Source: Roseospira goensis (GTDB taxonomy: Bacteria > Pseudomonadota > Alphaproteobacteria > Rhodospirillales > Rhodospirillaceae). Taken from it: a stretch of DNA of 64,000 nt. Of this stretch, positions 1 through 64,000 are shown in pieces. Each line of letters begins with the position of its first letter. Position 1 is the stretch's first letter. Position numbers and translations under genes: made by a program. The notes below the pieces were generated by a model. The model was not told where the DNA came from. It made no database searches and saw only the letters and a program-made list of their open reading frames with translations. The DNA is taken from assembly GCF_014197795.1 (NCBI RefSeq), contig NZ_JACIGI010000004.1:167003-231002 (forward strand). Direction: 5' to 3'.

Positions 1-834
1 CGTGATGCGGCCGCGCCAGAACGGATAGGTCTCGCCCCCGGCCGCGCGGGCCACGGTGAAGGCGTGGGGGAGCCGCACGCCGTCCACAATCCGGTAGTCG
101 TCGCGCGTCGCTACTTCGCCGGAGCCATGGTACGGCGTTGTCAGGTCGCCGTCCGCCTCGGCGCGGAACGCCACAAGGGCGCCGTCCTCCCGGAAGCTGG
201 CGACCAGAGCGGTCTCCATGCCCCGCCACGTGGCCACAGCGCGGGCGTGGCGATCGTCCAAGGGCTCCCATCGCACCGGTCCGCCGGGCAGCAGGGCCAT
301 GGGATAGAGCGGGCTCTCGATCAGCCAGCGCCGCAGCGAGAGGCGGTCCAGCTCAGGCGAGCCGGTGAGATCGACGACACTGACCGTGGACAGGACCCGG
401 GCGTTCATCGCCATGGAACCGTCCACATAGGCGTCATAGACACGCGCCCAGACGCCGGGGAGAAGCGGTGTGGTCGCGTCGAACACCAGGGCCGGCACGC
501 CGGCCGCGGCGATCTGGCGGGCCGTGGTGGGCTCGAAGGCCGTGGCGCCGGGGCGGCGGAAGTCCCCCGCCATCGTCATCGTGACCGTCGCGGCCGCCGG
601 CACCGGTCCGTCCGGGAAGGCGAACGCGATGTAGCGCCGCACCGGCGCCGGCAGAGCCTCCAGCGCCGCCGCCTGGGGCACGGGTGATGGCGTTGCGGCC
701 CCCGCCTCGGCGACCCGGTCCCGCCAGGTGTCGATGGCCGTCTCCATGTGCTGGTGGTTCCAGGCGACGATGCCTGCGGCCAGTCCGAAGGCGGCGACCA
801 GCGCTACACCGGCGCGGCGGACCAAGCGGCTCAC
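1..834 (-). CDS. DUF6544-family protein, partial (3' end outside window)
   Basis: The frame runs 278 codons to the window edge without a stop. The start is a GTG at 834 that overlaps the TGA of the upstream tetR gene (GTGA), so the two are probably translationally coupled. Residues 1-25 look like one N-terminal membrane anchor or signal. The body contains runs such as VWARVYDAYVDGSMAM, ELDRLSLRRWLIESPLYPMA and VRWEPLDD, which fit the DUF6544 (formerly DUF6920) pattern of conserved Trp, Tyr-Pro and Asp residues. The biochemical role of this family is unknown to me. Being coupled to a TetR-type gene suggests it is part of that regulator's target operon. Family assignment is by motif recall, not a search. 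Confidence 0.6.
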   Translation of the reverse strand, partial: MSRLVRRAGVALVAAFGLAAGIVAWNHQHMETAIDTWRDRVAEAGAATPSPVPQAAALEALPAPVRRYIAFAFPDGPVPAAATVTMTMAGDFRRPGATAFEPTTARQIAAAGVPALVFDATTPLLPGVWARVYDAYVDGSMAMNARVLSTVSVVDLTGSPELDRLSLRRWLIESPLYPMALLPGGPVRWEPLDDRHARAVATWRGMETALVASFREDGALVAFRAEADGDLTTPYHGSGEVATRDDYRIVDGVRLPHAFTVARAAGGETYPFWRGRIT

Positions 835-1472
835 GGGGCGCTCTCCTCGGCGCGGCCGCCGGCTCGGGTGGCGACGATGAACGCCATCATGGCGTCCACG
901 GTCGCGTCGGCGGCGGCCAGGGGACTGGTGTCGGCGGTTGGCGCCCGCCCCTGCAGCAGCAGCGACAGCGCCCCGTGCAACGTGGACCACAGCGTGAAGG
1001 CGATGCGGTCGGGGTCGGCGCCAGGCAGATAACCCTCGGCCTGGACCGCGACCACCCCGGCGCGCAGGAAGTCGAGGGACTTCAGGCCCACGTCGCTCTC
1101 GAAGAGGGTACCGGCGAGCCCGCTGTCGCGGGGCGGATCGAACATCAGGCGGTAGAGGGCCGGGTTCTTCAGCGCGAACCGGGCATAGGCCCGCCCCCCC
1201 TCGCGCAGGCGCGCCAGGGCGTCCCCGCGGGTGCCCGCCCCAACGTCCATCTTCTCGGCGTAGAGCCACGCGAAGCCGGCGTCGTGCACGGCCCGCAGCA
1301 GCGCGGTCTTGTCGCGGAAATGGCCGTAGAGGGCCGGCGGGCGGCACCCCACCGCGGCGGCCACCTGCGCCAGCGTCAGATCGCGGGCGTCGCGATCCTC
1401 CAGCAGGCGGATCGTCTCCGAGATCGCCAGCGCGCGGATGTCGCGCGCCTGATCCTTGCGCGGTCGCGCCAT
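831..1472 (-). CDS. TetR/AcrR-family transcriptional regulator (WHG-type C-terminal domain)
   Basis: The product is about 213 residues. The N-terminal helix-turn-helix is at residues ~10-55, with the typical TetR segment LTLAQVAAAVGCRPPALYGHF followed by DKTALLRAV. The C-terminal part carries LWSTLHGALSLL, the Trp...His-Gly signature of the TetR WHG ligand-binding domain. I chose the ATG at 1472 because GGAGG lies 11 bases upstream; an in-frame ATG eight codons earlier has no better site. It is a likely autorepressor: a perfect 9-bp inverted repeat lies 29 bp upstream of the start. Its stop overlaps the start of the DUF6544 gene, so both are probably transcribed together. The effector is unknown. 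Confidence 0.88.
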   Translation of the reverse strand: MARPRKDQARDIRALAISETIRLLEDRDARDLTLAQVAAAVGCRPPALYGHFRDKTALLRAVHDAGFAWLYAEKMDVGAGTRGDALARLREGGRAYARFALKNPALYRLMFDPPRDSGLAGTLFESDVGLKSLDFLRAGVVAVQAEGYLPGADPDRIAFTLWSTLHGALSLLLQGRAPTADTSPLAAADATVDAMMAFIVATRAGGRAEESAP

Positions 1473-1500
1473 GGACGGGCGTGCCTCCGGGACCATAGAA

Positions 1501-1533
1501 AACCGAACGTCATTAATTTAACAGCGTTCGGTT
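1501..1533. promoter_or_regulatory. Candidate TetR operator (perfect 9-bp inverted repeat)
   Basis: AACCGAACG at 1501-1509 is mirrored exactly by CGTTCGGTT at 1525-1533 around a 15-bp AT-rich centre. It lies just upstream of the tetR start in an otherwise GC-rich gap between tetR and ssb. Size, symmetry and position fit an autoregulatory TetR operator; binding is inferred. Confidence 0.7.
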
Positions 1534-1574
1534 CCCTTGGCGACCGGTTTCATCGCATCGCCCGGCGCGGCGGA

Positions 1575-2099
1575 TCAGAACGGGATGTCGTCCTCGGGGT
1601 CGCCCGGACCGGGCCCGGGCGGGCTCGAGTCCCAACCGCCGCCGCGACCCGACCCGCCGTAGCCGGCATCCGGCGGCCCGGCGTCGTAATCGCGGCCGCC
1701 GTTGCTCATGCCGCCGCCTGGGCCGCCACCCTGGCCGCCACCTCCACCGGCGCGGCTATCCAGCATGGTCATCTCGGCCCCCGGCCCCTGGAGCACCACC
1801 TCGGTGCTGTAGCGGTCCTGGCCGGACTGATCCTGCCATTTGCGGGTCTGGAGCGCGCCGCAGAGATAGACCTTCGAGCCCTTACGGAGATAGCGCTCGG
1901 CGATGTCGGCCAGCGGGCCGAAGATGGCGACGCTGTGCCACTCCGTGCGCTCGCGCCGCTCCCCGGTCTGGCGATCCTTCCAGGTATCGGTGGTGGCGAC
2001 GCGCAGGTTGGCCACCTTGCCGCCGTTCTGGAAGGTGCGGCACTCGGGATCGCGGCCGAGGTTGCCGATCAGGATGACCTTGTTGACGCTGCCTGCCAT
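1575..2099 (-). CDS. ssb: Single-stranded DNA-binding protein
   Basis: SSB coats single-stranded DNA in replication, repair and recombination. The 174-residue product starts [19 protein letters not shown], the standard SSB opening, and the OB-fold covers residues ~4-110 ([31 protein letters not shown]). A Gly/Pro-rich disordered linker follows, and the protein ends in the acidic tip DDIPF that binds partner proteins. The ATG at 2099 has GGAG 7 bases upstream. The frame stays open further upstream, but that part does not look like SSB. Length matches the family (160-180 residues). Confidence 0.97.
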
Positions 2100-2417
2100 G
2101 GGGAACTCCGGAGCCGTACCAATGCCTGTCCTGGCGGTCTCATAATCACTTCTGCGCGAGCCGCCGTCTGTCGCCCACTCTATCCGCGGCCGCGCCTGGG
2201 GGAAAGCCCTCTGCCTGGGACCGCATCGCCGGGTGGCGCCTCCATTACGACATGTCGCTCCCGTGCCGTCACACGAAAGATCGCTGCGGGATTGCCACGG
2301 GGCGCGCGCCTTCCCTATCTTCCCGGGGCTCACCATATCGGGCCAGGCGCGCGTCTCTTCAGTCACGCCGCGCCGCAGGACCAAGAACGACTCATCACAT
2401 CACGGGGAAGCACGACC
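2100..2417. other. Divergent intergenic region between ssb and livK-like gene
   Basis: This 318-bp gap should hold the promoters of ssb (leftward) and the binding-protein gene (rightward). Apart from one sigma70-like box for the rightward gene I see no strong repeat, operator or RNA structure. Open frames crossing it look like readthrough of neighbouring composition, not genes. Confidence 0.5.
2292..2321 (+). promoter_or_regulatory. Possible sigma70-type promoter of the binding-protein gene
   Basis: TTGCCA at 2292-2297 and TATCTT at 2316-2321 are separated by 18 bp and lie 97 bp upstream of the start at 2418. The match is partial (TTGACA/TATAAT consensus) and in GC-rich DNA such pairs arise by chance, so this is tentative. 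Confidence 0.3.
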
Positions 2418-3653
2418 ATGACGACGCGCAGCTTGACATCCCCCCTGAAGATCGCGGGCCCCCTGAAGATCGCGGGCCTCGCCACCGCAACGGCCATCGC
2501 CCTGGGCGCGGCCGCGCACGCCCAGGAGATCAAGATCGGCGCCATCGTGCCGATGACCGGCGACCTCCAGGCGTACGGCGAGACCACGCTGAACGGCATC
2601 CGCCTGGCGGAGAAGGAGATCAACGCCGCCGGGGGCGACATCTCCGTGGTCGTCGGCGACACCCAGACGGCACCGCAGGCCGGCGTCGACGCCGCGCAGA
2701 AGCTGGTCTCCGTCGAGAAGGTCAGCGGTCTGGTCGGCGCGCTCTCGTCCGGTGTCACCATCCCCATTGCGCAGTCGGTCTCGGCCGTGGTCGGCGTGCC
2801 GCAGATCTCGGGCGCGTCCACCTCCCCCGTCATCACGAACCTGGAGGACAACGACTTCCTGTTCCGCACCGTGCCCTCCGACGCCGGTCAGGGTGTCGCG
2901 CTGGCGCAGGTGACGCAGGAGCGCGGGATTGAGTCCGTGGCCATCATGTACGTCAACAACGACTACGGCAAAGGGCTCGCCGATTCGTTCCAGGCGGCCT
3001 TCGAGGCCCTGGGCGGCACGGTCACCCAGTCGGTCGGCTTCGAGAAGAACCAGGCCTCCTATCGCGGCGAGTTGCAGAACGCCGCCGACGGGGACGCCGA
3101 GCGCCTGGTCCTGATCGCCTATCCGGAAAGCGGCCAGACCATTCTGCGCCAGTCCCTGGAGGGTGGCCTGTTCGACAAGTTCATCTTCACCGACGGCCTG
3201 AAGGCCCCCGAGCTGGTCTCGGCCCTTGGCGCCGAGTACATGAACGGCACCTTCGGCACGACCGCCAAGGCGCTGGAGACCGAGGGCACCAAGCACTTCC
3301 ACGAGGCCTGGGTCGCCGAGTACGGCGCCGAGTCCGACAAGCCCTATCACGACACCGCCTATGACGCCGTGCACCTGCTGGCGTTGGCGGCGGTCAAGGC
3401 GGGCGCCACCGATCCGGTTGCCGTGCGCGACGCCCTGCGCGACGTCGCCAATCCGCCCGGTGAGAAGGTCGGCCCGGGCCAGTACGCCAAGGCGCTGGAG
3501 CTGCTGAACGCCGGCACGGACATCGACTACGAGGGCGCGGCCGGCTCCCAGAACTTCGACTCGAACGGCGACGTCGCCGGGACCTTCGAGCTGTGGGAGA
3601 TCAAGGACGGCAAGTTCGTCAGCGAACGCGTGTTCGAACCCAAGGCGATGTAG
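2418..3653 (+). CDS. Branched-chain amino-acid-type ABC transporter periplasmic binding protein
   Basis: The 411-residue product is a type I periplasmic binding protein (LivK/Leu-Ile-Val family). A Sec signal peptide occupies residues ~1-34, ending ALGAAAHAQ, followed by EIKIGAIVPMTGDLQAYGE, the classic start of the mature lobe; VVGDTQTAPQAGVDAAQKLV and GALSSGVTIPIAQ are also typical. ATG at 2418 follows GGGGAAG. The gene stands alone, with no permease or ATPase nearby. It may serve the liv-type operon near 52-57 kb or a system elsewhere, and its ligand cannot be read from sequence. Within the signal peptide the codons for PLKIAG are duplicated in tandem. Confidence 0.9.
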   Translation: MTTRSLTSPLKIAGPLKIAGLATATAIALGAAAHAQEIKIGAIVPMTGDLQAYGETTLNGIRLAEKEINAAGGDISVVVGDTQTAPQAGVDAAQKLVSVEKVSGLVGALSSGVTIPIAQSVSAVVGVPQISGASTSPVITNLEDNDFLFRTVPSDAGQGVALAQVTQERGIESVAIMYVNNDYGKGLADSFQAAFEALGGTVTQSVGFEKNQASYRGELQNAADGDAERLVLIAYPESGQTILRQSLEGGLFDKFIFTDGLKAPELVSALGAEYMNGTFGTTAKALETEGTKHFHEAWVAEYGAESDKPYHDTAYDAVHLLALAAVKAGATDPVAVRDALRDVANPPGEKVGPGQYAKALELLNAGTDIDYEGAAGSQNFDSNGDVAGTFELWEIKDGKFVSERVFEPKAM

Positions 3654-3664
3654 ACCGTAGTGGT

Positions 3665-3703
3665 TGGCACGGCCGGCGCCAGTGGACCGCGCCGACCGTG
3701 CCA
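3665..3703. terminator. Bidirectional terminator-like hairpin between convergent genes
   Basis: A 15-bp stem (3665-3679 against 3689-3703, one mismatch) closes a 9-base loop. It lies between the stop of the binding-protein gene (3653) and the stop of the oppositely oriented exporter gene (3731). No U-tract follows, so it may act as an RNA 3'-end stabiliser or factor-assisted terminator. Confidence 0.55.
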
Positions 3704-3730
3704 GTCCCCTGCGTGTCGACCGGTCGGCGT

Positions 3731-4714
3731 CTATTCCGAGGAGTCCACCGCCCCGGGACAGCGGCCGGCGGGGTTGCCCTCGGTGTCGGGCGCGTCGGTC
3801 TCCGCCGGGTCCGCTGCCCGCTCCGGGGCTTGTCCGCTCAGCGCCAGCCCCACGGCCAGCGCCGCCACGGCCAACCCGAACAGACCCTCGGGCGTCAGAG
3901 TCTCGCCAAACGCGAACCAGGCCATGACCATGGTGACGGGCGGTGACAGATAGGTGAGGCTTGCGACCCGCGAGGCGGGCATGCGCCGCAGCAGCATGAA
4001 CATGACCGCATAGGCCGCCAGCGACACGACCAGCGCGAGCCAGACGACGGCGAAGATGAACTGGCCGTTCCAGTCCGCCGCCAGCCCCTCCAGCCCCACC
4101 GCGAGCGGGCCGAGCACGACCACAGACGCCAGGCCGTGCAGGAACGTCACGAACAGGATCGGCGGCCTTTCTTCCCCGTCGACGGTCGCGCCGCGGTCGA
4201 GCAGCGAGGCCACCGTGATGGCCAGCACGGCCAGGAACGGCAACAGGTGCGCGGCCACCGACCCGCCCAGGCTGATCCCGTCTCCGATCACGATCGCCAC
4301 CGCGACCAAACCGAGGACAAGCCCCACCCATTCGCGCCGACTGACCTGCTCCCCGGTCATCCGGGCCGACAGGCTCCCGGTCAGCAGGGGCTGCAACGCG
4401 GTGATGAAGGCGGCCAGACCGGCCGACAGCCCCAATTCGATGGAGCCCAGGACGGGCGCAAGCCACCCGGCATGCGCCAGGGCGCCCACGACGGCGTGAC
4501 GCGCCAGATCGCGCTTCGCGAGCCGGAACCACCGCCACTGCCCCGCCAGCGTGACCAGGGCGGCCAGGACGACGACCACGACCACGTAGCGCCAGAACAG
4601 GATGGTGAAGGTTCCGGCGTGGTCCAGGCCATACTTGGCCCCGACGAACCCCGAACTCCACAGGATAACGAACAGCGCGCCGAGCGCGGGCAACGCCGGA
4701 ATCCGTGCCGTCAC
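3731..4714 (-). CDS. DMT/EamA-family membrane transporter
   Basis: The 327-residue product has about ten hydrophobic segments arranged as two EamA repeats, opening PALGALFVILWSSGFVGAKYGL, the usual start of RhaT/EamA exporters. GTG at 4714 is preceded by AAGGAGGGG at ideal spacing; the frame extends upstream but that extension is Arg/Pro/Ala-rich and lacks a site. The last ~25 residues are a polar, proline-rich tail. Family members export metabolites such as amino acids; the substrate here is unknown. It converges on the binding-protein gene and appears to be transcribed alone. Confidence 0.85.
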   Translation of the reverse strand: MTARIPALPALGALFVILWSSGFVGAKYGLDHAGTFTILFWRYVVVVVVLAALVTLAGQWRWFRLAKRDLARHAVVGALAHAGWLAPVLGSIELGLSAGLAAFITALQPLLTGSLSARMTGEQVSRREWVGLVLGLVAVAIVIGDGISLGGSVAAHLLPFLAVLAITVASLLDRGATVDGEERPPILFVTFLHGLASVVVLGPLAVGLEGLAADWNGQFIFAVVWLALVVSLAAYAVMFMLLRRMPASRVASLTYLSPPVTMVMAWFAFGETLTPEGLFGLAVAALAVGLALSGQAPERAADPAETDAPDTEGNPAGRCPGAVDSSE

Positions 4715-5086
4715 TGCACCCCTCCTTGACCCAGTCTCCTCCGGAGAACAGCCGGACCGGCCGCCACGTTCCATGGCCATGTGCTCGGGCGCGCCGAGGG
4801 CTGGGCCGCCGGCGCGCGCCCGGCCCGTGCCCGGCCTCTGGATCGGAGCCCGAAGGCGTGCGGCGTCACCGCCCTCACCTGGGCGGCGACAGCGGCGGCG
4901 ACAAGGGCGGCGACAAGGGCGGCAACAGGGCCGGGCACGAGGCCCCACAGGGATAGCCCACAGGAAAGCGGCGCGTCGGGTCTCCCCGGCGCGCCGTTTT
5001 CATTGGTCGGATACACGGGTGGGAACGGCCGGGCGGCGGCTCCCCAAAGGACAGGCGCCCCACCCGATCCGGTCCTCGTCCTGGCC

Positions 5087-5118
5087 GGCCTTGATCCTGA
5101 CTCGTCAGGATCAAGGCC
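5087..5118. terminator. Perfect 14-bp hairpin downstream of hppA
   Basis: GGCCTTGATCCTGA (5087-5100) and its exact complement (5105-5118) enclose the loop CTCG. It is the distal of two hairpins behind hppA, which is read leftward. The stem is unusually long and perfect; there is no T-run. It could terminate hppA or be a mobile palindromic repeat. Confidence 0.6.
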
Positions 5119-5157
5119 ATGATCGGCTTCGCCGCGCCGGCTCGTCTTCTGGTCAAG

Positions 5158-5180
5158 CTGGCATCGCAGAGCGATGCCAG
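5158..5180. terminator. Perfect 10-bp hairpin next to the hppA stop
   Basis: CTGGCATCGC (5158-5167) pairs exactly with GCGATGCCAG (5171-5180) around a 3-base loop, 19 bp beyond the hppA stop codon. Position fits an hppA terminator or mRNA-stabilising hairpin. Confidence 0.6.
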
Positions 5181-5198
5181 AGGCGCGCCGGCCGGTCC

Positions 5199-7331
<2,133 letters not shown>

Positions 7332-7559
7332 CCTTCGCTAGAGCATTTGACCGTCCGTCCGGGTATCGAATCGCGTCTGCGACTCACCCCGTCCGCGTCG
7401 GGTCGAGCCCCGTATCCCCTTGGACCCCCGGTGTTTGCCGGTTGTTGCGTCCTTATCGCGGCATGGGAGCCTGCCAGAAGACCCGGGTCCAGGCAACGCA
7501 AGACCGGCATATCCGCACAGGTTTTAGGGATTTCCGGTCGCACCGCCGCGGGACCGGCG

Positions 7560-8054
7560 TCAGCGGGCGTAGGCCCCGTCGATGAGCACGTCGTGCACCT
7601 TGTCCGAGCCGACCACCGCGGCGCTGAGCGCGTTCAGCACGGCCTTGACGGACACCAGGTCGAGTCGCCCGGTGCGGTCGCGGATGTCGGGCAGTTCCGT
7701 GAGCAGACCGGTCAGGAAGGCGTCCGTCAGGCGCGGTATGGCCCGGGTCACGTCGGCGCGGGCCTCGGGATCCACATGCAGACGCAGGCTGAGCAGCAGA
7801 TGGGTGCGCGACACTCCGTCCGCGATCACCGGAACCGCGAGCTGGGGCAGCCGCATGAAGACGGGCTCGGGGCCATAGTCCGGCGGCGGCGGCGCGGCGA
7901 CCGCCGCCTCGTCCGGCTCGGCCGGCAGGCCCAGCAGGCTGGCCAGCATCGGCCGCACACCCAGCACGTCGGGCACGACGCCCATGGCGGTCAGGCCGCC
8001 GGCTCCGGCGACCAGCAAAAGGAGCAGCACAACAAGGACCAGAAGCCGTTTCAT
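7560..8054 (-). CDS. FliL-like membrane-anchored protein
   Basis: The 164-residue product has one N-terminal membrane helix (MKRLLVLVVLLLLLVAGAGG), a Pro/Ala-rich linker to about residue 60, then a compact domain with FMRLPQLAVPV and LLLSLRLHVD. That layout matches FliL-type stator-associated proteins. No other flagellar gene is nearby. It follows thiL by 48 bp on the same strand, a position I associate with alphaproteobacterial thiL clusters. A role at the flagellar motor is inferred from the family; a housekeeping membrane role is equally possible here. Confidence 0.65.
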   Translation of the reverse strand: MKRLLVLVVLLLLLVAGAGGLTAMGVVPDVLGVRPMLASLLGLPAEPDEAAVAAPPPPDYGPEPVFMRLPQLAVPVIADGVSRTHLLLSLRLHVDPEARADVTRAIPRLTDAFLTGLLTELPDIRDRTGRLDLVSVKAVLNALSAAVVGSDKVHDVLIDGAYAR

Positions 8055-8102
8055 TGCCTTCGCTCTCTCATGGGGGACAGGCAGCGGCCGCGCCTCCCGC
8101 CG

Positions 8103-9089
8103 TCACCAGCGATGGCGCCACCCCGCCTCGGCCAGCGTCAAGGGCGCGCCGTCCGCGGCCCGGACCGTCACCCCGGCTCCCGGTCGCAGGCCGCCGATCC
8201 GCGCCACCGCGACCCCCACTCCGGCGGCGGCCGCGCGCACGGCGTCGTCCCGATCCGGCGGCGCCGTGAACAGGAGCTGGTAGTCATCACCCCCGGTCAG
8301 GACGGACGTCATCAGGGCAGGGTCTTGCGCCAGGGCGGTCCCCACGGCGTCCGACAGTGGCACACGCGCGGCCTCCACCTCGGCCGCGACGCCGCTGGCC
8401 GTGCACAGGTGACCCAGGTCCGCGACCAGCCCGTCGGACACATCCAGGGCCGCCGTCGCCACCCCACGCAGGGCCACCCCCAGCGCCACCGGCGGGTCGG
8501 GCAGCCAGTACCGTTCCCGCAGCGCTGCCGCCGCCGCCGGTTCCGGCAGGGTCAGCGCCCCATCCAGGACCCGGAGGCCGAGGGCCGCATCGCCCAGGGT
8601 GCCGGAGACCCACACCGCGTCGCCGGCCCGACCGCCGGCGCGCGCCAGATGCTGGCCGGGCGGCACGGCACCCAGGATCGCGACCGTGAAGGTCGCCGGC
8701 CCCAGGGTCGCCACCGTATCGCCGCCCAGCAGGGCGACGCCATAGCGGGTCAGGTCGTGGTCGAGGCCGGCGGTGAACTGGTCCATCCAGGCGTCGTCCT
8801 CGGCCGCGGAGAGTGCCGACGACAGCAGCACCCCGAGCGGCGCCGCCCCCATCGCGGCCATGTCGGACACGTTGACCCGCAGCGCCTTTCGGGCCACCCG
8901 GTCGGGCGCATCGTCGGTCCGGAAATGGACACCGGACACCAGGGTGTCCATGCTCACCACCAGGTTCTGGCCTTCCGGCGGCGGCGCCAGCACCGCAGCA
9001 TCGTCGGTCAGCCCCAGGGCGCCCGGATGGCGCCGCGCGAGCGGGGCGTACAGGGCTGAGATCAGTTCGAATTCGCCGCGCCGTGGCAT
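8103..9089 (-). CDS. thiL: Thiamine-monophosphate kinase
   Basis: ThiL phosphorylates thiamine monophosphate with ATP to thiamine diphosphate, the last step of cofactor synthesis. The 328-residue protein opens GEFELISALYAPLARR and has the Mg2+-binding DDAAVL, the SMDTLVSGVHF strand and the GGDTVAT motif, in the order of the AIRS/PurM-like fold. The C-terminal half carries DVSDGLVADLGHLC and GGDDYQLLF. ATG at 9089 has GGGATAGG upstream. It follows nusB by 51 bp, the common alphaproteobacterial order. Length and motifs are complete. Confidence 0.96.
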   Translation of the reverse strand: MPRRGEFELISALYAPLARRHPGALGLTDDAAVLAPPPEGQNLVVSMDTLVSGVHFRTDDAPDRVARKALRVNVSDMAAMGAAPLGVLLSSALSAAEDDAWMDQFTAGLDHDLTRYGVALLGGDTVATLGPATFTVAILGAVPPGQHLARAGGRAGDAVWVSGTLGDAALGLRVLDGALTLPEPAAAAALRERYWLPDPPVALGVALRGVATAALDVSDGLVADLGHLCTASGVAAEVEAARVPLSDAVGTALAQDPALMTSVLTGGDDYQLLFTAPPDRDDAVRAAAAGVGVAVARIGGLRPGAGVTVRAADGAPLTLAEAGWRHRW

Positions 9090-9140
9090 GCCTATCCCAG
9101 TCCTACCCCAGTCTGTGTCCGCTGGGCCAACGCGTGCGGA

Positions 9141-9650
9141 TCATCGGGCCGCGAAGGCGTCGGGGTGTACCTCGCGTGCGATCCGGTCGAGCACGGCATT
9201 GACCAGTTTGACCTCCGGCCCGTCGTAGAACGCCCCGGCCAGGTCGACGTACTCCGTGATGGTCACGCGGGGCGGAATGTCCGCCATTTCGGTCAGCTCG
9301 TAGACCGCCACCCGCAGGATGGCCCGCAGCAGGGTCTCCAGGCGGCCCCGGCTCCACTCCCCGGACAGGCAGGCGTCGATGGTCTCGTCGAGCCTGTCCA
9401 TGTTGGCGGCCGCGCCGCGCCCGAGCTGGGTCAGGACCAGGGTGTCCGCGGGCGCCAGGGGGGTGGCCTCCTCGCGCGGCTCGAACAGCCCGTCGGGGTC
9501 GGGCACGTCGGCCAGCGCCTCGCCGCCCAGACGGCCCTCCAGAATCTCGCGCAGGACATCGCCGATCGTCGCGCCGCCGACGGCGACGGCGTAGAGGGCC
9601 TGGACGGCGGCCAACCGGGCGGCACTGCGACGCCGGGCACGGGTGCTCAT
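9141..9650 (-). CDS. nusB: Transcription antitermination factor NusB
   Basis: NusB binds boxA RNA together with NusE (S10) to support antitermination on rRNA operons. The 169-residue, all-helical product starts STRARRRSAARLAAVQALYA and has the conserved C-terminal pair LLRAILRVAVYEL and ITEYVDLAGAFYDGPEVKLVNAVLDRIAR. ATG at 9650 is preceded by AAGGA. It sits between the rib genes and thiL, but two palindromic repeats and a leader hairpin separate it from ribH, so it may have its own promoter. Confidence 0.96.
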   Translation of the reverse strand: MSTRARRRSAARLAAVQALYAVAVGGATIGDVLREILEGRLGGEALADVPDPDGLFEPREEATPLAPADTLVLTQLGRGAAANMDRLDETIDACLSGEWSRGRLETLLRAILRVAVYELTEMADIPPRVTITEYVDLAGAFYDGPEVKLVNAVLDRIAREVHPDAFAAR

Positions 9651-9690
9651 CGCTTCGTGTGGTCCTTGCTTGCGGGCCGGAAGGCTCCGT

Positions 9691-9737
9691 GTGCAGCGCG
9701 ACCTTCAAGGCACTCTCCCTTGAAAGGGTCGCTGCAC
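9691..9737 (-). promoter_or_regulatory. Long leader hairpin upstream of nusB
   Basis: Bases 9691-9710 and 9718-9737 form an imperfect 20-bp inverted repeat (shared ends GTGCAGCG and TTCAAGG). On the nusB strand it would lie about 40-90 bases upstream of the start codon, in the presumed 5' leader. It could be an attenuator or translational control element; no U-run is visible directly after it. Confidence 0.4.
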
Positions 9738-9814
9738 AAAACATTGTTTTTGTAGTGCACTTTCGATCCGGACAAAAGAAGACGGACTGCACCTTTTGTC
9801 GGGGTCCGTGCCCT

Positions 9815-9876
9815 AGGGCAGATCGTGATCAATCTGACTCACGCCGTGTGTCGGATTGATCACGTGACTCTGCCCT
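9815..9876. repeat. Nested palindromic element, GATCAATC-type inner arm (element G)
   Basis: Outer arms AGGGCAGA (9815-9822) and TCTGCCCT (9869-9876) enclose an inner palindrome built on GTGATCAATC (9825-9834) and GATTGATCAC (9854-9863), with a further imperfect core. The inner arm is related to those at 35252 and 39800. It is separated by 13 bp from the next element at 9890. Confidence 0.7.
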
Positions 9877-9889
9877 GACTCAAGGAGTA

Positions 9890-9951
9890 AGGGCGGATCG
9901 ACCCATGGCATTGGAACCCGGGCGCGGGTCCAATGCCGTGCGATGCGCCCT
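9890..9951. repeat. Nested palindromic element, GGCATTGGA-type inner arm (element H)
   Basis: Outer arms AGGGCGGATC (9890-9899) and GATGCGCCCT (9942-9951) surround the inner arms GGCATTGGAACCCG (9907-9920) and CGGGTCCAATGCC (9925-9937). The terminal CCCTAG spans the ribH stop codon. The same inner arm recurs at 17428-17489. Confidence 0.75.
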
Positions 9952-10411
9952 AGAGCCCCATCTCGCGCTTGACCTCGATCATGCGCAGGCACGACCGGGC
10001 CGCCTTGCCGCCCAGGTCCTTACCCTCGGGCCGGGAACGCTCCAACGCCAGCTCCCGCGTCGGGCAGGTCAGGATGCCGTTCCCCAGGGCCAGGGAGTAG
10101 TCCAGGACCATGCGGCTGACACCGCTCATCGCCTCATGGCAGACATGCTCATAGTGATCGGTCTCGCCCTTGATGGCGCAGCCCAGCACCACGTAGCCCG
10201 CGTAGCGATGATCGACGGCCCGCAACTCCATGGTCCGCACCGCATAGCGGATGACGGCCGGAATCTCCAGGATGCCGGGGACGATGATGCGCTTGTAGCC
10301 GGCTCCGTGCGCGGTCAATGCCTGCACGCAGCCGCGCACCAGATTGTCGGCGATGTCCTCGTAGAACCGCGCCTCGACGATCAGGATCCGGGCGCCCTCG
10401 GCCATGCTCAT
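9950..10411 (-). CDS. ribH: 6,7-dimethyl-8-ribityllumazine synthase
   Basis: RibH condenses 3,4-dihydroxy-2-butanone 4-phosphate with the ribityl-aminouracil intermediate to give lumazine, the penultimate step of riboflavin synthesis. The 153-residue product has ARILIVEARFYEDIADNL, the substrate loop VPGILEIPAV and GCAIKGETDHYEHVCHEAM with the catalytic-region His. The start ATG (10411) overlaps the ribBA stop as ATGA, so it is translationally coupled; an in-frame ATG two codons later is also possible. Its TAG stop lies inside a nested palindromic repeat. Confidence 0.97.
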   Translation of the reverse strand: MSMAEGARILIVEARFYEDIADNLVRGCVQALTAHGAGYKRIIVPGILEIPAVIRYAVRTMELRAVDHRYAGYVVLGCAIKGETDHYEHVCHEAMSGVSRMVLDYSLALGNGILTCPTRELALERSRPEGKDLGGKAARSCLRMIEVKREMGL

Positions 10412-11559
10412 CCGCCCTCCGCGCTGGCAATGGGTCTTTGCTCAACCACGCGCAGGCCGTAGCCGTCAAGGGCGATGATGTGGCGGTGGGTGTTGGACAG
10501 CAGGATCATGTCCCGCACGCCCAGGTCCAGGAGAATGTGGGCACCGACGCCGTAATCCACCAGCCGGCCCTCGTCGCCCTTGCCCTCCAGGCGGGCGCGC
10601 ACGCGGCTCGACAGCGCCGTCGGGTGGGGCTCGCGAATCAGCACGATCACCCCCTGACCGTGGGCGCCGATGGTCTCCATGGCCTCGTGGAGGATCTCGC
10701 CCTTGCCGCTGGTGGCGTCGTGCAACAGGTCGTCCAGGACGTTGAGCGCATGCATCCGAACCATGATCGGTTCGTCGGGCGCGAGGCGGCCCTTCACCAA
10801 CGCGATATGCTCGCCGTAGGAGACGGTGTTGACGTAGACCACCATGCGCCAGTCGCCGCCGTACTGCGAATGGAATTCGGTCTCGATCTCGCGGCGCACG
10901 ATGCGTTCGGTGCGGCGGCGGTGGGCGATCAGGTCGGCGATGGTGCCGACCTTGAGGCCGTGATGCTGGGCGAAGGCGACCAGATCCGGCATGCGGGCCA
11001 TCGAGCCGTCGTCGTTCATGATCTCGCAGATCACGCCGGCGGGGATCAGGCCGGCGAGCCGGGCCACGTCCACGGCCGCCTCGGTGTGCCCGGCGCGCAC
11101 CAGCACGCCGCCCTCGCGCGCCATCAGCGGGAACACATGGCCAGGGGTCGCGATATCGTCCTTGCCCTTCGACGGGTCGATCGCCACCGCGATGGTATGG
11201 GCCCGATCGGAGGCCGAGATTCCGGTGGTGACCCCCTCCTTGGCCTCGATGGAGTAGGTGAAGGCGGTGCCGTGACGGCTGCTGTTCTGCTGCGGCATCA
11301 GCGGCAGGCCGAGCGCCCGGCAGCGTTCGCCCTCCAGCGCCAGGCAGATCAGGCCGCGGCCGTACTTGGCCATGAAATTGATGGCGTCCGGCGTCGCCAT
11401 CTGCGCCGGGATGACCAGGTCGCCTTCGTTCTCGCGGTCCTCGTCGTCGACCAGAATGAACATGCGGCCGTTGCGGGCATCCTCCAGGATGTCCTCCGGC
11501 GCAGCCAGAAAGTCGCGGAAGTTCACATGCCGTGCCTCGACGCCGTCGCTGGTGTCCAC
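10408..11559 (-). CDS. ribBA: 3,4-dihydroxy-2-butanone-4-phosphate synthase with degenerate GTP cyclohydrolase II domain
   Basis: The N-terminal RibB domain (residues ~18-215) forms the four-carbon riboflavin precursor from ribulose 5-phosphate; [11 protein letters not shown] and [10 protein letters not shown] are its acidic and His-containing active-site motifs. The C-terminal ~165 residues align in position with GTP cyclohydrolase II but lack its zinc site: where active enzymes have R-V-H-S-x-C-L-T-G-D and C-D-C-G, this one reads [21 protein letters not shown], with no cysteine. The domain therefore looks catalytically dead, and a separate RibA must exist elsewhere. It lies between ribE and ribH, five bases after ribE. 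Confidence 0.93.
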
Positions 11560-11564
11560 GCCTT

Positions 11565-12155
11565 CTACTCCCGCGTTTCCAGCAGGCGCGCGACGTACCG
11601 CGCCAGCATGTCGATTTCCAGATTCACCCGATCGCCGGGCGCCAGCGTCCCGAAGGTCGTCACCGCCGCCGTGTGCGGGATGATGTTGACGCCGAAGCGG
11701 CGGTCATCGACCTCGTTGACCGTCAGCGAGACGCCGTCCAGCGCCACCGAGCCCTTGCCCGCGATGAAGCCCTTGTACGCCTCGGGCACCTCGAACGTGA
11801 AGCGGTGCGACTCGCCGTCCGGGCGCCGCTCGACCAGCGTCGCCAGGCCGTCCACGTGGCCGGAGACGATGTGCCCGCCCAGCTCGGCGCCGAGTGCCAG
11901 GGCGCGTTCCAGGTTGACCGGCGTGCCCTCGACCCAGCCGCCCAGGGTGGTCTTCGACAACGTTTCCCCCGACGCCTGGACCGCGAACCAGTCCGCCCCG
12001 GTCTCGACCACGGTCAGGCAGCAGCCGTTGCAGGCGATGGACGCTCCGAGGTCGATGGAAGCGGTGTCGTAGCCGGTGGCGATCTCAAAACGGGTCTCGC
12101 CGGACCGGTCGATGCGTCGCACGCGCCCCAGGTCGGTGATGATGCCGGTGAACAT
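11565..12155 (-). CDS. ribE: Riboflavin synthase alpha chain
   Basis: The enzyme dismutates two lumazine molecules to riboflavin and the aminouracil precursor. The 196-residue protein shows two homologous lumazine-binding barrels: MFTGIITDLGRV with IACNGCCLTVV in the first, and GHIVSGHVDG with GSVALDGVSLTVNEV in the second, followed by the C-terminal trimerisation helix. ATG at 12155 has AAGGA upstream. Next to ribBA downstream and ribD upstream on the same strand, consistent with one operon. Confidence 0.97.
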   Translation of the reverse strand: MFTGIITDLGRVRRIDRSGETRFEIATGYDTASIDLGASIACNGCCLTVVETGADWFAVQASGETLSKTTLGGWVEGTPVNLERALALGAELGGHIVSGHVDGLATLVERRPDGESHRFTFEVPEAYKGFIAGKGSVALDGVSLTVNEVDDRRFGVNIIPHTAAVTTFGTLAPGDRVNLEIDMLARYVARLLETRE

Positions 12156-12221
12156 GGAAAGCGGGTCCTTGCGCCTGTGGGCCTGACGGCCCGATGTCCC
12201 GCCACCGCGGCGGGGCCCTGG

Positions 12222-13409
12222 TCAGGTGGACTCGAGACGGCTCCGGATCATCCGCATCATCAGATCGTCGCCCGCGGCCGCCGCGTCCAGGCGCGCAAAA
12301 TTGGCGCAATCGGCCAGCCGGTCAACCCCGAAGCCCGCCACCGCCGGCCGGCCGTCGTCGCCCAGGACCCGCGGTGCGGCGAACCACTCCAGCCGATCCA
12401 CCCGGTCCGCCGCCAGCAGCGCGCCGATCAGGTGGCCACCGCCCTCGACCAGCAGACGGGTGAGGCCCGCCGCGCCCAGAGCTTCCAGGGCCGCCGCCGG
12501 CTCGACTCGCCCGTCGCGATCCGCCGCGACGGGCAGCACGCGCACACCCTGCGACTCCAGAACGCTCCGCCGCCGCCGGACCGCCCCGTCGTCCGTCTCC
12601 GCCGCCGCGCACACAACCCAGGTGGGCCGCACCGCCGCGCTGGTGGCCAGGCGCGCGTCCGGCGGCAGCCGCAGGCGGCTGTCGAACACCACCCGCACGG
12701 GCGAGCGGTCCTCCAGACCGGGCAGCCGGCAGTCCAGCATCGGGTCATCGGCCAGCACCGTCCCCAGACCGACGGCGATGGCATCGTGGTCGGCGCGCAG
12801 CCGATGGCCGTGCGTTCGCGCCACCGGCCCGGTGATCCAGCGGCTCTCGCCGCTCGCCGTGGCGATGCGACCGTCGAGCGTCGCCGCCACCTTCACCGTC
12901 ACCAGCGGGCGGCCCCGCTCCACCCGGTCCAGAAACCCGGCGTTGATCTCCGCCGCCGCCGTCGCCCCCAGGCCCGTCTCCACCCGTACGCCGGCATCCC
13001 GCAGGCGCGCCAGCCCGCGCCCGGCCACGCGCGGATCCGGATCCGTCAGCGCCGCCACGACCCGGGCCACCCCGGCCGCGACCAGCGCATCGGCACACGG
13101 CGGAGTCCGGCCGTGATGCGAACAGGGCTCCAGGGTGACGTAGGCGGTGGCGCCGCGCGCCCGATCGCCGGCGCGGCGCAGCGCCTCGGTCTCCGCATGC
13201 GGCCGACCGCCGGGCTGGGTCCAGCCGCGCCCGACGACGCAGCCGTCGCGGACCAGGACGCACCCAACCGCCGGGTTCGGCCACACCCGCCCCAGGCCGC
13301 GCCGCGCCAGCACCAGGGCGGCGGCCATGTGGTCGCGGTCGTCCGGGCCGAACGTCGCCGCCTCGACCTCGACCGAACCCGCCTGGACCGAAAAGGACGG
13401 ACCCGCCAT
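12222..13409 (-). CDS. ribD: Bifunctional riboflavin deaminase-reductase
   Basis: RibD deaminates and then reduces the pyrimidine intermediates of riboflavin synthesis. The 395-residue protein has an N-terminal cytidine-deaminase-like domain with zinc ligands in PHAETEAL and PCSHHGRTPPC, and a C-terminal dihydrofolate-reductase-like domain from about residue 165 (VTVKVAATLDGRIA, SRWITG, LLVEGGGHLIGALL). An ATG at 13409 gives 20 extra residues before the first conserved helix; the ATG at codon 28 would truncate that helix slightly. It is 19 bp after nrdR. Confidence 0.95.
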   Translation of the reverse strand: MAGPSFSVQAGSVEVEAATFGPDDRDHMAAALVLARRGLGRVWPNPAVGCVLVRDGCVVGRGWTQPGGRPHAETEALRRAGDRARGATAYVTLEPCSHHGRTPPCADALVAAGVARVVAALTDPDPRVAGRGLARLRDAGVRVETGLGATAAAEINAGFLDRVERGRPLVTVKVAATLDGRIATASGESRWITGPVARTHGHRLRADHDAIAVGLGTVLADDPMLDCRLPGLEDRSPVRVVFDSRLRLPPDARLATSAAVRPTWVVCAAAETDDGAVRRRRSVLESQGVRVLPVAADRDGRVEPAAALEALGAAGLTRLLVEGGGHLIGALLAADRVDRLEWFAAPRVLGDDGRPAVAGFGVDRLADCANFARLDAAAAGDDLMMRMIRSRLEST

Positions 13410-13428
13410 GACGCCGCCGATCCCCGCG

Positions 13429-13890
13429 TCAGCCCGCGTCCTCGCCGCCGAGCTTACCGACGAAGCTCTCGAAGTCCTTGGCCTCGCGGAAGTTGCGGTA
13501 CACCGAGGCGAACCGGACGTAGGCCACCGGATCGAGCGTCGCCAGCGCCTCCATCACCATCTCGCCGACGGTGTTGGACGGGATCTCCGTCTCGCCCGAG
13601 CTTTCCAGCCGGCGCTGGATGGCGTTGACGACACGCTCGATGCGGTCGCTGTCGATCGGCCGCTTGCGACAGGCGATCTGGATCGACCGGGCCAGCTTGT
13701 CGCGATCGAAAGGCGCGCGCTGGCCGTTCTTCTTGACCACCACCAGGTCGCGCAGTTGCACCCGCTCGAACGTCGTGAACCGCGACTGGCAGGCCGGACA
13801 GAAGCGCCGCCGCCGGATGGCGGCGCCGTCTTCCGTCGGCCGCGAGTCCTTCACCTGACTGTCCATGTTGCCGCAGAACGGGCACCGCAT
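13429..13890 (-). CDS. nrdR: Transcriptional repressor NrdR
   Basis: NrdR represses ribonucleotide reductase genes in response to ATP/dATP. The 153-residue product has the N-terminal zinc ribbon with Cys3, Cys6, Cys31 and Cys34 (MRCPFCG...FCPACQ), then the ATP-cone domain from residue ~49 ([16 protein letters not shown]). The C-terminal helix pair contains [19 protein letters not shown]. It lies between glyA and ribD, the usual alphaproteobacterial position; no NrdR box is visible here since its targets lie elsewhere. Confidence 0.97.
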
Positions 13891-13953
13891 CGGCCGGCTC
13901 CTTCCCGGATCCTGTGTCTATTCACGCCCGTCCGGCGGTGCGGGGCACTGCCC

Positions 13954-15273
13954 TTACTGAGACGCGTAGATCGGGAACCGCGCACACAAATCACGCACCC
14001 GCGCCCGCACGGCACCTTCGACGGCGCTGTTGTCATCCCGGTTGGCGGCCAGGCCGTCCAGCACCTCGGCGATCATCTCGCCGACCTGGCGGAACTCGTC
14101 GGCGCCGAAGCCGCGCGTGGTGGCCGCGGGTGTGCCCAGCCGGACCCCGGAGGTGACCATCGGCTTCTCGGGATCGAACGGAATGCCGTTCTTGTTGCAG
14201 GTCATGCCGGCCCGCTCCAGCGTGGTCTCGGCAATGTTGCCGGTCAGGCCCTTCGGGCGCAGATCGACCAGCACCAGATGCGTATCGGTTCCGCCCGATA
14301 CCAGATCGAGGCCATGCTGCATCAGGGTCTCGCCCAGCACGCGGGCGTTGTCGCGGACCTGTCGGGCGTACGCGACAAACCCGGGCCGCAGAGCCTCGCC
14401 GAACGCCACCGCCTTGGCGGCGATGATGTGCATCAGCGGGCCACCCTGGAGCCCAGGGAACACGGCAGAGTTGATTTTCTTGGCCAGCGCCTCGTCGTTG
14501 GTCAGCACCATGCCACCGCGCGGGCCCCGCAGCGTCTTGTGGGTGGTCGTCGTCACCACGTGGGCGTGCGGCAGCGGGCTGGGATGCACCTTGGCCGCCA
14601 CCAGTCCGGCGAAGTGGGCCATGTCGACCATCAGGTAGGCCCCCACCGAATCGGCAATCTCGCGGAAGGCCGCGAAGTCGATCTCACGCGGATAGGCCGA
14701 GCCGCCGGCGATGATGAGCTTCGGCTGGTGCTCCTTCGCCAGGGCGGCCACCTCGTCGAAGTCGATGCGCCCGTCCTGCTTGCGCACGCCGTACTGAACC
14801 GCGTTGAACCACTTGCCCGACAGCGCCGGCGCGGCGCCGTGTGTCAGGTGACCGCCGGCGGCCAGCGACATGCCCAGGATGGTGTCGCCGGGGCGGCACA
14901 GGGCCAGCATCACGGCGCCGTTGGCCTGGGCCCCCGAATGCGGCTGGACGTTGGCGAAGCCGCAGTCGAACAGCGCCTTGGCGCGCTCGATGGCCAGCGC
15001 CTCGGCCTCGTCGACGAACTCGCAGCCACCGTAATAGCGCCGACCTGGGTAGCCTTCAGCGTACTTGTTGGTCAGCACCGAACCCGCCGCCTCCAGGACC
15101 GCCCGCGAGACGATGTTCTCGGAGGCGATCAACTCGATCTGGTCCTGCTGGCGGTGCAGCTCGCGCCCCACCGCCCCGGCCAGGTCCGGATCGGCCTCGG
15201 CCAGACGGGCGGAGAAGAATGCGTCGAGATCAGGGGCGAATGAATCCATCGCAAGCACCGTCCTTGTTGCCAT
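13954..15273 (-). CDS. glyA: Serine hydroxymethyltransferase
   Basis: GlyA converts serine and tetrahydrofolate to glycine and methylene-tetrahydrofolate using PLP. The 439-residue protein contains [24 protein letters not shown], the PLP-lysine strand [16 protein letters not shown] and [15 protein letters not shown], all in order. ATG at 15273 has GGGGGA at good distance; an ATG eight codons later (15249) also has AAGGA and gives the more usual family N-terminus. It heads the glyA-nrdR-rib run. Confidence 0.97.
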
Positions 15274-15345
15274 GGGTCCCCCCGGCGGGCCGGCGGGACC
15301 GAGTGTCCATCGCGGGATGCCGGCGCGCCCGGCGCCGCCTCCGCT

Positions 15346-15792
15346 CTACAGGGGCGGCATCGCGCCCAGTTTTTCCACGCGCCGGGCATGGCGCCCGCCG
15401 GCGAAGGCGGTGTCGAGGAAGACGTCCACGCAGTCGCGCGCCACCTCTGGGCCGGTCGTGCGCCCACCCAGCACGAGCACATTAGCGTCATTGTGCTCGC
15501 GGCACAGACGGGCGCCCGTCACATCGTGCACCAGGGCCGCGCGCAGGAACGCATACCGGTTGGCCGCGATCGAGATCCCGATCCCCGTTCCGCACATCAG
15601 GATGCCGCGGGCCGCCCGACCACTGTGCACGACGTCCGCCAGCCGGGCCGCAAAATCGGGGTAGTCCACCGACTCCGGACCGTGCGTGCCCAGGTCGAGC
15701 ACCGCGATGCCGCGGGTCTTCAGGTGGTCGCTCACCAGCGCCCGCAGGTCCAGCGCCCCATGATCCGAGGCCAGGGCAATCACGTCCGCCAC
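15346..15792 (-). CDS. rpiB: Ribose-5-phosphate isomerase B
   Basis: RpiB interconverts ribose 5-phosphate and ribulose 5-phosphate, the latter being the RibB substrate made use of a few genes downstream. I chose the GTG at 15792 (148 residues, GAGGGA upstream) since the longer frame upstream is Pro/Arg-rich and unlike the family. IALASDHGALDLR, GTHGPESVDYPDFA, the catalytic-cysteine motif CGTGIGISIAANR and HNDANVLVLGGR are all present. It precedes glyA by 72 bp on the same strand. Confidence 0.95.
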   Translation of the reverse strand: MADVIALASDHGALDLRALVSDHLKTRGIAVLDLGTHGPESVDYPDFAARLADVVHSGRAARGILMCGTGIGISIAANRYAFLRAALVHDVTGARLCREHNDANVLVLGGRTTGPEVARDCVDVFLDTAFAGGRHARRVEKLGAMPPL

Positions 15793-16424
15793 ATCGTCCC
15801 TCGCTTGGCTTGGTCTTATGGGGGCCTTGTCTTGTGGGGGCCCTGGGGCGCCGCAGGCCCGGACCGGGCGACAGCCACCCACCGGGACCGACCCGTCCGG
15901 CCCATCCCGCCTCTAGAACGTGGTTGCTACCACATCTCGGCAGGAAATACCAATGCAACACTATGCGTACCGCTGGCACCGACCGAGCCGCCGCCGGTCC
16001 GGCCCTCCCCCACGGCGCAGGCCGACGATCGTGATACAGGTCGCGGTCTCGAACCCGCGGCACTGAACACAAATGTCCGACATGTCTCCGCATACCCTGT
16101 CGACGCGACGTCAAGGGGCTGAGGCAACGTGCGGCGGTAAGCGGGATATGACGCAATGCCAATGCGGTCAGCCGATTGTTGCCCGAGAAACGCGATGTGG
16201 GCCTGCCCGGTCTGGAGCGATTCCCGGCTGAGGATGGTGCGTATTCATTATTGTCTACCGCGACAGAGTATAGTAATGAATATTTGAGTGACGCCAATAC
16301 GTCTCACGACCATCCTGACCGCGGCGTTACCGCCGCATAAACCCTTTGAACGCGAGGGGTCGCGTGCCGGTGTCACTGCGGAGGGATGGCACGACAAACA
16401 ATCAAGAGGGAAGAGCTGCAAGTC
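15793..16424. other. Divergent control region between rpiB and mucR
   Basis: This 632-bp gap separates the leftward rpiB-glyA-rib block from mucR. The left two thirds are GC-rich with only a small hairpin near 15921-15934. The right third becomes AT-richer around 16240-16290 and holds a perfect 9-bp inverted repeat (listed separately). No coding sequence is convincing. Confidence 0.5.
16242..16282. promoter_or_regulatory. AT-rich inverted repeat upstream of mucR
   Basis: TATTCATTA (16242-16250) is repeated as its exact complement TAATGAATA (16274-16282) around 23 bp. It is the most AT-rich spot in the region. MucR/Ros proteins are known to bind AT-rich sites and to control their own genes, so this is a plausible autoregulatory site. 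Binding is inferred. Confidence 0.5.
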
Positions 16425-16859
16425 ATGACGGAAGAGTCCAACGCACCGCTGCCGCGCGAAGATATGTTGCGTCTGGCCGTGAACATCGTGACCGCGTATG
16501 TGGGCAACAACCCGCTACCGGCCGGCCAGATCCCGGAGCTGATCCAGACCGTCTACACCTCTCTGACCGGCCTCGGACAGGCCCCGAGCGAGGTCAAGAC
16601 CGAAGCCCAGAAGCCAGCCGTTCCGGTGCGTAAATCAGTGTTTCCTGACTACATCATCTGCCTGGAAGATGGCAAGAAGTTGAAGATGCTGAAGCGGCAT
16701 CTGCGCACCAACTACAACATGACCCCGGACGAGTATCGGGCCAAATGGGGCCTCTCCACCGACTATCCGATGGTGGCGCCGAACTATGCCGCCCAGCGTT
16801 CGGAATTTGCCAAGAAGATTGGACTCGGCCGGAAGTCCGGTGCAGGCGAGCAGAATTGA
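16425..16859 (+). CDS. MucR/Ros-family zinc-finger transcriptional regulator
   Basis: The 144-residue product matches the MucR family throughout: MLRLAVNIVTAYVGNNPLPA at the N-terminus and VFPDYIICLEDGKKLKMLKR, HLRTNYNMTPDEYRAKWGL in the single zinc-finger-like domain, with the variant Cys-x2-Asp pair plus His typical of MucR. MucR-type proteins are global, H-NS-like regulators in alphaproteobacteria (cell cycle, envelope, motility). I start at ATG 16425 because MTEES is the usual family opening; an in-frame ATG at 16386 lies too close to its GGAGG. Encoded alone. Confidence 0.95.
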   Translation: MTEESNAPLPREDMLRLAVNIVTAYVGNNPLPAGQIPELIQTVYTSLTGLGQAPSEVKTEAQKPAVPVRKSVFPDYIICLEDGKKLKMLKRHLRTNYNMTPDEYRAKWGLSTDYPMVAPNYAAQRSEFAKKIGLGRKSGAGEQN

Positions 16860-16888
16860 GATAGGGCCCGGTGTGCCCGCCCCCCGGT

Positions 16889-16932
16889 GTGCCTGCCCCA
16901 CGGGTGCCTGCCCCACGGGTGCCTGCTCACGG
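16889..16932 (+). repeat. Short tandem repeat, about three 15-bp units
   Basis: The unit GTGCCTGCCCCACGG occurs twice exactly (16889-16903, 16904-16918) and a third time with a change and deletion (to about 16932). It lies 30 bp behind the mucR stop. It may have arisen by replication slippage; no function is evident. Confidence 0.7.
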
Positions 16933-17071
16933 GGCCGTCGGCGCACCGACGCGGTCCGGCGATCCACGTCCTGATGGCAGGATCGTCGGACCGGCCGCCG
17001 CGACACGGGACTCCCGGCCTCGCCGGGGCGGACACCGGGCCTCCCCGGCGCGCGGCGGGACCTCCCGCCGC

Positions 17072-17254
17072 CTACCGCAGCTTCCCATCGCGGCGCAGCA
17101 CATATTCCAACTTGCGGCGCGCGTTCGCCTTCAGGGTGGACTCGGGCAGGCGCGCGTCCCCGACCAGACGCACCTCCGTATTCGTGGCCGGGTCGATCGC
17201 CGAGACGCGCACATAGGCCCCTTCGTAGACCAGTTCGAAAAGGATTTCGCGCAC
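17072..17254 (-). CDS. DUF6898-family small protein
   Basis: A 60-residue product starting at a GTG (17254) preceded by GGGGGAAAG. It reads (M)REILFELVYEGAYVRVSAI then DPATNTEVRLVG and ends with ALKANARRKLEYVLRR-like residues (here LKANARRKLEYVLRRDGKLR). This fits the short DUF6898 proteins of Rhodospirillales-type genomes: a beta-rich N-terminus and a basic C-terminal helix. ATGs at 17302-17311 would add 16-19 residues but lack a good site. Function is unknown. Confidence 0.7.
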   Translation of the reverse strand: MREILFELVYEGAYVRVSAIDPATNTEVRLVGDARLPESTLKANARRKLEYVLRRDGKLR

Positions 17255-17427
17255 ACCTTTCCCCCGTGTCGCGGGGTCCGCCTGGGGTCCCGATGCCTTC
17301 ATCATGCGCATGCCCCGGCCGGTGTCCACACCCGATCCAGACCTTTGCCCGAAGCCGGAGCCTCGTCTCGGCCCCGACGTCGCGCGTTGACCACGTGTTC
17401 GCGCCGACAGACGACGCCGTCTGAGGC

Positions 17428-17489
17428 AGGGCGGGGTCACGCACGGCATTGGAGCCTGCGAGCAGGTCCAATGCCGTGTGATCCGCCCT
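17428..17489. repeat. Nested palindromic element, GGCATTGGA-type inner arm (element I)
   Basis: Outer arms AGGGCGG (17428-17434) and CCGCCCT (17483-17489) surround CACGGCATTGGA and TCCAATGCCGTG inner arms. It is the near twin of the element at 9890-9951. The closing CCCTAG spans the stop codon of the following 3-hydroxyisobutyrate dehydrogenase gene. It is not paired with a second element. Confidence 0.75.
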
Positions 17490-18384
17490 AGCCCTGGCTT
17501 TGTCCGTCGATCATCCGAATGATACCGGAGAAGTCGCGGTCGCCCTCACCCTGGTTGCAAAACAGGGCGTAAAGCGCCTCCGCCGCCGCCCCCAGGGGAG
17601 TCGCCGCCTCACCGGCCGCCGCCGCCTGCTGCGCCAGCTTGAGGTCCTTGAGCATCATCGCCGCGGTGAACCCGGGGGCGTAGTCGCGGTTCGCCGGGCT
17701 GGTCGGCACCGGTCCCGGCACCGGGCAGTAGGTGGTCAGGGACCAGCACTGCCCGGACGCCTTGGAGCTGACGTCGAACAGCTTCTGGGCGTCGAGCCCG
17801 AGCCGCTTGGCGAGCGCGAACGCCTCGCAGACCGAGAGCATCTGAATGCCCAGCATCATGTTGTTGCAGATCTTGGCGGCCTGACCGGTGCCCGGCCCGC
17901 CGGCGTGCACCACGGCCTTGCCCATGCACTCCAGGATGGGGCGCGCGGCCGTCACGGCCTCGTCGGGACCACCCACCATGAAGGTAAGGGTCCCGGCCTC
18001 GGCGCCGCCGACCCCGCCGGACACCGGGGCGTCCACCATGCGCAGGCCGGCGTCGGCCGCCGCCGCCGCCACCGCGCGCGCACTGTCCACGTCGATGGTC
18101 GAACAGTCGATCAGCAGCGCGCCGGCCGGTGCGGCGCCGATCACGCCGCCCTCGCCCGTGTAAACCCCGCGCACGTGCTGGCCCGCCGGCAGCATGGTGA
18201 CCACCACCTCGGCCCCGGCGGCGGCCTCGGCGATCGTCCCGGCGCGACCGGCCCCGGCGCTCTCGGCCCGCTCCAGCGCCGCCTCCGAGAGGTCGAAGGC
18301 ACGCACCGTGTGCCCGGCCTTCACGAGGTTCGCCAGCATCGGGCCGCCCATGTTGCCGAGCCCAATGAATCCGATGGTCGCCAT
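17488..18384 (-). CDS. mmsB: 3-hydroxyisobutyrate dehydrogenase
   Basis: The enzyme oxidises 3-hydroxyisobutyrate to methylmalonate semialdehyde with NAD+, a late step of valine breakdown. The 298-residue protein has the Rossmann motif GFIGLGNMGGPM, the substrate loop VDAPVSGGVGGAEAGTLTFM and GTGQAAKICNNMMLG with the catalytic Lys. Near the end it has GRDFSG-like DRDFSGIIRMI, typical of the family. ATG 18384 has GGGAGGAG upstream. It is the last gene of a three-gene leftward set with the hydrolase and acyl-CoA dehydrogenase, which gives the assignment extra weight over other beta-hydroxyacid dehydrogenases. Confidence 0.93.
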   Translation of the reverse strand: MATIGFIGLGNMGGPMLANLVKAGHTVRAFDLSEAALERAESAGAGRAGTIAEAAAGAEVVVTMLPAGQHVRGVYTGEGGVIGAAPAGALLIDCSTIDVDSARAVAAAAADAGLRMVDAPVSGGVGGAEAGTLTFMVGGPDEAVTAARPILECMGKAVVHAGGPGTGQAAKICNNMMLGIQMLSVCEAFALAKRLGLDAQKLFDVSSKASGQCWSLTTYCPVPGPVPTSPANRDYAPGFTAAMMLKDLKLAQQAAAAGEAATPLGAAAEALYALFCNQGEGDRDFSGIIRMIDGQSQG

Positions 18385-18435
18385 GATGGGTCTCCTCCCG
18401 TCGTCTCTTGTTTGTCCGTGGTGCCGCCCAGGCTC

Positions 18436-19512
18436 TCAGTCGAAGCGCAGGTCGTCCTCGTCCGCCAGGGGGGCGAAGTAGGCGTCGACCGCCGCCGGGT
18501 CGACGGCCTCCAGGCGGTCCGGCGTCCAGCGCGGCGTATTGTCCTTGTCCAGGATGACGGCCCGCACCCCCTCGACGAAGTCCGGCGCCCGGGTGATGCG
18601 GCGCACCAGGCGGTATTCGAGCTGCATGCAGGCGTCGAAGTCCAGGTCGCGGCCCTGTCGAAGCTGGCGGACGGCCACCGCCAGCGCGGTCGGGGCCTTG
18701 GCGCGCAACACCGCCGCGGTGTCGGCGCCCCAGCCCGGCCCCATGGCGTCGAGGGCCGCCAGCATGGCCGCAACCCCGTCGAGGCCGAACACACGGTCGA
18801 TATCGGCCCGGTGGGCCGCCAGGGGCGGCGCGCCCGCCGGTTCGGCCAGGTCCGCCAGCACCGCGTCGATACGGTGCCGCACCGCGTCCGGCGTGTCGGC
18901 GCCGGGCAGCGCCGCCCGCAGACCGTCCTCCAGGTCGCCCCGCCGGGCCATCGGCACGCGGTGTGTCGCAAGACCCGCGTACAGGCAGTCGTCGGCCCGC
19001 AGCCGGTGCCCGGTCAGCCCGAGGTACATCCCGATCGCCCCCGGACAACGCGGCAGCGCATAGGTGCCGCCGACGTCCGGGATCATGCCGATGCCCGTTT
19101 CCGGCATGGCGAACACCGTGGTCTCGGTGGCGATGCGATGGCTGCCATGGACCGAAATCCCGACACCGCCGCCCATGGTGATGCCGTTGAGGACAGCGAG
19201 ATAGGGCTTGGGGTAGGTCTTGATGAGGCGGTTGAGGGTGTACTCCTCGCGGAAGAAGGCGCCGATGGTGGCATCGTCGCCGGCCTTGGCCGCATCGGAC
19301 AGGGCGCGGATATCGCCGCCGGCGCAGAACGCCCGGTCGCCGGCCCCCTCGATCAGGACCGCCTTCACGCCCGGATCGGCGGCCCAGGACCTGAGCGTCC
19401 GGTCCATCTCACGGATCTTGCCGATGGTCAGCGCGTTGAGCGCCTTCGGGCGGTTGAGCAGGATGCGTCCCAGGCCGTCCAGGATATCGAACTGGATCTC
19501 CGGCTCTTGCAT
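18436..19512 (-). CDS. 3-hydroxyisobutyryl-CoA hydrolase (enoyl-CoA hydratase/isomerase family)
   Basis: The 358-residue length, longer than ordinary enoyl-CoA hydratases (~260), and the motifs ILLNRPKALNALT, FCAGGDIRAL, YLAVLNGITMGGGVGIS and ETGIGMIPDVGGTY identify the hydrolase branch (HIBCH) of the crotonase fold. It releases CoA from 3-hydroxyisobutyryl-CoA in valine catabolism. The product is the substrate of the dehydrogenase encoded 51 bp downstream, and the upstream gene encodes isobutyryl-CoA dehydrogenase. The usual C-terminal FxPD(V/R)-type region is present as WTPDRLEAVD. Confidence 0.93.
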   Translation of the reverse strand: MQEPEIQFDILDGLGRILLNRPKALNALTIGKIREMDRTLRSWAADPGVKAVLIEGAGDRAFCAGGDIRALSDAAKAGDDATIGAFFREEYTLNRLIKTYPKPYLAVLNGITMGGGVGISVHGSHRIATETTVFAMPETGIGMIPDVGGTYALPRCPGAIGMYLGLTGHRLRADDCLYAGLATHRVPMARRGDLEDGLRAALPGADTPDAVRHRIDAVLADLAEPAGAPPLAAHRADIDRVFGLDGVAAMLAALDAMGPGWGADTAAVLRAKAPTALAVAVRQLRQGRDLDFDACMQLEYRLVRRITRAPDFVEGVRAVILDKDNTPRWTPDRLEAVDPAAVDAYFAPLADEDDLRFD

Positions 19513-19571
19513 GCGGGGGTCTCCGGTCGGGGGTCGGGTCGGGGGTCAGATCGGGGGCGGGGGCGCGCCGG

Positions 19572-20714
19572 TCAGCCGCCGGCCAGCAGACGGCGGCCAA
19601 CGATGACGCGCATGATCTCGTTGGTGCCTTCAAGGATGCGGTGCACCCGCAGGTCGCGCAGGATGCGCTCGACGGGGTAGTCGCGGATGTAGCCGTAGCC
19701 GCCATGCATCTGCAAGGCCTCGTCGCACACGGCGAACCCCGTGTCGGTGGCGAGCCGCTTGGCCATGGCGCACAGCATCGTCGCCTGCGGATCGCCCGCG
19801 TCCAGCGCCGCCGCCGCCTTGTGCAGCAGCAGGCGCGCCGCCTCAAGCTGGGTGGCCATGTCGGCCAGCTTGAACTGGCTGGCCTGGAAGTCGGCGATCG
19901 GCCGGCCGAACTGGCGCCGTTCGCGCGCGTACTGGAGCGCCGCCTCCATGGCCGCCCGCGCCCCGCCCAGGGAGCAGGCCCCGATGTTCAGCCGGCCGCC
20001 GTCCAGGCCCATCATGGCGATGCGGAAGCCCTCGCCCTCGGCACCCAGGCGGTTGGCCGCTGGCACGCGGCAGCCGTCGAGGATCACCGCCGCCGTGGGC
20101 TGGCTGTTCCAACCCATCTTGCGTTCCTGCTGGCCGAAGGACAGGCCGGGTGTGCCGGCCTCGACCACGAACGCCGAGATCCCCTTGGGACCGTCGTCAC
20201 CGGTGCGGGCCATGACCACGTAGACGTCGGAGCGGCCGCCGCCGGAGATGAACGCCTTCTCGCCGGTCAGCACGTAGTCGTCGCCGTCGCGCACCGCCCG
20301 GGTCTTCAGCGAGCCGGCATCGGACCCCGCGCCCGGCTCGGTCAGGCAGTAGCTCGCGAACCGCTCCATGGTGCACAGCGCCGGCAGAACCCGGTGGCGC
20401 TGGGCATCGTCGCCGAAGCGGTCGATCATCCAGCAGGCCATGTTGTGGATGGAGATATAGGCCGCCGTGGACGGACAGGCCGCCGCGAGTTCCTCGAAGA
20501 TCACGGCCGCATCCAGCCGCCCGAGACCGGAGCCGCCCACGTCGTCCCTGACGTAGATGGCCGCGAAGCCGAGCTCCGCGGCGTGACGCAACGTCTCCTC
20601 GGGAAAGATCTTGGCCTCGTCCCACAGCGCCGCGTGCGGCGCCATCTCCTCGGCGGCGAACGCGCGCGCCACGTCCTGGAACTGGGTCTGGTCCTCGGTC
20701 AGCTGGAAATCCAT
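19572..20714 (-). CDS. Acyl-CoA dehydrogenase, probably isobutyryl-CoA dehydrogenase
   Basis: The 380-residue FAD enzyme opens [20 protein letters not shown] and contains [33 protein letters not shown] and the C-terminal [36 protein letters not shown]. The segment [18 protein letters not shown] resembles the isobutyryl-CoA dehydrogenase (ACAD8) subgroup. It would make methacrylyl-CoA from isobutyryl-CoA. Gene order with the hydrolase and mmsB supports valine degradation; substrate specificity is inferred. mmsA and the branched-chain ketoacid dehydrogenase are not in this window. Confidence 0.9.
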
Positions 20715-20750
20715 GCGGTCCTGTCTCCTCCCTGGCGCGGCCCGTCGTCC

Positions 20751-20771
20751 GGCCCGGGGCAGCCCCGGGCC
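20751..20771. terminator. Perfect GC hairpin between protease and acyl-CoA dehydrogenase genes
   Basis: GGCCCGGGGC (20751-20760) and GCCCCGGGCC (20762-20771) pair perfectly around one base. It lies beyond the stop of the leftward protease gene and before the start of the acyl-CoA dehydrogenase gene. It may end the protease transcript; there is no T-run. Confidence 0.45.
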
Positions 20772-20856
20772 GGCGCAGGCATCGTGATTGCGGCGGGATC
20801 ATAGAGACAGGACCCGTCCGGGAAAAGCCCGCTCGGCTGTGCAACCGCCCCTGGCC

Positions 20857-21987
20857 TCAGGCGATGGCCTGCCAGGCGGGCTCGTCGGAGGGCGGGGCCG
20901 TGCGCCCCTCATCGTACCCCCACAGCAGATAGTGGCCGAAGGGACCGTAGGGAAACGCCGCGACGTCCGGGTAGAGATCGAGATACGCGCTGGTGTCGAA
21001 CAGGGCGGACGGATCACGATCCTCGCGCCAGCCGAACGTCATGTAGTGGGCCAGCGGATCGACACCGGCGGCGCCGACGTCGGCGTAGACCGTGCGGTAG
21101 CCGTCGCTGTCGACGAAGGCGTTGGGGTCCCGGCCCTCGCGCCAGCCGAACGACTCGTAATGCGCGACCGGGTCGATCCCCGCCTGCGCCACGTCCGGAT
21201 TGGCCGCCAGATACCAGGCGATGTCGACGCCCTGTCCGCCGAACGGGCCGATGGCGGTCGGCTCGTCCGGCAGCGGCGTGGGCGTCGGATCGGGGGTGGG
21301 AGTGGGGTCAGGCGTCGCCGCCGCGATCAGGTCGTCGTTGCCGGCGATCCACCCGAGGATGCGATCATACTGGCTCCAGACATCCGAGGCCCAGCCGCCG
21401 GTGGACACCAGACCGATCGCATAGGGACCGTCGTCGCCCTGGTACCACAGCGGGCCGCCACTGTTGCCCAGGTTGGTCTCGATCGACACGAAGTTGAACG
21501 TGCCCGTCAGGCCATCCTCGCGCACGGCGCCGGTGTCTTCGGTCATGCGCGGCTGCCCGTTGGTCTCGTACACACCGGGGTATCCGGTGACGGTGTAGGT
21601 CCCGGACCCGGCCCCCGGGTCGAGGCCGAAGGTGCCGGTCTGATCGCCGACCCGGCTGGTCAGGCCGAGCACGGCGAAGTCCTGCTCGGAGTCGGCCCGA
21701 CTCAAGAGTTCATCGCCGTCGACGTCCACCGGCAGGTAGTCGACGCGCGCGGCGGTGTACGCGCCGAAGGGGGCGACCCCGGCGTCCAGCGCCGGGGTGA
21801 CGGTGATTGCGTCCGCCACACCGCCCAGCAGGGCGTCGTAGACCACGTGCGAGGCGGTCAGCACGTCGTTGGGGCCGACCATGAAGCCGGTGCCCGAGAA
21901 GCTCTGCCCGCTGTCGTAGGTGACACTGACGTAGACCACCGCGCTGTAGGGATAGGTGGCGTGCTGGGCGCCCACGTAGGTGGTCAT
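20857..21987 (-). CDS. Trypsin-like serine protease with C-terminal repeat module
   Basis: The 376-residue protein has an S1-type catalytic domain with a readable triad: His47 (LTASHVV), Asp103 (SEQDFAVLG) and Ser176 (NLGNSGGPLW). A Thr/Pro/Asp-rich linker (residues ~232-255) leads to three copies of a repeat of the form (W/Y)YLAANPDVA..GIDPVAHYESFGWREGRDP, like those in large calcium-binding exoproteins. No N-terminal signal peptide is visible, so export, if any, would need a non-Sec route; the C-terminal repeats hint at type I secretion (inference). The start has AGGAGCG upstream, and follows the lipoprotein stop by only two bases. Confidence 0.8.
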   Translation of the reverse strand: MTTYVGAQHATYPYSAVVYVSVTYDSGQSFSGTGFMVGPNDVLTASHVVYDALLGGVADAITVTPALDAGVAPFGAYTAARVDYLPVDVDGDELLSRADSEQDFAVLGLTSRVGDQTGTFGLDPGAGSGTYTVTGYPGVYETNGQPRMTEDTGAVREDGLTGTFNFVSIETNLGNSGGPLWYQGDDGPYAIGLVSTGGWASDVWSQYDRILGWIAGNDDLIAAATPDPTPTPDPTPTPLPDEPTAIGPFGGQGVDIAWYLAANPDVAQAGIDPVAHYESFGWREGRDPNAFVDSDGYRTVYADVGAAGVDPLAHYMTFGWREDRDPSALFDTSAYLDLYPDVAAFPYGPFGHYLLWGYDEGRTAPPSDEPAWQAIA

Positions 21988-21989
21988 GG

Positions 21990-22511
21990 TCAGCGCTCCT
22001 GGTCGGGAAACGGCGGCAGCGGGGTGGCGCCGGGCGGCACCAGCACGGCATGGGCCGGGCCGGCCGGACCGCGCAGGGTGCGACGCGACTCAGGTCCGGG
22101 CGCGTTCGGATTGCGCAGCAGGCGCAGGACCCGGCCCCCCGGATCGACCACGAACTGCACCGCGCGCGCCGGCGGCGCCGTCGCCCCGCCGGGCTCGCCC
22201 TCCAGCCGCAGCACCGGGTCCGCGAAGCCGTACTCCACGACCGAGGCCCCCATGGTCCAGGGCGAGTCGTTGTCGAGGTCACGGCTGACGGTCGGCGGAC
22301 CGAGCGCCGCCCGGACCGCCGCGATGGAATCGCCCACCGCGAAGCGCTGCATCGACCAGCCTCCGTCTGCCTCCGCCCGCGGCGGCTGCGGGGCCGTCCG
22401 CGGCGGCGGGTCGTCCTTCTTGGTCCCGGCGGGCGTCACACAGCCCGCCAGGGCCGCGGTCATGACGCCCCCCACAACCACACGCAGGAGAAATCCCGTC
22501 CGAAAACGCAT
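21990..22511 (-). CDS. Putative lipoprotein with a BamE-like segment
   Basis: The 173-residue product starts MRFRTGFLLRVVVGGVMTAA and has the lipobox LAGC at residues ~20-23, so it should be lipid-modified. A Pro-rich linker follows, then FAVGDSIAAVRAALGPPTVSRD, which resembles the start of SmpA/OmlA (BamE-type) domains, and a strand-rich part with VVEYGF and RAVQFVVDPGGRVLRLLR. That similarity is weak. It ends two bases before the protease start, and the protease ribosome site lies inside this gene, so the two are coupled. A longer upstream frame reads as low-complexity and overlaps coxG. Confidence 0.65.
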   Translation of the reverse strand: MRFRTGFLLRVVVGGVMTAALAGCVTPAGTKKDDPPPRTAPQPPRAEADGGWSMQRFAVGDSIAAVRAALGPPTVSRDLDNDSPWTMGASVVEYGFADPVLRLEGEPGGATAPPARAVQFVVDPGGRVLRLLRNPNAPGPESRRTLRGPAGPAHAVLVPPGATPLPPFPDQER

Positions 22512-22623
22512 CGCCCAGCCCTCCGGCCATCCCGTGAACCTTACCGACCGAGCGTTAACGAAGACTGTGGCGAGGACAGGGAGGGCCAAGGGCCGACCGG
22601 AGGCAGCGGTGCGCCCCGCAGGA

Positions 22624-23265
22624 TCACACGACCAGCAGGGCCAGCAGGCCGCCCAGCAGCAGAAGGCTCCAGCCCGCCGCCACCGTGATCGTGCGCGGCC
22701 CGAGCGGGATCCGAAGCGGCGGCGGTGGCTCGGCCGGCGGCACGCGGGCCGGGGGCAGCGTGGCGGGCACCGCTTCGCCCACCGGCTGTGCCGGCCCCGG
22801 CGCCACGGCCTCGGGCGCCGGCGCGCCGACCCGCTCGGAGAGGCAGCGGAAGAAGTCGTCGGCGGTCTTGTTGGCCACGCCCTGCACCAGCCGGCCGCCC
22901 ACGCTGGCCAGCTTGCCGCCCACCGTGGCCGTCGACTCGTAGCGCAGCACGGTGGCGGTCTCGCCGTCCGCTTCGGTGAGGGTGACGCGGGCGCTGCCCT
23001 TGACGAAGCCAGCCGCCCCGCCCTGCCCCTGACCGGAAATGACGTAGCTCTCCGGGGCCTGGATCTCGGACAGCGTGACCATGCCATTGAATCTGGCCGA
23101 AACGGGGCCGACCTTGGCCTTCACACGGGCCTTCAACTCGGTGTCCGAGACCTTCTCCAGGCTCTCGCAGCCGTCGATGCAGCCCTTCAGAACCTCGGGA
23201 TCATTGAGGGCGTCCCAGACGACCGGACGCGACGCGGGAATGCGGTACTCGCCGCTGAACTCCAT
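22624..23265 (-). CDS. CoxG-like (SRPBCC) protein with C-terminal membrane anchor
   Basis: Residues 1-145 form a START/SRPBCC domain of the CO-dehydrogenase subunit G type: MEFSGEYRIPASRPVVWDAL, DPEVLKGCIDGCESLEKV, and the C-terminal GGRLVQGVANKTADDFF. A Pro/Ala-rich linker is followed by one hydrophobic helix at residues ~193-213 ending in the stop, giving a tail anchor. CoxG proteins recruit or help mature molybdenum hydroxylases at the membrane. A two-subunit Mo-hydroxylase is encoded about 5 kb away at 28359-31089, a possible partner (inference). Confidence 0.82.
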   Translation of the reverse strand: MEFSGEYRIPASRPVVWDALNDPEVLKGCIDGCESLEKVSDTELKARVKAKVGPVSARFNGMVTLSEIQAPESYVISGQGQGGAAGFVKGSARVTLTEADGETATVLRYESTATVGGKLASVGGRLVQGVANKTADDFFRCLSERVGAPAPEAVAPGPAQPVGEAVPATLPPARVPPAEPPPPLRIPLGPRTITVAAGWSLLLLGGLLALLVV

Positions 23266-23325
23266 GGGGGATCTCCGGTTGGCGGGACCGCGCCGGGGCC
23301 GGCGCGGTCAGGGTCTGGCGCGCCC

Positions 23326-24225
23326 CTACGCCTTCGCGATCATCTTGTAAATGCCCTGGGTGCCGTCCTCGCGCCCGCCCTCGGCGGCGAACCGTTCGAA
23401 CAGCGTCTTGGCGAGGGCCAGCACCTCCAGGTCCAGCCCCAGGCGCTCGGCCTCGCCGGCCGCAATGCCCATGTCCTTGATGAAGTGGTGGACGTAGAAG
23501 CCGGGCGCGAAATCGCCGTCGACCATGCGCTTGCCCAGAACGTTGAGCTGGAAGCCGCCGGCCGCGCCGCCGCCGATGACGCCAAGCACCTGCTCCAGGT
23601 CGAGTCCGGCGCGTTGGCCGTAGGCCAGGCCCTCGGCCACGCCAAGAATGGTGCCCGCGATTACCGTCTGGTTGACCATCTTGCTGTGCTGGCCCGCGCC
23701 GGCCGGCCCCAGCAGGGCGACGGTCTGGCCCATCAGGTCGAACAGCGGCCGCACGGTCTCGAAGGCCGCCGCGTCGCCGCCGACCATGATCGCCAGGGTG
23801 GCGTTGCGCGCGCCCACGTCGCCCCCCGACACCGGCGCGTCCAGGGCCGCCGCCCCGCGTTCCGCCGCCGCGGCCGCGATGCGCTGGGCCAGGCTGGGCG
23901 CCGACGTGGTCATGTCGATGGCCACGGCCCCCGGCTTCAGGGTGGCCAGGAGACCGGTCTCGGGCCGGCCGTCGACCCCGAAATACACCGCCTCGACGTC
24001 CGCCGGGTAGCCCACCATGGTGATGACCACGTCGCAGGCGGCGGCCAGCGAGGCCGGATCGTCGTGCCAGGTGGCCCCGGCCTCGATCAGCGGCGCCGCC
24101 TTGTCGCGCGAGCGCGTGGTGACGTGCAGCGGGTAGCCGGCGGCCTGGATGTGCCCGGCCATGCTGCGGCCCATGATCCCGACTCCGACGAACCCCACGT
24201 GGGTGCTGTCCGGGCTCACCGTCAT
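23326..24225 (-). CDS. NAD(P)-dependent beta-hydroxyacid dehydrogenase (tartronate semialdehyde reductase-like)
   Basis: The 299-residue protein has HVGFVGVGIMGRSMAGHI (Rossmann loop), DAPVSGGDVGARNATLAIMV and GAGQHSKMVNQTVI, in which the Lys is catalytic, and a C-terminal helix bundle with GQRAGLDLEQVL. These define the HIBADH/GarR family. It differs from mmsB in the same window and is more like the tartronate semialdehyde or succinic semialdehyde reductase branch; exact substrate is uncertain. ATG 24225 follows GGGAGGCAG. It is divergent from a D-glycerate-type dehydrogenase gene, so both may serve glycerate/hydroxypyruvate metabolism. Confidence 0.85.
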   Translation of the reverse strand: MTVSPDSTHVGFVGVGIMGRSMAGHIQAAGYPLHVTTRSRDKAAPLIEAGATWHDDPASLAAACDVVITMVGYPADVEAVYFGVDGRPETGLLATLKPGAVAIDMTTSAPSLAQRIAAAAAERGAAALDAPVSGGDVGARNATLAIMVGGDAAAFETVRPLFDLMGQTVALLGPAGAGQHSKMVNQTVIAGTILGVAEGLAYGQRAGLDLEQVLGVIGGGAAGGFQLNVLGKRMVDGDFAPGFYVHHFIKDMGIAAGEAERLGLDLEVLALAKTLFERFAAEGGREDGTQGIYKMIAKA

Positions 24226-24326
24226 GCGTTCTGCCTCCCCTCCCATTGGGCCACCCGACGCCTTGCGCCGCCGGGCCGGGCGGCCATGATGGCGCGGCGT
24301 CCGATATCGTGTCCAGGGAGGAGAGG

Positions 24327-25298
24327 ATGACAGCAAGACCCGTACTGGCGCTGGCCCGCCGGCTGCCGGAGGCGGTGGAGGCGCGGGCGGCGCGCGACTA
24401 CGAGGCCCGGCTCGCGCCCGTGGACGTGCCGCCGCTGGGGGGCGACGCCCTGGTCGCGCACGCCGCCGGAGCGGACGGCCTGCTGGTCGCGCCGGGCAAC
24501 GCCGTCACCGCCGACGTCATCGCCGCCCTGCCCGCCTCGGTGCGGATCATCGCGACCTTTTCGGTCGGCTTCGAGCACATCGACCTCGACGCCGCCCGCG
24601 CCCGCGGCGTGGTGGTGACCAACACGCCCGACGTGCTCACCGACGCCACCGCCGACATCGCCATGCTGTGCCTGCTGGGCGCGGCCCGGCGGGCCGGCGA
24701 AGGCGAGGCGCTGATGCGCGCCGGCGCCTGGACCGGCTGGACACCCACCCACATGATGGGCACCCACGTCTCCGGCAAGCGCCTGGGGCTCGTCGGCATG
24801 GGGCGGATCGGCCGCGCCGTGGCCCGGCGCGCCCGCGCCTTCGGCATGACGATCCACTACCAGAACCGGCGCCGGCTACCGCCGGACCTGGAGCAGGGCG
24901 CGGTGTTCCACGACACCATCGAGGCCCTGTTGCCGCACTGCGACATGATCAGCCTGCACTGCCCGGCGACACCCGAAACCACCGGCCTGATGAACGCCGA
25001 CCGCCTGGCCCGGCTGCCGCGCGGGGCCATCGTCGTCAACACCGCGCGCGGCGGCATCGTCGACGACGACGCCCTGATCGCCGCCCTCGCAAGCGGTCAG
25101 ATCGCCGCCGCCGGCCTGGACGTGTACGCCGGGGAGCCGGACGTGCATCCGGGCTACCGGGCGCTGCCCAACACCTTCCTGCTGCCGCATCTGGGCAGCG
25201 CCACGGTGGAGACGCGCACCGCCATGGGCTTCCGCGCCCTGGACAATCTCGACGCGGTGCTGCGGCACGGCACAGACCCCGGCGATCCGGTCACGTGA
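24327..25298 (+). CDS. D-isomer-specific 2-hydroxyacid dehydrogenase (D-glycerate/hydroxypyruvate reductase type)
   Basis: The 323-residue NAD(P)H enzyme has the nucleotide loop GLVGMGRIGRAVARRARAFG, then PHCDMISLHCPATPETTGL, VNTARGGIVDDDAL (with the active-site Arg), LDVYAGEPDVHPGY (Glu) and LLPHLGSAT with the catalytic His. HINDLDAARARGVVVTN-like wording (IDLDAARARGVVVTN) places it with glyoxylate/hydroxypyruvate reductases. ATG at 24327 is preceded by GGGAGGAGAGG. Its last bases overlap the stop of the convergent MFS gene by 8 bp. Confidence 0.9.
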   Translation: MTARPVLALARRLPEAVEARAARDYEARLAPVDVPPLGGDALVAHAAGADGLLVAPGNAVTADVIAALPASVRIIATFSVGFEHIDLDAARARGVVVTNTPDVLTDATADIAMLCLLGAARRAGEGEALMRAGAWTGWTPTHMMGTHVSGKRLGLVGMGRIGRAVARRARAFGMTIHYQNRRRLPPDLEQGAVFHDTIEALLPHCDMISLHCPATPETTGLMNADRLARLPRGAIVVNTARGGIVDDDALIAALASGQIAAAGLDVYAGEPDVHPGYRALPNTFLLPHLGSATVETRTAMGFRALDNLDAVLRHGTDPGDPVT

Positions 25299-26514
25299 CC
25301 GGATCGCGCGCCGCCCGCAGCCGCGCCCGCATCGCCAGCCCCCAGAACCCCAGGCTGACCAGCGCCAGCACCGCGGCCGTCACCCCGAACGCGGCGAACG
25401 GACCGACCGCCGACACCAGAGGCTGACTGTAGACCGGCGAGAGGAACTGCCCCAGGAAGATGCTCATCGTGGAGCCGCCGACCAGGCGCCCGCGCAGGTG
25501 TGCGGGCGCCAGGCTCATCAGCCAGGTGGTGATGTTGGGAAACGTGCTGCCGACCCCGAGCCCGACCAGCACCAGCGCCAGCATGAAGCTGACGGTCTCC
25601 TGAGACACCCACACCCCGAGGAAGCCGCCGGCGATCAACCCGAACGATACCCCGAACGCGGCGGACGGCCCGACGTGGTGGCGCAGGCGACCGTACTGGA
25701 GCGAGCCGATCCCGCCCGCCACATTCATCGCCGCGATGGCGAAGCCGGCCGCGAACGGCGCCACCACCCCCAGGTCACGCAGCAGGAACGGCCCCTGGGT
25801 GGGCACCATGTAGAAGGTGACGTTCAGCATGAAGGCGGCGAAATAGACCAGGGCGATCAACGGCCAGTCCGGATGCGCCGGGCCGTCCGCGGGCTCTGCA
25901 TCGGCGCCCCCTCCGTGCGGCGGGCCGCCGTGGCGGGGCGGCTCCCACAGCGCAAAGACCAGGAACGGCAGCAGCGCCAACGCCACCAGGTAGACCCCGA
26001 ACGGGCCGCGCCAGTGTAGCTCCGCCATGGCCCCGCCCAGCAGCACGAACACCACGCCGCCCCACGACATGAAGGCGGACATGAGCCCCATCATGCGAAC
26101 CCGGCGTTCGCCCCGGAAGTAGTCGCCGATGAGGGTGATCGTGGTCGTCATGACGCAGGCGACCGCCACCCCGAGGACGGCCCGACCCGCCAGAATCGCG
26201 GTCAGGCTGTCCACGTAGAGCCCGGTGGTCCCGCCCAGCACGTACAGGACGGCGCCGAGGGTGATGACGGGCTTGCGCCCGAGGCGGTCGACGACGAACC
26301 CGGCCAGGGGCGAGCAGACCGCGATGAACAGAGCCGGCAGGGTGAGGACGAGCCGGGCGAGGAAGGCCACGCCCGGCTCGTCGCCGTAGTGATCGTACAG
26401 GGCCGGCAGCGAGGGCGAGATGGTCGCCCCCGCCATCACCGTCAGCGACGCCGCGCCCAGCAGCGTCAGGCGGACCAGGAGTCCGGGATCGCCGGCGGCC
26501 GGCCGGGCCGTCAC
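25291..26514 (-). CDS. MFS transporter
   Basis: The 407-residue protein has twelve predicted membrane segments. The loop between TM2 and TM3 carries GFVVDRLGRKPVI, the major-facilitator motif, and a polar, His/Gly-rich central loop separates two six-helix halves. It starts with GTG at 26514, overlapping the TGA of the upstream acyl-CoA synthetase as GTGA, so the two are translationally coupled. This coupling suggests that it takes up or exports a substrate of that ligase, perhaps a carboxylic acid; the substrate is not readable from sequence. Confidence 0.88.
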   Translation of the reverse strand: MTARPAAGDPGLLVRLTLLGAASLTVMAGATISPSLPALYDHYGDEPGVAFLARLVLTLPALFIAVCSPLAGFVVDRLGRKPVITLGAVLYVLGGTTGLYVDSLTAILAGRAVLGVAVACVMTTTITLIGDYFRGERRVRMMGLMSAFMSWGGVVFVLLGGAMAELHWRGPFGVYLVALALLPFLVFALWEPPRHGGPPHGGGADAEPADGPAHPDWPLIALVYFAAFMLNVTFYMVPTQGPFLLRDLGVVAPFAAGFAIAAMNVAGGIGSLQYGRLRHHVGPSAAFGVSFGLIAGGFLGVWVSQETVSFMLALVLVGLGVGSTFPNITTWLMSLAPAHLRGRLVGGSTMSIFLGQFLSPVYSQPLVSAVGPFAAFGVTAAVLALVSLGFWGLAMRARLRAARDPVT

Positions 26515-28163
26515 GCCTCGCCCGCCGCGATCAGCCGTCGCACGTGCTCACGCAGGCGGTACTTCTGGATCTTGCCGGTGGAGGTCTTCGGCAACTCGTC
26601 GAACAGGATGTCGCGCGGGCACTTGTAGTGCGCCAGGTGCTCGCGGCAGAAGGCCACCAGGTCCTGTTCGGTGAGCGTCGCGCCGTCGCGCAGCTCGACC
26701 ACGGCCACCGGCGTTTCGCCCCACTTCTCGTGCGGCCGGGCCACGACCCCGCAGGCCACGACGTCCGGGTGCTGGTAGAGCACGTCCTCCACCTCGATGG
26801 ACGAGATGTTCTCGCCACCCGAGATGATGATGTCCTTGGAGCGGTCCTTGAGCTGGATGTAGCCGTCCGGATGCACCACGCCCAGGTCACCGGTGTGGAA
26901 CCAGCCGCCGGCCAGGGCCTTCTCGGTCGCCTCCGGGTTCTTCAGGTAACCGCGCATGGTGATGTTGCCGCGATAGAACACCTCGCCCATGGTCTCGCCG
27001 TCCCACGGCACCGGCTCCAGGGTCTCCGGGTCGGCGATCATCATGCCGTCCTGAACCACGTAGCGGACCCCCTGACGCGACTTGAGGCGGGCCTGTTCCT
27101 CCATGTCGAGGTCGTTCCACTCGGTGTGCCAGGCGCACACGGTGGCCGGACCATAGACCTCGGTCAGACCGTAGGCATGGGTGACGTGGAAGCCGTCCGC
27201 CTGCATGCGCGCCAACACGCTGGCCGGCGGCGGCGCGGCAGCGGTCATGACCTTGACGGTGTGGTCGAACGCCCGTTTCTCAGAGTCCTTGGCGTTGATG
27301 AGGAAGCCCAGCACCACCGGCGCGCCGCAGAAGTGCGTGACGCCGTGCGTGGCGATGGCGTCGTAGATGGTCTGCGCGTTTACCTTGCGGCAGCACACGC
27401 TGGTGCCGGCCAGGGCCGCCATGGTCCACGGGAAGCACCAGCCATTGCAGTGGAACATGGGCAGGGTCCAGAGGTAGACGGACTCGTGCGGCATGGTCCA
27501 GGTGACGATGTTGCCGAGCGCGTTCAGATAGGCGCCGCGGTGGTGGTAGACGACGCCCTTCGGGTTCCCGGTCGTGCCGGACGTGTAGTTCAGCGAGATG
27601 GCGTCCCACTCGTCGGCCGGGCCGCTCCAGGCGAAGTCCGGGTCCCCCTCCGCCAGCAGCGCCTCGTAGGTGGTCTCGCCCAGCAGTTCGCCGACGCCGC
27701 CGGCCTCCGGGTCGTCGATGTCGATCACCGGGATCGGGTCCTTCAGCCGCGCCAGCGCCCGCTTGACGGTGGGCGAGAACTCGCGGTCGGTGATCAGGAT
27801 CTCCGCCTCGCCGTGCTCCAGGATGAACGCGATCTCCTCGGCGTTCAGGCGCACGTTCAGCGCGTTCAGCACCGCCCCGATCATCGGTACGCCAAAGTGG
27901 GCCTCGTACAACTCCGGCGTGTTGGAGCCCATCACGGCCACCGTCGAGCCCTTGCCGATACCGCGCTTGGCCAGCGCCGAGGCCAACCGGCGCGCCCGCT
28001 CGGCCGTCTGCCGCCAGGTGTAGCGCCGCGCCCCGTGGATCACCGCGGTCTTGTCCGGATAGGCCAGCGTGGCCCGGTCCAGGAACTGCAACGGCGTCAG
28101 CGGCACGTAGTTCGCGGGCGTCTTGTCCAGGTGCTCCTCGTACTTGCGCGGGGTGTTCGCCAT
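26511..28163 (-). CDS. Acyl-CoA synthetase (AMP-forming)
   Basis: The 550-residue ANL-family enzyme adenylates a carboxylic acid and transfers it to CoA. It has the P-loop LNYTSGTTGNPKGVVYHHRG, LPMFHCNGWCFPWT, the A5 motif THAYGLTEVYGPATV, the hinge WFHTGDLGVVHPDGYIQLKD and the C-terminal catalytic-Lys motif LPKTSTGKIQKYRLRE. The HCNGW stretch is typical of medium-chain or methylmercaptopropionate-type (DmdB-like) ligases, but specificity cannot be settled. ATG at 28163 (MANTPRKYEEHL) fits the family; GGAGG lies 12 bases upstream. Confidence 0.9.
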   Translation of the reverse strand: MANTPRKYEEHLDKTPANYVPLTPLQFLDRATLAYPDKTAVIHGARRYTWRQTAERARRLASALAKRGIGKGSTVAVMGSNTPELYEAHFGVPMIGAVLNALNVRLNAEEIAFILEHGEAEILITDREFSPTVKRALARLKDPIPVIDIDDPEAGGVGELLGETTYEALLAEGDPDFAWSGPADEWDAISLNYTSGTTGNPKGVVYHHRGAYLNALGNIVTWTMPHESVYLWTLPMFHCNGWCFPWTMAALAGTSVCCRKVNAQTIYDAIATHGVTHFCGAPVVLGFLINAKDSEKRAFDHTVKVMTAAAPPPASVLARMQADGFHVTHAYGLTEVYGPATVCAWHTEWNDLDMEEQARLKSRQGVRYVVQDGMMIADPETLEPVPWDGETMGEVFYRGNITMRGYLKNPEATEKALAGGWFHTGDLGVVHPDGYIQLKDRSKDIIISGGENISSIEVEDVLYQHPDVVACGVVARPHEKWGETPVAVVELRDGATLTEQDLVAFCREHLAHYKCPRDILFDELPKTSTGKIQKYRLREHVRRLIAAGEA

Positions 28164-28358
28164 GGGATTGTCCGTCCTCCCGGTGATAGAGTGATGCCCC
28201 CCTGATAGTCGAAAGCGCGCGGCCGCAAAAGGGGCAGCCGCCGCACGCACGGCCCGGTCGCACGCCCCCCTTTGTCCGAGCGGTCGGGTGGTCTATCTGT
28301 GGGGGATGATCGCTTCGGTCCCTGTTCCCTTGTCGTGGTTCGTTCCCAAGGAGCCGCC

Positions 28359-28850
28359 ATGGTGCGCCTGAAGATCAACGGCTCCGTGCAGGAGTTGGAC
28401 ATTCCGTCGGACACCCCGCTGCTGTGGGCGCTGCGCGACACGCTCGGGCTCGTCGGCACCAAGTACGGTTGCGGCATCACCCAGTGCGGCGCCTGCACCG
28501 TTCATGTGGACGGCCAGGCGGTGCGGGCCTGCCAGACCTACGTCGGCGACCTGGTCGACGCCGAGATCACCACCATCGAGGGCCTGTCCGGTCCCGTGGC
28601 CGACGCCGTCAAAACCGCCTGGATCGCGGCGGACGTCGCCCAATGCGGCTACTGCCAGCCGGGCCAGGTGATGCAGGCGGTCGCGCTGCTGGCACGCGAG
28701 CCGGCCCCCGACGACGACGCCATCACCACGGCGATGAACGGCAACCTGTGTCGCTGCGGCACCTACGACCGCATCCGGGCCGCCATCCACGCCGCCGCCG
28801 GCGCCCTGGGCACCGCAGCCGCAGACACCGCGCCCGCAGAGAAGGGGTAG
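28359..28850 (+). CDS. (2Fe-2S)-binding small subunit of a molybdenum hydroxylase
   Basis: The 163-residue product has the plant-type ferredoxin cluster [20 protein letters not shown] plus a later Cys (RACQT) and the second, helical cluster [17 protein letters not shown] with [13 protein letters not shown]. Together these bind two [2Fe-2S] centres that pass electrons from the molybdopterin subunit. ATG at 28359 follows AAGGAG. It is four bases ahead of the large-subunit gene and is the IorA-type partner in an isoquinoline-1-oxidoreductase/aldehyde-oxidase-like complex. Confidence 0.95.
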
Positions 28851-28854
28851 CGCC

Positions 28855-31089
<2,235 letters not shown>

Positions 31090-31105
31090 GGATGCCGCCG
31101 CCCGC

Positions 31106-32392
31106 ATGCGCGTGCCCGTGATGCCCGTCCGGAGCCCGACTCCCGCCGTGCGTGTCGGCCTCCAGTACGGGGCCATGTTCACCGTGATCGGCATCCTGAT
31201 GCCGTTCTGGCCGCCGTGGCTGGAGAGCCGGGGCCTGGGCGCGGTCGAGATCGGCGTTGTCATGGCCGCCAGCCAGTGGTCGAAGGTGCTCGTCAACCCG
31301 GTCGTCGGGCACTGGGTCGACGCCACCGGCCGACGCAAACCGACCATGGTGGCGCTGGCGGTCGCGAGTCTGGTGTGCTTCCTGGCCCTGACGCCGCAAA
31401 CGGGGTTCTGGCCCCTGCTGCTGCTGGCGGTGCCGGCGACGGCCTGCCTCGCCGCGCTGATGCCGCTGGCCGAGACCATCGCACTGGGACTCGTCCGCAC
31501 GACCGGGGCGGACTACGGCCGTATGCGGCTGTGGGGGTCGCTGACGTTCATGGTCGCCGCCATCGGCGCCGGCGCGGCGCTGGACGTCATTTCGGTGGCC
31601 ATCGTCCCGGCCGGCATCCTGGGCGCCCTGGTGCTGACCCTGGCGGCCACGCTGCTGCTGCCCGGCGACGGCCACCGCGACCCACGCGCCCCCGGTCCGG
31701 AGTCCGGCGGCGGCCTCGGCCGACTGCTGCGCGAGCCCCGGTTCGTCCTGTTCCTGGCCTGTGCCGGCCTGGCCCAGGCCAGCCATGCCCCCTACTACGG
31801 CTTCTCCACCCTGCACTGGCGCGCCGCCGGCCTGTCCGAGACCACCATCGGCCTGCTGTGGGCCGTTGGCGTGGTGGCCGAGATCGGCCTGTTCGCGGTC
31901 AGCAACCGGGCGCTGGCCCGTCTCGGCCCCATGGGCCTGCTGCTGGTCGCCGCCGGCGGCGGGCTGCTGCGCTGGACGGTCACCGCGGCGACGACGCATC
32001 CGGGGGCGCTGTTCGCGGTCCAGGGCCTGCACGCCCTCACCTTCGCCGCGGCCCATCTGGGGGCCATGCACTTCGTGGCCCGCGCGGTGCCGCAGAGCCA
32101 CGCCGTGCGGGCCCAGGGCCTGTACTCGGCGCTGGCGATGGGCGCGCTGCTGGGGGTCGCGATGATGGCCGCCGGATGGCTCTATGCCCGTGCCGACGGC
32201 GCGGCGTTCCTGCTCGGCACCGCCCTGAGCGCCGGCGCCCTCGGGGCCGGCCTCCTGTTGGCGCGGCGCTGGGACGGCGGAACGCTGTGGCGACCCGCCG
32301 TGGTTCGGGCCCAGGAGGCATCGAATGGGGCCGCGGCCAGGGCCGCTCCAAGCCCGTCACCCCCGTCACCCGGTCCGACGACGTCGCGGTAA
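31106..32392 (+). CDS. MFS_1-like transporter
   Basis: The protein has about 428 residues and twelve hydrophobic segments: [20 protein letters not shown] in TM1 and [14 protein letters not shown] after TM2 match the HcaT/phenylpropionate-permease-like branch (MFS_1_like). The start is uncertain: ATG 31106, GTG 31112 and ATG 31121 are in frame, none with a strong ribosome site. It begins 17 bp after the large Mo-subunit gene and may be co-transcribed, so it could carry that enzyme's substrate or product. The C-terminus has a ~25-residue Pro/Ser tail. Confidence 0.8.
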
Positions 32393-32423
32393 CGCCCGCG
32401 TTGCCTGCGATGGCTGCGCCCGG

Positions 32424-35153
32424 TCAGGATCCGGCGGGACGGCCGTCATGGGCCGAGCGTTCCGGCACCTCCTGCAGGTCCAGCACCAGTTCGACCACGT
32501 CTTCCTCGACCATGCGATCGCGGCGGAAGCCCAGGTTCTCGCAGAAGTGCAGCATGCGCGTGTTGTCCTTCAGCACCTGGCCGACCATCTGGCGCGTGCC
32601 GCGCCCGCGGCAGTAGCGGATCATCTTCTCCAGCAGCGCCACCCCGAGTCCGGAGCCCTTGAGATCGGAGCGGACCACGATGGAGAACTCGGCGCGTTCG
32701 TTCTCGGCATCGGTGACCGTGCGCACCACGCCGAGGGTCTCCTCCTCGCCGTCCTTGTCGTGATCGGCGCGGGCAATGAACGCCATCTCCCGGGAGTAGT
32801 CGATCTGGGTCAGGCGGGCCATCTGGTCGTGCGGCAGTTCCTTGACCAGGCCGAAGAAGCGGAAGCGGATGTCCTCCGGCGTCAGCCGTGAGACGAACTC
32901 GTAGTGCTTGGGCTCGTCCTCCGGGCGAATCGGGCGCAGCAGCACCCGCTCGCCGTTGGTCATGGTGAACCACTCCTCCAGGTCCTTGGGGTAGGCCCGG
33001 ATGGCCATGCGGTGCGGCCCGCGCGTCTGCGTCGGATCAAGGCGGATGCGGGCGTCGACGGCCAGGACGCCGCGACTGTCGGCGAACAGCGGGTTGATGT
33101 CGAGTTCGACGATCTCCGGCACGTCGCTGACCAGCTGCGACACCTTGATCAGGGTCAGGCAGATGGCGTCCAGGTCCGCCGGCGGGCGGTCGCGATAGCC
33201 CTGAAGGCGCTTGTAGATCCGCGTGCTCTCGATCAGGTTGCGGGCCAGGTTCATGTTCAGGGGCGGCAGCGTCACCGCGCGGTCGGCGATCACCTCGACC
33301 GCGGTGCCACCCTCGCCGAACAGGATGACCACGCCGAACACCGGATCGGTGGTCACCCCGATGATGAGTTCGTGGGCGCCGGGACGGCGCATCATCTTCT
33401 GCACCGTGAAGCCCTCGATGCGGGCTTCGGGATAGGTGCGGCCCACGCGCTCCAGGATGTTCTGGGCCGCGAGTTCCGTTTCCTCGGGCGTGTTCAGGTC
33501 CAGCACCACGCCGCCGACGTCCGACTTGTGGGTAATGTCGGGCGACAGGATCTTGACCACCACCGGGCAGCCCATGCGGTCCGCGACCTCGCGCGCCTCG
33601 TCGGGACCGCGGGCGATGTGGGTTTCAACGGTGGGGATGCCGTAGGCGGCGAACACGGCCTTGGCGTCGGGCTCGCTCATGATGAGCCGGTCACCCGCCA
33701 TCGACGCCTCGATGATCAGCCGCGCCGTGGTCGAGGCCGGCGTGAACTCGACCGGGAGGGACGGCGGCGTCTCCATCAGGATCTTGCGGTTGCGGGCGAA
33801 GGTGACGGTGTGCATGAAGGCGCGCACCGCCTGGTCCGGGGTCTCGTAGGTCGGTATCGATGCCTGGGTGAACATGCGCCGCGCGTTGGCCACCGCGCCC
33901 TCGCCCACGAAGCAGGTGGTGACATGGGCGCGCTTGTTCTTGTTGGCGGCAGCGATGACCTTTTCGGCGATCTCGTCCGGGCTGCTGATGGCCGTGGGGG
34001 CATGCATCACCAGAACCGAGTCGACCTCGGGGGCCCGGAACAGGATTTCCATCGCGTCGGTGTAGCGCTTGCCGGGGGCGTCGCCGATGATGTCGATCGG
34101 GTTGGCGTGCGACCAGGTCGGCGGCAGCACCGCGTCCAGCTTGCCGATGGTCTCCTCCGACAGCGGCGCCAGCGTGCCGCCCATGTCGATCAGGTCGTCG
34201 ACGGCCATGACCCCGATGCCGCCGCCGTTGGTCAGGATCGCCAGGCGCTCGCCGTTCAGGCGGCGCTGGTGGGCGACCGTCTCCACCGCCTCGAACAGCT
34301 CTTCGAGGTTGTACACCCGCAGGATACCAGCGCGGCGGAAGGCGGCATCGTAGATGTGGTCTGCCCCGGCCAGGGCGCCGGTGTGGGAGGCGGCGGCCTT
34401 CGCCCCCTCGGCCACCCGGCCGGCCTTGATGGCCAGCACGGGCTTGTTGCGCGAGGCCGCACGGGCCGCCGAGATGAACTTGCGGGCGTCGCGGATGGCC
34501 TCGATGTACAGCAGGATGGCGCGCACGTCGGGGTGCGTGCCCAGATAGTCGATGGTATCGCCGAAGTCGACGTCGAGGTTGTCGCCGAGCGAGACGAAAT
34601 GGGAAAAGCCGATGCCGCGCGGCGACGCCCAGTCCAGCACCGCCGTGCACAGGGCGCCCGACTGGCTGACGAAGGCCACCTTGCCGGGCTTGGCCGGCTC
34701 GTGCAGGAAGCTGGCGTTCAGATTCAGGCCCGGCACCAGCAGCCCGACGCAGTTCGGCCCGAGCAGCCGCACCCCGTAGCGCCCCGCCGCCTCCAGCATA
34801 AGCTCCTGCGCGGTGCGTCCGTCGTCGTCGCGAACCTGGCCCAGGCCGGCGGTGATGACGACGGCGGCGCGGCCGCCGCGCGCGCCCAGGCTCTCGATGA
34901 CACCGGGCACGGCGCTTGGCGGCACGCACACCACCGCCAAGTCGGGGGTCAGCGGCAGCGCCTCCACGGTCGGGTAGGCCAGCACGCCGGCGACCGCCTG
35001 GTTGCGCGGATGCACGGGCATGATGGGCCCCTCGAACCCGCCCTGCAGCAGGTTCCGCATCACGAGCGCCCCGACGGTGTGCGGCCGGTTGGACGCCCCG
35101 ACGACGGCGACCGAGGTCGGCGCGAAGAGGCGATCCAAATTACGTGTACTCAT
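32424..35153 (-). CDS. ADP-forming acyl-CoA ligase fused to GNAT acetyltransferase (Pat-like)
   Basis: The 909-residue protein has a CoA-binding Rossmann domain (SVAVVGASNRPHTVGALV), a ligase-CoA domain with ASHTGALAGADHIYDAAFRR, an ATP-grasp domain from about residue 480 (AYGIPTVETHIARG, GCPVVVKILSPDITHKSDVGGV) and a C-terminal GNAT domain (residues ~740-890, DLKGSGLGVALLEKMIRYCR). This is the architecture of Pat/YfiQ protein lysine acetyltransferases. His257 in SHTGALAG matches the phospho-histidine of active acetate-CoA ligases, so the ligase half may be functional. ATG 35153 follows GGGGGAAG; two palindromic repeats lie upstream. Confidence 0.92.
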   Translation of the reverse strand: MSTRNLDRLFAPTSVAVVGASNRPHTVGALVMRNLLQGGFEGPIMPVHPRNQAVAGVLAYPTVEALPLTPDLAVVCVPPSAVPGVIESLGARGGRAAVVITAGLGQVRDDDGRTAQELMLEAAGRYGVRLLGPNCVGLLVPGLNLNASFLHEPAKPGKVAFVSQSGALCTAVLDWASPRGIGFSHFVSLGDNLDVDFGDTIDYLGTHPDVRAILLYIEAIRDARKFISAARAASRNKPVLAIKAGRVAEGAKAAASHTGALAGADHIYDAAFRRAGILRVYNLEELFEAVETVAHQRRLNGERLAILTNGGGIGVMAVDDLIDMGGTLAPLSEETIGKLDAVLPPTWSHANPIDIIGDAPGKRYTDAMEILFRAPEVDSVLVMHAPTAISSPDEIAEKVIAAANKNKRAHVTTCFVGEGAVANARRMFTQASIPTYETPDQAVRAFMHTVTFARNRKILMETPPSLPVEFTPASTTARLIIEASMAGDRLIMSEPDAKAVFAAYGIPTVETHIARGPDEAREVADRMGCPVVVKILSPDITHKSDVGGVVLDLNTPEETELAAQNILERVGRTYPEARIEGFTVQKMMRRPGAHELIIGVTTDPVFGVVILFGEGGTAVEVIADRAVTLPPLNMNLARNLIESTRIYKRLQGYRDRPPADLDAICLTLIKVSQLVSDVPEIVELDINPLFADSRGVLAVDARIRLDPTQTRGPHRMAIRAYPKDLEEWFTMTNGERVLLRPIRPEDEPKHYEFVSRLTPEDIRFRFFGLVKELPHDQMARLTQIDYSREMAFIARADHDKDGEEETLGVVRTVTDAENERAEFSIVVRSDLKGSGLGVALLEKMIRYCRGRGTRQMVGQVLKDNTRMLHFCENLGFRRDRMVEEDVVELVLDLQEVPERSAHDGRPAGS

Positions 35154-35179
35154 GACTTCCCCCGACCACTGGTTACATA

Positions 35180-35239
35180 CAGCCGATTGCGACAAACCGG
35201 AATCGCGGCGCGATTTCAGTTTGTCGCGATAATCGGCTG
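35180..35239. repeat. Nested palindromic element, GCGACAAACCG-type inner arm (element A)
   Basis: Outer arms CAGCCGATT (35180-35188) and AATCGGCTG (35231-35239) enclose a 19-bp inner arm starting GCGACAAACC that matches its partner at 17 of 19 positions. Related copies are at 38160-38223 and 39725-39784. It sits in the upstream region of the ligase-GNAT gene, 12 bp from element B. Confidence 0.8.
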
Positions 35240-35251
35240 CGATTCTTAAAT

Positions 35252-35317
35252 TTAGCGCGGATTCACGCGATCAATCCGAACCACGTCGTGGGTCCGATTG
35301 ATCGCGATCCGCGCTAA
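35252..35317. repeat. Nested palindromic element, GATCAATC-type inner arm (element B)
   Basis: Outer arms TTAGCGCGGAT (35252-35262) and ATCCGCGCTAA (35307-35317) are perfect complements. The inner 20-bp arms, beginning CGCGATCAATCCGAACC, match at 18 of 20 positions. Its close copy is at 39800-39859 and a diverged one at 9815-9876. Confidence 0.8.
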
Positions 35318-35446
35318 GCTGTGACCGCTGTCGAGGGTACGCCTTTTGCAGGCGGCTTCAAGGCGAACTGGCCGCGCGCCCGAGAAACCATCGGACCCTC
35401 GCGGCCCGGTGTCGCGGGGTGCATCCGGCTCGGGCTGGGGGCGGCG

Positions 35447-36460
35447 TCAGTCCGGCACGAACAGCTTGCCCTGCACCAGCGCCACCAGGGTGCGCAGGAA
35501 CACCGTCACGATAACGAGCGTGGTCACCGTCACCAGCGTGGCGCAGATCATCCACATCTCGTCATAGCCGTTGAGGTGGTGGAACTCCATGGCCGCGATG
35601 GACACCGCCGCCATCGGGAAGGTGTAGGCCCACCAGGAGACGAAGAACGGCACCCGCAGGTACTGCCCCGCCAGGGTGAAGTTCAGCAGCGTAATGAACA
35701 GCGCGACATACAGCAGCACACGTGCGAACCCGTCGACCACCCCGCCGTTGAGCAGGACATACGACAGGAATCCGATGGCCGGCGGCGCAATCAGGATAAA
35801 CAGCGTTGGCATGAACTTGGCCGGCAACTGATCGTGGAACACGATGCGATAGAACACGATCGTGAACAGCACCACCCAGAACACCATGCCGATCGAGAAG
35901 AAGAACCAGGAGACTTCGTCATAGCCCAGGCGCACACCGCTCAACGGCACCAGGACGTTGCCGACCACCGGAATGAACCAGGCCGGGTTCGAGTGGTTGA
36001 TCTGGTGGTTATGCACGATCCATCGCCCAAGCAGTCGCAGCGTGAACAGCAGATGCAGCACGGTGCCGGTCGCCCACAGGCCCAACGTCCAGGCTTCGGA
36101 GTACGGCCCGGTGCCGATCGACAGCAACAGCAGGCTGATCGAGAAGGCGGGAAAAAAGCTGGAGCGCACCGGGTGATTGAACTCGGCCGCCACCTCGGCG
36201 GGATGGACCGCCCACTTCACCGCGTACAGGATCGCGATCGCCACGAAGCAGGCGGCCGCCAGGGCGAGAATCGCCTCGCCGATGACCGGCGGTACACCCA
36301 GGACGAGGTGGGCCTTGCGCCAGGTGATGCCCAGGCCCGCCGTCCCCATCACCAGGGCGAACAGGGGAATCGGAACATGCATCAGCCAGTTGGAGCCGAC
36401 TTTCTGGGCATGCTCCGGCTGCGTCTGACCGTTGGGCACGGTCGCACCGGTCTCACTCAT
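35447..36460 (-). CDS. TDT/SLAC1-family membrane transporter
   Basis: The 337-residue protein has about ten hydrophobic segments. WLMHVPIPLFALVMGTAGLG followed by WR, and FFPAFSISLLLLSIG, WIVHNHQINHSNPAWFIPVVGNVLVP and EFHHLNGYDEMWMI are typical of the tellurite-resistance/dicarboxylate and SLAC1 anion-channel family (TehA-like). The pore-gating Phe of SLAC1 homologues cannot be assigned reliably by eye. It may export C4-dicarboxylates, sulfite or other anions. ATG at 36460 follows GAGAGG; an upstream in-frame ATG (36481) is less likely. It appears to be transcribed alone. Confidence 0.85.
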   Translation of the reverse strand: MSETGATVPNGQTQPEHAQKVGSNWLMHVPIPLFALVMGTAGLGITWRKAHLVLGVPPVIGEAILALAAACFVAIAILYAVKWAVHPAEVAAEFNHPVRSSFFPAFSISLLLLSIGTGPYSEAWTLGLWATGTVLHLLFTLRLLGRWIVHNHQINHSNPAWFIPVVGNVLVPLSGVRLGYDEVSWFFFSIGMVFWVVLFTIVFYRIVFHDQLPAKFMPTLFILIAPPAIGFLSYVLLNGGVVDGFARVLLYVALFITLLNFTLAGQYLRVPFFVSWWAYTFPMAAVSIAAMEFHHLNGYDEMWMICATLVTVTTLVIVTVFLRTLVALVQGKLFVPD

Positions 36461-36687
36461 GATGAACCATCCTCTCGCCACCCCCGTCCCTTCGGGGTCT
36501 AAATTAACACTGTCTAATGTTCAAGACGGCGCACGCGCCGAGGGCCGGGGCCCGCCCGCATGGGCACACCCAAGCGCCCGGCGGCGCGCTCCGTCGGATG
36601 AACCAGGATGGTCGCAGTGTAGCGGCCAGGCCGGTGCCACGACTTGACGGGACGCAATGCGGGCCGAGTCCACCCCACCCCAGGCGG

Positions 36688-37539
36688 TCACCCCGCAGGA
36701 TGGTCGTGGTCCGGGGTGCCGGCGGTCTCCGCCGCCAGCCGCTCCAGCAGCGCCCGGGAGGCGGCGTCCTCGGGATAGAACAGCTCGATCTGGAGGGTCT
36801 GGGCCGTGACGTCCTCCGGGCTGCCGAAGCCGGCCACCATCGAGACCAGGCGCAGGGTCTCGCCGCGCACGCGGTAGACTTCGGGCACGACGCTCGCCAG
36901 CGCCGAGGTCGGCGGTTCCGGCGCGTCGCCGAAGCGGCGCGCCGCCTCCGTCCCCCGCAGCCGGCGCAGCACGGCCGCGGCGGCCGGGTCCAGGTCGGCG
37001 GCCGTGCGCAGCCGCCGCAGGCAATGGGGTATGACGGCCTCCGGGTTGACCAGGCACCGCCACAGCCCGCCATCGTGCAGCGTCAGGTCGTAGAGGTTCG
37101 GCCGCCCGTCCGGCCCGGCGACGGCGGCCCACGGGTCCGCTGCGCCCGGCCCGCCCTCGAACGCCCAGGTCAGCGCCCGGTCGACGCCCGGATTGGTGCT
37201 CAGCACGACTCCCGCCCGGTCCATCACCAGCCCGGGATACGGCGCGTGCCGCGCCAGCGCCCGCGCGATCACCGCCCGCGCCGAGGCGAACGCAGGGCCA
37301 TCCCAGTCGAAGGCGGGGCACGGCGGCCCGAACCCGGCGGCCGCGAACAGCGCGTTGCGCGCGGCGTAGTCCGGCGCCAGCACGGCCCCGAGCTTGGTCA
37401 GCGCGGTCCGTCCCGGCTGGGCACGGCCGCTCTCCAGGAAACTGATGTGGCGTTGCGAGACCCCGGCGATATCCGCCAGCGCCATCTGGGACAACCGGCG
37501 CCGGCGCCGCAGCGTCGCGAGCATACTTCCGAACCGCAT
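36688..37539 (-). CDS. XRE-family regulator with MmyB/MltR-type ligand-binding domain
   Basis: The 283-residue protein has an N-terminal helix-turn-helix (residues ~5-60: LATLRRRRRLSQMALADIAG, VSQRHISFLESGRAQPGR) and a C-terminal domain with NPGVDRALTWAF, HDGGLWRCLVNPEAV and RGETLRLVSMVAGFGSPEDV, the MmyB-like (MltR) effector domain. Such regulators usually control an adjacent, divergent enzyme gene. Here the divergent neighbour is a SnoaL-like gene whose start is 101 bp away, so that is the probable target. The ATG at residue 6 is an alternative start. Confidence 0.88.
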   Translation of the reverse strand: MRFGSMLATLRRRRRLSQMALADIAGVSQRHISFLESGRAQPGRTALTKLGAVLAPDYAARNALFAAAGFGPPCPAFDWDGPAFASARAVIARALARHAPYPGLVMDRAGVVLSTNPGVDRALTWAFEGGPGAADPWAAVAGPDGRPNLYDLTLHDGGLWRCLVNPEAVIPHCLRRLRTAADLDPAAAAVLRRLRGTEAARRFGDAPEPPTSALASVVPEVYRVRGETLRLVSMVAGFGSPEDVTAQTLQIELFYPEDAASRALLERLAAETAGTPDHDHPAG

Positions 37540-37639
37540 GCCGCAGTCTCCACCCTAGCGCGAATATGATCGGCAGGTAATTGAAACGATAACGGCGGGC
37601 GCTCACCCTGTCGACACCCGACCACAGAGGAGCACCCCG

Positions 37640-38086
37640 ATGCTGGACACCTGGCACCGCTGGATCGCCGCGTTCAACCAAGCCTGCGAGGCCGACGCCT
37701 GGAGCGCGCTGGACCCGTTCCTCACCGACGATGTGGTGTACATCGTCGCGGGCGTGCCGTTCGCCTGCGAGCTGCGCGGGCGTAAGGCCGTGATCGCCGG
37801 GTTCCAGCGCTCCGTCCGCGGTTTCGACCAGCACTTCGAGCGCCGCACCTGGACCGGCGTCGGCGTCCGGCTGTGGGAGCCGGGCACCGTCACCGCGCGC
37901 GCCCTCGGCCGCTACACGCGGGCCGGTGCCCCCGACCTGACCTTCGCGGCTCACGGTACCTGGGTGTTCCGCCATGATCGTATCGCCATGATGCTCGACC
38001 TGTACGATCCGGCGGAAGCGGACATCCAGGCGGCGATGGCCTGGCTGGGCGAGCACGGGGCGGACCTGGACCCGAGCTACGCTTAG
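37640..38086 (+). CDS. SnoaL-like (NTF2-fold) protein
   Basis: The 148-residue product has the cone-shaped NTF2 fold pattern: a helical start (WHRWIAAFNQACEADAWSAL), DPFLTDDVVYIVAGVPFACELRGRKAV split by a short turn, then the strands RYTRAGAPDLTFAAHGTWVF and IAMMLDLYDPAEADIQAAMA. Members act as ester cyclases, hydratases or binding proteins; function here is unknown. ATG 37640 follows GAGGAG. It is divergent from the XRE/MmyB gene. Its TAG stop forms the left end of a nested palindrome. Confidence 0.72.
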   Translation: MLDTWHRWIAAFNQACEADAWSALDPFLTDDVVYIVAGVPFACELRGRKAVIAGFQRSVRGFDQHFERRTWTGVGVRLWEPGTVTARALGRYTRAGAPDLTFAAHGTWVFRHDRIAMMLDLYDPAEADIQAAMAWLGEHGADLDPSYA

Positions 38087-38147
38087 CGCCGATCGCTCGA
38101 AATCGGAACCGCAGATGCGGTCCGATTTCGAACATGAATCGGCTCTA
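38084..38147. repeat. Nested palindromic element, TCGAAATCGG-type inner arm (element D)
   Basis: Outer arms TAGCGCCGAT (38084-38093) and ATCGGCTCTA (38138-38147) match except one base. The inner stem (38097-38113 with 38116-38131) pairs along 16 bases with one bulge. The first three bases are the stop codon of the SnoaL-like gene. It is 12 bp from element C. Confidence 0.75.
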
Positions 38148-38159
38148 CATTATTGAGTT

Positions 38160-38223
38160 TACAGCCGATTATCGCGACAAACCGAAGTCGTGCCGCGATT
38201 CCGGTTTGTCGCAATCGGCTGTA
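38160..38223. repeat. Nested palindromic element, GCGACAAACCG-type inner arm (element C)
   Basis: Outer arms TACAGCCGATT (38160-38170) and AATCGGCTGTA (38213-38223) are perfect complements. The inner arm CGCGACAAACCG and its complement CGGTTTGTCG are the same as in elements A and E. It lies between the convergent SnoaL-like and GGDEF genes. Confidence 0.8.
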
Positions 38224-38278
38224 GCAAACCGTGCCGCGCCGCCCGGGTCCGGCCACGGCGTCAGGCCACGGCGTCACG

Positions 38279-39475
38279 TCACGGCGTCACGTCACGGGGG
38301 GGGGCGGCCCCTTCGGCCCGCACCCGGTCGCGGCCGGCCGCCTTGGCCGCATAGAGGGCGCGGTCGGCGCGGGCGATCAGGCTGGCGACGGTCTCGCCGC
38401 GATCCTGGGGCCCGGCGGTCGACACGCCAACGCTGGCGGTCAGGGTCAGCCGTGTACCGTCCGTCAGCACCGCCGGCGCCGTCGCGATGGCGGCGCGCAG
38501 CCGTTCGGCCACCCGCAGCGCGGCCCCGGCGTTGGTCTCCGGCAGCAGGACGACGAACTCCTCGCCCCCCAGGCGCGCCAGCAGGTCCTCGCCCCGCAGC
38601 GCACCCCGCGCGGTCGTCACCACATGCCGCAGCGCGTCGTCCCCCGCCGCGTGGCCGTGCGTGTCATTGACCGCCTTGAAGTTGTCGAGGTCGAAGACAA
38701 GCACCGAAACCGCCTGGCCCGTGCGTGACCGATGGACGATGACGTGTTCCGCGACCGCGAAGAACGCGCGCCGGTTAAAGACGCCGGTCAGGGGATCCTG
38801 CGCGGCCAGGGCTTCGAGCTGGCGTAGCAGGTGCTCGGCCGTCAGCGCCAGAAAGCCCATCGCCAGCGTCATGAACGCCACCACCGACGTCAGGTCGCCA
38901 AGCCCCACCACCAGGTCGGTCCCGCCCACCGGTCCTCCGGCCAGGACCACCATCCCCCACAGCCCGCGGCCGAGGAAGACCAGCCCGTGCAGGCCCACAC
39001 CCACCACCAGGATATAGCCGGAGGCCAGATGGCCGGCCCGCTTGCGCGGCCAGAAGGTGGCCACGATCAGGCCGTCGAAAGCGGCGATCACCAGGGCCAT
39101 GATCACGAACCGGATCAGGTCGACGCGGTCCACAGCGGAGAAGTAGTACAGCAGGATCAGGACGACGACACAGAACAGAATGAAGGGGCTCTGGTGACGC
39201 GGCACCCGCCGGGCCATGAACAAACGACTGCCACGATAGATCAGGGCGTAGCCCAACAGGACGGCGAGATTTGTGAGGACCACCGACGGCGCCAGCGGCA
39301 TCCCGAGATGGCGCAGCCACGTCGCCAGCATGGCGACGGTCAGGGCGCCCAGACCGAAGGCCCAGTCGCGCACGCCGGGCACCGACGGCTGAAGCCGCCA
39401 GATGAAGCCGACCACCCCGGTCGCGACCCCGCTGACCACCGTCGCGACCAGGAAAAGTGTGAACCCATCCAGCAT
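38279..39475 (-). CDS. Membrane-bound diguanylate cyclase (GGDEF domain)
   Basis: The enzyme makes cyclic di-GMP from two GTP. The 398-residue protein has six or seven membrane helices in residues ~1-215 and a C-terminal GGDEF domain from about residue 220: DPLTGVFNRRAFF, DLDNFKAVNDTHGHAAGD, and the signature GGEEF. An RGED inhibitory-site motif lies five residues before GGEEF, so product feedback is likely. ATG 39475 gives the natural membrane start MLDGFTLFLVATVV; a longer frame upstream runs into a nested palindrome. The C-terminal codons overlap CACGGCGTC-type tandem repeats. Confidence 0.93.
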   Translation of the reverse strand: MLDGFTLFLVATVVSGVATGVVGFIWRLQPSVPGVRDWAFGLGALTVAMLATWLRHLGMPLAPSVVLTNLAVLLGYALIYRGSRLFMARRVPRHQSPFILFCVVVLILLYYFSAVDRVDLIRFVIMALVIAAFDGLIVATFWPRKRAGHLASGYILVVGVGLHGLVFLGRGLWGMVVLAGGPVGGTDLVVGLGDLTSVVAFMTLAMGFLALTAEHLLRQLEALAAQDPLTGVFNRRAFFAVAEHVIVHRSRTGQAVSVLVFDLDNFKAVNDTHGHAAGDDALRHVVTTARGALRGEDLLARLGGEEFVVLLPETNAGAALRVAERLRAAIATAPAVLTDGTRLTLTASVGVSTAGPQDRGETVASLIARADRALYAAKAAGRDRVRAEGAAPPRDVTP

Positions 39476-39504
39476 GCTACCAAGCCTCGGTGCGGCATCC
39501 CGCC

Positions 39505-39567
39505 CGGAGCAGAGCGCCCCGGTCGCGACCACCGCATGGTCGCGATCCGGGGCGTGGGTCCGCTCCG
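39505..39567. repeat. Nested palindromic element, TCGCGACCA-type inner arm (element J)
   Basis: Outer arms CGGAGC (39505-39510) and GCTCCG (39562-39567) enclose GCCCCGG-TCGCGACCA and its complement, which differ by a single inserted base. Length (63 bp) and design match the other elements, but the arm sequences differ. It lies 30 bp upstream of the GGDEF start codon. Confidence 0.6.
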
Positions 39568-39724
39568 AATGGCCGTCTCTTGAACCGGTTCACGTCGGGA
39601 TCCAGGCACGCATGACTCGGCTCGCCCGAGACTGTACGCGCAAGTCCGGACTCTTTCCAAGGAGCCCCGCCCAAGGCGCCGACGCGTGCCCCTGTCAGGC
39701 TCAGACAGGGGGGCGCGCCTGTTA

Positions 39725-39784
39725 CAGCCGACCGCGACAAACCGGACTCGCGGCGCGATTTCGGTTTGCCGCACAAATCGGCTG
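39725..39784. repeat. Nested palindromic element, GCGACAAACCG-type inner arm (element E)
   Basis: Outer arms CAGCCGA (39725-39731) and TCGGCTG (39778-39784) are perfect; the inner arms (GCGACAAACCG and its complement CGGTTTG-C-CGC) have a few changes. It is paired with element F, 15 bp away, in the same order as A and B at 35.2 kb. Confidence 0.8.
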
Positions 39785-39799
39785 AGACTCATATAGGTC

Positions 39800-39859
39800 G
39801 CGCGGAGTCACGCAATCAATCCGAACCACATCGTGGTTCCGATTGATCGCGATCCGCGC
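39800..39859. repeat. Nested palindromic element, GATCAATC-type inner arm (element F)
   Basis: Outer arms GCGCGGA (39800-39806) and TCCGCGC (39853-39859) enclose CAATCAATCCGAACCAC and GTGGTTCCGATTGATCG. The right arm runs into the TAG stop codon of the SprA-like gene (CGCTAG). It is almost identical to element B. Confidence 0.8.
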
Positions 39860-40806
39860 TAGGCGATCAGGCTGAACACGGTCCGCGGCGGTGTCAGGGC
39901 GGGCGCCGCGTCCGCCGATCCGGGAGCGGCCGGGCCGGGGGCCAGGGCGCCGGCGCTGCCATAGGCCGCGGCGGCGGCTCCGAAGAAGGCGGCCCGCCGG
40001 TCCGGGCTCCCCGCCGCCACACCCTCCTCCGTCTCGGCCGCATCCTCCCGTTCCTCCTCGCGCTCCTGCTCGCGCTGGGCCGCCTCGGCCTGGGCAAGCG
40101 CCGCCTCCGCCGCCGCGGCGGCGGCACGGTCGGCCGGCGACGGATCGGCCGGCGCCAGCGCGGCGCGCTTGACCTGTTCGAGTTGGCGGATCGCCTGCTC
40201 GGGGTCGGTGCTGCCGGAGGCATTGAGCGTGATGCTGACCTCACCGCCCACCGCATACTGGCGGCCGTCGGGACCGGTCACATAGGTGAAGGTGGCCGGG
40301 CCGGTCACCCCGACGCCGGCGGCCTTGTGCGCCGCCTCGTGCTGACGCACCCGGCGGTCGATGGCCTGCAGGCGACGGACCTCGGCCCGCTCCTCCGGGG
40401 TCAGGCCGTCCGGGCCGACGTCCCCGTTGACCCCTGACGTGCCCCCGGCCGCGCCTCCGCCACCGCTGCCAAGCGAGGCGGCGACCGCCGTCATCGGCTC
40501 CCCGGTCAGGGGGTCAATCTCGACAGGCTCGCCGGTCAGGGGATCCAGGCGGGTCTGCACCGCGCCGTCGAGGCGGCCCAGCGTCCCGAGCACATCGGTG
40601 GACAGCGATGGGGTCCGACCGGCGATCTGGACGGGGACGCCGGACCGGCCCGCCACGGCGCCGGAAGGGGCACGCCGGGCCGCGGCCGCGCCCTGGCGGG
40701 GCGCCCCGTCCCGGGCCGCGCTGCCCGATGCCCCCTCGACGGCGGGCGGGCCCGATGGCCGCGACACGCTGGCCGGCATCTGGAACACGCTGACAGGCGA
40801 GAGCAT
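39859..40806 (-). CDS. SprA-related putative metalloprotease
   Basis: The 315-residue protein has a low-complexity N-terminus with a direct repeat [17 protein letters not shown], then a conserved core from residue ~135: [20 protein letters not shown], the zinc-binding-like HEAAH at 156-160, [20 protein letters not shown] and [20 protein letters not shown] with PADPSP. This core is the SprA/catalase-like 'putative metalloprotease CJM1_0395' domain found in many proteobacteria. A Glu/Ala-rich coiled-coil tail and disordered end follow. Substrate and activity are unknown. No signal peptide is seen. Confidence 0.8.
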
Positions 40807-40885
40807 GGCGACACGCCCGACTCAAACACTTCGACAAGACTAGAATAGGACCCGTCACCACACCCTTCAAGCACGCGGCCGGCGA

Positions 40886-41896
40886 TCACCGCCGCACCAG
40901 CTCCACCCGGCGGTTCAGGGCCCGGCCCGCTTCGGTGTCGTTGCGCGCCACCGGGGCCAGCGGCCCCACGCCGGCGGGCACCAGCCGATCCGGCGCAACG
41001 CCGAACCGACCGGTCAGGGCCGCCACCACCGCGGCGGCGCGCCGGCGCGACAGGTCCATGTTGTAGGCGTGGCCGCCGGTCATGTCGGTGTGGCCGACCA
41101 CGTACAGGGTCAGCGCCGGATCGCCGGCCAGCAAGGCGGCGATCTCCGCCAGCGTCGGATCGCTCTCCGGCTGCACCTCATCGCGATCAAACGCGAAATG
41201 GATGCCATAGAGGGCGACCCGCCCCTCCTCGTCCAGGTCACCCGCCATCGCCTCGGCGTCGACGAACACCATGCGGTCGTCCATCGGCGCCGACTCGACC
41301 ACGTCCACCAGCACCAGGGGATGCTCGCGGGTCTCCGGATGGTGGTCGAAGCCCTCGACCGCGGCGAACACGGAGACGACCACCGTCCCCTCGGCGGTCT
41401 CGCGGGCCAGCGCCGCGTAGCGCGGATCGCGCGGCAGCGAAAAGGCGTGCTCGGTCAGTCGCCCCAGGGTGCTGAGCTTACGGTCCAGCGGGTACAGGAC
41501 GTAGGAGACCAGAAAGCTGCCGCCGCCCGGCCCACAGGCCGAACCGCCGCACTGCCACAGGGTCTCGAACCCTTCGGCACCCAGGGCCTGCTGGTAGTTG
41601 CGCACGATCTCAAGCGGCGACGCATCCGGGGGCGCGACGTAGATCAGCCGCGTGCGCCGGCCTTCGACGGGGCGCACGGTCTCCGGCACCCACGCATCGC
41701 CGGGGCCGCGCACGGCCGGGCCGAGCGGCAGGTCGAAGGCGTCGAACGACACCGCCTCGTGACCGATGATGGCCGCCCCCTCGAAGCGCGGCACCATCGG
41801 ATGGTCGGCGGTGCCGGGCGCGTCCTCCATCGCCCGGGCCACCGATAGGGGCGCCGTGATCGCCAGGACCAGGGCAAGAAACGCTGAACCTCGCAT
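40886..41896 (-). CDS. DUF4892 / OmpA-like peptidoglycan-binding protein
   Basis: The 336-residue product has a Sec signal peptide (RGSAFLALVLAITAPLSVARA), an N-terminal DUF4892 region (residues ~35-215: DAFDLPLGP, RLIYVAPPDASPLEIVRNYQ, FLVSYVLYPL) and a C-terminal OmpA domain (residues ~225-336) with FAFDRDEVQPESDPTLAEIA, VVGHTDMTGGHAYNMDLSRR RAAAV-type residues and LNRRVELVRR. It should sit in the periplasm bound to peptidoglycan. A Cys pair (CGGSAC) in the middle may form a disulfide. It is transcribed alone or with the SprA-like gene 79 bp downstream. Confidence 0.88.
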   Translation of the reverse strand: MRGSAFLALVLAITAPLSVARAMEDAPGTADHPMVPRFEGAAIIGHEAVSFDAFDLPLGPAVRGPGDAWVPETVRPVEGRRTRLIYVAPPDASPLEIVRNYQQALGAEGFETLWQCGGSACGPGGGSFLVSYVLYPLDRKLSTLGRLTEHAFSLPRDPRYAALARETAEGTVVVSVFAAVEGFDHHPETREHPLVLVDVVESAPMDDRMVFVDAEAMAGDLDEEGRVALYGIHFAFDRDEVQPESDPTLAEIAALLAGDPALTLYVVGHTDMTGGHAYNMDLSRRRAAAVVAALTGRFGVAPDRLVPAGVGPLAPVARNDTEAGRALNRRVELVRR

Positions 41897-41989
41897 GGCC
41901 TGTCCTCCCGTCTTGGAAGAGACAGGATACCGCAGGACGACCGCACGCGGTGTGACACCGATGCGAGCGGCCCGGGCGGCGCCAGCGCC

Positions 41990-42346
41990 TCAGCCCCGCG
42001 CCGCCGGCGGCACGGCGGCGGGATCGGCGGGTGCGCCCGCGCCGGCCCGGTGGGCCGCCACCGCGTCGCAGACCTCCGCCACCCGTGCCGCCGTCATGCC
42101 GACAAAAAACGCGCCCGCCTTGATGCGCAGGTTCGGGCCGAGCGTGCAGCGCCCCAGACACCGGATCTCCTGCACCCGCAGGGGCAGGCCGCGACGCGCC
42201 GCCTCGGCCTCAAGGGCCGCGATCACCGCCCGCGAGTCGCGGCCACCGCAGGAGGGCGAGCCCGGCGGCCGGTCCTTGACGCAGGCGATCACGGTTGTCG
42301 GCTCGGCCTTGGTCACGACTCCGGTGCCCCCACGCGTTACCCCCAC
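41990..42346 (-). CDS. Thioredoxin-like [2Fe-2S] ferredoxin (DUF1636 type)
   Basis: The 118-residue protein has four cysteines spaced Cys22-x10-Cys33 and Cys63-x3-Cys67 (VIACVKDRPPGSPSCGG; IRCLGRCTLGPNLRI), the pattern of thioredoxin-like [2Fe-2S] ferredoxins. A GTG at 42346 overlaps the last codons of dgcA by 10 bp; another GTG at 42316, after GGAG, is possible. It is the third gene of the dgcN-dgcA operon. Its redox partner and relation to D-glutamate metabolism are not known. Confidence 0.75.
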   Translation of the reverse strand: MGVTRGGTGVVTKAEPTTVIACVKDRPPGSPSCGGRDSRAVIAALEAEAARRGLPLRVQEIRCLGRCTLGPNLRIKAGAFFVGMTAARVAEVCDAVAAHRAGAGAPADPAAVPPAARG

Positions 42347-43320
42347 AACGCCGCCGGCGGCGGCTCCATGCGGCCGCGATGGTAGGCGATGCCCGGGTCA
42401 CGATCGCGCGCCAGCAGCACCGGCCCGTCCAGGTCGACGAAATCCGCCGCCCCGGCGACCACGGTCGCCGGCGCCATCGCCAGCGAGGTCCCGACCATGC
42501 AGCCGACCATCACGCGCAGGCCATGGGCTCGCGCCGCCGCCACCATGTCCAGCGCCTCGGTCAGGCCGCCGGTCTTGTCCAGCTTGACGTTGACCGCCCC
42601 ATAGAGCGCCGCCAGCCGCGGCACATCCGCGCTGACGTGTGCGCTCTCGTCGGCGCACAGGGTCACCGGTGACTCCAGGCCCGCGAGGGCCCCGTCCCGG
42701 TCCGCCGGCAGCGGCTGCTCCAGCAGGTCCACCCGCAGGCGCGCCAGCTCCGGCAGCAGAGCGCGGAGCTGGTCCGGGGTCCAGGCCTCGTTGGCATCCA
42801 CGATCAGGGCGGACTCCGGCGCCCCGGCCCGCACGGCGGCGATGCGGGCCAGGGGGTCCTCGGCTCCCACCTTGACCTTGAGCAGGGGCCGGTCGGCCAG
42901 CGCCCTCGCCTTCTCGGCCATGGCCTCCGGGGCGGCGATGCTGAGCGTCTCGGCCGTCACCAGGGCGGCCGGCGGCGGTGCCACCCCGGCGAGGTCCCAG
43001 ACCCGACGGCCGGTGCGCTTGGCCTCCAGGTCCCACAGCGCGGCGTCCAGGGCGTTGCGGGCGGCCCCGGCGGGCATGCGGTCATGCACCGCCCGTCGGT
43101 CCAGACCCGCCGCCAGGTGGGCACGCAGACCCTCGATGTCGGCGACCACGCCGTCGACGGTCTCGCCGTAGCGGGCATAGGGCACCGCCTCGCCCCGCCC
43201 CACGATGGCCCCATCCGTCAGCGTGGCCACGACCACCACCGCCTCGGTGCGGGTGCCGCGCGCGATGGTGAAGCCGCCTGCGATCGGCCAGCGTTCAATG
43301 GCGACGGTCAACTCAGGCAT
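42337..43320 (-). CDS. dgcA: N-acetyl-D-glutamate racemase (dipeptide-epimerase-like enolase family)
   Basis: The 327-residue enolase-superfamily enzyme shows the muconate/dipeptide-epimerase pattern: LLKVKVG with the two catalytic Lys, LIVDANEAWTPDQL (metal Asp), LLEQPLP (metal Glu), LCADESAH (metal Asp) and NVKLDKTGGLTEAL with the second-face Lys. Taken alone it would be called an Ala-Glu dipeptide epimerase. Being coupled to a dgcN homologue points to DgcA, described as racemising N-acetyl-D-glutamate to the L form. ATG 43320 (MPELTVAIERWPI) overlaps the dgcN stop by 8 bp. Confidence 0.85.
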   Translation of the reverse strand: MPELTVAIERWPIAGGFTIARGTRTEAVVVVATLTDGAIVGRGEAVPYARYGETVDGVVADIEGLRAHLAAGLDRRAVHDRMPAGAARNALDAALWDLEAKRTGRRVWDLAGVAPPPAALVTAETLSIAAPEAMAEKARALADRPLLKVKVGAEDPLARIAAVRAGAPESALIVDANEAWTPDQLRALLPELARLRVDLLEQPLPADRDGALAGLESPVTLCADESAHVSADVPRLAALYGAVNVKLDKTGGLTEALDMVAAARAHGLRVMVGCMVGTSLAMAPATVVAGAADFVDLDGPVLLARDRDPGIAYHRGRMEPPPAALWG

Positions 43321-44320
43321 CGGACAGCAGCCGGTCCACCAGGGGCTCCACGCCGCCGCGCACCGGGTCGACGACCGGCATGCCGAGTTGCTCGGCCGCC
43401 TCGTGCATGACACGCCGCGCCGCATCGTCGTCCAGGGACGAGGTGTTGAAGCAGGCGCCGATGAAGCGGGCCTTCGGGTTCACCAGGCGGGCACAGCGCA
43501 GGTTCAGGTCCACGCAGTCCTCCAGCGACGGCAGAGGAAAGCCGGGCAGGCCGCGCATGTGCGGCCGGCCGGGCTCGTGGCACAGGACAAGGGCGTGGGG
43601 CTGGGCGCCGTGCAGCAGGCCCAGCGAGACGCCGGCGTAGGAGGCATGGAACAGGCTGCCCTGTCCCTCGACCAGATCGTAGTGGTCCTCGTCGTGGGCC
43701 GGGCATAGCGTCTCGGTGGCACCGGAGATGAAATCTGCCACCACGGCGTCGACACTCACCCCCTCACCCGCGATCAGGATTCCAGTCTGTCCGGTGGCGC
43801 GGAAGTCGGCCTTGCAGCCGCGCGCCTTGAGGGCCCGTTCCATGGCCAGCATGGCGTACATCTTGCCGACCGAGCAGTCGGTGCCCACCGCCAGCACGCG
43901 CTTGCCCGCACGCGGCACGCCATGGGCAACCGGGAAGGTCTCGGTCGGATGGCGCACATCGTAGAGCTTGCGCCCATGCTCCTGCGCCGCCGCGACCAGC
44001 TCCGGGATATCGTTGAGCCGCTGGTGCAGACCGGCGGCGATGTCCAGGCCGGCGGCCATCGCCTCCAGGAACACCGCGCGCCAACTCTCCCCGATGATGC
44101 CGCCGCGGTTGGCGACCCCCACCACCAGCGTGGCCGCGCCGCGCGCGGCGGCCTCGGCGACCGTCATGTCGCGCAGGCCCAGGGTCGTCTTGCAGCCTTC
44201 AAGGCGGAGCTGCCCCAGGCAGATGTCCGGGCGCCAGTGGTGGATGCCGCGCGCGGTCTTGGCGGCGAGGTCATCGGCGGCGTCGCCGAGGAACAGAAGG
44301 TAGGGCTGACTGAGATGCAT
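43313..44320 (-). CDS. dgcN: DgcN-type N-acetyltransferase (DUF1611)
   Basis: The 335-residue protein matches the DUF1611 family: a Rossmann-like N-terminal half (LLFLGDAADDLAAKTARGI, TLVVGVANRGGIIGESW) and a P-loop-like C-terminal half with VLAVGTDCSVGKMYAMLAME, FRATGQTGILIAGEGVSVDA and DLVEGQGSLFHASYAG. DgcN has been reported to N-acetylate D-glutamate as the first step of a D-Glu to L-Glu route with DgcA. I start at ATG 44320 (MHLSQPYLLFLG); the 14-residue upstream extension is not conserved-looking. First gene of a three-gene operon, divergent from matB. Confidence 0.86.
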   Translation of the reverse strand: MHLSQPYLLFLGDAADDLAAKTARGIHHWRPDICLGQLRLEGCKTTLGLRDMTVAEAAARGAATLVVGVANRGGIIGESWRAVFLEAMAAGLDIAAGLHQRLNDIPELVAAAQEHGRKLYDVRHPTETFPVAHGVPRAGKRVLAVGTDCSVGKMYAMLAMERALKARGCKADFRATGQTGILIAGEGVSVDAVVADFISGATETLCPAHDEDHYDLVEGQGSLFHASYAGVSLGLLHGAQPHALVLCHEPGRPHMRGLPGFPLPSLEDCVDLNLRCARLVNPKARFIGACFNTSSLDDDAARRVMHEAAEQLGMPVVDPVRGGVEPLVDRLLSDA

Positions 44321-44451
44321 CGACGGATTCCGCTCTGTGACGTGGGACGGTGTCGGCGGCACCGTATGCCCCCTTTTGCCTCAGGGAAAGAGGCTGTGTA
44401 TAACCCGGTCCGCAGTCCCTCCCGCCCGATGCCGCCGCGAAAGGCCCGCCC

Positions 44452-45975
44452 ATGACCGAGTCCCTTTACACCCTATTGGAGTCTCGCTTTCCCGCCGACC
44501 GCACCAAGGTCCTGTTGGAGACCGACGCGGGGACCCGCTTCACGTATGGCGAGGCCGAGGCGGCCGCAACCCGCATGGCGCGGGCGCTCGCGGATCGCGG
44601 GGTGAAGGCGGGCGACCGGGTGGCGGTGCAGGTCGACAAGTCGCCGGCGGCCCTGTTCCTGTACCTGGCCTGCCTGCGCGCCGGCTTCGTGTTCCTGCCC
44701 ATGAACACGGCCTATCGCCCGGACGAGGTGGACTATCTGGTTGGCAACGCCGAGCCGGCCGCCGTGATCTGCCGCCCGGCCGATGAGGAGATCGTGCGCG
44801 GCATCGCGGATCGGCACGGCACCCCGCTGGTGCTGACCCTGGACGCGGACGGCGCGGGCAGCCTCGCCGACGCCGCCGCCGAGGCCCCGGCCGATTTCCC
44901 GGTGGCGGCGTGCGCGGCCGACGACCTCGCCGCCATGCTCTACACCAGCGGGACCACCGGCAAGCCCAAGGGGGCCATGCTGACCCAGCGCAACCTGGCC
45001 GCCAACGGCCTGGATCTGGTGGAGAGCTGGCGCTTCACGGCGGACGACGTGCTGCTGCACGCGCTGCCGATCTTCCACGCGCACGGCCTGTTCGTGGCCT
45101 GCCACTGCGTGCTGTTGGCCGGCGCGTCGATGCTGTGGCTGCCCGGGTTCGACCGCGCCAGCGTGATCCGCCTGCTGCCCCGCGCCACCACGTTCATGGG
45201 TGTGCCCACGTTCTATACCCGGCTGCTGGACGGGGACGACTTCGACCGAGACGTCTGTGCCGGCATGCGGCTGTTCACCGCCGGCTCGGCGCCGCTGCTG
45301 GCCGAGACGCACGAGGCGTTCGAGGCCCGCACCGGTCACGCCATCCTGGAACGCTACGGCATGACCGAAACCGGCATGCTGACCGGCAACCCCTACGACG
45401 GGGACCGCCGGCCCGGCTCTGTCGGCGTTCCCTTCCCGCGGGTCGAGGTGCGTATCGCCGACGATCAGGACCGGCCGCTGGGCCGGACCGAGATCGGCGG
45501 CATCCAGGTGCGTGGCCCCAACGTCATGAAAGGCTATTGGCGCCTGCCCGAGAAGACGGCCGAGGAGTTCACCGCCGACGGCTGGTTCCGCACCGGCGAC
45601 GTCGGCCGCATCGACGACCGCGGCTACCTGTTCATCGTCGGGCGGGCCAAGGATCTCGTGATCTCGGGCGGCTACAACGTCTATCCGAAGGAGGTCGAAA
45701 GCGTCATCGACGAGCTGCCTGGCGTGGTGGAGAGCGCGGTTATCGGCGTGCCGCATCCGGATTTCGGCGAGGCCGTCGTGGCCGTGGTGGTGCCCGCCGC
45801 CGAGGGCGCGCCCGATGAGGCGGCCGTCATCGCGCACTGCAAGGCCCACCTGGCGAACTACAAAACGCCCAAGCGGGTGTTCTTCGTGCCCGCGTTGCCG
45901 CGCAACACCATGGGCAAGGTGCAAAAGGCGCAGTTGCGCGAACAGAACGCGGCGTTGTTCGCGCCGGTGGGATAG
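44452..45975 (+). CDS. matB: Malonyl-CoA synthetase
   Basis: MatB activates malonate (or methylmalonate) to its CoA ester with ATP. The 507-residue ANL enzyme has AAMLYTSGTTGKPKGAMLTQ as P-loop, HALPIFHAHGLFVACHCVL, ERYGMTETGML, WFRTGDVGRIDDRGYLFIVG and the C-terminal Lys motif LPRNTMGKVQKAQLRE. The HALPIFHAHGLF and MTETGM segments are characteristic of malonyl-CoA synthetases. No matA or malonate transporter is adjacent. It is divergent from dgcN and converges on the sensor kinase across a palindromic repeat array. Confidence 0.9.
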   Translation: MTESLYTLLESRFPADRTKVLLETDAGTRFTYGEAEAAATRMARALADRGVKAGDRVAVQVDKSPAALFLYLACLRAGFVFLPMNTAYRPDEVDYLVGNAEPAAVICRPADEEIVRGIADRHGTPLVLTLDADGAGSLADAAAEAPADFPVAACAADDLAAMLYTSGTTGKPKGAMLTQRNLAANGLDLVESWRFTADDVLLHALPIFHAHGLFVACHCVLLAGASMLWLPGFDRASVIRLLPRATTFMGVPTFYTRLLDGDDFDRDVCAGMRLFTAGSAPLLAETHEAFEARTGHAILERYGMTETGMLTGNPYDGDRRPGSVGVPFPRVEVRIADDQDRPLGRTEIGGIQVRGPNVMKGYWRLPEKTAEEFTADGWFRTGDVGRIDDRGYLFIVGRAKDLVISGGYNVYPKEVESVIDELPGVVESAVIGVPHPDFGEAVVAVVVPAAEGAPDEAAVIAHCKAHLANYKTPKRVFFVPALPRNTMGKVQKAQLREQNAALFAPVG

Positions 45976-45983
45976 GGGGACAC

Positions 45984-46610
45984 GGGCGCCCCACAGGCAG
46001 GCGGTCCCACGCCGGAGCGTGGGACCGAGAACCCCTGATCTTCCACCCACGCTCCCGCGTGGGCGCCCCACAGGCACGCGGTCCCACGCGGGAGCGTGGG
46101 ACCGAGAAGGGAACCCCTGATCTTCCGCCCACGCTCCCGCGTGGGCGGGCCTGCGCTTCGCATCCGGTCCCACGCCGGAGCGTGGGACCGAGAGAGGGTT
46201 TCTCGCGCCTACGCGCCCGCTTGGGCGCCCCACAGGCACGCGGTCCCACGCCGGAGCGCGGGACCGAGAACCCCTGATCTTCCGCCTACGCGCCCGCTTG
46301 GGCGCCCCACAGGCACGCGGTCCCACGCCGGAGCGTGGGACCGAGAGAAGGTTTCTCGCGCCCACGCGCCCGCTTGGGCGCCCCACAGGTACGCGGTCCC
46401 ACGCGGGAGCGTGGGACCGAGAAGGGTTTCTCGCGCCCACGCTCCCGCGTGGGCGCCCCACAGGTACGCGGTCCCACGCGGGAGCGTGGGACCGAGAAAG
46501 GGTTTCTCGCGCCCACGCTCCCGCGTGGGCGCCCCACAGGCACGCGGTCCCACGCCGGAGCGTGGGACCGAGAGAGGGTTTCTCGCGCCTACGCGCCCGC
46601 GTGGGCGCCC
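45984..46610. repeat. Tandem array of eight ~76-bp units, each with two palindromes
   Basis: Units begin with CGGTCCCACGC at 46002, 46079, 46165, 46241, 46318, 46394, 46469 and 46545 (spacing 75-86 bp). Each holds a 10-bp-arm palindrome (GGTCCCACGC / GCGTGGGACC) and a second one (GCCCACGC / GCGTGGGC), followed by GGGCGCCCCACAGG. The joint between them exists in two versions: with ACCCCTGATCTTCC (units 1, 2, 4) or with GGTTTCTCGCG (units 3, 5-8). The array separates the convergent matB and kinase genes. Frames through it give only Arg/Gly/Pro repeats and are not genes. Confidence 0.92.
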
Positions 46611-46625
46611 GCACGGGCCGGCCCG

Positions 46626-49328
46626 CTACGGCGGCGGCTCCTCGGTTGTCGTCGGCAAAGTGACGCGGAAGCGCGCCCCCTGCCCAGGCCGGCCCGCGTC
46701 CAGCGTCAGGTCGCCGCCCATGCGGCGCATGATCCCCCGGCTGATGGCGAGCCCCAAACCGGCGCCCTTGTGGCCGCCCTTGGTCCAGGTGGCCGAGAAG
46801 ATGGAGAACACGCGGTCCCGGTGCTCGGCGGGCACACCCGGGCCGTTATCGCCGATCACGGCTTCGTAGCGACCGTCGCGCACCCGGCTTTTCACCGTGA
46901 TCTCGACGGCGTCCTTGTCGTTGTGGCGCACGGCGTTGGACAGCAGGTTGATGAACACCTGCCTGAGCCGGTCCGGATCCGCCTCCACCCGTGCCCCTCC
47001 GGCGCGCGTCCCGCACACCACCCGCACCGGCGCCTCGCCGCGCAGCCCCTCGCAGGTCTCCAGGGCCACGTCCAGCACCGCGTCCGGGTCCACCGGCTCC
47101 AGGGTGATCGGAATCTCGCCGCGTTCCACCACCCGCAGGTCCAGAATCACGTCCAGGAGCCGGGTCAGGCGGATGCTCTCGTCGTGGATGATGTTGACGA
47201 AGCGGCGCGCCTGCGTGCTGTCGAGGTCCGGAGAGGTGCGCAGGATCTCCGAGAACGACCGGATCGCGGTCATGGGCGTGCGCACCTCGTGGCTGACCTG
47301 GCTGAGGAAATCATCCTTCTGGCGGTCGATCTCGCGGAGCTGCGCGTTGGCCTCGCGCAACTGGCGGGCCGCGGTCTCCAGTTCGTCGGACTTGCGTTCG
47401 AGCGCCTGGCTGTAACGCATGATGCGGGCGGTCTCGTCGGCGATGCTGACCAGTTCGTCAAAGCTGACCTCCTCACCACCGGCCACCTGGGCCATCATCG
47501 CCCGGGCCGAGGCGGCGCCGACGCTGCCCGCCAGCCGGCGCTCCAGGTCCCCGATCAGGTCCTCGGTGGGCATGGGCAGGCCGGCGCTGATGCCCTGGCG
47601 GCGGGCGAAGGCATCGAACAGGTCCTGCGCCGGCTCGGCGCCCAGGATGCGCTGGGCCAGGATGAACAGTTCCTCGCTGGTGGCGATGCGCTGCACCCGG
47701 GTCCGCTCGCGCGCCCCGACATCGGCCCCGCCGCGGAAGACGTCGACGAACTGGCGCGCCTGCAGCCACTCCAGCGGATGCGGCTCGCGGCTCAGCGAGC
47801 CGGCGATGAACAGCAGCGCGTTCGCCGCCAGGCTCCAGAAGGTGGCATGCACCAGCGGATCCAGGCCGTCCAGCCCGAACAGCGCCTGCGGCCGCAGCAG
47901 GGCGATCCCGAACGGGCCATGCAGCAGCGTATCCGCCCCCAGCGGACCGCCGTCCTCCAGGCTGGGCAGGCCGAGGGTGTACATCCACATCAGAAAGCCG
48001 GCGGTCAGGCCCCACAGGGCGCCGCGCCGGTTGGCCTGGGGCCAGTACAGGCCGCCAAGCAGGCTGGGCAGGAACTGCGCCACGCCGACGAAGGCGATCA
48101 GGCCGATGGCCGCCAGGGCGTCCGACGCCCCGCTGACGCGGAAGTACAGGAACCCGAGCAGGATCAGGGTGGCGATGGCGATACGGCGGCTGGTCAGCAG
48201 CAGCCGGCGCACATCGCCGCTGGTGCGGGCGCGCTCGCGCGCCAGTCGCAACGCCAGCGGCGCCACGATGTGGTTCGACACCATCGTCGACAGCGCGATC
48301 GACGAGACGATGATCATCGAGGTCGCGGACGAGAACCCGCCCAGGAACACGAACAGCGCCAGCGCCTCGGCATCCGCCATCAGCGGCAGGGTCAGCACGT
48401 ACATGTCCGGATCGGCACCCGACGGCAATAGCGTCATGCCGGCGACCGCGATCGGCAGCGTGAACAGCGAGCTGAGGAACAGGTAGGCCGGGAACAACCA
48501 GGACGCCGTGGCGACGTGGCGCTCGTCCTCGTTCTCCACCACGATGACCTGGAACTGCCGCGGCAGGCACAGGATGGCGGCCGCCGACAGCCCGACCAGG
48601 GTAACCCAGCGCGGCCCGAACACCTCCTCCGCCTGCAGGAACCCCGGTGGCGCGGTGGCGAACAGCGCCCCCGGCCCGTCGAACAGGCCGAAGACGACGA
48701 ACGCCCCCACCGCCAGCAACGCGAACAGTTTGACCAGGGCTTCCAGGGCGATGGCCGCCACGACGCCGTGGTGGCGCTCGTTGGCGTCCACGTTGCGGGT
48801 GCCGAACAGGATGGTGAACGCGGCCATCGCCACCGCCACCCAGAACCCGGCCCGGAAATCGGCGTGATCCAGCGGCACGCCGGCGATGACCTGGTAGCTG
48901 ATGGTCACGGCCTTGAGCTGCAGCGCGATGTAGGGGGTCGCCGCCGCCACCGCGATCAGGGTCACCAGCGCGCCCAGGGCCTCGCTCTTGCCGAACCGCG
49001 ACGAGATCAGGTCGGCGATCGAGGTGATGCGCTGGGTGCGGCCGATGCGCACCAGCTTGCGCAGCAGCACCCACCAGCCCACGAACACCAGCGTCGGGCC
49101 GAGGTAGATGGTGGCGAACTCCAGGCCGCTGCGCGCCGCCGAGCCGACCGCGCCGTAGAATGTCCAGGAGGTGCAGTAGATCGAGATCGACAGCGTGTAG
49201 ACCAGCGGCGAGCGCAGCCATCCCGTCCGCCCGATCCGCGCCCGGCGATCGCCCCAGTACGCGACCGCGAACAGCAAGGCCACGTAGCCGAGGGCCGCCA
49301 CCAGGGCGAACTCGACCGCCGGCGTCAT
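46626..49328 (-). CDS. SLC5/PutP-type transporter-domain sensor histidine kinase
   Basis: The 900-residue protein fuses a sodium:solute-symporter-like domain (about 13 helices, residues ~1-540; IYCTSWTFYGAVGSAARSG, ISSRFGKSEALG) to a STAC-like linker (~590-650), a coiled coil, a HisKA domain with phospho-His680 (FLSQVSHEVRTPMTAIRSF) and an HATPase domain (VFINLLSNAVRHNDKD, IGDNGPGVP, KGAGLGLAISRG). This resembles CbrA-type kinases, which couple nutrient sensing or transport to signalling. ATG 49328 overlaps the stop of the 86-residue gene (ATGA). A response-regulator gene is in the same operon. Confidence 0.93.
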   Translation of the reverse strand: MTPAVEFALVAALGYVALLFAVAYWGDRRARIGRTGWLRSPLVYTLSISIYCTSWTFYGAVGSAARSGLEFATIYLGPTLVFVGWWVLLRKLVRIGRTQRITSIADLISSRFGKSEALGALVTLIAVAAATPYIALQLKAVTISYQVIAGVPLDHADFRAGFWVAVAMAAFTILFGTRNVDANERHHGVVAAIALEALVKLFALLAVGAFVVFGLFDGPGALFATAPPGFLQAEEVFGPRWVTLVGLSAAAILCLPRQFQVIVVENEDERHVATASWLFPAYLFLSSLFTLPIAVAGMTLLPSGADPDMYVLTLPLMADAEALALFVFLGGFSSATSMIIVSSIALSTMVSNHIVAPLALRLARERARTSGDVRRLLLTSRRIAIATLILLGFLYFRVSGASDALAAIGLIAFVGVAQFLPSLLGGLYWPQANRRGALWGLTAGFLMWMYTLGLPSLEDGGPLGADTLLHGPFGIALLRPQALFGLDGLDPLVHATFWSLAANALLFIAGSLSREPHPLEWLQARQFVDVFRGGADVGARERTRVQRIATSEELFILAQRILGAEPAQDLFDAFARRQGISAGLPMPTEDLIGDLERRLAGSVGAASARAMMAQVAGGEEVSFDELVSIADETARIMRYSQALERKSDELETAARQLREANAQLREIDRQKDDFLSQVSHEVRTPMTAIRSFSEILRTSPDLDSTQARRFVNIIHDESIRLTRLLDVILDLRVVERGEIPITLEPVDPDAVLDVALETCEGLRGEAPVRVVCGTRAGGARVEADPDRLRQVFINLLSNAVRHNDKDAVEITVKSRVRDGRYEAVIGDNGPGVPAEHRDRVFSIFSATWTKGGHKGAGLGLAISRGIMRRMGGDLTLDAGRPGQGARFRVTLPTTTEEPPP

Positions 49329-49585
49329 CGTTCGGCACCGCTGCGCGGCGTGAGGGCGCCGGCCAGACGCGCCGCCACCAGGATCAGCGCGGCCCAGACC
49401 CCGAACACGTAGAGCACGATCGCCGGCACCCCGCCGAGCGCGCCCCACCCCAGCGGGATGGCGATCAGCGGCGGCATGAGGGCAAAGGTGCCGAACACCG
49501 GGACCAGGATGGCCAGATCGCGCCAGCGCCGGCGCGGCGCATCCTCCGCCGCCGCCGGCACACCGGCGTCGTCCGCGTCCCTCAC
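49325..49585 (-). CDS. Small two-helix membrane protein in the kinase operon
   Basis: The 86-residue product has a charged N-terminus (~22 residues) and two hydrophobic segments (LAILVPVFGTFALMPPLIAI and VPAIVLYVFGVWAALILVAA). Its GTG start (49585) overlaps the response-regulator stop as GTGA, and its stop overlaps the kinase start as ATGA, so production is tied to both. I do not recognise a named family. By position it may assemble with the transporter-like sensor domain, much as small partner subunits accompany some SSS-family transporters (inference). Confidence 0.7.
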   Translation of the reverse strand: MRDADDAGVPAAAEDAPRRRWRDLAILVPVFGTFALMPPLIAIPLGWGALGGVPAIVLYVFGVWAALILVAARLAGALTPRSGAER

Positions 49586-49953
49586 GGCGCCGCCAGGCCG
49601 CGCACCGCCCGCACCACGTCCTGGTTCGAGAACGGCTTGGCGATGAAGGCGTCGGCCCCCATCTGCTCGGCCATCTGGCGGTCGCGCGCCTGCCCCTTGG
49701 CGGTCAGCATCAGGACCGGCAGCCCGGACAGGGCCGGCTCCGCCCGTACGGCCTTGAGCACCTCGAAGCCGTTGCGGCGCGGCAGCATGATGTCGAGGAT
49801 CAGGAGATCGGTCGCCGGCGCCGTCCGCAACTGCGACAGGGCATCGTCGCCGTCCCGCGCGGTGGCGATGTCGTAGCCCTCGCGGCCCAGGATGAAGACC
49901 AGCGATTCCAGGATGCTCGGCTCGTCCTCGGCGATCAATAGGCGCGTGGCCAC
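49582..49953 (-). CDS. Single-domain response regulator
   Basis: The 123-residue receiver domain starts at GTG 49953 with GGGAGGA upstream: ATRLLIAEDEPSILESLVFI carries the acidic pair, LLILDIMLPRRNGFEVL has phospho-acceptor Asp54, and VLMLTAKGQ and DAFIAKPFSNQDVV contain the Thr and Lys switch residues. There is no output domain, so it acts by protein contact or as a phosphate relay. It is the first gene of the operon with the small membrane protein and the kinase, the probable cognate pair. Confidence 0.93.
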   Translation of the reverse strand: MATRLLIAEDEPSILESLVFILGREGYDIATARDGDDALSQLRTAPATDLLILDIMLPRRNGFEVLKAVRAEPALSGLPVLMLTAKGQARDRQMAEQMGADAFIAKPFSNQDVVRAVRGLAAP

Positions 49954-50065
49954 GCGCGTCCTCCCTGTCCCTGTCGGCCTTATTATGGCGTTTGGTCCAC
50001 CATCGTACTCGTGCCGGGTGTCGATGACAAAGCCGCAGGTGCGGCGCTCCCCGCCCGCCCCGGTG

Positions 50066-51616
50066 TCACGCCGGCACGATCGGGTCCGCGACCCGATGCG
50101 GGCACCGCTCGCGCGGGCACACGCGACACGACACGCCGACGGCATCGGCGCGCGCCCGGGGCGACAGGTCGAGACCGTCGCCGTAAACCACCCGGTCGGC
50201 GAACTGGACGTCGCAGACCAGGGCGATCGACAGGTGGCGCGGGGGGACCGCGAAGCTGTCCACGCCCTTGCCCACGGTCTGGGCGACGAACAGCACCCGG
50301 TCGCCTGACGGGGTCTCGGCGAGCTGGCGCACGATCGCCCCGGGGGTCTGGAACGCGCGGTAGACCGCCCACAGCGAACAGGCCGAGCCGTGGCGCGGCA
50401 TGGGCAGTCGCGGCAACGGGAACGGCTTGCTGAGGTTGCCGGCCGGGTCGGCGCGCAGCATGCCGAACGGCACCCCCTCGGCACCGGGCCGGCGCAGGCT
50501 CACGTAGCGCTGGCAGATCTGTTCCACGCTAGCCAGGTACTTGCGCCGCATCAGGCCGATGTCGTAACGCAGCCGCTCCGCGTCCTCCCGGAACGGCTCG
50601 TACGGAAACAGCAGCGCGGCGGCGGCATAGGACGCGAGCACCCCCTCGGCCCGGGTCCGCGCGGCCGGCGAGGCCAGGCTCGGGGCGGCGTCAATGAGCG
50701 CCCGGATCGGCTCCGCCAGCTCGCGCGCAACCACCCGGCAGGCCAGGGCGAAGCGCCGGCTGGGGGCCGGCGCGCCCTCCTCCAGGGCGGGATCGGTCAC
50801 ATCCTCCGGCGCCGGCTGCGGTGCACCGCGCCCGCGCCGTTGCCGGGGCGCCGCCGCCACGTCGCCGCTCTCCAGCACGGTGGTCAGCTTGACCGCCCCG
50901 CCAGCCTGATCGGCCCCGATGCGGCGGCGCAGGCGATCCGCGCCCTCCTCCAGGGTCGGGAAGTGCGCGTTGCTGGCCAGGATGAAGTCGTCCACCTCCT
51001 CGGCCGGCGTGATCGCCTGCTTGGGCGCCTCGGCCCGGTCCAGGAAGTCCGCCAGCGCCTGGGCGGCGTCGGACAGGCGCGTGCTCTCCGAGACCAGCGT
51101 GGAGCGGAAGCGCCGCGAGTGGCCGGCGTCGAGGTCGTCCACGCTTTCCAGGATCTCGGCGGTGGAGCGGATGCCAGCGATGGTGGTCAGCATGCGGTGC
51201 ACGATGTCGGACAGGAACGGATCCTGGCGCAGGCGGTCCGACAGGGCGGCGATCACCTCGCCGCGGTCGCGGCACTCCCGGTGCAGCAGCGCCAGGGCCT
51301 GCGCCCAGCCCGGATGACGGCCCACCAGGGCCGGCACGGTCGCCGCCTGCAACCCCAGGGCGGCCAGCAGCGGCTCGCCCGCCAGTTCGGTCACCTCGTT
51401 CATGAGGCGCCGGTCGGCGGCGTCGTCGAGCGTCGCGGGGTCCAGATCGAGGGCGCGGGCGATGCGAATCAGAAGCGCGCCGCCGATGCTCCGCTTCCCG
51501 CGTTCGATGAGATTGAAATAGGACGTGGAGATTCCGACCTGCTTCGCCAGCTCTGCTTGTGTCAGGCCCAGGGCTTTGCGCTTTTCGCGTATCTTGAGGC
51601 CGAACCCCGTTTCCAT
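50066..51616 (-). CDS. XRE-family regulator, ScfR-like, with a HisKA-like internal segment
   Basis: The 516-residue protein has a helix-turn-helix at residues ~5-65 (IREKRKALGLTQAELAKQVG, ISTSYFNLIERGKRSI) and a C-terminal ScfR/DUF2083-type domain (LMRRKYLASVEQICQRYVSL, GSACSLWAVYRAFQTPG) ending in a Cys motif CRVCPRERCPHR. Regulators of this class respond to acyl-CoA or central carbon status. Residues 134-193 resemble a kinase dimerisation domain (FLSDIVHRMLTTIAGIRSTA, His140) with no ATPase domain. ATG 51616 follows GGGAGG. Divergent from the ABC operon, 113 bp upstream of the response regulator gene. Confidence 0.87.
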   Translation of the reverse strand: METGFGLKIREKRKALGLTQAELAKQVGISTSYFNLIERGKRSIGGALLIRIARALDLDPATLDDAADRRLMNEVTELAGEPLLAALGLQAATVPALVGRHPGWAQALALLHRECRDRGEVIAALSDRLRQDPFLSDIVHRMLTTIAGIRSTAEILESVDDLDAGHSRRFRSTLVSESTRLSDAAQALADFLDRAEAPKQAITPAEEVDDFILASNAHFPTLEEGADRLRRRIGADQAGGAVKLTTVLESGDVAAAPRQRRGRGAPQPAPEDVTDPALEEGAPAPSRRFALACRVVARELAEPIRALIDAAPSLASPAARTRAEGVLASYAAAALLFPYEPFREDAERLRYDIGLMRRKYLASVEQICQRYVSLRRPGAEGVPFGMLRADPAGNLSKPFPLPRLPMPRHGSACSLWAVYRAFQTPGAIVRQLAETPSGDRVLFVAQTVGKGVDSFAVPPRHLSIALVCDVQFADRVVYGDGLDLSPRARADAVGVSCRVCPRERCPHRVADPIVPA

Positions 51617-51895
51617 GCCAGCCTCCCGGAATGACAGGGCTTTTTGCGGCGCAAGGTGGAATAATTGACAACTCGACAGCCCATTCAAATCAAATTATTA
51701 CAAAAAGCCCTTTTCAAATCAATATATTATTGTCCTTTTGACAACCTCCCCGTATCGCTGAAGGCAGAAGCTCGCCGGTCTCGCGCTCCCAGTGCGCCGA
51801 TCGGGCTTCGATCGCGTGGCCGCCGGCAACACGGTAGCCAGGGCCGGACGTTCCTCTGGCCGCGCCACTTCGAACGATCGACAGGGAGAAACGTT
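51617..51895. promoter_or_regulatory. AT-rich divergent promoter/operator region
   Basis: This 279-bp gap includes an unusually AT-rich stretch (~51660-51745) between the XRE regulator and the ABC operon. It holds direct repeats TTCAAATCAA at 51684-51693 and 51713-51722, an inverted repeat TTGTC-CTTTT-GACAA at 51730-51744, two TTGACAAC boxes (51665, 51738) and TTGCGGCGCAA near the regulator start. It is the best candidate for the regulator's binding region and both promoters; exact promoter boxes are not certain. Confidence 0.55.
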
Positions 51896-53239
51896 ATGGT
51901 TGAGTTTTTCACGCCGAGCCGTCGCGGCGTCCTGAAGGGCGGGGCCGCCCTGGGGGCCGGCCTGGCCGCGCCCACCATCTTCAGCTCCCGCGTGTGGGCG
52001 GCCGACTATCTGAACAAGCCGATGGGCGACACCGTCACCTTCGGCTTCAACGTGCCGCAGACCGGCGCCTACGCCGACGAGGGCGCCGACGAGTTGCGCG
52101 CCTACGAGCTCGCCGTGAAGCACCTCAACGGTGAGGGCGACGGCGGCATGCTGAACACCATGAAGCCGCTGGCGCTCACCGGCAACGGCGTGCTGGGCAA
52201 GAAGGTGGCCTTCGTCACCGGTGACACCCAGACCAAGTCCGACGCCGCTCGCGCCAGCGCCAAGCGCATGATCGAGAAGGACGGCGCCATCATGATCACC
52301 GGCGGCTCGTCCTCCGGTGTGGCCATCGCCGTGCAGTCGCTGTGCCAGGAGGCGGGCGTCATCTTCATGTCCGGCCTGACGCACTCCAACGACACCACCG
52401 GCAAGGACAAGCGCCGCAACGGCTTCCGTCACTTCTTCAACGCCTACATGTCGGGTGCGGCGCTGGCGCCGGTGCTGAAGAACGCCTACGGCACGGACCG
52501 CAAGGCCTACCACCTGACCGCCGACTACACCTGGGGCTGGAGCCAGGAGGAGTCGATCAAGAACGCCACCGAGGCGCTGGGCTGGGAGACCCTCGAGGCG
52601 GTGCGCACCCCGCTGGGCGCCGGCGACTTCTCGCAGTACATCACGCCGGTGCTGAACTCCGGCGCCGACGTGCTGATCCTGAACCACTACGGCAAGGACA
52701 TGGTGAACAGCCTGACCCAGGCGGTGCAGTTCGGCCTGCGCGACAAGCAGGTCAACGGCAAGGACTTCACCATTGTGGTGCCCCTGTACTCGCGCCTGAT
52801 GGCGCAGGGTGCGGGTGAGAACGTGAAGGGCATCTTCGGCTCCACCAACTGGCACTGGTCGCTTCAGGACGAGGGCTCGAAGGCGTTCGTGAAGTCCTTC
52901 GGCGAAGAGTACGGCTTCCCGCCGTCCCAGGCCGCCCACACCTGCTACGTCCAGGCGCTGCTGTACGCCGACGCCTGCGAGCGCGCCGGCACCTTCATGC
53001 CCTGCGCCGTGGTCGGCGCCCTGGAGGGCCACGAGTTCGACGGCATGGGCAACGGCCCGACCCTGTACCGCGCTGCGGACCACCAGTGCTTCAAGAAGGT
53101 CCTGGTGGTGAAGGGCAACGAGAACCCGACCTCGCAGTTCGACATCCTCGAAGTGGTGCAGGAAGTGCCGGTCGAGCAGGTCACCTACGATCCGGCGATC
53201 TTCGGCGGCGACCTCGGCGAGTGCAACAACGGGGCGTAA
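51896..53239 (+). CDS. ABC transporter periplasmic binding protein (branched-chain/amide type)
   Basis: The 447-residue type I binding protein has a twin-arginine-like signal (SRRGVLKGGAALGAGLAAP) ending near RVWA-AD, then GDTVTFGFNVPQTGAYADEG, KVAFVTGDTQTKSDAARASA and ITGGSSSGVAIAVQSLCQEA. It contains four mature cysteines, one pair near the C-terminus (CYVQALLYADACERAG). ATG at 51896 follows AGGGAGAAA. It is the first gene of the complete permease-ATPase operon. The ligand could be an amino acid, urea or short amide; sequence alone does not decide. Confidence 0.92.
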   Translation: MVEFFTPSRRGVLKGGAALGAGLAAPTIFSSRVWAADYLNKPMGDTVTFGFNVPQTGAYADEGADELRAYELAVKHLNGEGDGGMLNTMKPLALTGNGVLGKKVAFVTGDTQTKSDAARASAKRMIEKDGAIMITGGSSSGVAIAVQSLCQEAGVIFMSGLTHSNDTTGKDKRRNGFRHFFNAYMSGAALAPVLKNAYGTDRKAYHLTADYTWGWSQEESIKNATEALGWETLEAVRTPLGAGDFSQYITPVLNSGADVLILNHYGKDMVNSLTQAVQFGLRDKQVNGKDFTIVVPLYSRLMAQGAGENVKGIFGSTNWHWSLQDEGSKAFVKSFGEEYGFPPSQAAHTCYVQALLYADACERAGTFMPCAVVGALEGHEFDGMGNGPTLYRAADHQCFKKVLVVKGNENPTSQFDILEVVQEVPVEQVTYDPAIFGGDLGECNNGA

Positions 53240-53273
53240 GCCGCCCTCTCCTGTGACCCGAAAGGATGGCGGT

Positions 53274-53294
53274 CGCCCCGGTCGGGCCGGGGCG
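53274..53294 (+). terminator. Intercistronic GC hairpin after the binding-protein gene
   Basis: CGCCCCGG (53274-53281) and CCGGGGCG (53287-53294) form a perfect 8-bp stem with loop TCGGG, 35 bp past the stop codon. Hairpins here commonly stabilise the upstream mRNA or partly end transcription, giving more binding protein than permease. No T-run follows, so full termination is unlikely. Confidence 0.55.
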
Positions 53295-53385
53295 GCCGCC
53301 CCCGTTCTATCCGGGGCATCGCCGCGCGCGCGGCCGGCCGGCTCCGGATGCAAGAATTTCCTGACGCTAGAAGGAGTCTGACGGG

Positions 53386-54414
53386 ATGGACGCGATCCTT
53401 CTCCAGATCCTGAACGGGCTCGACAAGGGCGGCGCCTACGCCCTGATCGCGCTCGGATTGACGCTGGTGTTCGGCACCCTGGGCGTCGTCAACTTCGCCC
53501 ATGGCGCCCTGTTCATGCTGGGGGCGTTCTGTGCCGTGACGGTCAACCAGTTGATCGGACTGGAGCAGGTCACCCAGGATCCCACCCAGCTGACCCCGTG
53601 GGGCACGCCGGTCGAGATCCGCGAGCCCTATATCGTTTCTTGGCTGGGCGACACCGGGCTGCTCATCCTGGAGTATTCGGTCCCGGTCTCCATTCTGGCG
53701 GCCATTCCCGTGATGATCGTCATCGGGCTGGTCATGGAGCGGGGCCTGATCCAGTTCTTCTACAAGCGGCCGCACGCCGAGCAGATCCTGGTCACCTTCG
53801 GCCTCGCCATCGTGCTGCAGGAGATCATCAAAACGCTGTTCGGCGCCAACCCGCTGCCGCAGACCCCGCCGGATGCCCTGCGCACCGCCGCCGACGTGGG
53901 CGTGATGTTCGGTTTCGAGCCCGGCCAGATCGTCTATCCCTGGTGGCGCCTGGTCTACTTCCTGTTCGCCGCGCTGGTCATCGGTAGTGTCTTCGCCTTC
54001 CTGCAGTTGACCACCTTCGGCATGGTCGTGCGTGCCGGCATGGCCGACCGCGAGACCGTGGGCCTGTTCGGCATCGACATTCAGAAGCGCTTCACCGTCG
54101 TCTTCGGCCTGGCGGCCGTGGTGGCCGGCCTCGCGGGTGTCATGTACACGCCCATCCTGCCGCCGGACTACCACATGGGCATGGACTTCCTGGTGCTGTC
54201 CTTCGTCGTCGTCGTCGTGGGGGGCATGGGCAGCCTGCCGGGCGCGGTGGCCGCAGGCTTCCTGCTCGGCATCCTGCAGTCGTTCGCGTCCATGACCGAG
54301 GTCAAGAGCATTTTCCCCGGCATCGACCAGATCATCATCTATCTGGTCGCGGTCGTGATCCTGCTGGTCCGGCCCCGCGGCCTGATGGGCCGCAAGGGTG
54401 TGATGGAGGGCTAA
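53386..54414 (+). CDS. livH: Branched-chain-type ABC transporter permease (LivH family)
   Basis: The 342-residue inner-membrane permease has about eight helices. It opens [40 protein letters not shown], the conserved LivH N-terminus, and has [20 protein letters not shown] near the end, the ATPase-coupling segment. An insertion of about 40 residues between helices 2 and 3 ([20 protein letters not shown]) is longer than in E. coli LivH and occurs in amide/urea-type systems. ATG 53386 follows AAGGAG. It is five bases ahead of livM. Confidence 0.93.
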
Positions 54415-54419
54415 CCGCG

Positions 54420-55580
54420 ATGAAACCCGTCAAAGCCACCGCCCGCAACGACCACCTGCTGTTCGTCGTCTTCGCCGTGGTCGTGCTCGCCATGCCGATC
54501 TGGCTGGCGCCGCTGGGCGCCGGCTACCCGGACCTGATGCAGAAGTTCGCCATCTACGGCCTGTTCGCGATGGGCTTCAACATCCTGTTCGGGCTGACCG
54601 GCTACCTGTCCTTCGGCCACGCCGCGTTCCTCGGCGTGGGCTCCTACACCGCGGTGTGGTCGTTCAAGCTGCTGGGCATGAACCCGCTCCCGGCCATCGC
54701 CCTCGCCGTGGTGACGACCGGCGTGTTCGCCTGGGTCATCGGCTACATCAGCCTGCGCCGCACCGGGATCTACTTCTCCATCCTGACCCTGGCGTTCGCG
54801 CAGATGTCCTACAACCTCGCCTACTCGGTGCTGACGCCGATCACCAACGGTGAGACCGGCCTGCGCGTTCTGAACGACGATCCGCGCATCCTCGACCACA
54901 TGGTCGGCCGCGGGGAGGCCGACGGCTCCCTGGTGGCGACGCTGTTCGGCGTCGAGATGAACGGCATGCCCGGATTCTACTTCTGTGCCGCCTTCCTGAT
55001 CATCGGCATGTACATCTCGATCCGCATCTTCCGCTCACCCTTCGGCCTGATGCTGCGGGCCATCAAGACCAACCAGAACCGCCTCAATTACACCGGTGTC
55101 AGCACCCGGCCCTATGCGCTGACGGCCTTCGTCATCTCCGGCATGTACGCCGGGCTCGCCGGCGGTCTCCTGTGCGTCACCGACCCGCTGGCGGGCGCCG
55201 AGCGCATGCAGTGGACCGCCTCCGGTGAGGTGGTGCTGATGACGATCCTGGGCGGCGCCGGCACCCTGGTCGGCCCGATCATCGGGGCGGGCCTCATCAA
55301 GTACTCGGAGAACATCTTCTCGGCCTTCAACGAGCAGACCCTGCACGGCATCTTCGCCTTCCTCCCGGACGGCATCGAGGGCGCCGTGGTGTCCGTGGCC
55401 GGCCTGTTCGTCGGCGAGGGCTGGCACCTCACCCTCGGCCTGCTGTTCATGATCATCGTGATCTTCCTGCCGGGCGGCCTGATCGAAGGCGGCAAGCGGC
55501 TGGTCGACATGACCGGGCGCGGCCCGCGCGGGGGCGGCGGCGGCCGCGCCGGCGATGCCGCGCCCCAGGCAGCCGAGTAA
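54420..55580 (+). CDS. livM: Branched-chain-type ABC transporter permease (LivM family)
   Basis: The 386-residue second permease carries [35 protein letters not shown], the [19 protein letters not shown] segment and [20 protein letters not shown], the LivM equivalent of the coupling loop. The region between these holds an ~45-residue soluble insertion ([18 protein letters not shown]). The C-terminal tail is Gly/Ala-rich and disordered. It works as a heterodimer with the preceding gene product. It is followed by livG after 17 bp with GGGGGAGG in between. Confidence 0.93.
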
Positions 55581-55597
55581 GGGGGAGGACAGCCGCA

Positions 55598-56356
55598 ATG
55601 GGCATCCTGCAAGTCCAGAACGTCAACAAGAGCTTCGGCGGCCTGAAGGCGCTCAACAACGTCAACCTCGACATCGAGGAAGGCGCCGTCCACGCCATCA
55701 TCGGGCCCAACGGCGCCGGCAAGTCGACCCTGCTGAACTGCTTCGTCGGCCGCCTGCGCCCCGACACCGGGACCGTCAAGTTCCAGGGCCGCTCGCTGCT
55801 CGGCCTCAGCCCGCATCAGATCAACCAGGCCGGGGTTGCCCGGGTGTTCCAGACACCCGAGATCTTTACCGATCTGTCGCTGCTGGAGAACGTGACCATC
55901 CCCGCCCTGGCGGTGCGCGACGGCGCCTTCCGCATCAACGCCTGGAGTCGGGTCGACGCCCAGGCCGACGCCCGCGCGCAGGCCGAGGCGATGCTTGAGA
56001 GTGTCGGCCTCGCCGACAAGCGCAACCAGCACGCGGGCAACCTGTCGCGCGGCGACAAGCGGCGACTGGAGCTGGCGATGTGCCTGGTCCAGGACCCCAA
56101 ACTGGTGCTGCTCGACGAGCCGACGGCCGGCATGTCGCGCGCCGACACCAACGCCACCATCGACCTGTTGGCCCGCATGACCGAGGAACACGGGGTCACG
56201 AAGATCATCATTGAACACGACATGCACGTCGTGTTCTCGCTGGCCCGGCGGGTCACGGTGATGGCCCAGGGCACCCCCATCGTGGAAGGCACGCCCGAGG
56301 AGATCCGCGGGGATTCGCGGGTCCAGGAGGCCTATCTGGGAGGAGCGCACGTATGA
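55598..56356 (+). CDS. livG: Branched-chain-type ABC transporter ATP-binding protein (LivG family)
   Basis: The 252-residue ATPase has Walker A GPNGAGKST, the LivG-type GVARVFQTPEIFTDLSLLEN (Q-loop), signature LSRGDKRRLELAM, Walker B LVLLDEPTAGMSR and the switch His in IIIEHDMHVVF. The signature deviates from LSGGQ (Arg-Gly-Asp-Lys), which is seen in some amide/urea-type LivG proteins. Its stop overlaps the start of livF (ATGA), so the two ATPase subunits are made in step. Confidence 0.94.
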   Translation: MGILQVQNVNKSFGGLKALNNVNLDIEEGAVHAIIGPNGAGKSTLLNCFVGRLRPDTGTVKFQGRSLLGLSPHQINQAGVARVFQTPEIFTDLSLLENVTIPALAVRDGAFRINAWSRVDAQADARAQAEAMLESVGLADKRNQHAGNLSRGDKRRLELAMCLVQDPKLVLLDEPTAGMSRADTNATIDLLARMTEEHGVTKIIIEHDMHVVFSLARRVTVMAQGTPIVEGTPEEIRGDSRVQEAYLGGAHV

Positions 56357-57138
56357 ACCAGACCCTGACGAAAGCCCACCCCGGGGGCGCGCAGGCCCAC
56401 GCCGTCGCCTCCAACCAGAGTTCCGACCGGGCCCCCGCCTACGTCTCGACCAAGGGGCTGCAAGCCTACTACGGCGAGAGCTACGTCGTGCAGGGGGTCG
56501 GGTTCGAGATGCGCGAGGGCGAGATCCTGGCGCTTCTGGGCCGCAACGGCGCCGGCAAGACGTCGACGCTGCGGACCATCGCCCGCCTCGACGCGCCGCA
56601 TCTGGCAGCCGGCGAGGTGTGGCTGGACGGCCATCCGCTGCACACCATGAAGGCACATCAGGCGTCCCGCCTGGGTGTCGGCCTGGTGCCCGAGGACCGG
56701 CGCATCATCTCCGGCCTGACGGTGCAGCAGAACCTGCAATTGGCCCAGATCGCCCCCCCGCGCGGCTGGACCCTGGAGCAGGTCTACGAGCTGTTCCCGC
56801 GCCTGGGCGAGCGCAAGAACCAGGAGGGCACCACCCTGTCCGGGGGCGAACAGCAGATGCTGGCGATCGCGCGCGCGCTGTCGCGCGACGTCAAGCTGTT
56901 GCTGCTCGACGAGCCCTACGAGGGGCTGGCGCCGGTGATCGTGCGCGAGATCGAGAAGACCCTCGAACGCGTCCGCGACCTGGGCATGACCACGGTGATC
57001 GTGGAGCAGAACGCCATCGCCGCGCTCAACATGGCCGATCGGGCGGTGATCCTGGACATGGGCGAAGTGGTGTTCGACGGCAGCGCCCGCGAGGTGCTGG
57101 ACAACGCCGAGCTGCGGCACGAGTACCTGGCGGTCTGA
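56353..57138 (+). CDS. livF: Branched-chain-type ABC transporter ATP-binding protein (LivF family)
   Basis: The 261-residue ATPase has a ~33-residue non-conserved N-terminal extension, then LQAYYGESYVVQGVGFEMRE, Walker A GRNGAGKTS, GVGLVPEDRRIISGLTVQQN, signature LSGGEQQMLAIARAL, Walker B LLLLDEPYEGLAP and VIVEQNAIAALN with the LivF-type Gln/Asn at the switch position. It closes the operon; a good intrinsic terminator lies 36 bp after its stop. Confidence 0.94.
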   Translation: MNQTLTKAHPGGAQAHAVASNQSSDRAPAYVSTKGLQAYYGESYVVQGVGFEMREGEILALLGRNGAGKTSTLRTIARLDAPHLAAGEVWLDGHPLHTMKAHQASRLGVGLVPEDRRIISGLTVQQNLQLAQIAPPRGWTLEQVYELFPRLGERKNQEGTTLSGGEQQMLAIARALSRDVKLLLLDEPYEGLAPVIVREIEKTLERVRDLGMTTVIVEQNAIAALNMADRAVILDMGEVVFDGSAREVLDNAELRHEYLAV

Positions 57139-57173
57139 TCCGCACCCCGCCTGAGCGCCGGCCGTGAGAGCGT

Positions 57174-57207
57174 GGGCGGGAGATCGCCTGAACCGCCCTG
57201 GTTTTTT
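57174..57207 (+). terminator. Intrinsic terminator of the liv-type operon
   Basis: GGGCGG (57174-57179) pairs with CCGCCC (57193-57198) and is followed closely by TTTTTT (57202-57207). It lies 36 bp after the livF stop and is the clearest stem-plus-T-run in the region. Confidence 0.7.
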
Positions 57208-57326
57208 CCGGAGGCTGCCCGGTGCGACTCCGACGCCGCCATCGCGGCCGTCCTGAAGGTCCCAGGATGGCGGCCTTCGACCGGGCTGTTGCTGTGGATC
57301 ATGGGGGTATGGGGGCCGAGCGGTTC

Positions 57327-57347
57327 ACTCAGACGGGCCGTCTGAGT
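57327..57347. promoter_or_regulatory. Perfect 21-bp palindrome upstream of the mrp operon
   Basis: ACTCAGACGG (57327-57336) and CCGTCTGAGT (57338-57347) are exact complements around a single G. It directly precedes a triple 13-bp repeat. It could be an operator for a dimeric repressor controlling the mrp operon, or a hairpin; position is about 420 bp before mrpA. Confidence 0.45.
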
Positions 57348-57348
57348 C

Positions 57349-57387
57349 CATGCCAGGGACTCATGCCGGGGACTCATGCCGGGGACT
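57349..57387 (+). repeat. Three 13-bp tandem repeats upstream of mrpA
   Basis: CATGCCRGGGACT occurs three times end to end (57349-57361, 57362-57374, 57375-57387), with A in the first copy and G in the others. Iterated boxes beside a palindrome are typical of regulator binding sites, but slippage is also possible. Confidence 0.75.
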
Positions 57388-57763
57388 GACGCGGCCGGCG
57401 AGCGCACCATGTGGACCGAGGTCACTCGTTCTCCGGGTCAGCGGACGGATCCGGATCGCGTGTCCCGCCGCCTGTGCGCTGCAAAAAGGCCGGTTCAGTT
57501 GCGTTTTTTTCGGCGCCATCGGTCTTGAGACAGCCGCCGTTTCCCTTATCTCAGTAGGCGCGTGAGACGACCGGCGTCCCGCCTGCGGTCAGGGCAGGCC
57601 CCGCGTCGGCGTGGGCACGCGTCCCCCCGGGCGCGGTCCGGTCGATCCGTGGGCCGCTCGCGTCCCTCATCCGATTTCGCGGCGTTCGCCCCGTGCCCCT
57701 CACCCGGGACACGGGCTTGTGTTGTCGACCCTCAACGCCTGGACCCACGCGTCCGGAGGACCC

Positions 57764-60049
57764 ATGACCGACCCCTCTCCCGCCGCACACCAGGCGCGCT
57801 CCGCCCCGCCGGGCATTCCCGGCCTGCGTTTCCTCCCGGCCCTGGTGGCGGCGCTGGCCGCGGCGTGGTTCCTGGGGTTCGTGCCGGCGGTGGCACGCGG
57901 CGAGGTGCTGACCTGGGCGGTGCCGTGGGTGCCCGGTCTGGGCATCGAACTGGCGGTCCTGATCGACGGTCTGGCGCTGGCCTTCGCGCTCATGATCACC
58001 GGGATCGGCGCGGGCGTGTTCCTGTACACCGCCAGCTACTTCAAGGGCGATCCGCGGCTGACACGGCTTCAGGCGCTGCTCATGCTGTTCGCGGTCTCCA
58101 TGCTGGGGCTGGTCCTGGCCGATGACGCGATCACGCTGTTCGTGTTCTGGGAAGGCACGACGGTCACCTCGTTCCTGTTGATCGGCTTCGACCATGCCAA
58201 GAAGGAGGCCCGGGACAAGGCGTTGCAGGCGCTGCTGGTGACCGGCCTGGGAGGATTGGCGCTGCTGGCCGGACTGTTGCTGCTGGGGCTGGAGACCGGC
58301 ACCTTCCGCCTGTCCGAGATGGCCCTGATGGGCGATGTGCTGCGCGCCAGCGACCTCTACCTCGGCATTCTGGTTCTGGTCCTGCTGGGCGCCTTCACCA
58401 AGTCGGCCCAGTTCCCGTTCCACTTCTGGCTGCCCAACGCGATGGCGGCGCCGACGCCGGTCAGCGCCTACCTGCACTCGGCCACTATGGTGAAGGCCGG
58501 CGTCTACCTGCTGGCGCGGCTGTCGCCAGCCCTGGGCGGGACCGAGGTGTGGATCTGGACCCTGACCCTGGTCGGCGCCGTGACCATGCTGCTGGCTTCG
58601 GTCTGGGCGCTGCGCCAGACCGACCTCAAGCTGATGCTGGCCTACACCACCGTCATGGCCCTGGGTGCCCTGGTCATGTTCCTGGGCGGCGGCCATCCGG
58701 CGGCCGTGAAGGCGGCGGCCACGTTCCTGATCGTCCATGCCCTGTACAAGGCCAGCCTGTTCCTGCTGGTCGGGGTGCTGGACAAGAAGGCCGGCTCGCG
58801 CGAGGTGGACGCGCTGCGCGGACTCGCCGGCGCCATGCCGCTGACCGCCACGCTGACCGCCCTGGCGGCCCTGTCGATGGCCGGTTTCCCGCCGTTCCTG
58901 GGTTTTATCGGCAAGGAGTTGAAGTACGAGGGGGCCCTTGCCGTGGCCTCGGAACCGGTGTTCGTGGCCGGCGCCGCCGTGCTCGCCAACGCCCTGATGG
59001 TCGCCTGCGCCGGCCTGGTGGCGGTGCGCCCCTTCGTCGGCCGCACGCGCCGCGCCCCAAAGGATCGCCCCGCCGACCCGCCGGTGGGGATGTGGCTGCC
59101 GCCGGCCGTGCTGGCGGTGCTGGGGCTGGCCTTCGGCGTGTTCCCGGACCTGCTGCTGGGGCGCACCCTGATCGAGCCGATCGCCACCGCCATCCTGGGC
59201 GAGCCGTTCGCGCTCACCCTCAAGCTCTGGCATGGTATCAACCTGCCGCTGCTGCTGAGCCTGCTGACCTTCGCCCTGGGTCTCACGCTGTACCTGTTGG
59301 CGCCCCGTGTTCGACGGGCCCTGGCCGGCGCCGAAGCCGGTGGCTTGCCGGCGGCGGAGGGCGGCTATGACGCCGCCCTGTCGGCCACCAAGGGCGTCGC
59401 GGCCTGGCAGACCCGGGTGATTCAGGGTGGGCGCATCACGGTCTACCTGCGGGTGACCTTCGCGCTGTTGGCGCTGCTGATCTGGGGCGCGGTGCTGACC
59501 GGGACCGGGCCGTGGCCCGCGTTCGACATCGACGTGCCGCTGCTGCACTGGGCGATTGTCGGCCTGATCGCGGTGTCGGCCGTGGCCATCGTGCTCACCC
59601 GCTCGCGACTGGCGGCGATCTGCGCCCTGGGGGCGGTGGGCGCCGGGGTGGCGATCCTGTTCGTGCTGTACGGGGCCATCGACGTGGCCATGACCCAGTT
59701 GCTGATCGAGATCCTGGTGGTGGTGTTCATCGCCATCGCCCTGCTGCGTCTGCCGCGGATCCCGGCCGGCCTGCCGCGACGCTGGGGCGACGCTGCCCTC
59801 GCCGCAGCCCTGGGGCTGGGCGTCGCGGTGGCCCTGGTGGCGGTGCTGGGTGGCGACCTCGGCCGCGAGCTGACCGCCTACTTCGAGGCCAACAGCGCGC
59901 CCGAGGCCCTGGGCCGCAACATCGTCAACGTCATCCTGGTGGACTTCCGGGCGCTGGACACGCTGGGCGAAATCGCGGTGGTGGTGATCGCCGCGGTTGC
60001 CGCCATCGCCGCCCTGACGGCCCGCCGCACCAAGGGGAGGCGCCCGTGA
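57764..60049 (+). CDS. mrpA: Na+/H+ antiporter subunit A (with MBH-type C-terminal domains)
   Basis: MrpA is a main proton/sodium-path subunit of the multisubunit Mrp antiporter in the inner membrane. The 761-residue, ~20-helix protein has the ND5-like core ([60 protein letters not shown]) with the conserved Glu, Lys and His residues, and the C-terminal MbhD/MbhE-like extension ([50 protein letters not shown]). ATG 57764 follows CGGAGGA. It overlaps mrpB. Confidence 0.95.
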
Positions 60050-60588
60050 ACTCGCTGATCCTGACCACGGCGACGCGGGCGTTGGCGCCGCTGCTGCTGG
60101 TGTTTTCGGTCTACATCCTGCTGCGCGGCCACAACGAGCCGGGCGGCGGCTTCATCGGCGGTCTGGTCGCCGCCACCGCCTTCGCGCTGCTGGAGAAGGC
60201 CGAGGGTGTCGCGCGCGCCCGCCGCCTGCTGCGGCTGCGCCCGCTGACGGTGGCGGCGCTGGGCCTGGGCGCAGCCCTGCTCGCGGGCCTGTGGGGAGCG
60301 GTGGCAAAGGGGCACGTCCTGGCCGGGGTGTGGCCGCTGATCGAAAAGACCGCCGACGGCGGCAAGTCGGGCCTGCCGGTCGGTTCGGTGCTGCTGTTCG
60401 ACGTCGGGGTCTATCTGGTGGTGGTGGGCGCCGTGTGCGGCGTGCTGTTCGCGCTGGAGGAAGCCGCCACCGCGCTCGAGTGCGAGCCCGACGAGGGCGG
60501 CGCGGGCCGCGGGGGCGGTGCCCCGAAGACGATCGACCAGACGATGGACCGGACGATCGACCGGACCGTGGACGGAGGAGACCGCTGA
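60046..60588 (+). CDS. mrpB: Na+/H+ antiporter subunit B
   Basis: The 180-residue membrane subunit starts at GTG 60046, overlapping the mrpA stop (GTGA) with GGGGAGG upstream. [34 protein letters not shown] and [20 protein letters not shown] are the MnhB/MrpB hallmark. The last ~40 residues are Gly-rich and then read [18 protein letters not shown], a small Asp/Arg repeat not expected in the family, probably a slippage product. The rest is normal. Confidence 0.95.
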
Positions 60589-60589
60589 C

Positions 60590-60985
60590 ATGGAACTGAT
60601 CCTCGCCGCGCTGGTGGGGCTTCTGGTCGCCGCCGGCGCGTACCTGATGATGTCCGGCTACCTGGTCCGGTTCCTGTTCGGGTTGGTGCTGCTGTCGAAC
60701 GCGGCCAACCTGGCGATCTTCGCCGCCGGTCGCCTGACCTATGCCGCGCCGCCGCTGATCCCCGAGGGCGCCCTGGCCCCGGGCGGGCCGGTCGGCAACG
60801 CCCTGCCGCAGGCCCTGATCCTGACCGCCATCGTCATCGGGTTCGGGCTGTTCGCCTTCGCCCTGGCGCTGTCCTTCCGCGCCTATAACGCCCTGGGAAC
60901 CGCCGAGATGAACGCCATGCGCCATGCCGAGCCGGTCCCGGCCCCCACGCCCACCGCCGCCGCCGAAACGGAGCGCCCGGCATGA
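60590..60985 (+). CDS. mrpC: Na+/H+ antiporter subunit C
   Basis: The 131-residue, three-helix NuoK-like subunit reads LILAALVGLLVAAGAYLMMS, GYLVRFLFGLVLLSNAANLA, IFAAGRLTYAAPPLIPEG and DPLPQALILTAIVIG-like NALPQALILTAIVIGFGLFA. ATG 60590 follows GGAGGAG and is separated from the mrpB stop by one base. The short C-terminal tail is Pro/Ala-rich. It overlaps mrpD by four bases. Confidence 0.95.
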   Translation: MELILAALVGLLVAAGAYLMMSGYLVRFLFGLVLLSNAANLAIFAAGRLTYAAPPLIPEGALAPGGPVGNALPQALILTAIVIGFGLFAFALALSFRAYNALGTAEMNAMRHAEPVPAPTPTAAAETERPA

Positions 60986-62490
60986 TGCTCGCCGCCGCGA
61001 TCCTGATCCCGATGGCCACGGCGGTGCTGTGCCTGATGCTGCGGCGTCGGGCCGCCGTGGCCCGTCTGGTGTCGCTCGCCGGCGCGGTGGCCCTGCTGAT
61101 CGCCAGCGTGCTGCTGCTGGTCACCGTGCTGCAGGGCGGGCCGGTCGCCGCCCAGATGGGCGGTTGGCCCGCCCCCTTCGGCATCACCCTGGTGGCCGAC
61201 CTGCTGTCCGCCGCCATGGTGCTCATCACCGGCATCGTCGCCGTCGCGGTGGCGGTCTACGGGCTGGCCGACGTGACCCGCAACGAGGAGCGGCGCGGTC
61301 ACCACACCCTGACCCAGGCCCTGCTGGCCGGTGTCTGCGGCGCCTTCCTGACCGGCGACATGTTCAATCTCTACGTCTGGTTCGAGGTGATGCTGATCGC
61401 CTCCTTCGGCCTGCTGGTGATCGGCGGCGGCAAGGCGCAGATCGACGGCGCGGTCAAGTATGTGGGCCTGAACCTGATCGCCACCCTGGCCTTCCTGACC
61501 GGCGTCGGCCTGCTGTACGGCGCCACCGGAACGCTGAACATGGCCGATCTCCACGGCATCGTGCCCGGCCGCCAGGACGAGGTGGCGATTCTGGGCGCGG
61601 CCGCGCTGCTGCTGTTCGCCTTCGGGGCCAAGGCGGCCATGTTCCCGGTGTTCTTCTGGCTGCCGGCGGCCTATCACACGCCGTCGGTGACCACCTCGGC
61701 GCTGTTCGCGGCGCTGCTGACCAAGGTCGGCGTCTACGCCCTGCTGCGGGTGTTCACGCTGGTGTTCGATGCCGGCCACCCCTCGATCCAGGCGGTGCTT
61801 CTGGTCGGGGCCTGCCTGACCATGGCCGTGGGGGTGCTGGGGGCGGCGGCGCAGAACGGCATCCGGCGCATCCTGTCATTCCATATCATCAGCCAGATCG
61901 GCTACATGGTGGTGGGCTTGGCGATCTACACGCCTCTGGCGATCGTGGGCGGTATTTTCTACCTGTTCCACCATATCGTCGTGAAGGCGAACCTGTTCCT
62001 GATCGGCGGCCTGATCGCGCGCCGCACCGGCTCCGAGGACCTGGACCGAATCGGCGGGCTGTGGGCGGCGCGGCCGTGGCTGGGGGTGCTGTTCCTCATC
62101 CCGGCGCTGTCGCTGGCCGGCATCCCGCCGCTGTCCGGGTTCTGGGCCAAGCTTCTGATCGTCCAGGCCAGCCTGGAGGCCGAACTCTACATCGTGGCTG
62201 CCGTCGCGCTGGTGGTCGGGTTGCTGACCATCTTCTCCATGTCCAAGATCTGGCTGGAGGCGTTCTGGAAGGAGGCCCCGGCGGGAACGCCGGCGGCGAC
62301 CGGGACCGTGCCCGCGCTCGGTGCCGCGGCGACCGCGGCGCTGCTGACGCCGGCGTTGGCGCTGGCCGCCATCACGGTGGTCATCGGTCTGATGCCGGGA
62401 CCGTTCTTCGACGCCGCCCAGGTGGCGGCCGACCACCTGGTGACCCCCGACGCCTATGTTCGGGCCGTGCTGGGAGGAGCCTCGCCATGA
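60982..62490 (+). CDS. mrpD: Na+/H+ antiporter subunit D
   Basis: The 502-residue subunit is the second ND2/ND4/ND5-like ion-path protein, with about 14 helices. GDMFNLYVWFEVMLIASFGL contains the conserved membrane Glu, followed by GAKAAMFPVFFWLPAAYHTP and SVTTSALFAALLTKVGVYAL with the key Lys residues, and IRRILSFHIISQIGYMVVGL. Its start overlaps the mrpC stop (ATGA) and its stop overlaps the mrpE start. Confidence 0.95.
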   Translation: MMLAAAILIPMATAVLCLMLRRRAAVARLVSLAGAVALLIASVLLLVTVLQGGPVAAQMGGWPAPFGITLVADLLSAAMVLITGIVAVAVAVYGLADVTRNEERRGHHTLTQALLAGVCGAFLTGDMFNLYVWFEVMLIASFGLLVIGGGKAQIDGAVKYVGLNLIATLAFLTGVGLLYGATGTLNMADLHGIVPGRQDEVAILGAAALLLFAFGAKAAMFPVFFWLPAAYHTPSVTTSALFAALLTKVGVYALLRVFTLVFDAGHPSIQAVLLVGACLTMAVGVLGAAAQNGIRRILSFHIISQIGYMVVGLAIYTPLAIVGGIFYLFHHIVVKANLFLIGGLIARRTGSEDLDRIGGLWAARPWLGVLFLIPALSLAGIPPLSGFWAKLLIVQASLEAELYIVAAVALVVGLLTIFSMSKIWLEAFWKEAPAGTPAATGTVPALGAAATAALLTPALALAAITVVIGLMPGPFFDAAQVAADHLVTPDAYVRAVLGGASP

Positions 62491-62828
62491 TGCGCGTGCT
62501 GCGCCGGCTGCTGGCCGTGATCGGCCTGCTGGCCTATTTTCTGTACGATCTGGTGGTGTCCAGTGTGCGCGTGGCCTGGGACGTGGTCACACCCCGGCTC
62601 ATGGCACGGCCCCGCCTGATGGAGATGCCCCTGGACGCCCGCACCGACGCGGAAATCCTGATGACCGCGAACCTGATCTCGCTGACACCGGGGACGTTGT
62701 CGATGGATGTCAGCGAGAACCGCAACACCCTTCTGGTGCACGCCATGTTCGCCGGCCAGGACGCCGACGCCACGCGCACTGCCCTCAAGACCGGCATGGA
62801 GCGCCGCGTGTTGGAGGCGCTGCGATGA
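62487..62828 (+). CDS. mrpE: Na+/H+ antiporter subunit E
   Basis: The 113-residue protein is shorter than typical MrpE (~160) because the usual first two N-terminal helices are replaced by one (LLAVIGLLAYFLYDLVVSSV). The rest matches: PRLMEMPLDARTDAEILMTA, NLISLTPGTLSMDVSENRNT and LLVHAMF. Start is ATG 62487 in ATGATG, overlapping the mrpD stop; the second ATG is also possible. It is followed by mrpF with an ATGA overlap. Confidence 0.92.
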   Translation: MMRVLRRLLAVIGLLAYFLYDLVVSSVRVAWDVVTPRLMARPRLMEMPLDARTDAEILMTANLISLTPGTLSMDVSENRNTLLVHAMFAGQDADATRTALKTGMERRVLEALR

Positions 62829-63169
62829 CGGTCCTGGAAACGCGTCTGGACGGCCCGCTGGACGTCGCCGTGGTGCTGGCCGGGGTCATGCTGCTGGCGG
62901 CCCTGTGCCTCACCGTGTTCCGGCTGCTGCGGGGGTGTACCCTGCCGGACCGGGTCGTCGCCCTGGACCTGATTTCGGCCCTGCTGGTGGCCTTCCTGGT
63001 CCTGTTCGCGCTGGCGGTCGGGGTCACCGCCTATATGGACGCCGCGATCGCCCTGGCCCTGATCGCCTTCCTCGGCACGGTGGCGTTCGCTCGCTTTGCC
63101 GAGCGCGACCGCCCCGATGGCGGCCGCCCCGTGGACGACAGCCGAAACGACACGGGAGACGGACCATGA
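62825..63169 (+). CDS. mrpF: Na+/H+ antiporter subunit F
   Basis: The 114-residue subunit has three helices: VAVVLAGVMLLAALCLTVFR, LLRGCTLPDRVVALDLISAL (with the conserved DRVVALD) and MDAAIALALIAFLGTVAFAR. A polar Asp/Arg-rich tail follows. Start ATG 62825 overlaps the mrpE stop (ATGA), and its stop overlaps the mrpG start. Confidence 0.95.
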   Translation: MTVLETRLDGPLDVAVVLAGVMLLAALCLTVFRLLRGCTLPDRVVALDLISALLVAFLVLFALAVGVTAYMDAAIALALIAFLGTVAFARFAERDRPDGGRPVDDSRNDTGDGP

Positions 63170-63609
63170 GCGCCGCCCTGAGTGCCCCGCTGGGCGCCCC
63201 CCTGAGCGAATGGATCGCCGCCGCCCTCGTGCTGCTGGGCGGGGCCTTCTGTCTGGTGGCGGCGATCGGCGTGGTGCGCATGCCGGACGTCTACACCCGC
63301 ATGCACGCCAGCACCAAGGCCGGCACCCTCGGCGTCGGCCTGCTCGCGGTGGCGCTGGCCGTGGGCAGCCCGGTGGGGACGGTGACCGTCAAGGCCATCG
63401 CCGTCGTCGTGTTCCTGATCGCCACCGCGCCGATCGGGGCGCATCTGATCGGACGCGCCGCCTACCGCTCGGGCGTGCCGTTCTGGCCGGGCACGGTGAT
63501 CGAGCCCGCGGTCCACGAGACGTTCCCGCGCGATCCGACCCCTGGAAACCGGGGCGCTGTCGAGGACCTGCCGCCGTCGGCCCGCCCCGACGACCGTGTC
63601 GGCGGGTAG
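63166..63609 (+). CDS. mrpG: Na+/H+ antiporter subunit G
   Basis: The 147-residue protein has three helices and the family stretch LLGGAFCLVAAIGVVRMPDV, YTRMHASTKAGTLGVGLLA and LIATAPIGAHLIGRAAYRSG. The C-terminal ~40 residues are Pro/Asp-rich and variable. ATG 63166 overlaps mrpF (ATGA). It is the last gene of the mrp operon; a stem with T-run lies ~200 bp downstream. Confidence 0.95.
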   Translation: MSAALSAPLGAPLSEWIAAALVLLGGAFCLVAAIGVVRMPDVYTRMHASTKAGTLGVGLLAVALAVGSPVGTVTVKAIAVVVFLIATAPIGAHLIGRAAYRSGVPFWPGTVIEPAVHETFPRDPTPGNRGAVEDLPPSARPDDRVGG

Positions 63610-63813
63610 CGCCGATCGCCCCGGACCCGACACGAGCGTTGCGTCCCGTCAATGCACACCTCCGTTCGACCCGGCACCCTGGGGCCATCGTCGCGTGCGG
63701 GATGTGGCCGCCGCGACGGCCCCGTTTCGGGACCGCGGTCGTGCGCCGGTCCCGGTCCCCGCTTCCTCCCTGGAAGCCACCCTTGGCCCGGTCGCGGATC
63801 CGTCCTGAAAAGG

Positions 63814-63838
63814 CCCGGATCGGACCGGGTTCTTTTTT
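63814..63838 (+). terminator. Stem-loop with T-run between mrpG and the transposase
   Basis: CCCGG (63814-63818) pairs with CCGGG (63825-63829) and is followed by TTCTTTTTT to 63838. It could end mrp transcription. It is also close to the edge of the insertion element, so its origin (host or element) is not certain. Confidence 0.5.
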
Positions 63839-63844
63839 GGTTCA

Positions 63845-64000
63845 TCACGGAATTCCGGGGAAGGCGGCGCGGATCTTGAGAAAGAAGTAGGCGTCATCCC
63901 GGAAACCGTAGGCCATCCGCTTGATGACCTTGATGCGGTTGTTGATGCCTTCGAGGACGCTGGTGTTGAGGCGCCAGACGGTTGCGGCCGCGATGCCTGC
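63845..64000 (-). mobile_element. ISL3-family transposase, C-terminal fragment at window edge
   Basis: The last 51 codons of a leftward transposase end at TGA 63847-63845. NTSVLEGINNRIKVIKRMAY followed by GFRDDAYFFLKIRAAFPG is the C-terminal signature of ISL3-type (IS204/IS1001/IS1165) DDE transposases, including the Glu of the catalytic triad in VLEGINN. The rest lies beyond the window. The palindrome-like CACGGAATTCCG at the stop may be part of the element's terminal repeat. Whether the copy is intact cannot be told. Confidence 0.85.

Follow-up and report, generated by a model that had tools for sequence, protein, structure and literature searches.

Paired palindromes in the Roseospira goensis genome are probable two-hairpin MITEs with IS630-type termini and often a GANTC site at a fixed offset

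Introduction

Positions 35180 to 35317 of a 64,000-nucleotide stretch of Roseospira goensis DNA, here called the window, carry two nested palindromes side by side, and palindromes of similar design recur elsewhere in the window. What is the natural unit of this repeat, and how did it reach its present places? A preliminary description had listed ten palindromes of 60-66 bp, likened them to REP/BIME elements and assigned them to no described family. We examined their folding, boundaries, genomic copies, insertion sites and termini in R. goensis (the host, assembly G000 with contigs C1, C2 and so on) and in other genomes.

Results and Discussion

Palindromes in the window

All ten palindromes fold with the outer arms and longer inner palindrome described before, and a bulge that lies mostly on one side separates the two stems. 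Eight of them form four close pairs, and their spacings of 13, 12, 12 and 15 bp were confirmed. The palindromes are thus real, but their natural boundaries are flanking TA dinucleotides, so that the unit at the locus extends from 35178 to 35316. The following elements were placed in the window; letters denote half types and U numbers the composite types defined below.

9814..9952, plus strand: composite unit U4, halves C2 and D, TA at both ends
17428..17490, minus strand: lone D half with TA at a single end, probably a truncated U4 unit
35178..35316, minus strand: composite unit U2, halves A and C, TA at both ends; A half 35178-35239, spacer 35240-35252, C half 35253-35316
38084..38223, plus strand: composite unit U1, halves B and A, TA at both ends; linker including TAs TACATTATTGAGTTTA
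39505..39567, plus strand: nested palindrome F without TA ends, doubtful family member
39723..39861, minus strand: composite unit U2, halves A and C, TA at both ends

The palindrome at 39505-39567 lacks TA ends, and at E 0.1 no further copy of it turned up among the 1.21 Mb of host DNA searched, made up of contigs C1-C5 plus the initial 60 kb of C6 and including the window. A nested-palindrome scan of the window returned 14 matches compared with 0-5 in ten order-2 Markov copies; seven were listed elements, two belonged to a second repeat family and five lay within the chance level, while three listed elements were missed owing to arm mismatches. The same scan of the 1.21 Mb gave 84 matches versus 22 in one order-3 Markov copy, an excess to which the second repeat family contributes. 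That family is an unrelated short palindrome, CCCACGC..GCGTGGG, with a cluster of eleven copies at 46006-46566 of the window and 105 pattern copies in the 1.21 Mb. An Rfam search of the window yielded nothing reaching the gathering score.

The pair is the repeating unit

Single-sequence profile searches detected 83 halves of several sequence types in the 1.21 Mb. A whole-genome BLAST search with one A half found at least 40 copies with at least 90% identity (40 of 96 candidates scored). When halves were assigned an orientation (+ or -) by the side of the bulge, 23 of the 28 close pairs in the 1.21 Mb were (+,-); the remaining five include one nested insertion and one three-module array. None of the 28 combined two halves of the same type. 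Half combinations recur, each with its own linker (e.g. TACATTATTGATTTTA), which identifies a composite of 137-140 bp as the natural object in place of the single 60-66 bp palindrome. The unit types are U1 (B + A), U2 (C + A), U3 (B + E), U4 (D + C2) and U5, which consists of B2 and a bulge-free half, G.

Both ends of the composites mostly read TA-VRGCVGAT (ends listed for 66 units; here and below the hyphen separates the flanking dinucleotide from the element). Distances between left and right end motifs form clusters of 60-69 and 130-149 bp, and composites of 137-140 bp carry no transposase gene. With up to two mismatches, the U5 end pattern matched 108 times in the host genome and not at all in a reversed control.

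Two unusual arrangements were observed. The three-module array at G000:C2:228671-228853 (L055 8671-8853) contains B, A and C halves and suggests that units swap or stack modules. A solitary half of about 61 bp with end motifs on both sides, at G000:C21:54976-55036, is apparently a hybrid of the two U5 ends, either a deletion product or a minimal element.

Insertion with a 2-bp target duplication

Altogether 66 distinct units were located in host DNA, and both ends could be placed in 54. Their flanks were TA/TA in 33 cases and AT/AT in three; 15 units had TA at one end and three at neither. The AT/AT flanks show that the dinucleotide is target DNA which is duplicated on insertion. Two nested insertions were analysed. 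At C4:129967-130103 a U2 unit is interrupted at a TA of its A half by a U5 unit; the flanks of the latter, rejoined with one TA, align without gaps across the junction to intact copies including the one at 35180 of the window. On contig C60 (L023) a U1 unit with AT/AT flanks resides within a copy of the second repeat family, and the rejoined flanks align gap-free over 70 columns with 81% identity to C2:191447. The composite therefore inserts with a 2-bp target duplication of TA, occasionally AT.

The site of the 35178-35316 unit was compared by synteny with sister (same-genus) genomes. The distance between two conserved anchors is 177 bases in the host and 43, 47, 45, 79 and 49 bases in G003, G001, G002, G004 and G005, respectively, a difference that a single complete unit would produce; by this measure the five sisters lack the insertion. 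Global alignment scores were uninformative, the joined flank scoring higher than the occupied one for G003 and G002 and lower for G001, and the anchor distances are used here instead. This is the one orthologous empty site resolved; joined-flank searches at six further sites gave one-sided matches only. Duplication, nested insertions and the site vacant in five sisters bear out the initial view of a dispersed, mobile-type repeat of regular design.

A REP/BIME-type mechanism would imply that a RAYT transposase (Y1, HUH) spread the elements by working on hairpins of single-stranded DNA. A pair of bulged hairpins facing opposite ways does look like a minimal BIME, palindromes alternate in orientation in both systems, and the genome encodes one Y1 transposase, a 189-aa ORF. 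The elements are longer than REP/BIME sequences, though, and their flanking dinucleotides match at both ends (TA/TA, AT/AT), which is not expected of HUH single-strand insertion. Moreover, no element half adjoins the only Y1_Tnp gene of the assembly, beside which there is a REP-like fragment of another kind. The 2-bp duplication together with the IS630-type ends described below points to a DDE transposase instead, and we regard spread by a RAYT as extremely unlikely. The Y1/RAYT-type gene itself, the sole one found in the genome, is located at L091 1354-1923 (G000:C6) on the minus strand of that locus.

IS630-type termini

The DDE_3 domain of IS630 transposases occurs in all six sister genomes and in G375, a genome of the same class but outside the order; it exceeds the family cut-off in five of the six sisters (all but G005) and in G375. 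It was not found in the host assembly, in which contigs C67-C81 read as N. These fifteen smallest host contigs (L137-L151) contain no G or C, and multi-copy insertion sequences may be hidden in them.

A strict version of the end motif was present in two of the ten DDE_3 loci from sisters or G375, L184 and L193. The 5′ end of L184 is TAGAGCGGATTGAGCGG, and the terminus that it shares with the elements is TAGAGCGGATTG; its 3′ end reads CCGCT-TG, not CTC-TA. L193, a remnant, ends with TAGAGCGGATTTCGATCAATCGG directly after the transposase stop codon, and 20 of 23 positions of this end are identical to the C half by manual count. Right after the stop codon, L185 ends with CGCTC-TA and L192 with CACTC-TA. 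The motif is missing from L186, L187 and L191, which belong to another IS630 subgroup, and from L188-L190. Across these comparisons the terminal match of the elements to IS630 spans 10-23 bp.

The L185 transposase, with its DDE_3 domain confirmed, matched 648 PLSDB records in tblastn, including an annotated ISRm2011-2. From the matches listed among these records we hand-picked 27 IS630 loci, and an automatic end finder recognized a TA-flanked terminal repeat in 18. The resolved termini begin with TAGAGC (12), TAAAGC (3) or TACAGC (1), i.e. in 16 of 18; the other two (L201, L214) look misplaced at an inner TA, and an earlier rule had put L201 at TAGAGC. At the sequence level, the element termini TA-GAGCVGAT match the ends of alphaproteobacterial IS630-family elements.

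Searches for an autonomous partner in the host gave no insertion sequence with these ends in the 1.21 Mb, where 14 motif pairs at 0.6-3 kb lie nearly all between known units. Among the matches listed for the whole host assembly, there was no pair of U5-type ends at insertion-sequence length. Partner-type IS630 elements were found only in sister genomes and not in the host assembly, C67-C81 reading as N. Mobilisation by an IS630 transposase is well supported.

Another DDE family that duplicates 2 bp could also give rise to such MITEs. The IS427 group of IS5 duplicates TA, and partial DDE_Tnp_1 matches, which we take to be IS5-like, lie at edges of three contigs, C55, C51 and C6. The end motif is absent from the four DDE_Tnp_1 loci, whereas the termini agree with IS630 of the sisters and with 16 of the 18 resolved plasmid IS630 elements, down to the same inner GANTC spacing. 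An origin from IS5/IS427 is accordingly very unlikely. Integron attC sites were considered as well; by eye, the ends do not read RYYYAAC/GTTRRRY.

Related repeats in other genomes

U1 matched four of 61 genomes, in full in the host and partially in G002, G003 and G006 (best 89% over 72 bases), and the U5 end pattern gave 0-2 matches in each of six same-genus genomes. A degenerate pattern, run on GTDB r220 with one genome per species and possibly without the host's own records, identified five loci in three other alphaproteobacterial MAGs, including Magnetospira and Rhodospira. A second, stricter pattern hit two of 386 genomes of the class, the host and G375, with no match in the control. The five MAG loci and two G375 loci consist of two adjacent palindromes with inner stems other than those of the host elements; the second half of L124 is bulge-free, and L156 has no TA at one end. 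As to carriage by phages, the element pattern was absent from viral_contigs.

A Rhizobium repeat is abundant in PLSDB, with 370 matching records. In all three loci read it makes up half of a unit that is flanked by TA and contains two palindromes whose bulges are opposite; at about 52 bp its halves are shorter than those in the window, and they differ in sequence. Among 16 hand-chosen halves from six taxa, all are nested palindromes, 14 have a one-sided bulge and 15 hold GANTC, with a mean positional identity of 0.36 in the inner arm and 0.46 at the outer end. The same plan with other stem sequences thus occurs in Magnetospira, Rhodospira and Rhizobium.

Comparison with known systems

RIME1 and RIME2, the Rhizobium-specific intergenic mosaic elements of Osteras (1995), reportedly comprise two large palindromes in 108-109 bp. 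Our elements share this two-palindrome plan and differ in length and host range; the Rhizobium repeat is presumably RIME1 itself. IS630 elements of the ISRm2011-2 kind have in common with the MITEs the TA target, a terminus that is mostly TA-GAGC and, in most of them, a GANTC at offset 22 of the transposase-proximal end. They differ by a length of about 1.05 kb, the transposase gene and a right end without the offset-22 GANTC.

The CIR repeats were reportedly described by Chen and Shapiro in 2003. According to a 2007 review by Delihas, these Caulobacter CcrM-associated intergenic repeats of Caulobacter and Brucella are about 110 bp long, join two inverted-repeat arms by a linker, contain GANTC and end in TA; the TIR is listed as absent, the TSD as unknown and the mobility is unexplained (PMC2229807; CIR are also mentioned in PMC10969869). 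Like CIR, the elements are intergenic, with two arms and a linker, GANTC, TA termini and several sequence species per genome. Unlike CIR, in a comparison by description only, they measure 137-140 bp, show a TIR and a TSD, and possess IS630-type termini. The same review names RUP, which is linked to IS630-Spn1, Correia/NEMIS and ERIC as TA-ended bacterial MITEs (PMC2229807). These share with our elements a length of 100-200 bp, the lack of a transposase gene and TA ends with duplication, but they fold as one long 5′-3′ stem, whereas each end forms a separate hairpin here.

Since an alphaproteobacterial class with the same plan has been described (CIR and RIME), the elements are not new in kind; the novelty claimed for them in the preliminary description held for these sequence families only. 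They are IS630-type two-hairpin MITEs belonging to the CIR/RIME kind, different in sequence as far as seen. Searches of open-licence literature brought up neither these families nor a CIR/RIME-type repeat with IS630 ends, nor an IS630 end with GANTC at a fixed place, which is weak evidence of absence; as far as this literature showed, the IS630-type termini and the GANTC at a fixed 22-base offset are new. According to the 2007 review, CIR resemble MITEs only partly and more information on their movement is needed (PMC2229807). The present elements follow the CIR plan, have terminal repeats, duplicate 2 bp of target, occur as nested insertions and are matched by an IS630 family, so that CIR movement becomes directly testable. 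Their build suggests how a poorly understood alphaproteobacterial repeat class may move.

GANTC sites and CcrM

Within the 35178-35316 unit two GANTC sites were mapped.

35200..35204, plus strand: GAATC, 22 bases inside the TA of the A end
35260..35264, plus strand: GATTC, inner foot (bulge) of the C half

GANTC is enriched in the elements, with 83 sites in 4,955 bases (16.8 per kb) versus 1.5 per kb genome-wide, a rate that counts related copies and not independent events. At least one site is present in 71 of the 83 halves. Palindromes of the same composition occur 914 to 3,317 times in the 1.21 Mb, and GANTC 1,821 times. In 46 of 120 unit ends a GANTC is situated at a distance of exactly 22 bases, counted from where the flanking dinucleotide begins, the middle base being C in 29, A in 16 and T in one. 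A further 62 sites are found at the inner foot, 51-53 bases in, with A (32), C (28) or G (2) in the middle. In U1, U2 and U5 the offset-22 site and the foot site mainly occupy different ends, and in U3 and U4 a single end can hold both.

The same position is occupied in IS630. Left ends of the plasmid elements display GANTC at offset 22 in 13 of 18 cases (A 11, C 1, T 1), or in 11 of the 12 ends resolved under the earlier end-placing rule, while right ends do so in none of 18; any GANTC at all was seen in 27 of 520 background 45-mers. L184 likewise has the site at offset 22 (manual count). It is absent from L220 of Planctomyces, the sole locus outside the Alphaproteobacteria, from L198 (Azospirillum) and from L216 (M. 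nodulans).

The host encodes CcrM, with N6_N4_Mtase and RAMA domains and a match to the solved CcrM 6pbd at E = 1.5e-156. The middle base varies in the MITEs, which is most simply explained by selection for a site that can be methylated; because N is A in 11 of the 13 offset-22 sites of the insertion sequences, the motif could there be a promoter or a transposase-binding motif. CcrM control of these elements is an inference. The fixed position common to insertion sequences and MITEs, together with the variable middle base in the latter, suggests that CcrM may control alphaproteobacterial transposition. More tentatively, and with greater doubt than trust, we propose that an alphaproteobacterial IS630 branch and the CIR/RIME-type repeats derived from it share a fixed GANTC 22 bases from the TA, and that their transposition is cell-cycle-gated, the ends being usable mainly when hemimethylated behind the fork. 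The two-hairpin ends would then be the part read by the transposase or by CcrM. Dam controls IS10 and IS50, and gating via CcrM, if true, would be the alphaproteobacterial counterpart.

Genomic position and decay of inserted copies

According to a rough gene caller based on GC frame, convergent genes enclose 20 of 55 loci, tandem genes 26 and divergent genes three; another three loci are inside called genes and three at the edge of a contig. Among the intergenic gaps, 114 of 699 are convergent, and they account for 34,196 of 246,188 intergenic bp. This bias to convergent gene pairs, the strong hairpins and the stem pairing conserved between families would fit functional RNA or DNA elements that the host maintains by selection at each place, whether as terminators for both directions, as stabilisers of mRNA 3′ ends or as protein sites. 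Selection against promoter hits would leave the same position bias, however, and the insertion at 35178-35316 is missing in sister genomes.

Base-pair changes in the stems bear on this explanation. Type B shows nine compensatory changes where 4.4 double changes are expected, but mixes two lineages; type G has eight (7.3 expected). In types C and B2 there is one each (3.5 and 7.9 expected). Type A, with 41 copies and 28 stem pairs, accumulated 69 one-sided breaks, 27 one-sided GU pairs and six double breaks, and its two compensatory double changes compare with 11.4 double changes expected by independence. So few compensatory changes give little sign of structure being restored site by site, and maintenance by the host at each place is unlikely. 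The hairpin structure is kept between mobile lineages while inserted copies decay.

We consider it quite probable that the repeats are MITEs of about 140 bp which were moved in trans by a DDE transposase of the IS630/Tc1-mariner type and then decayed. Each element consists of two ends, each complementary to itself and opposite to the other in orientation, with a linker of 12-16 bp between them. The transposase, presumably supplied in trans and now absent from the host genome or unassembled, would have recognised an element by its ends, excised it and placed it at a TA. Fixed GANTC sites, hemimethylated just after replication, may let CcrM methylation influence when the ends are used. Once inserted, copies would decay, the hairpins being conserved between mobile lineages and not repaired copy by copy.

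Several units directly adjoin a stop codon, where the target TA and the first G of the element restore TAG. A U1-type unit is positioned in this way at the stop codon of ccrM (L183 1912-2051, G000:C15), so that the target TA and the first base of the element form the TAG stop of the gene for the methylase of the family's own site.
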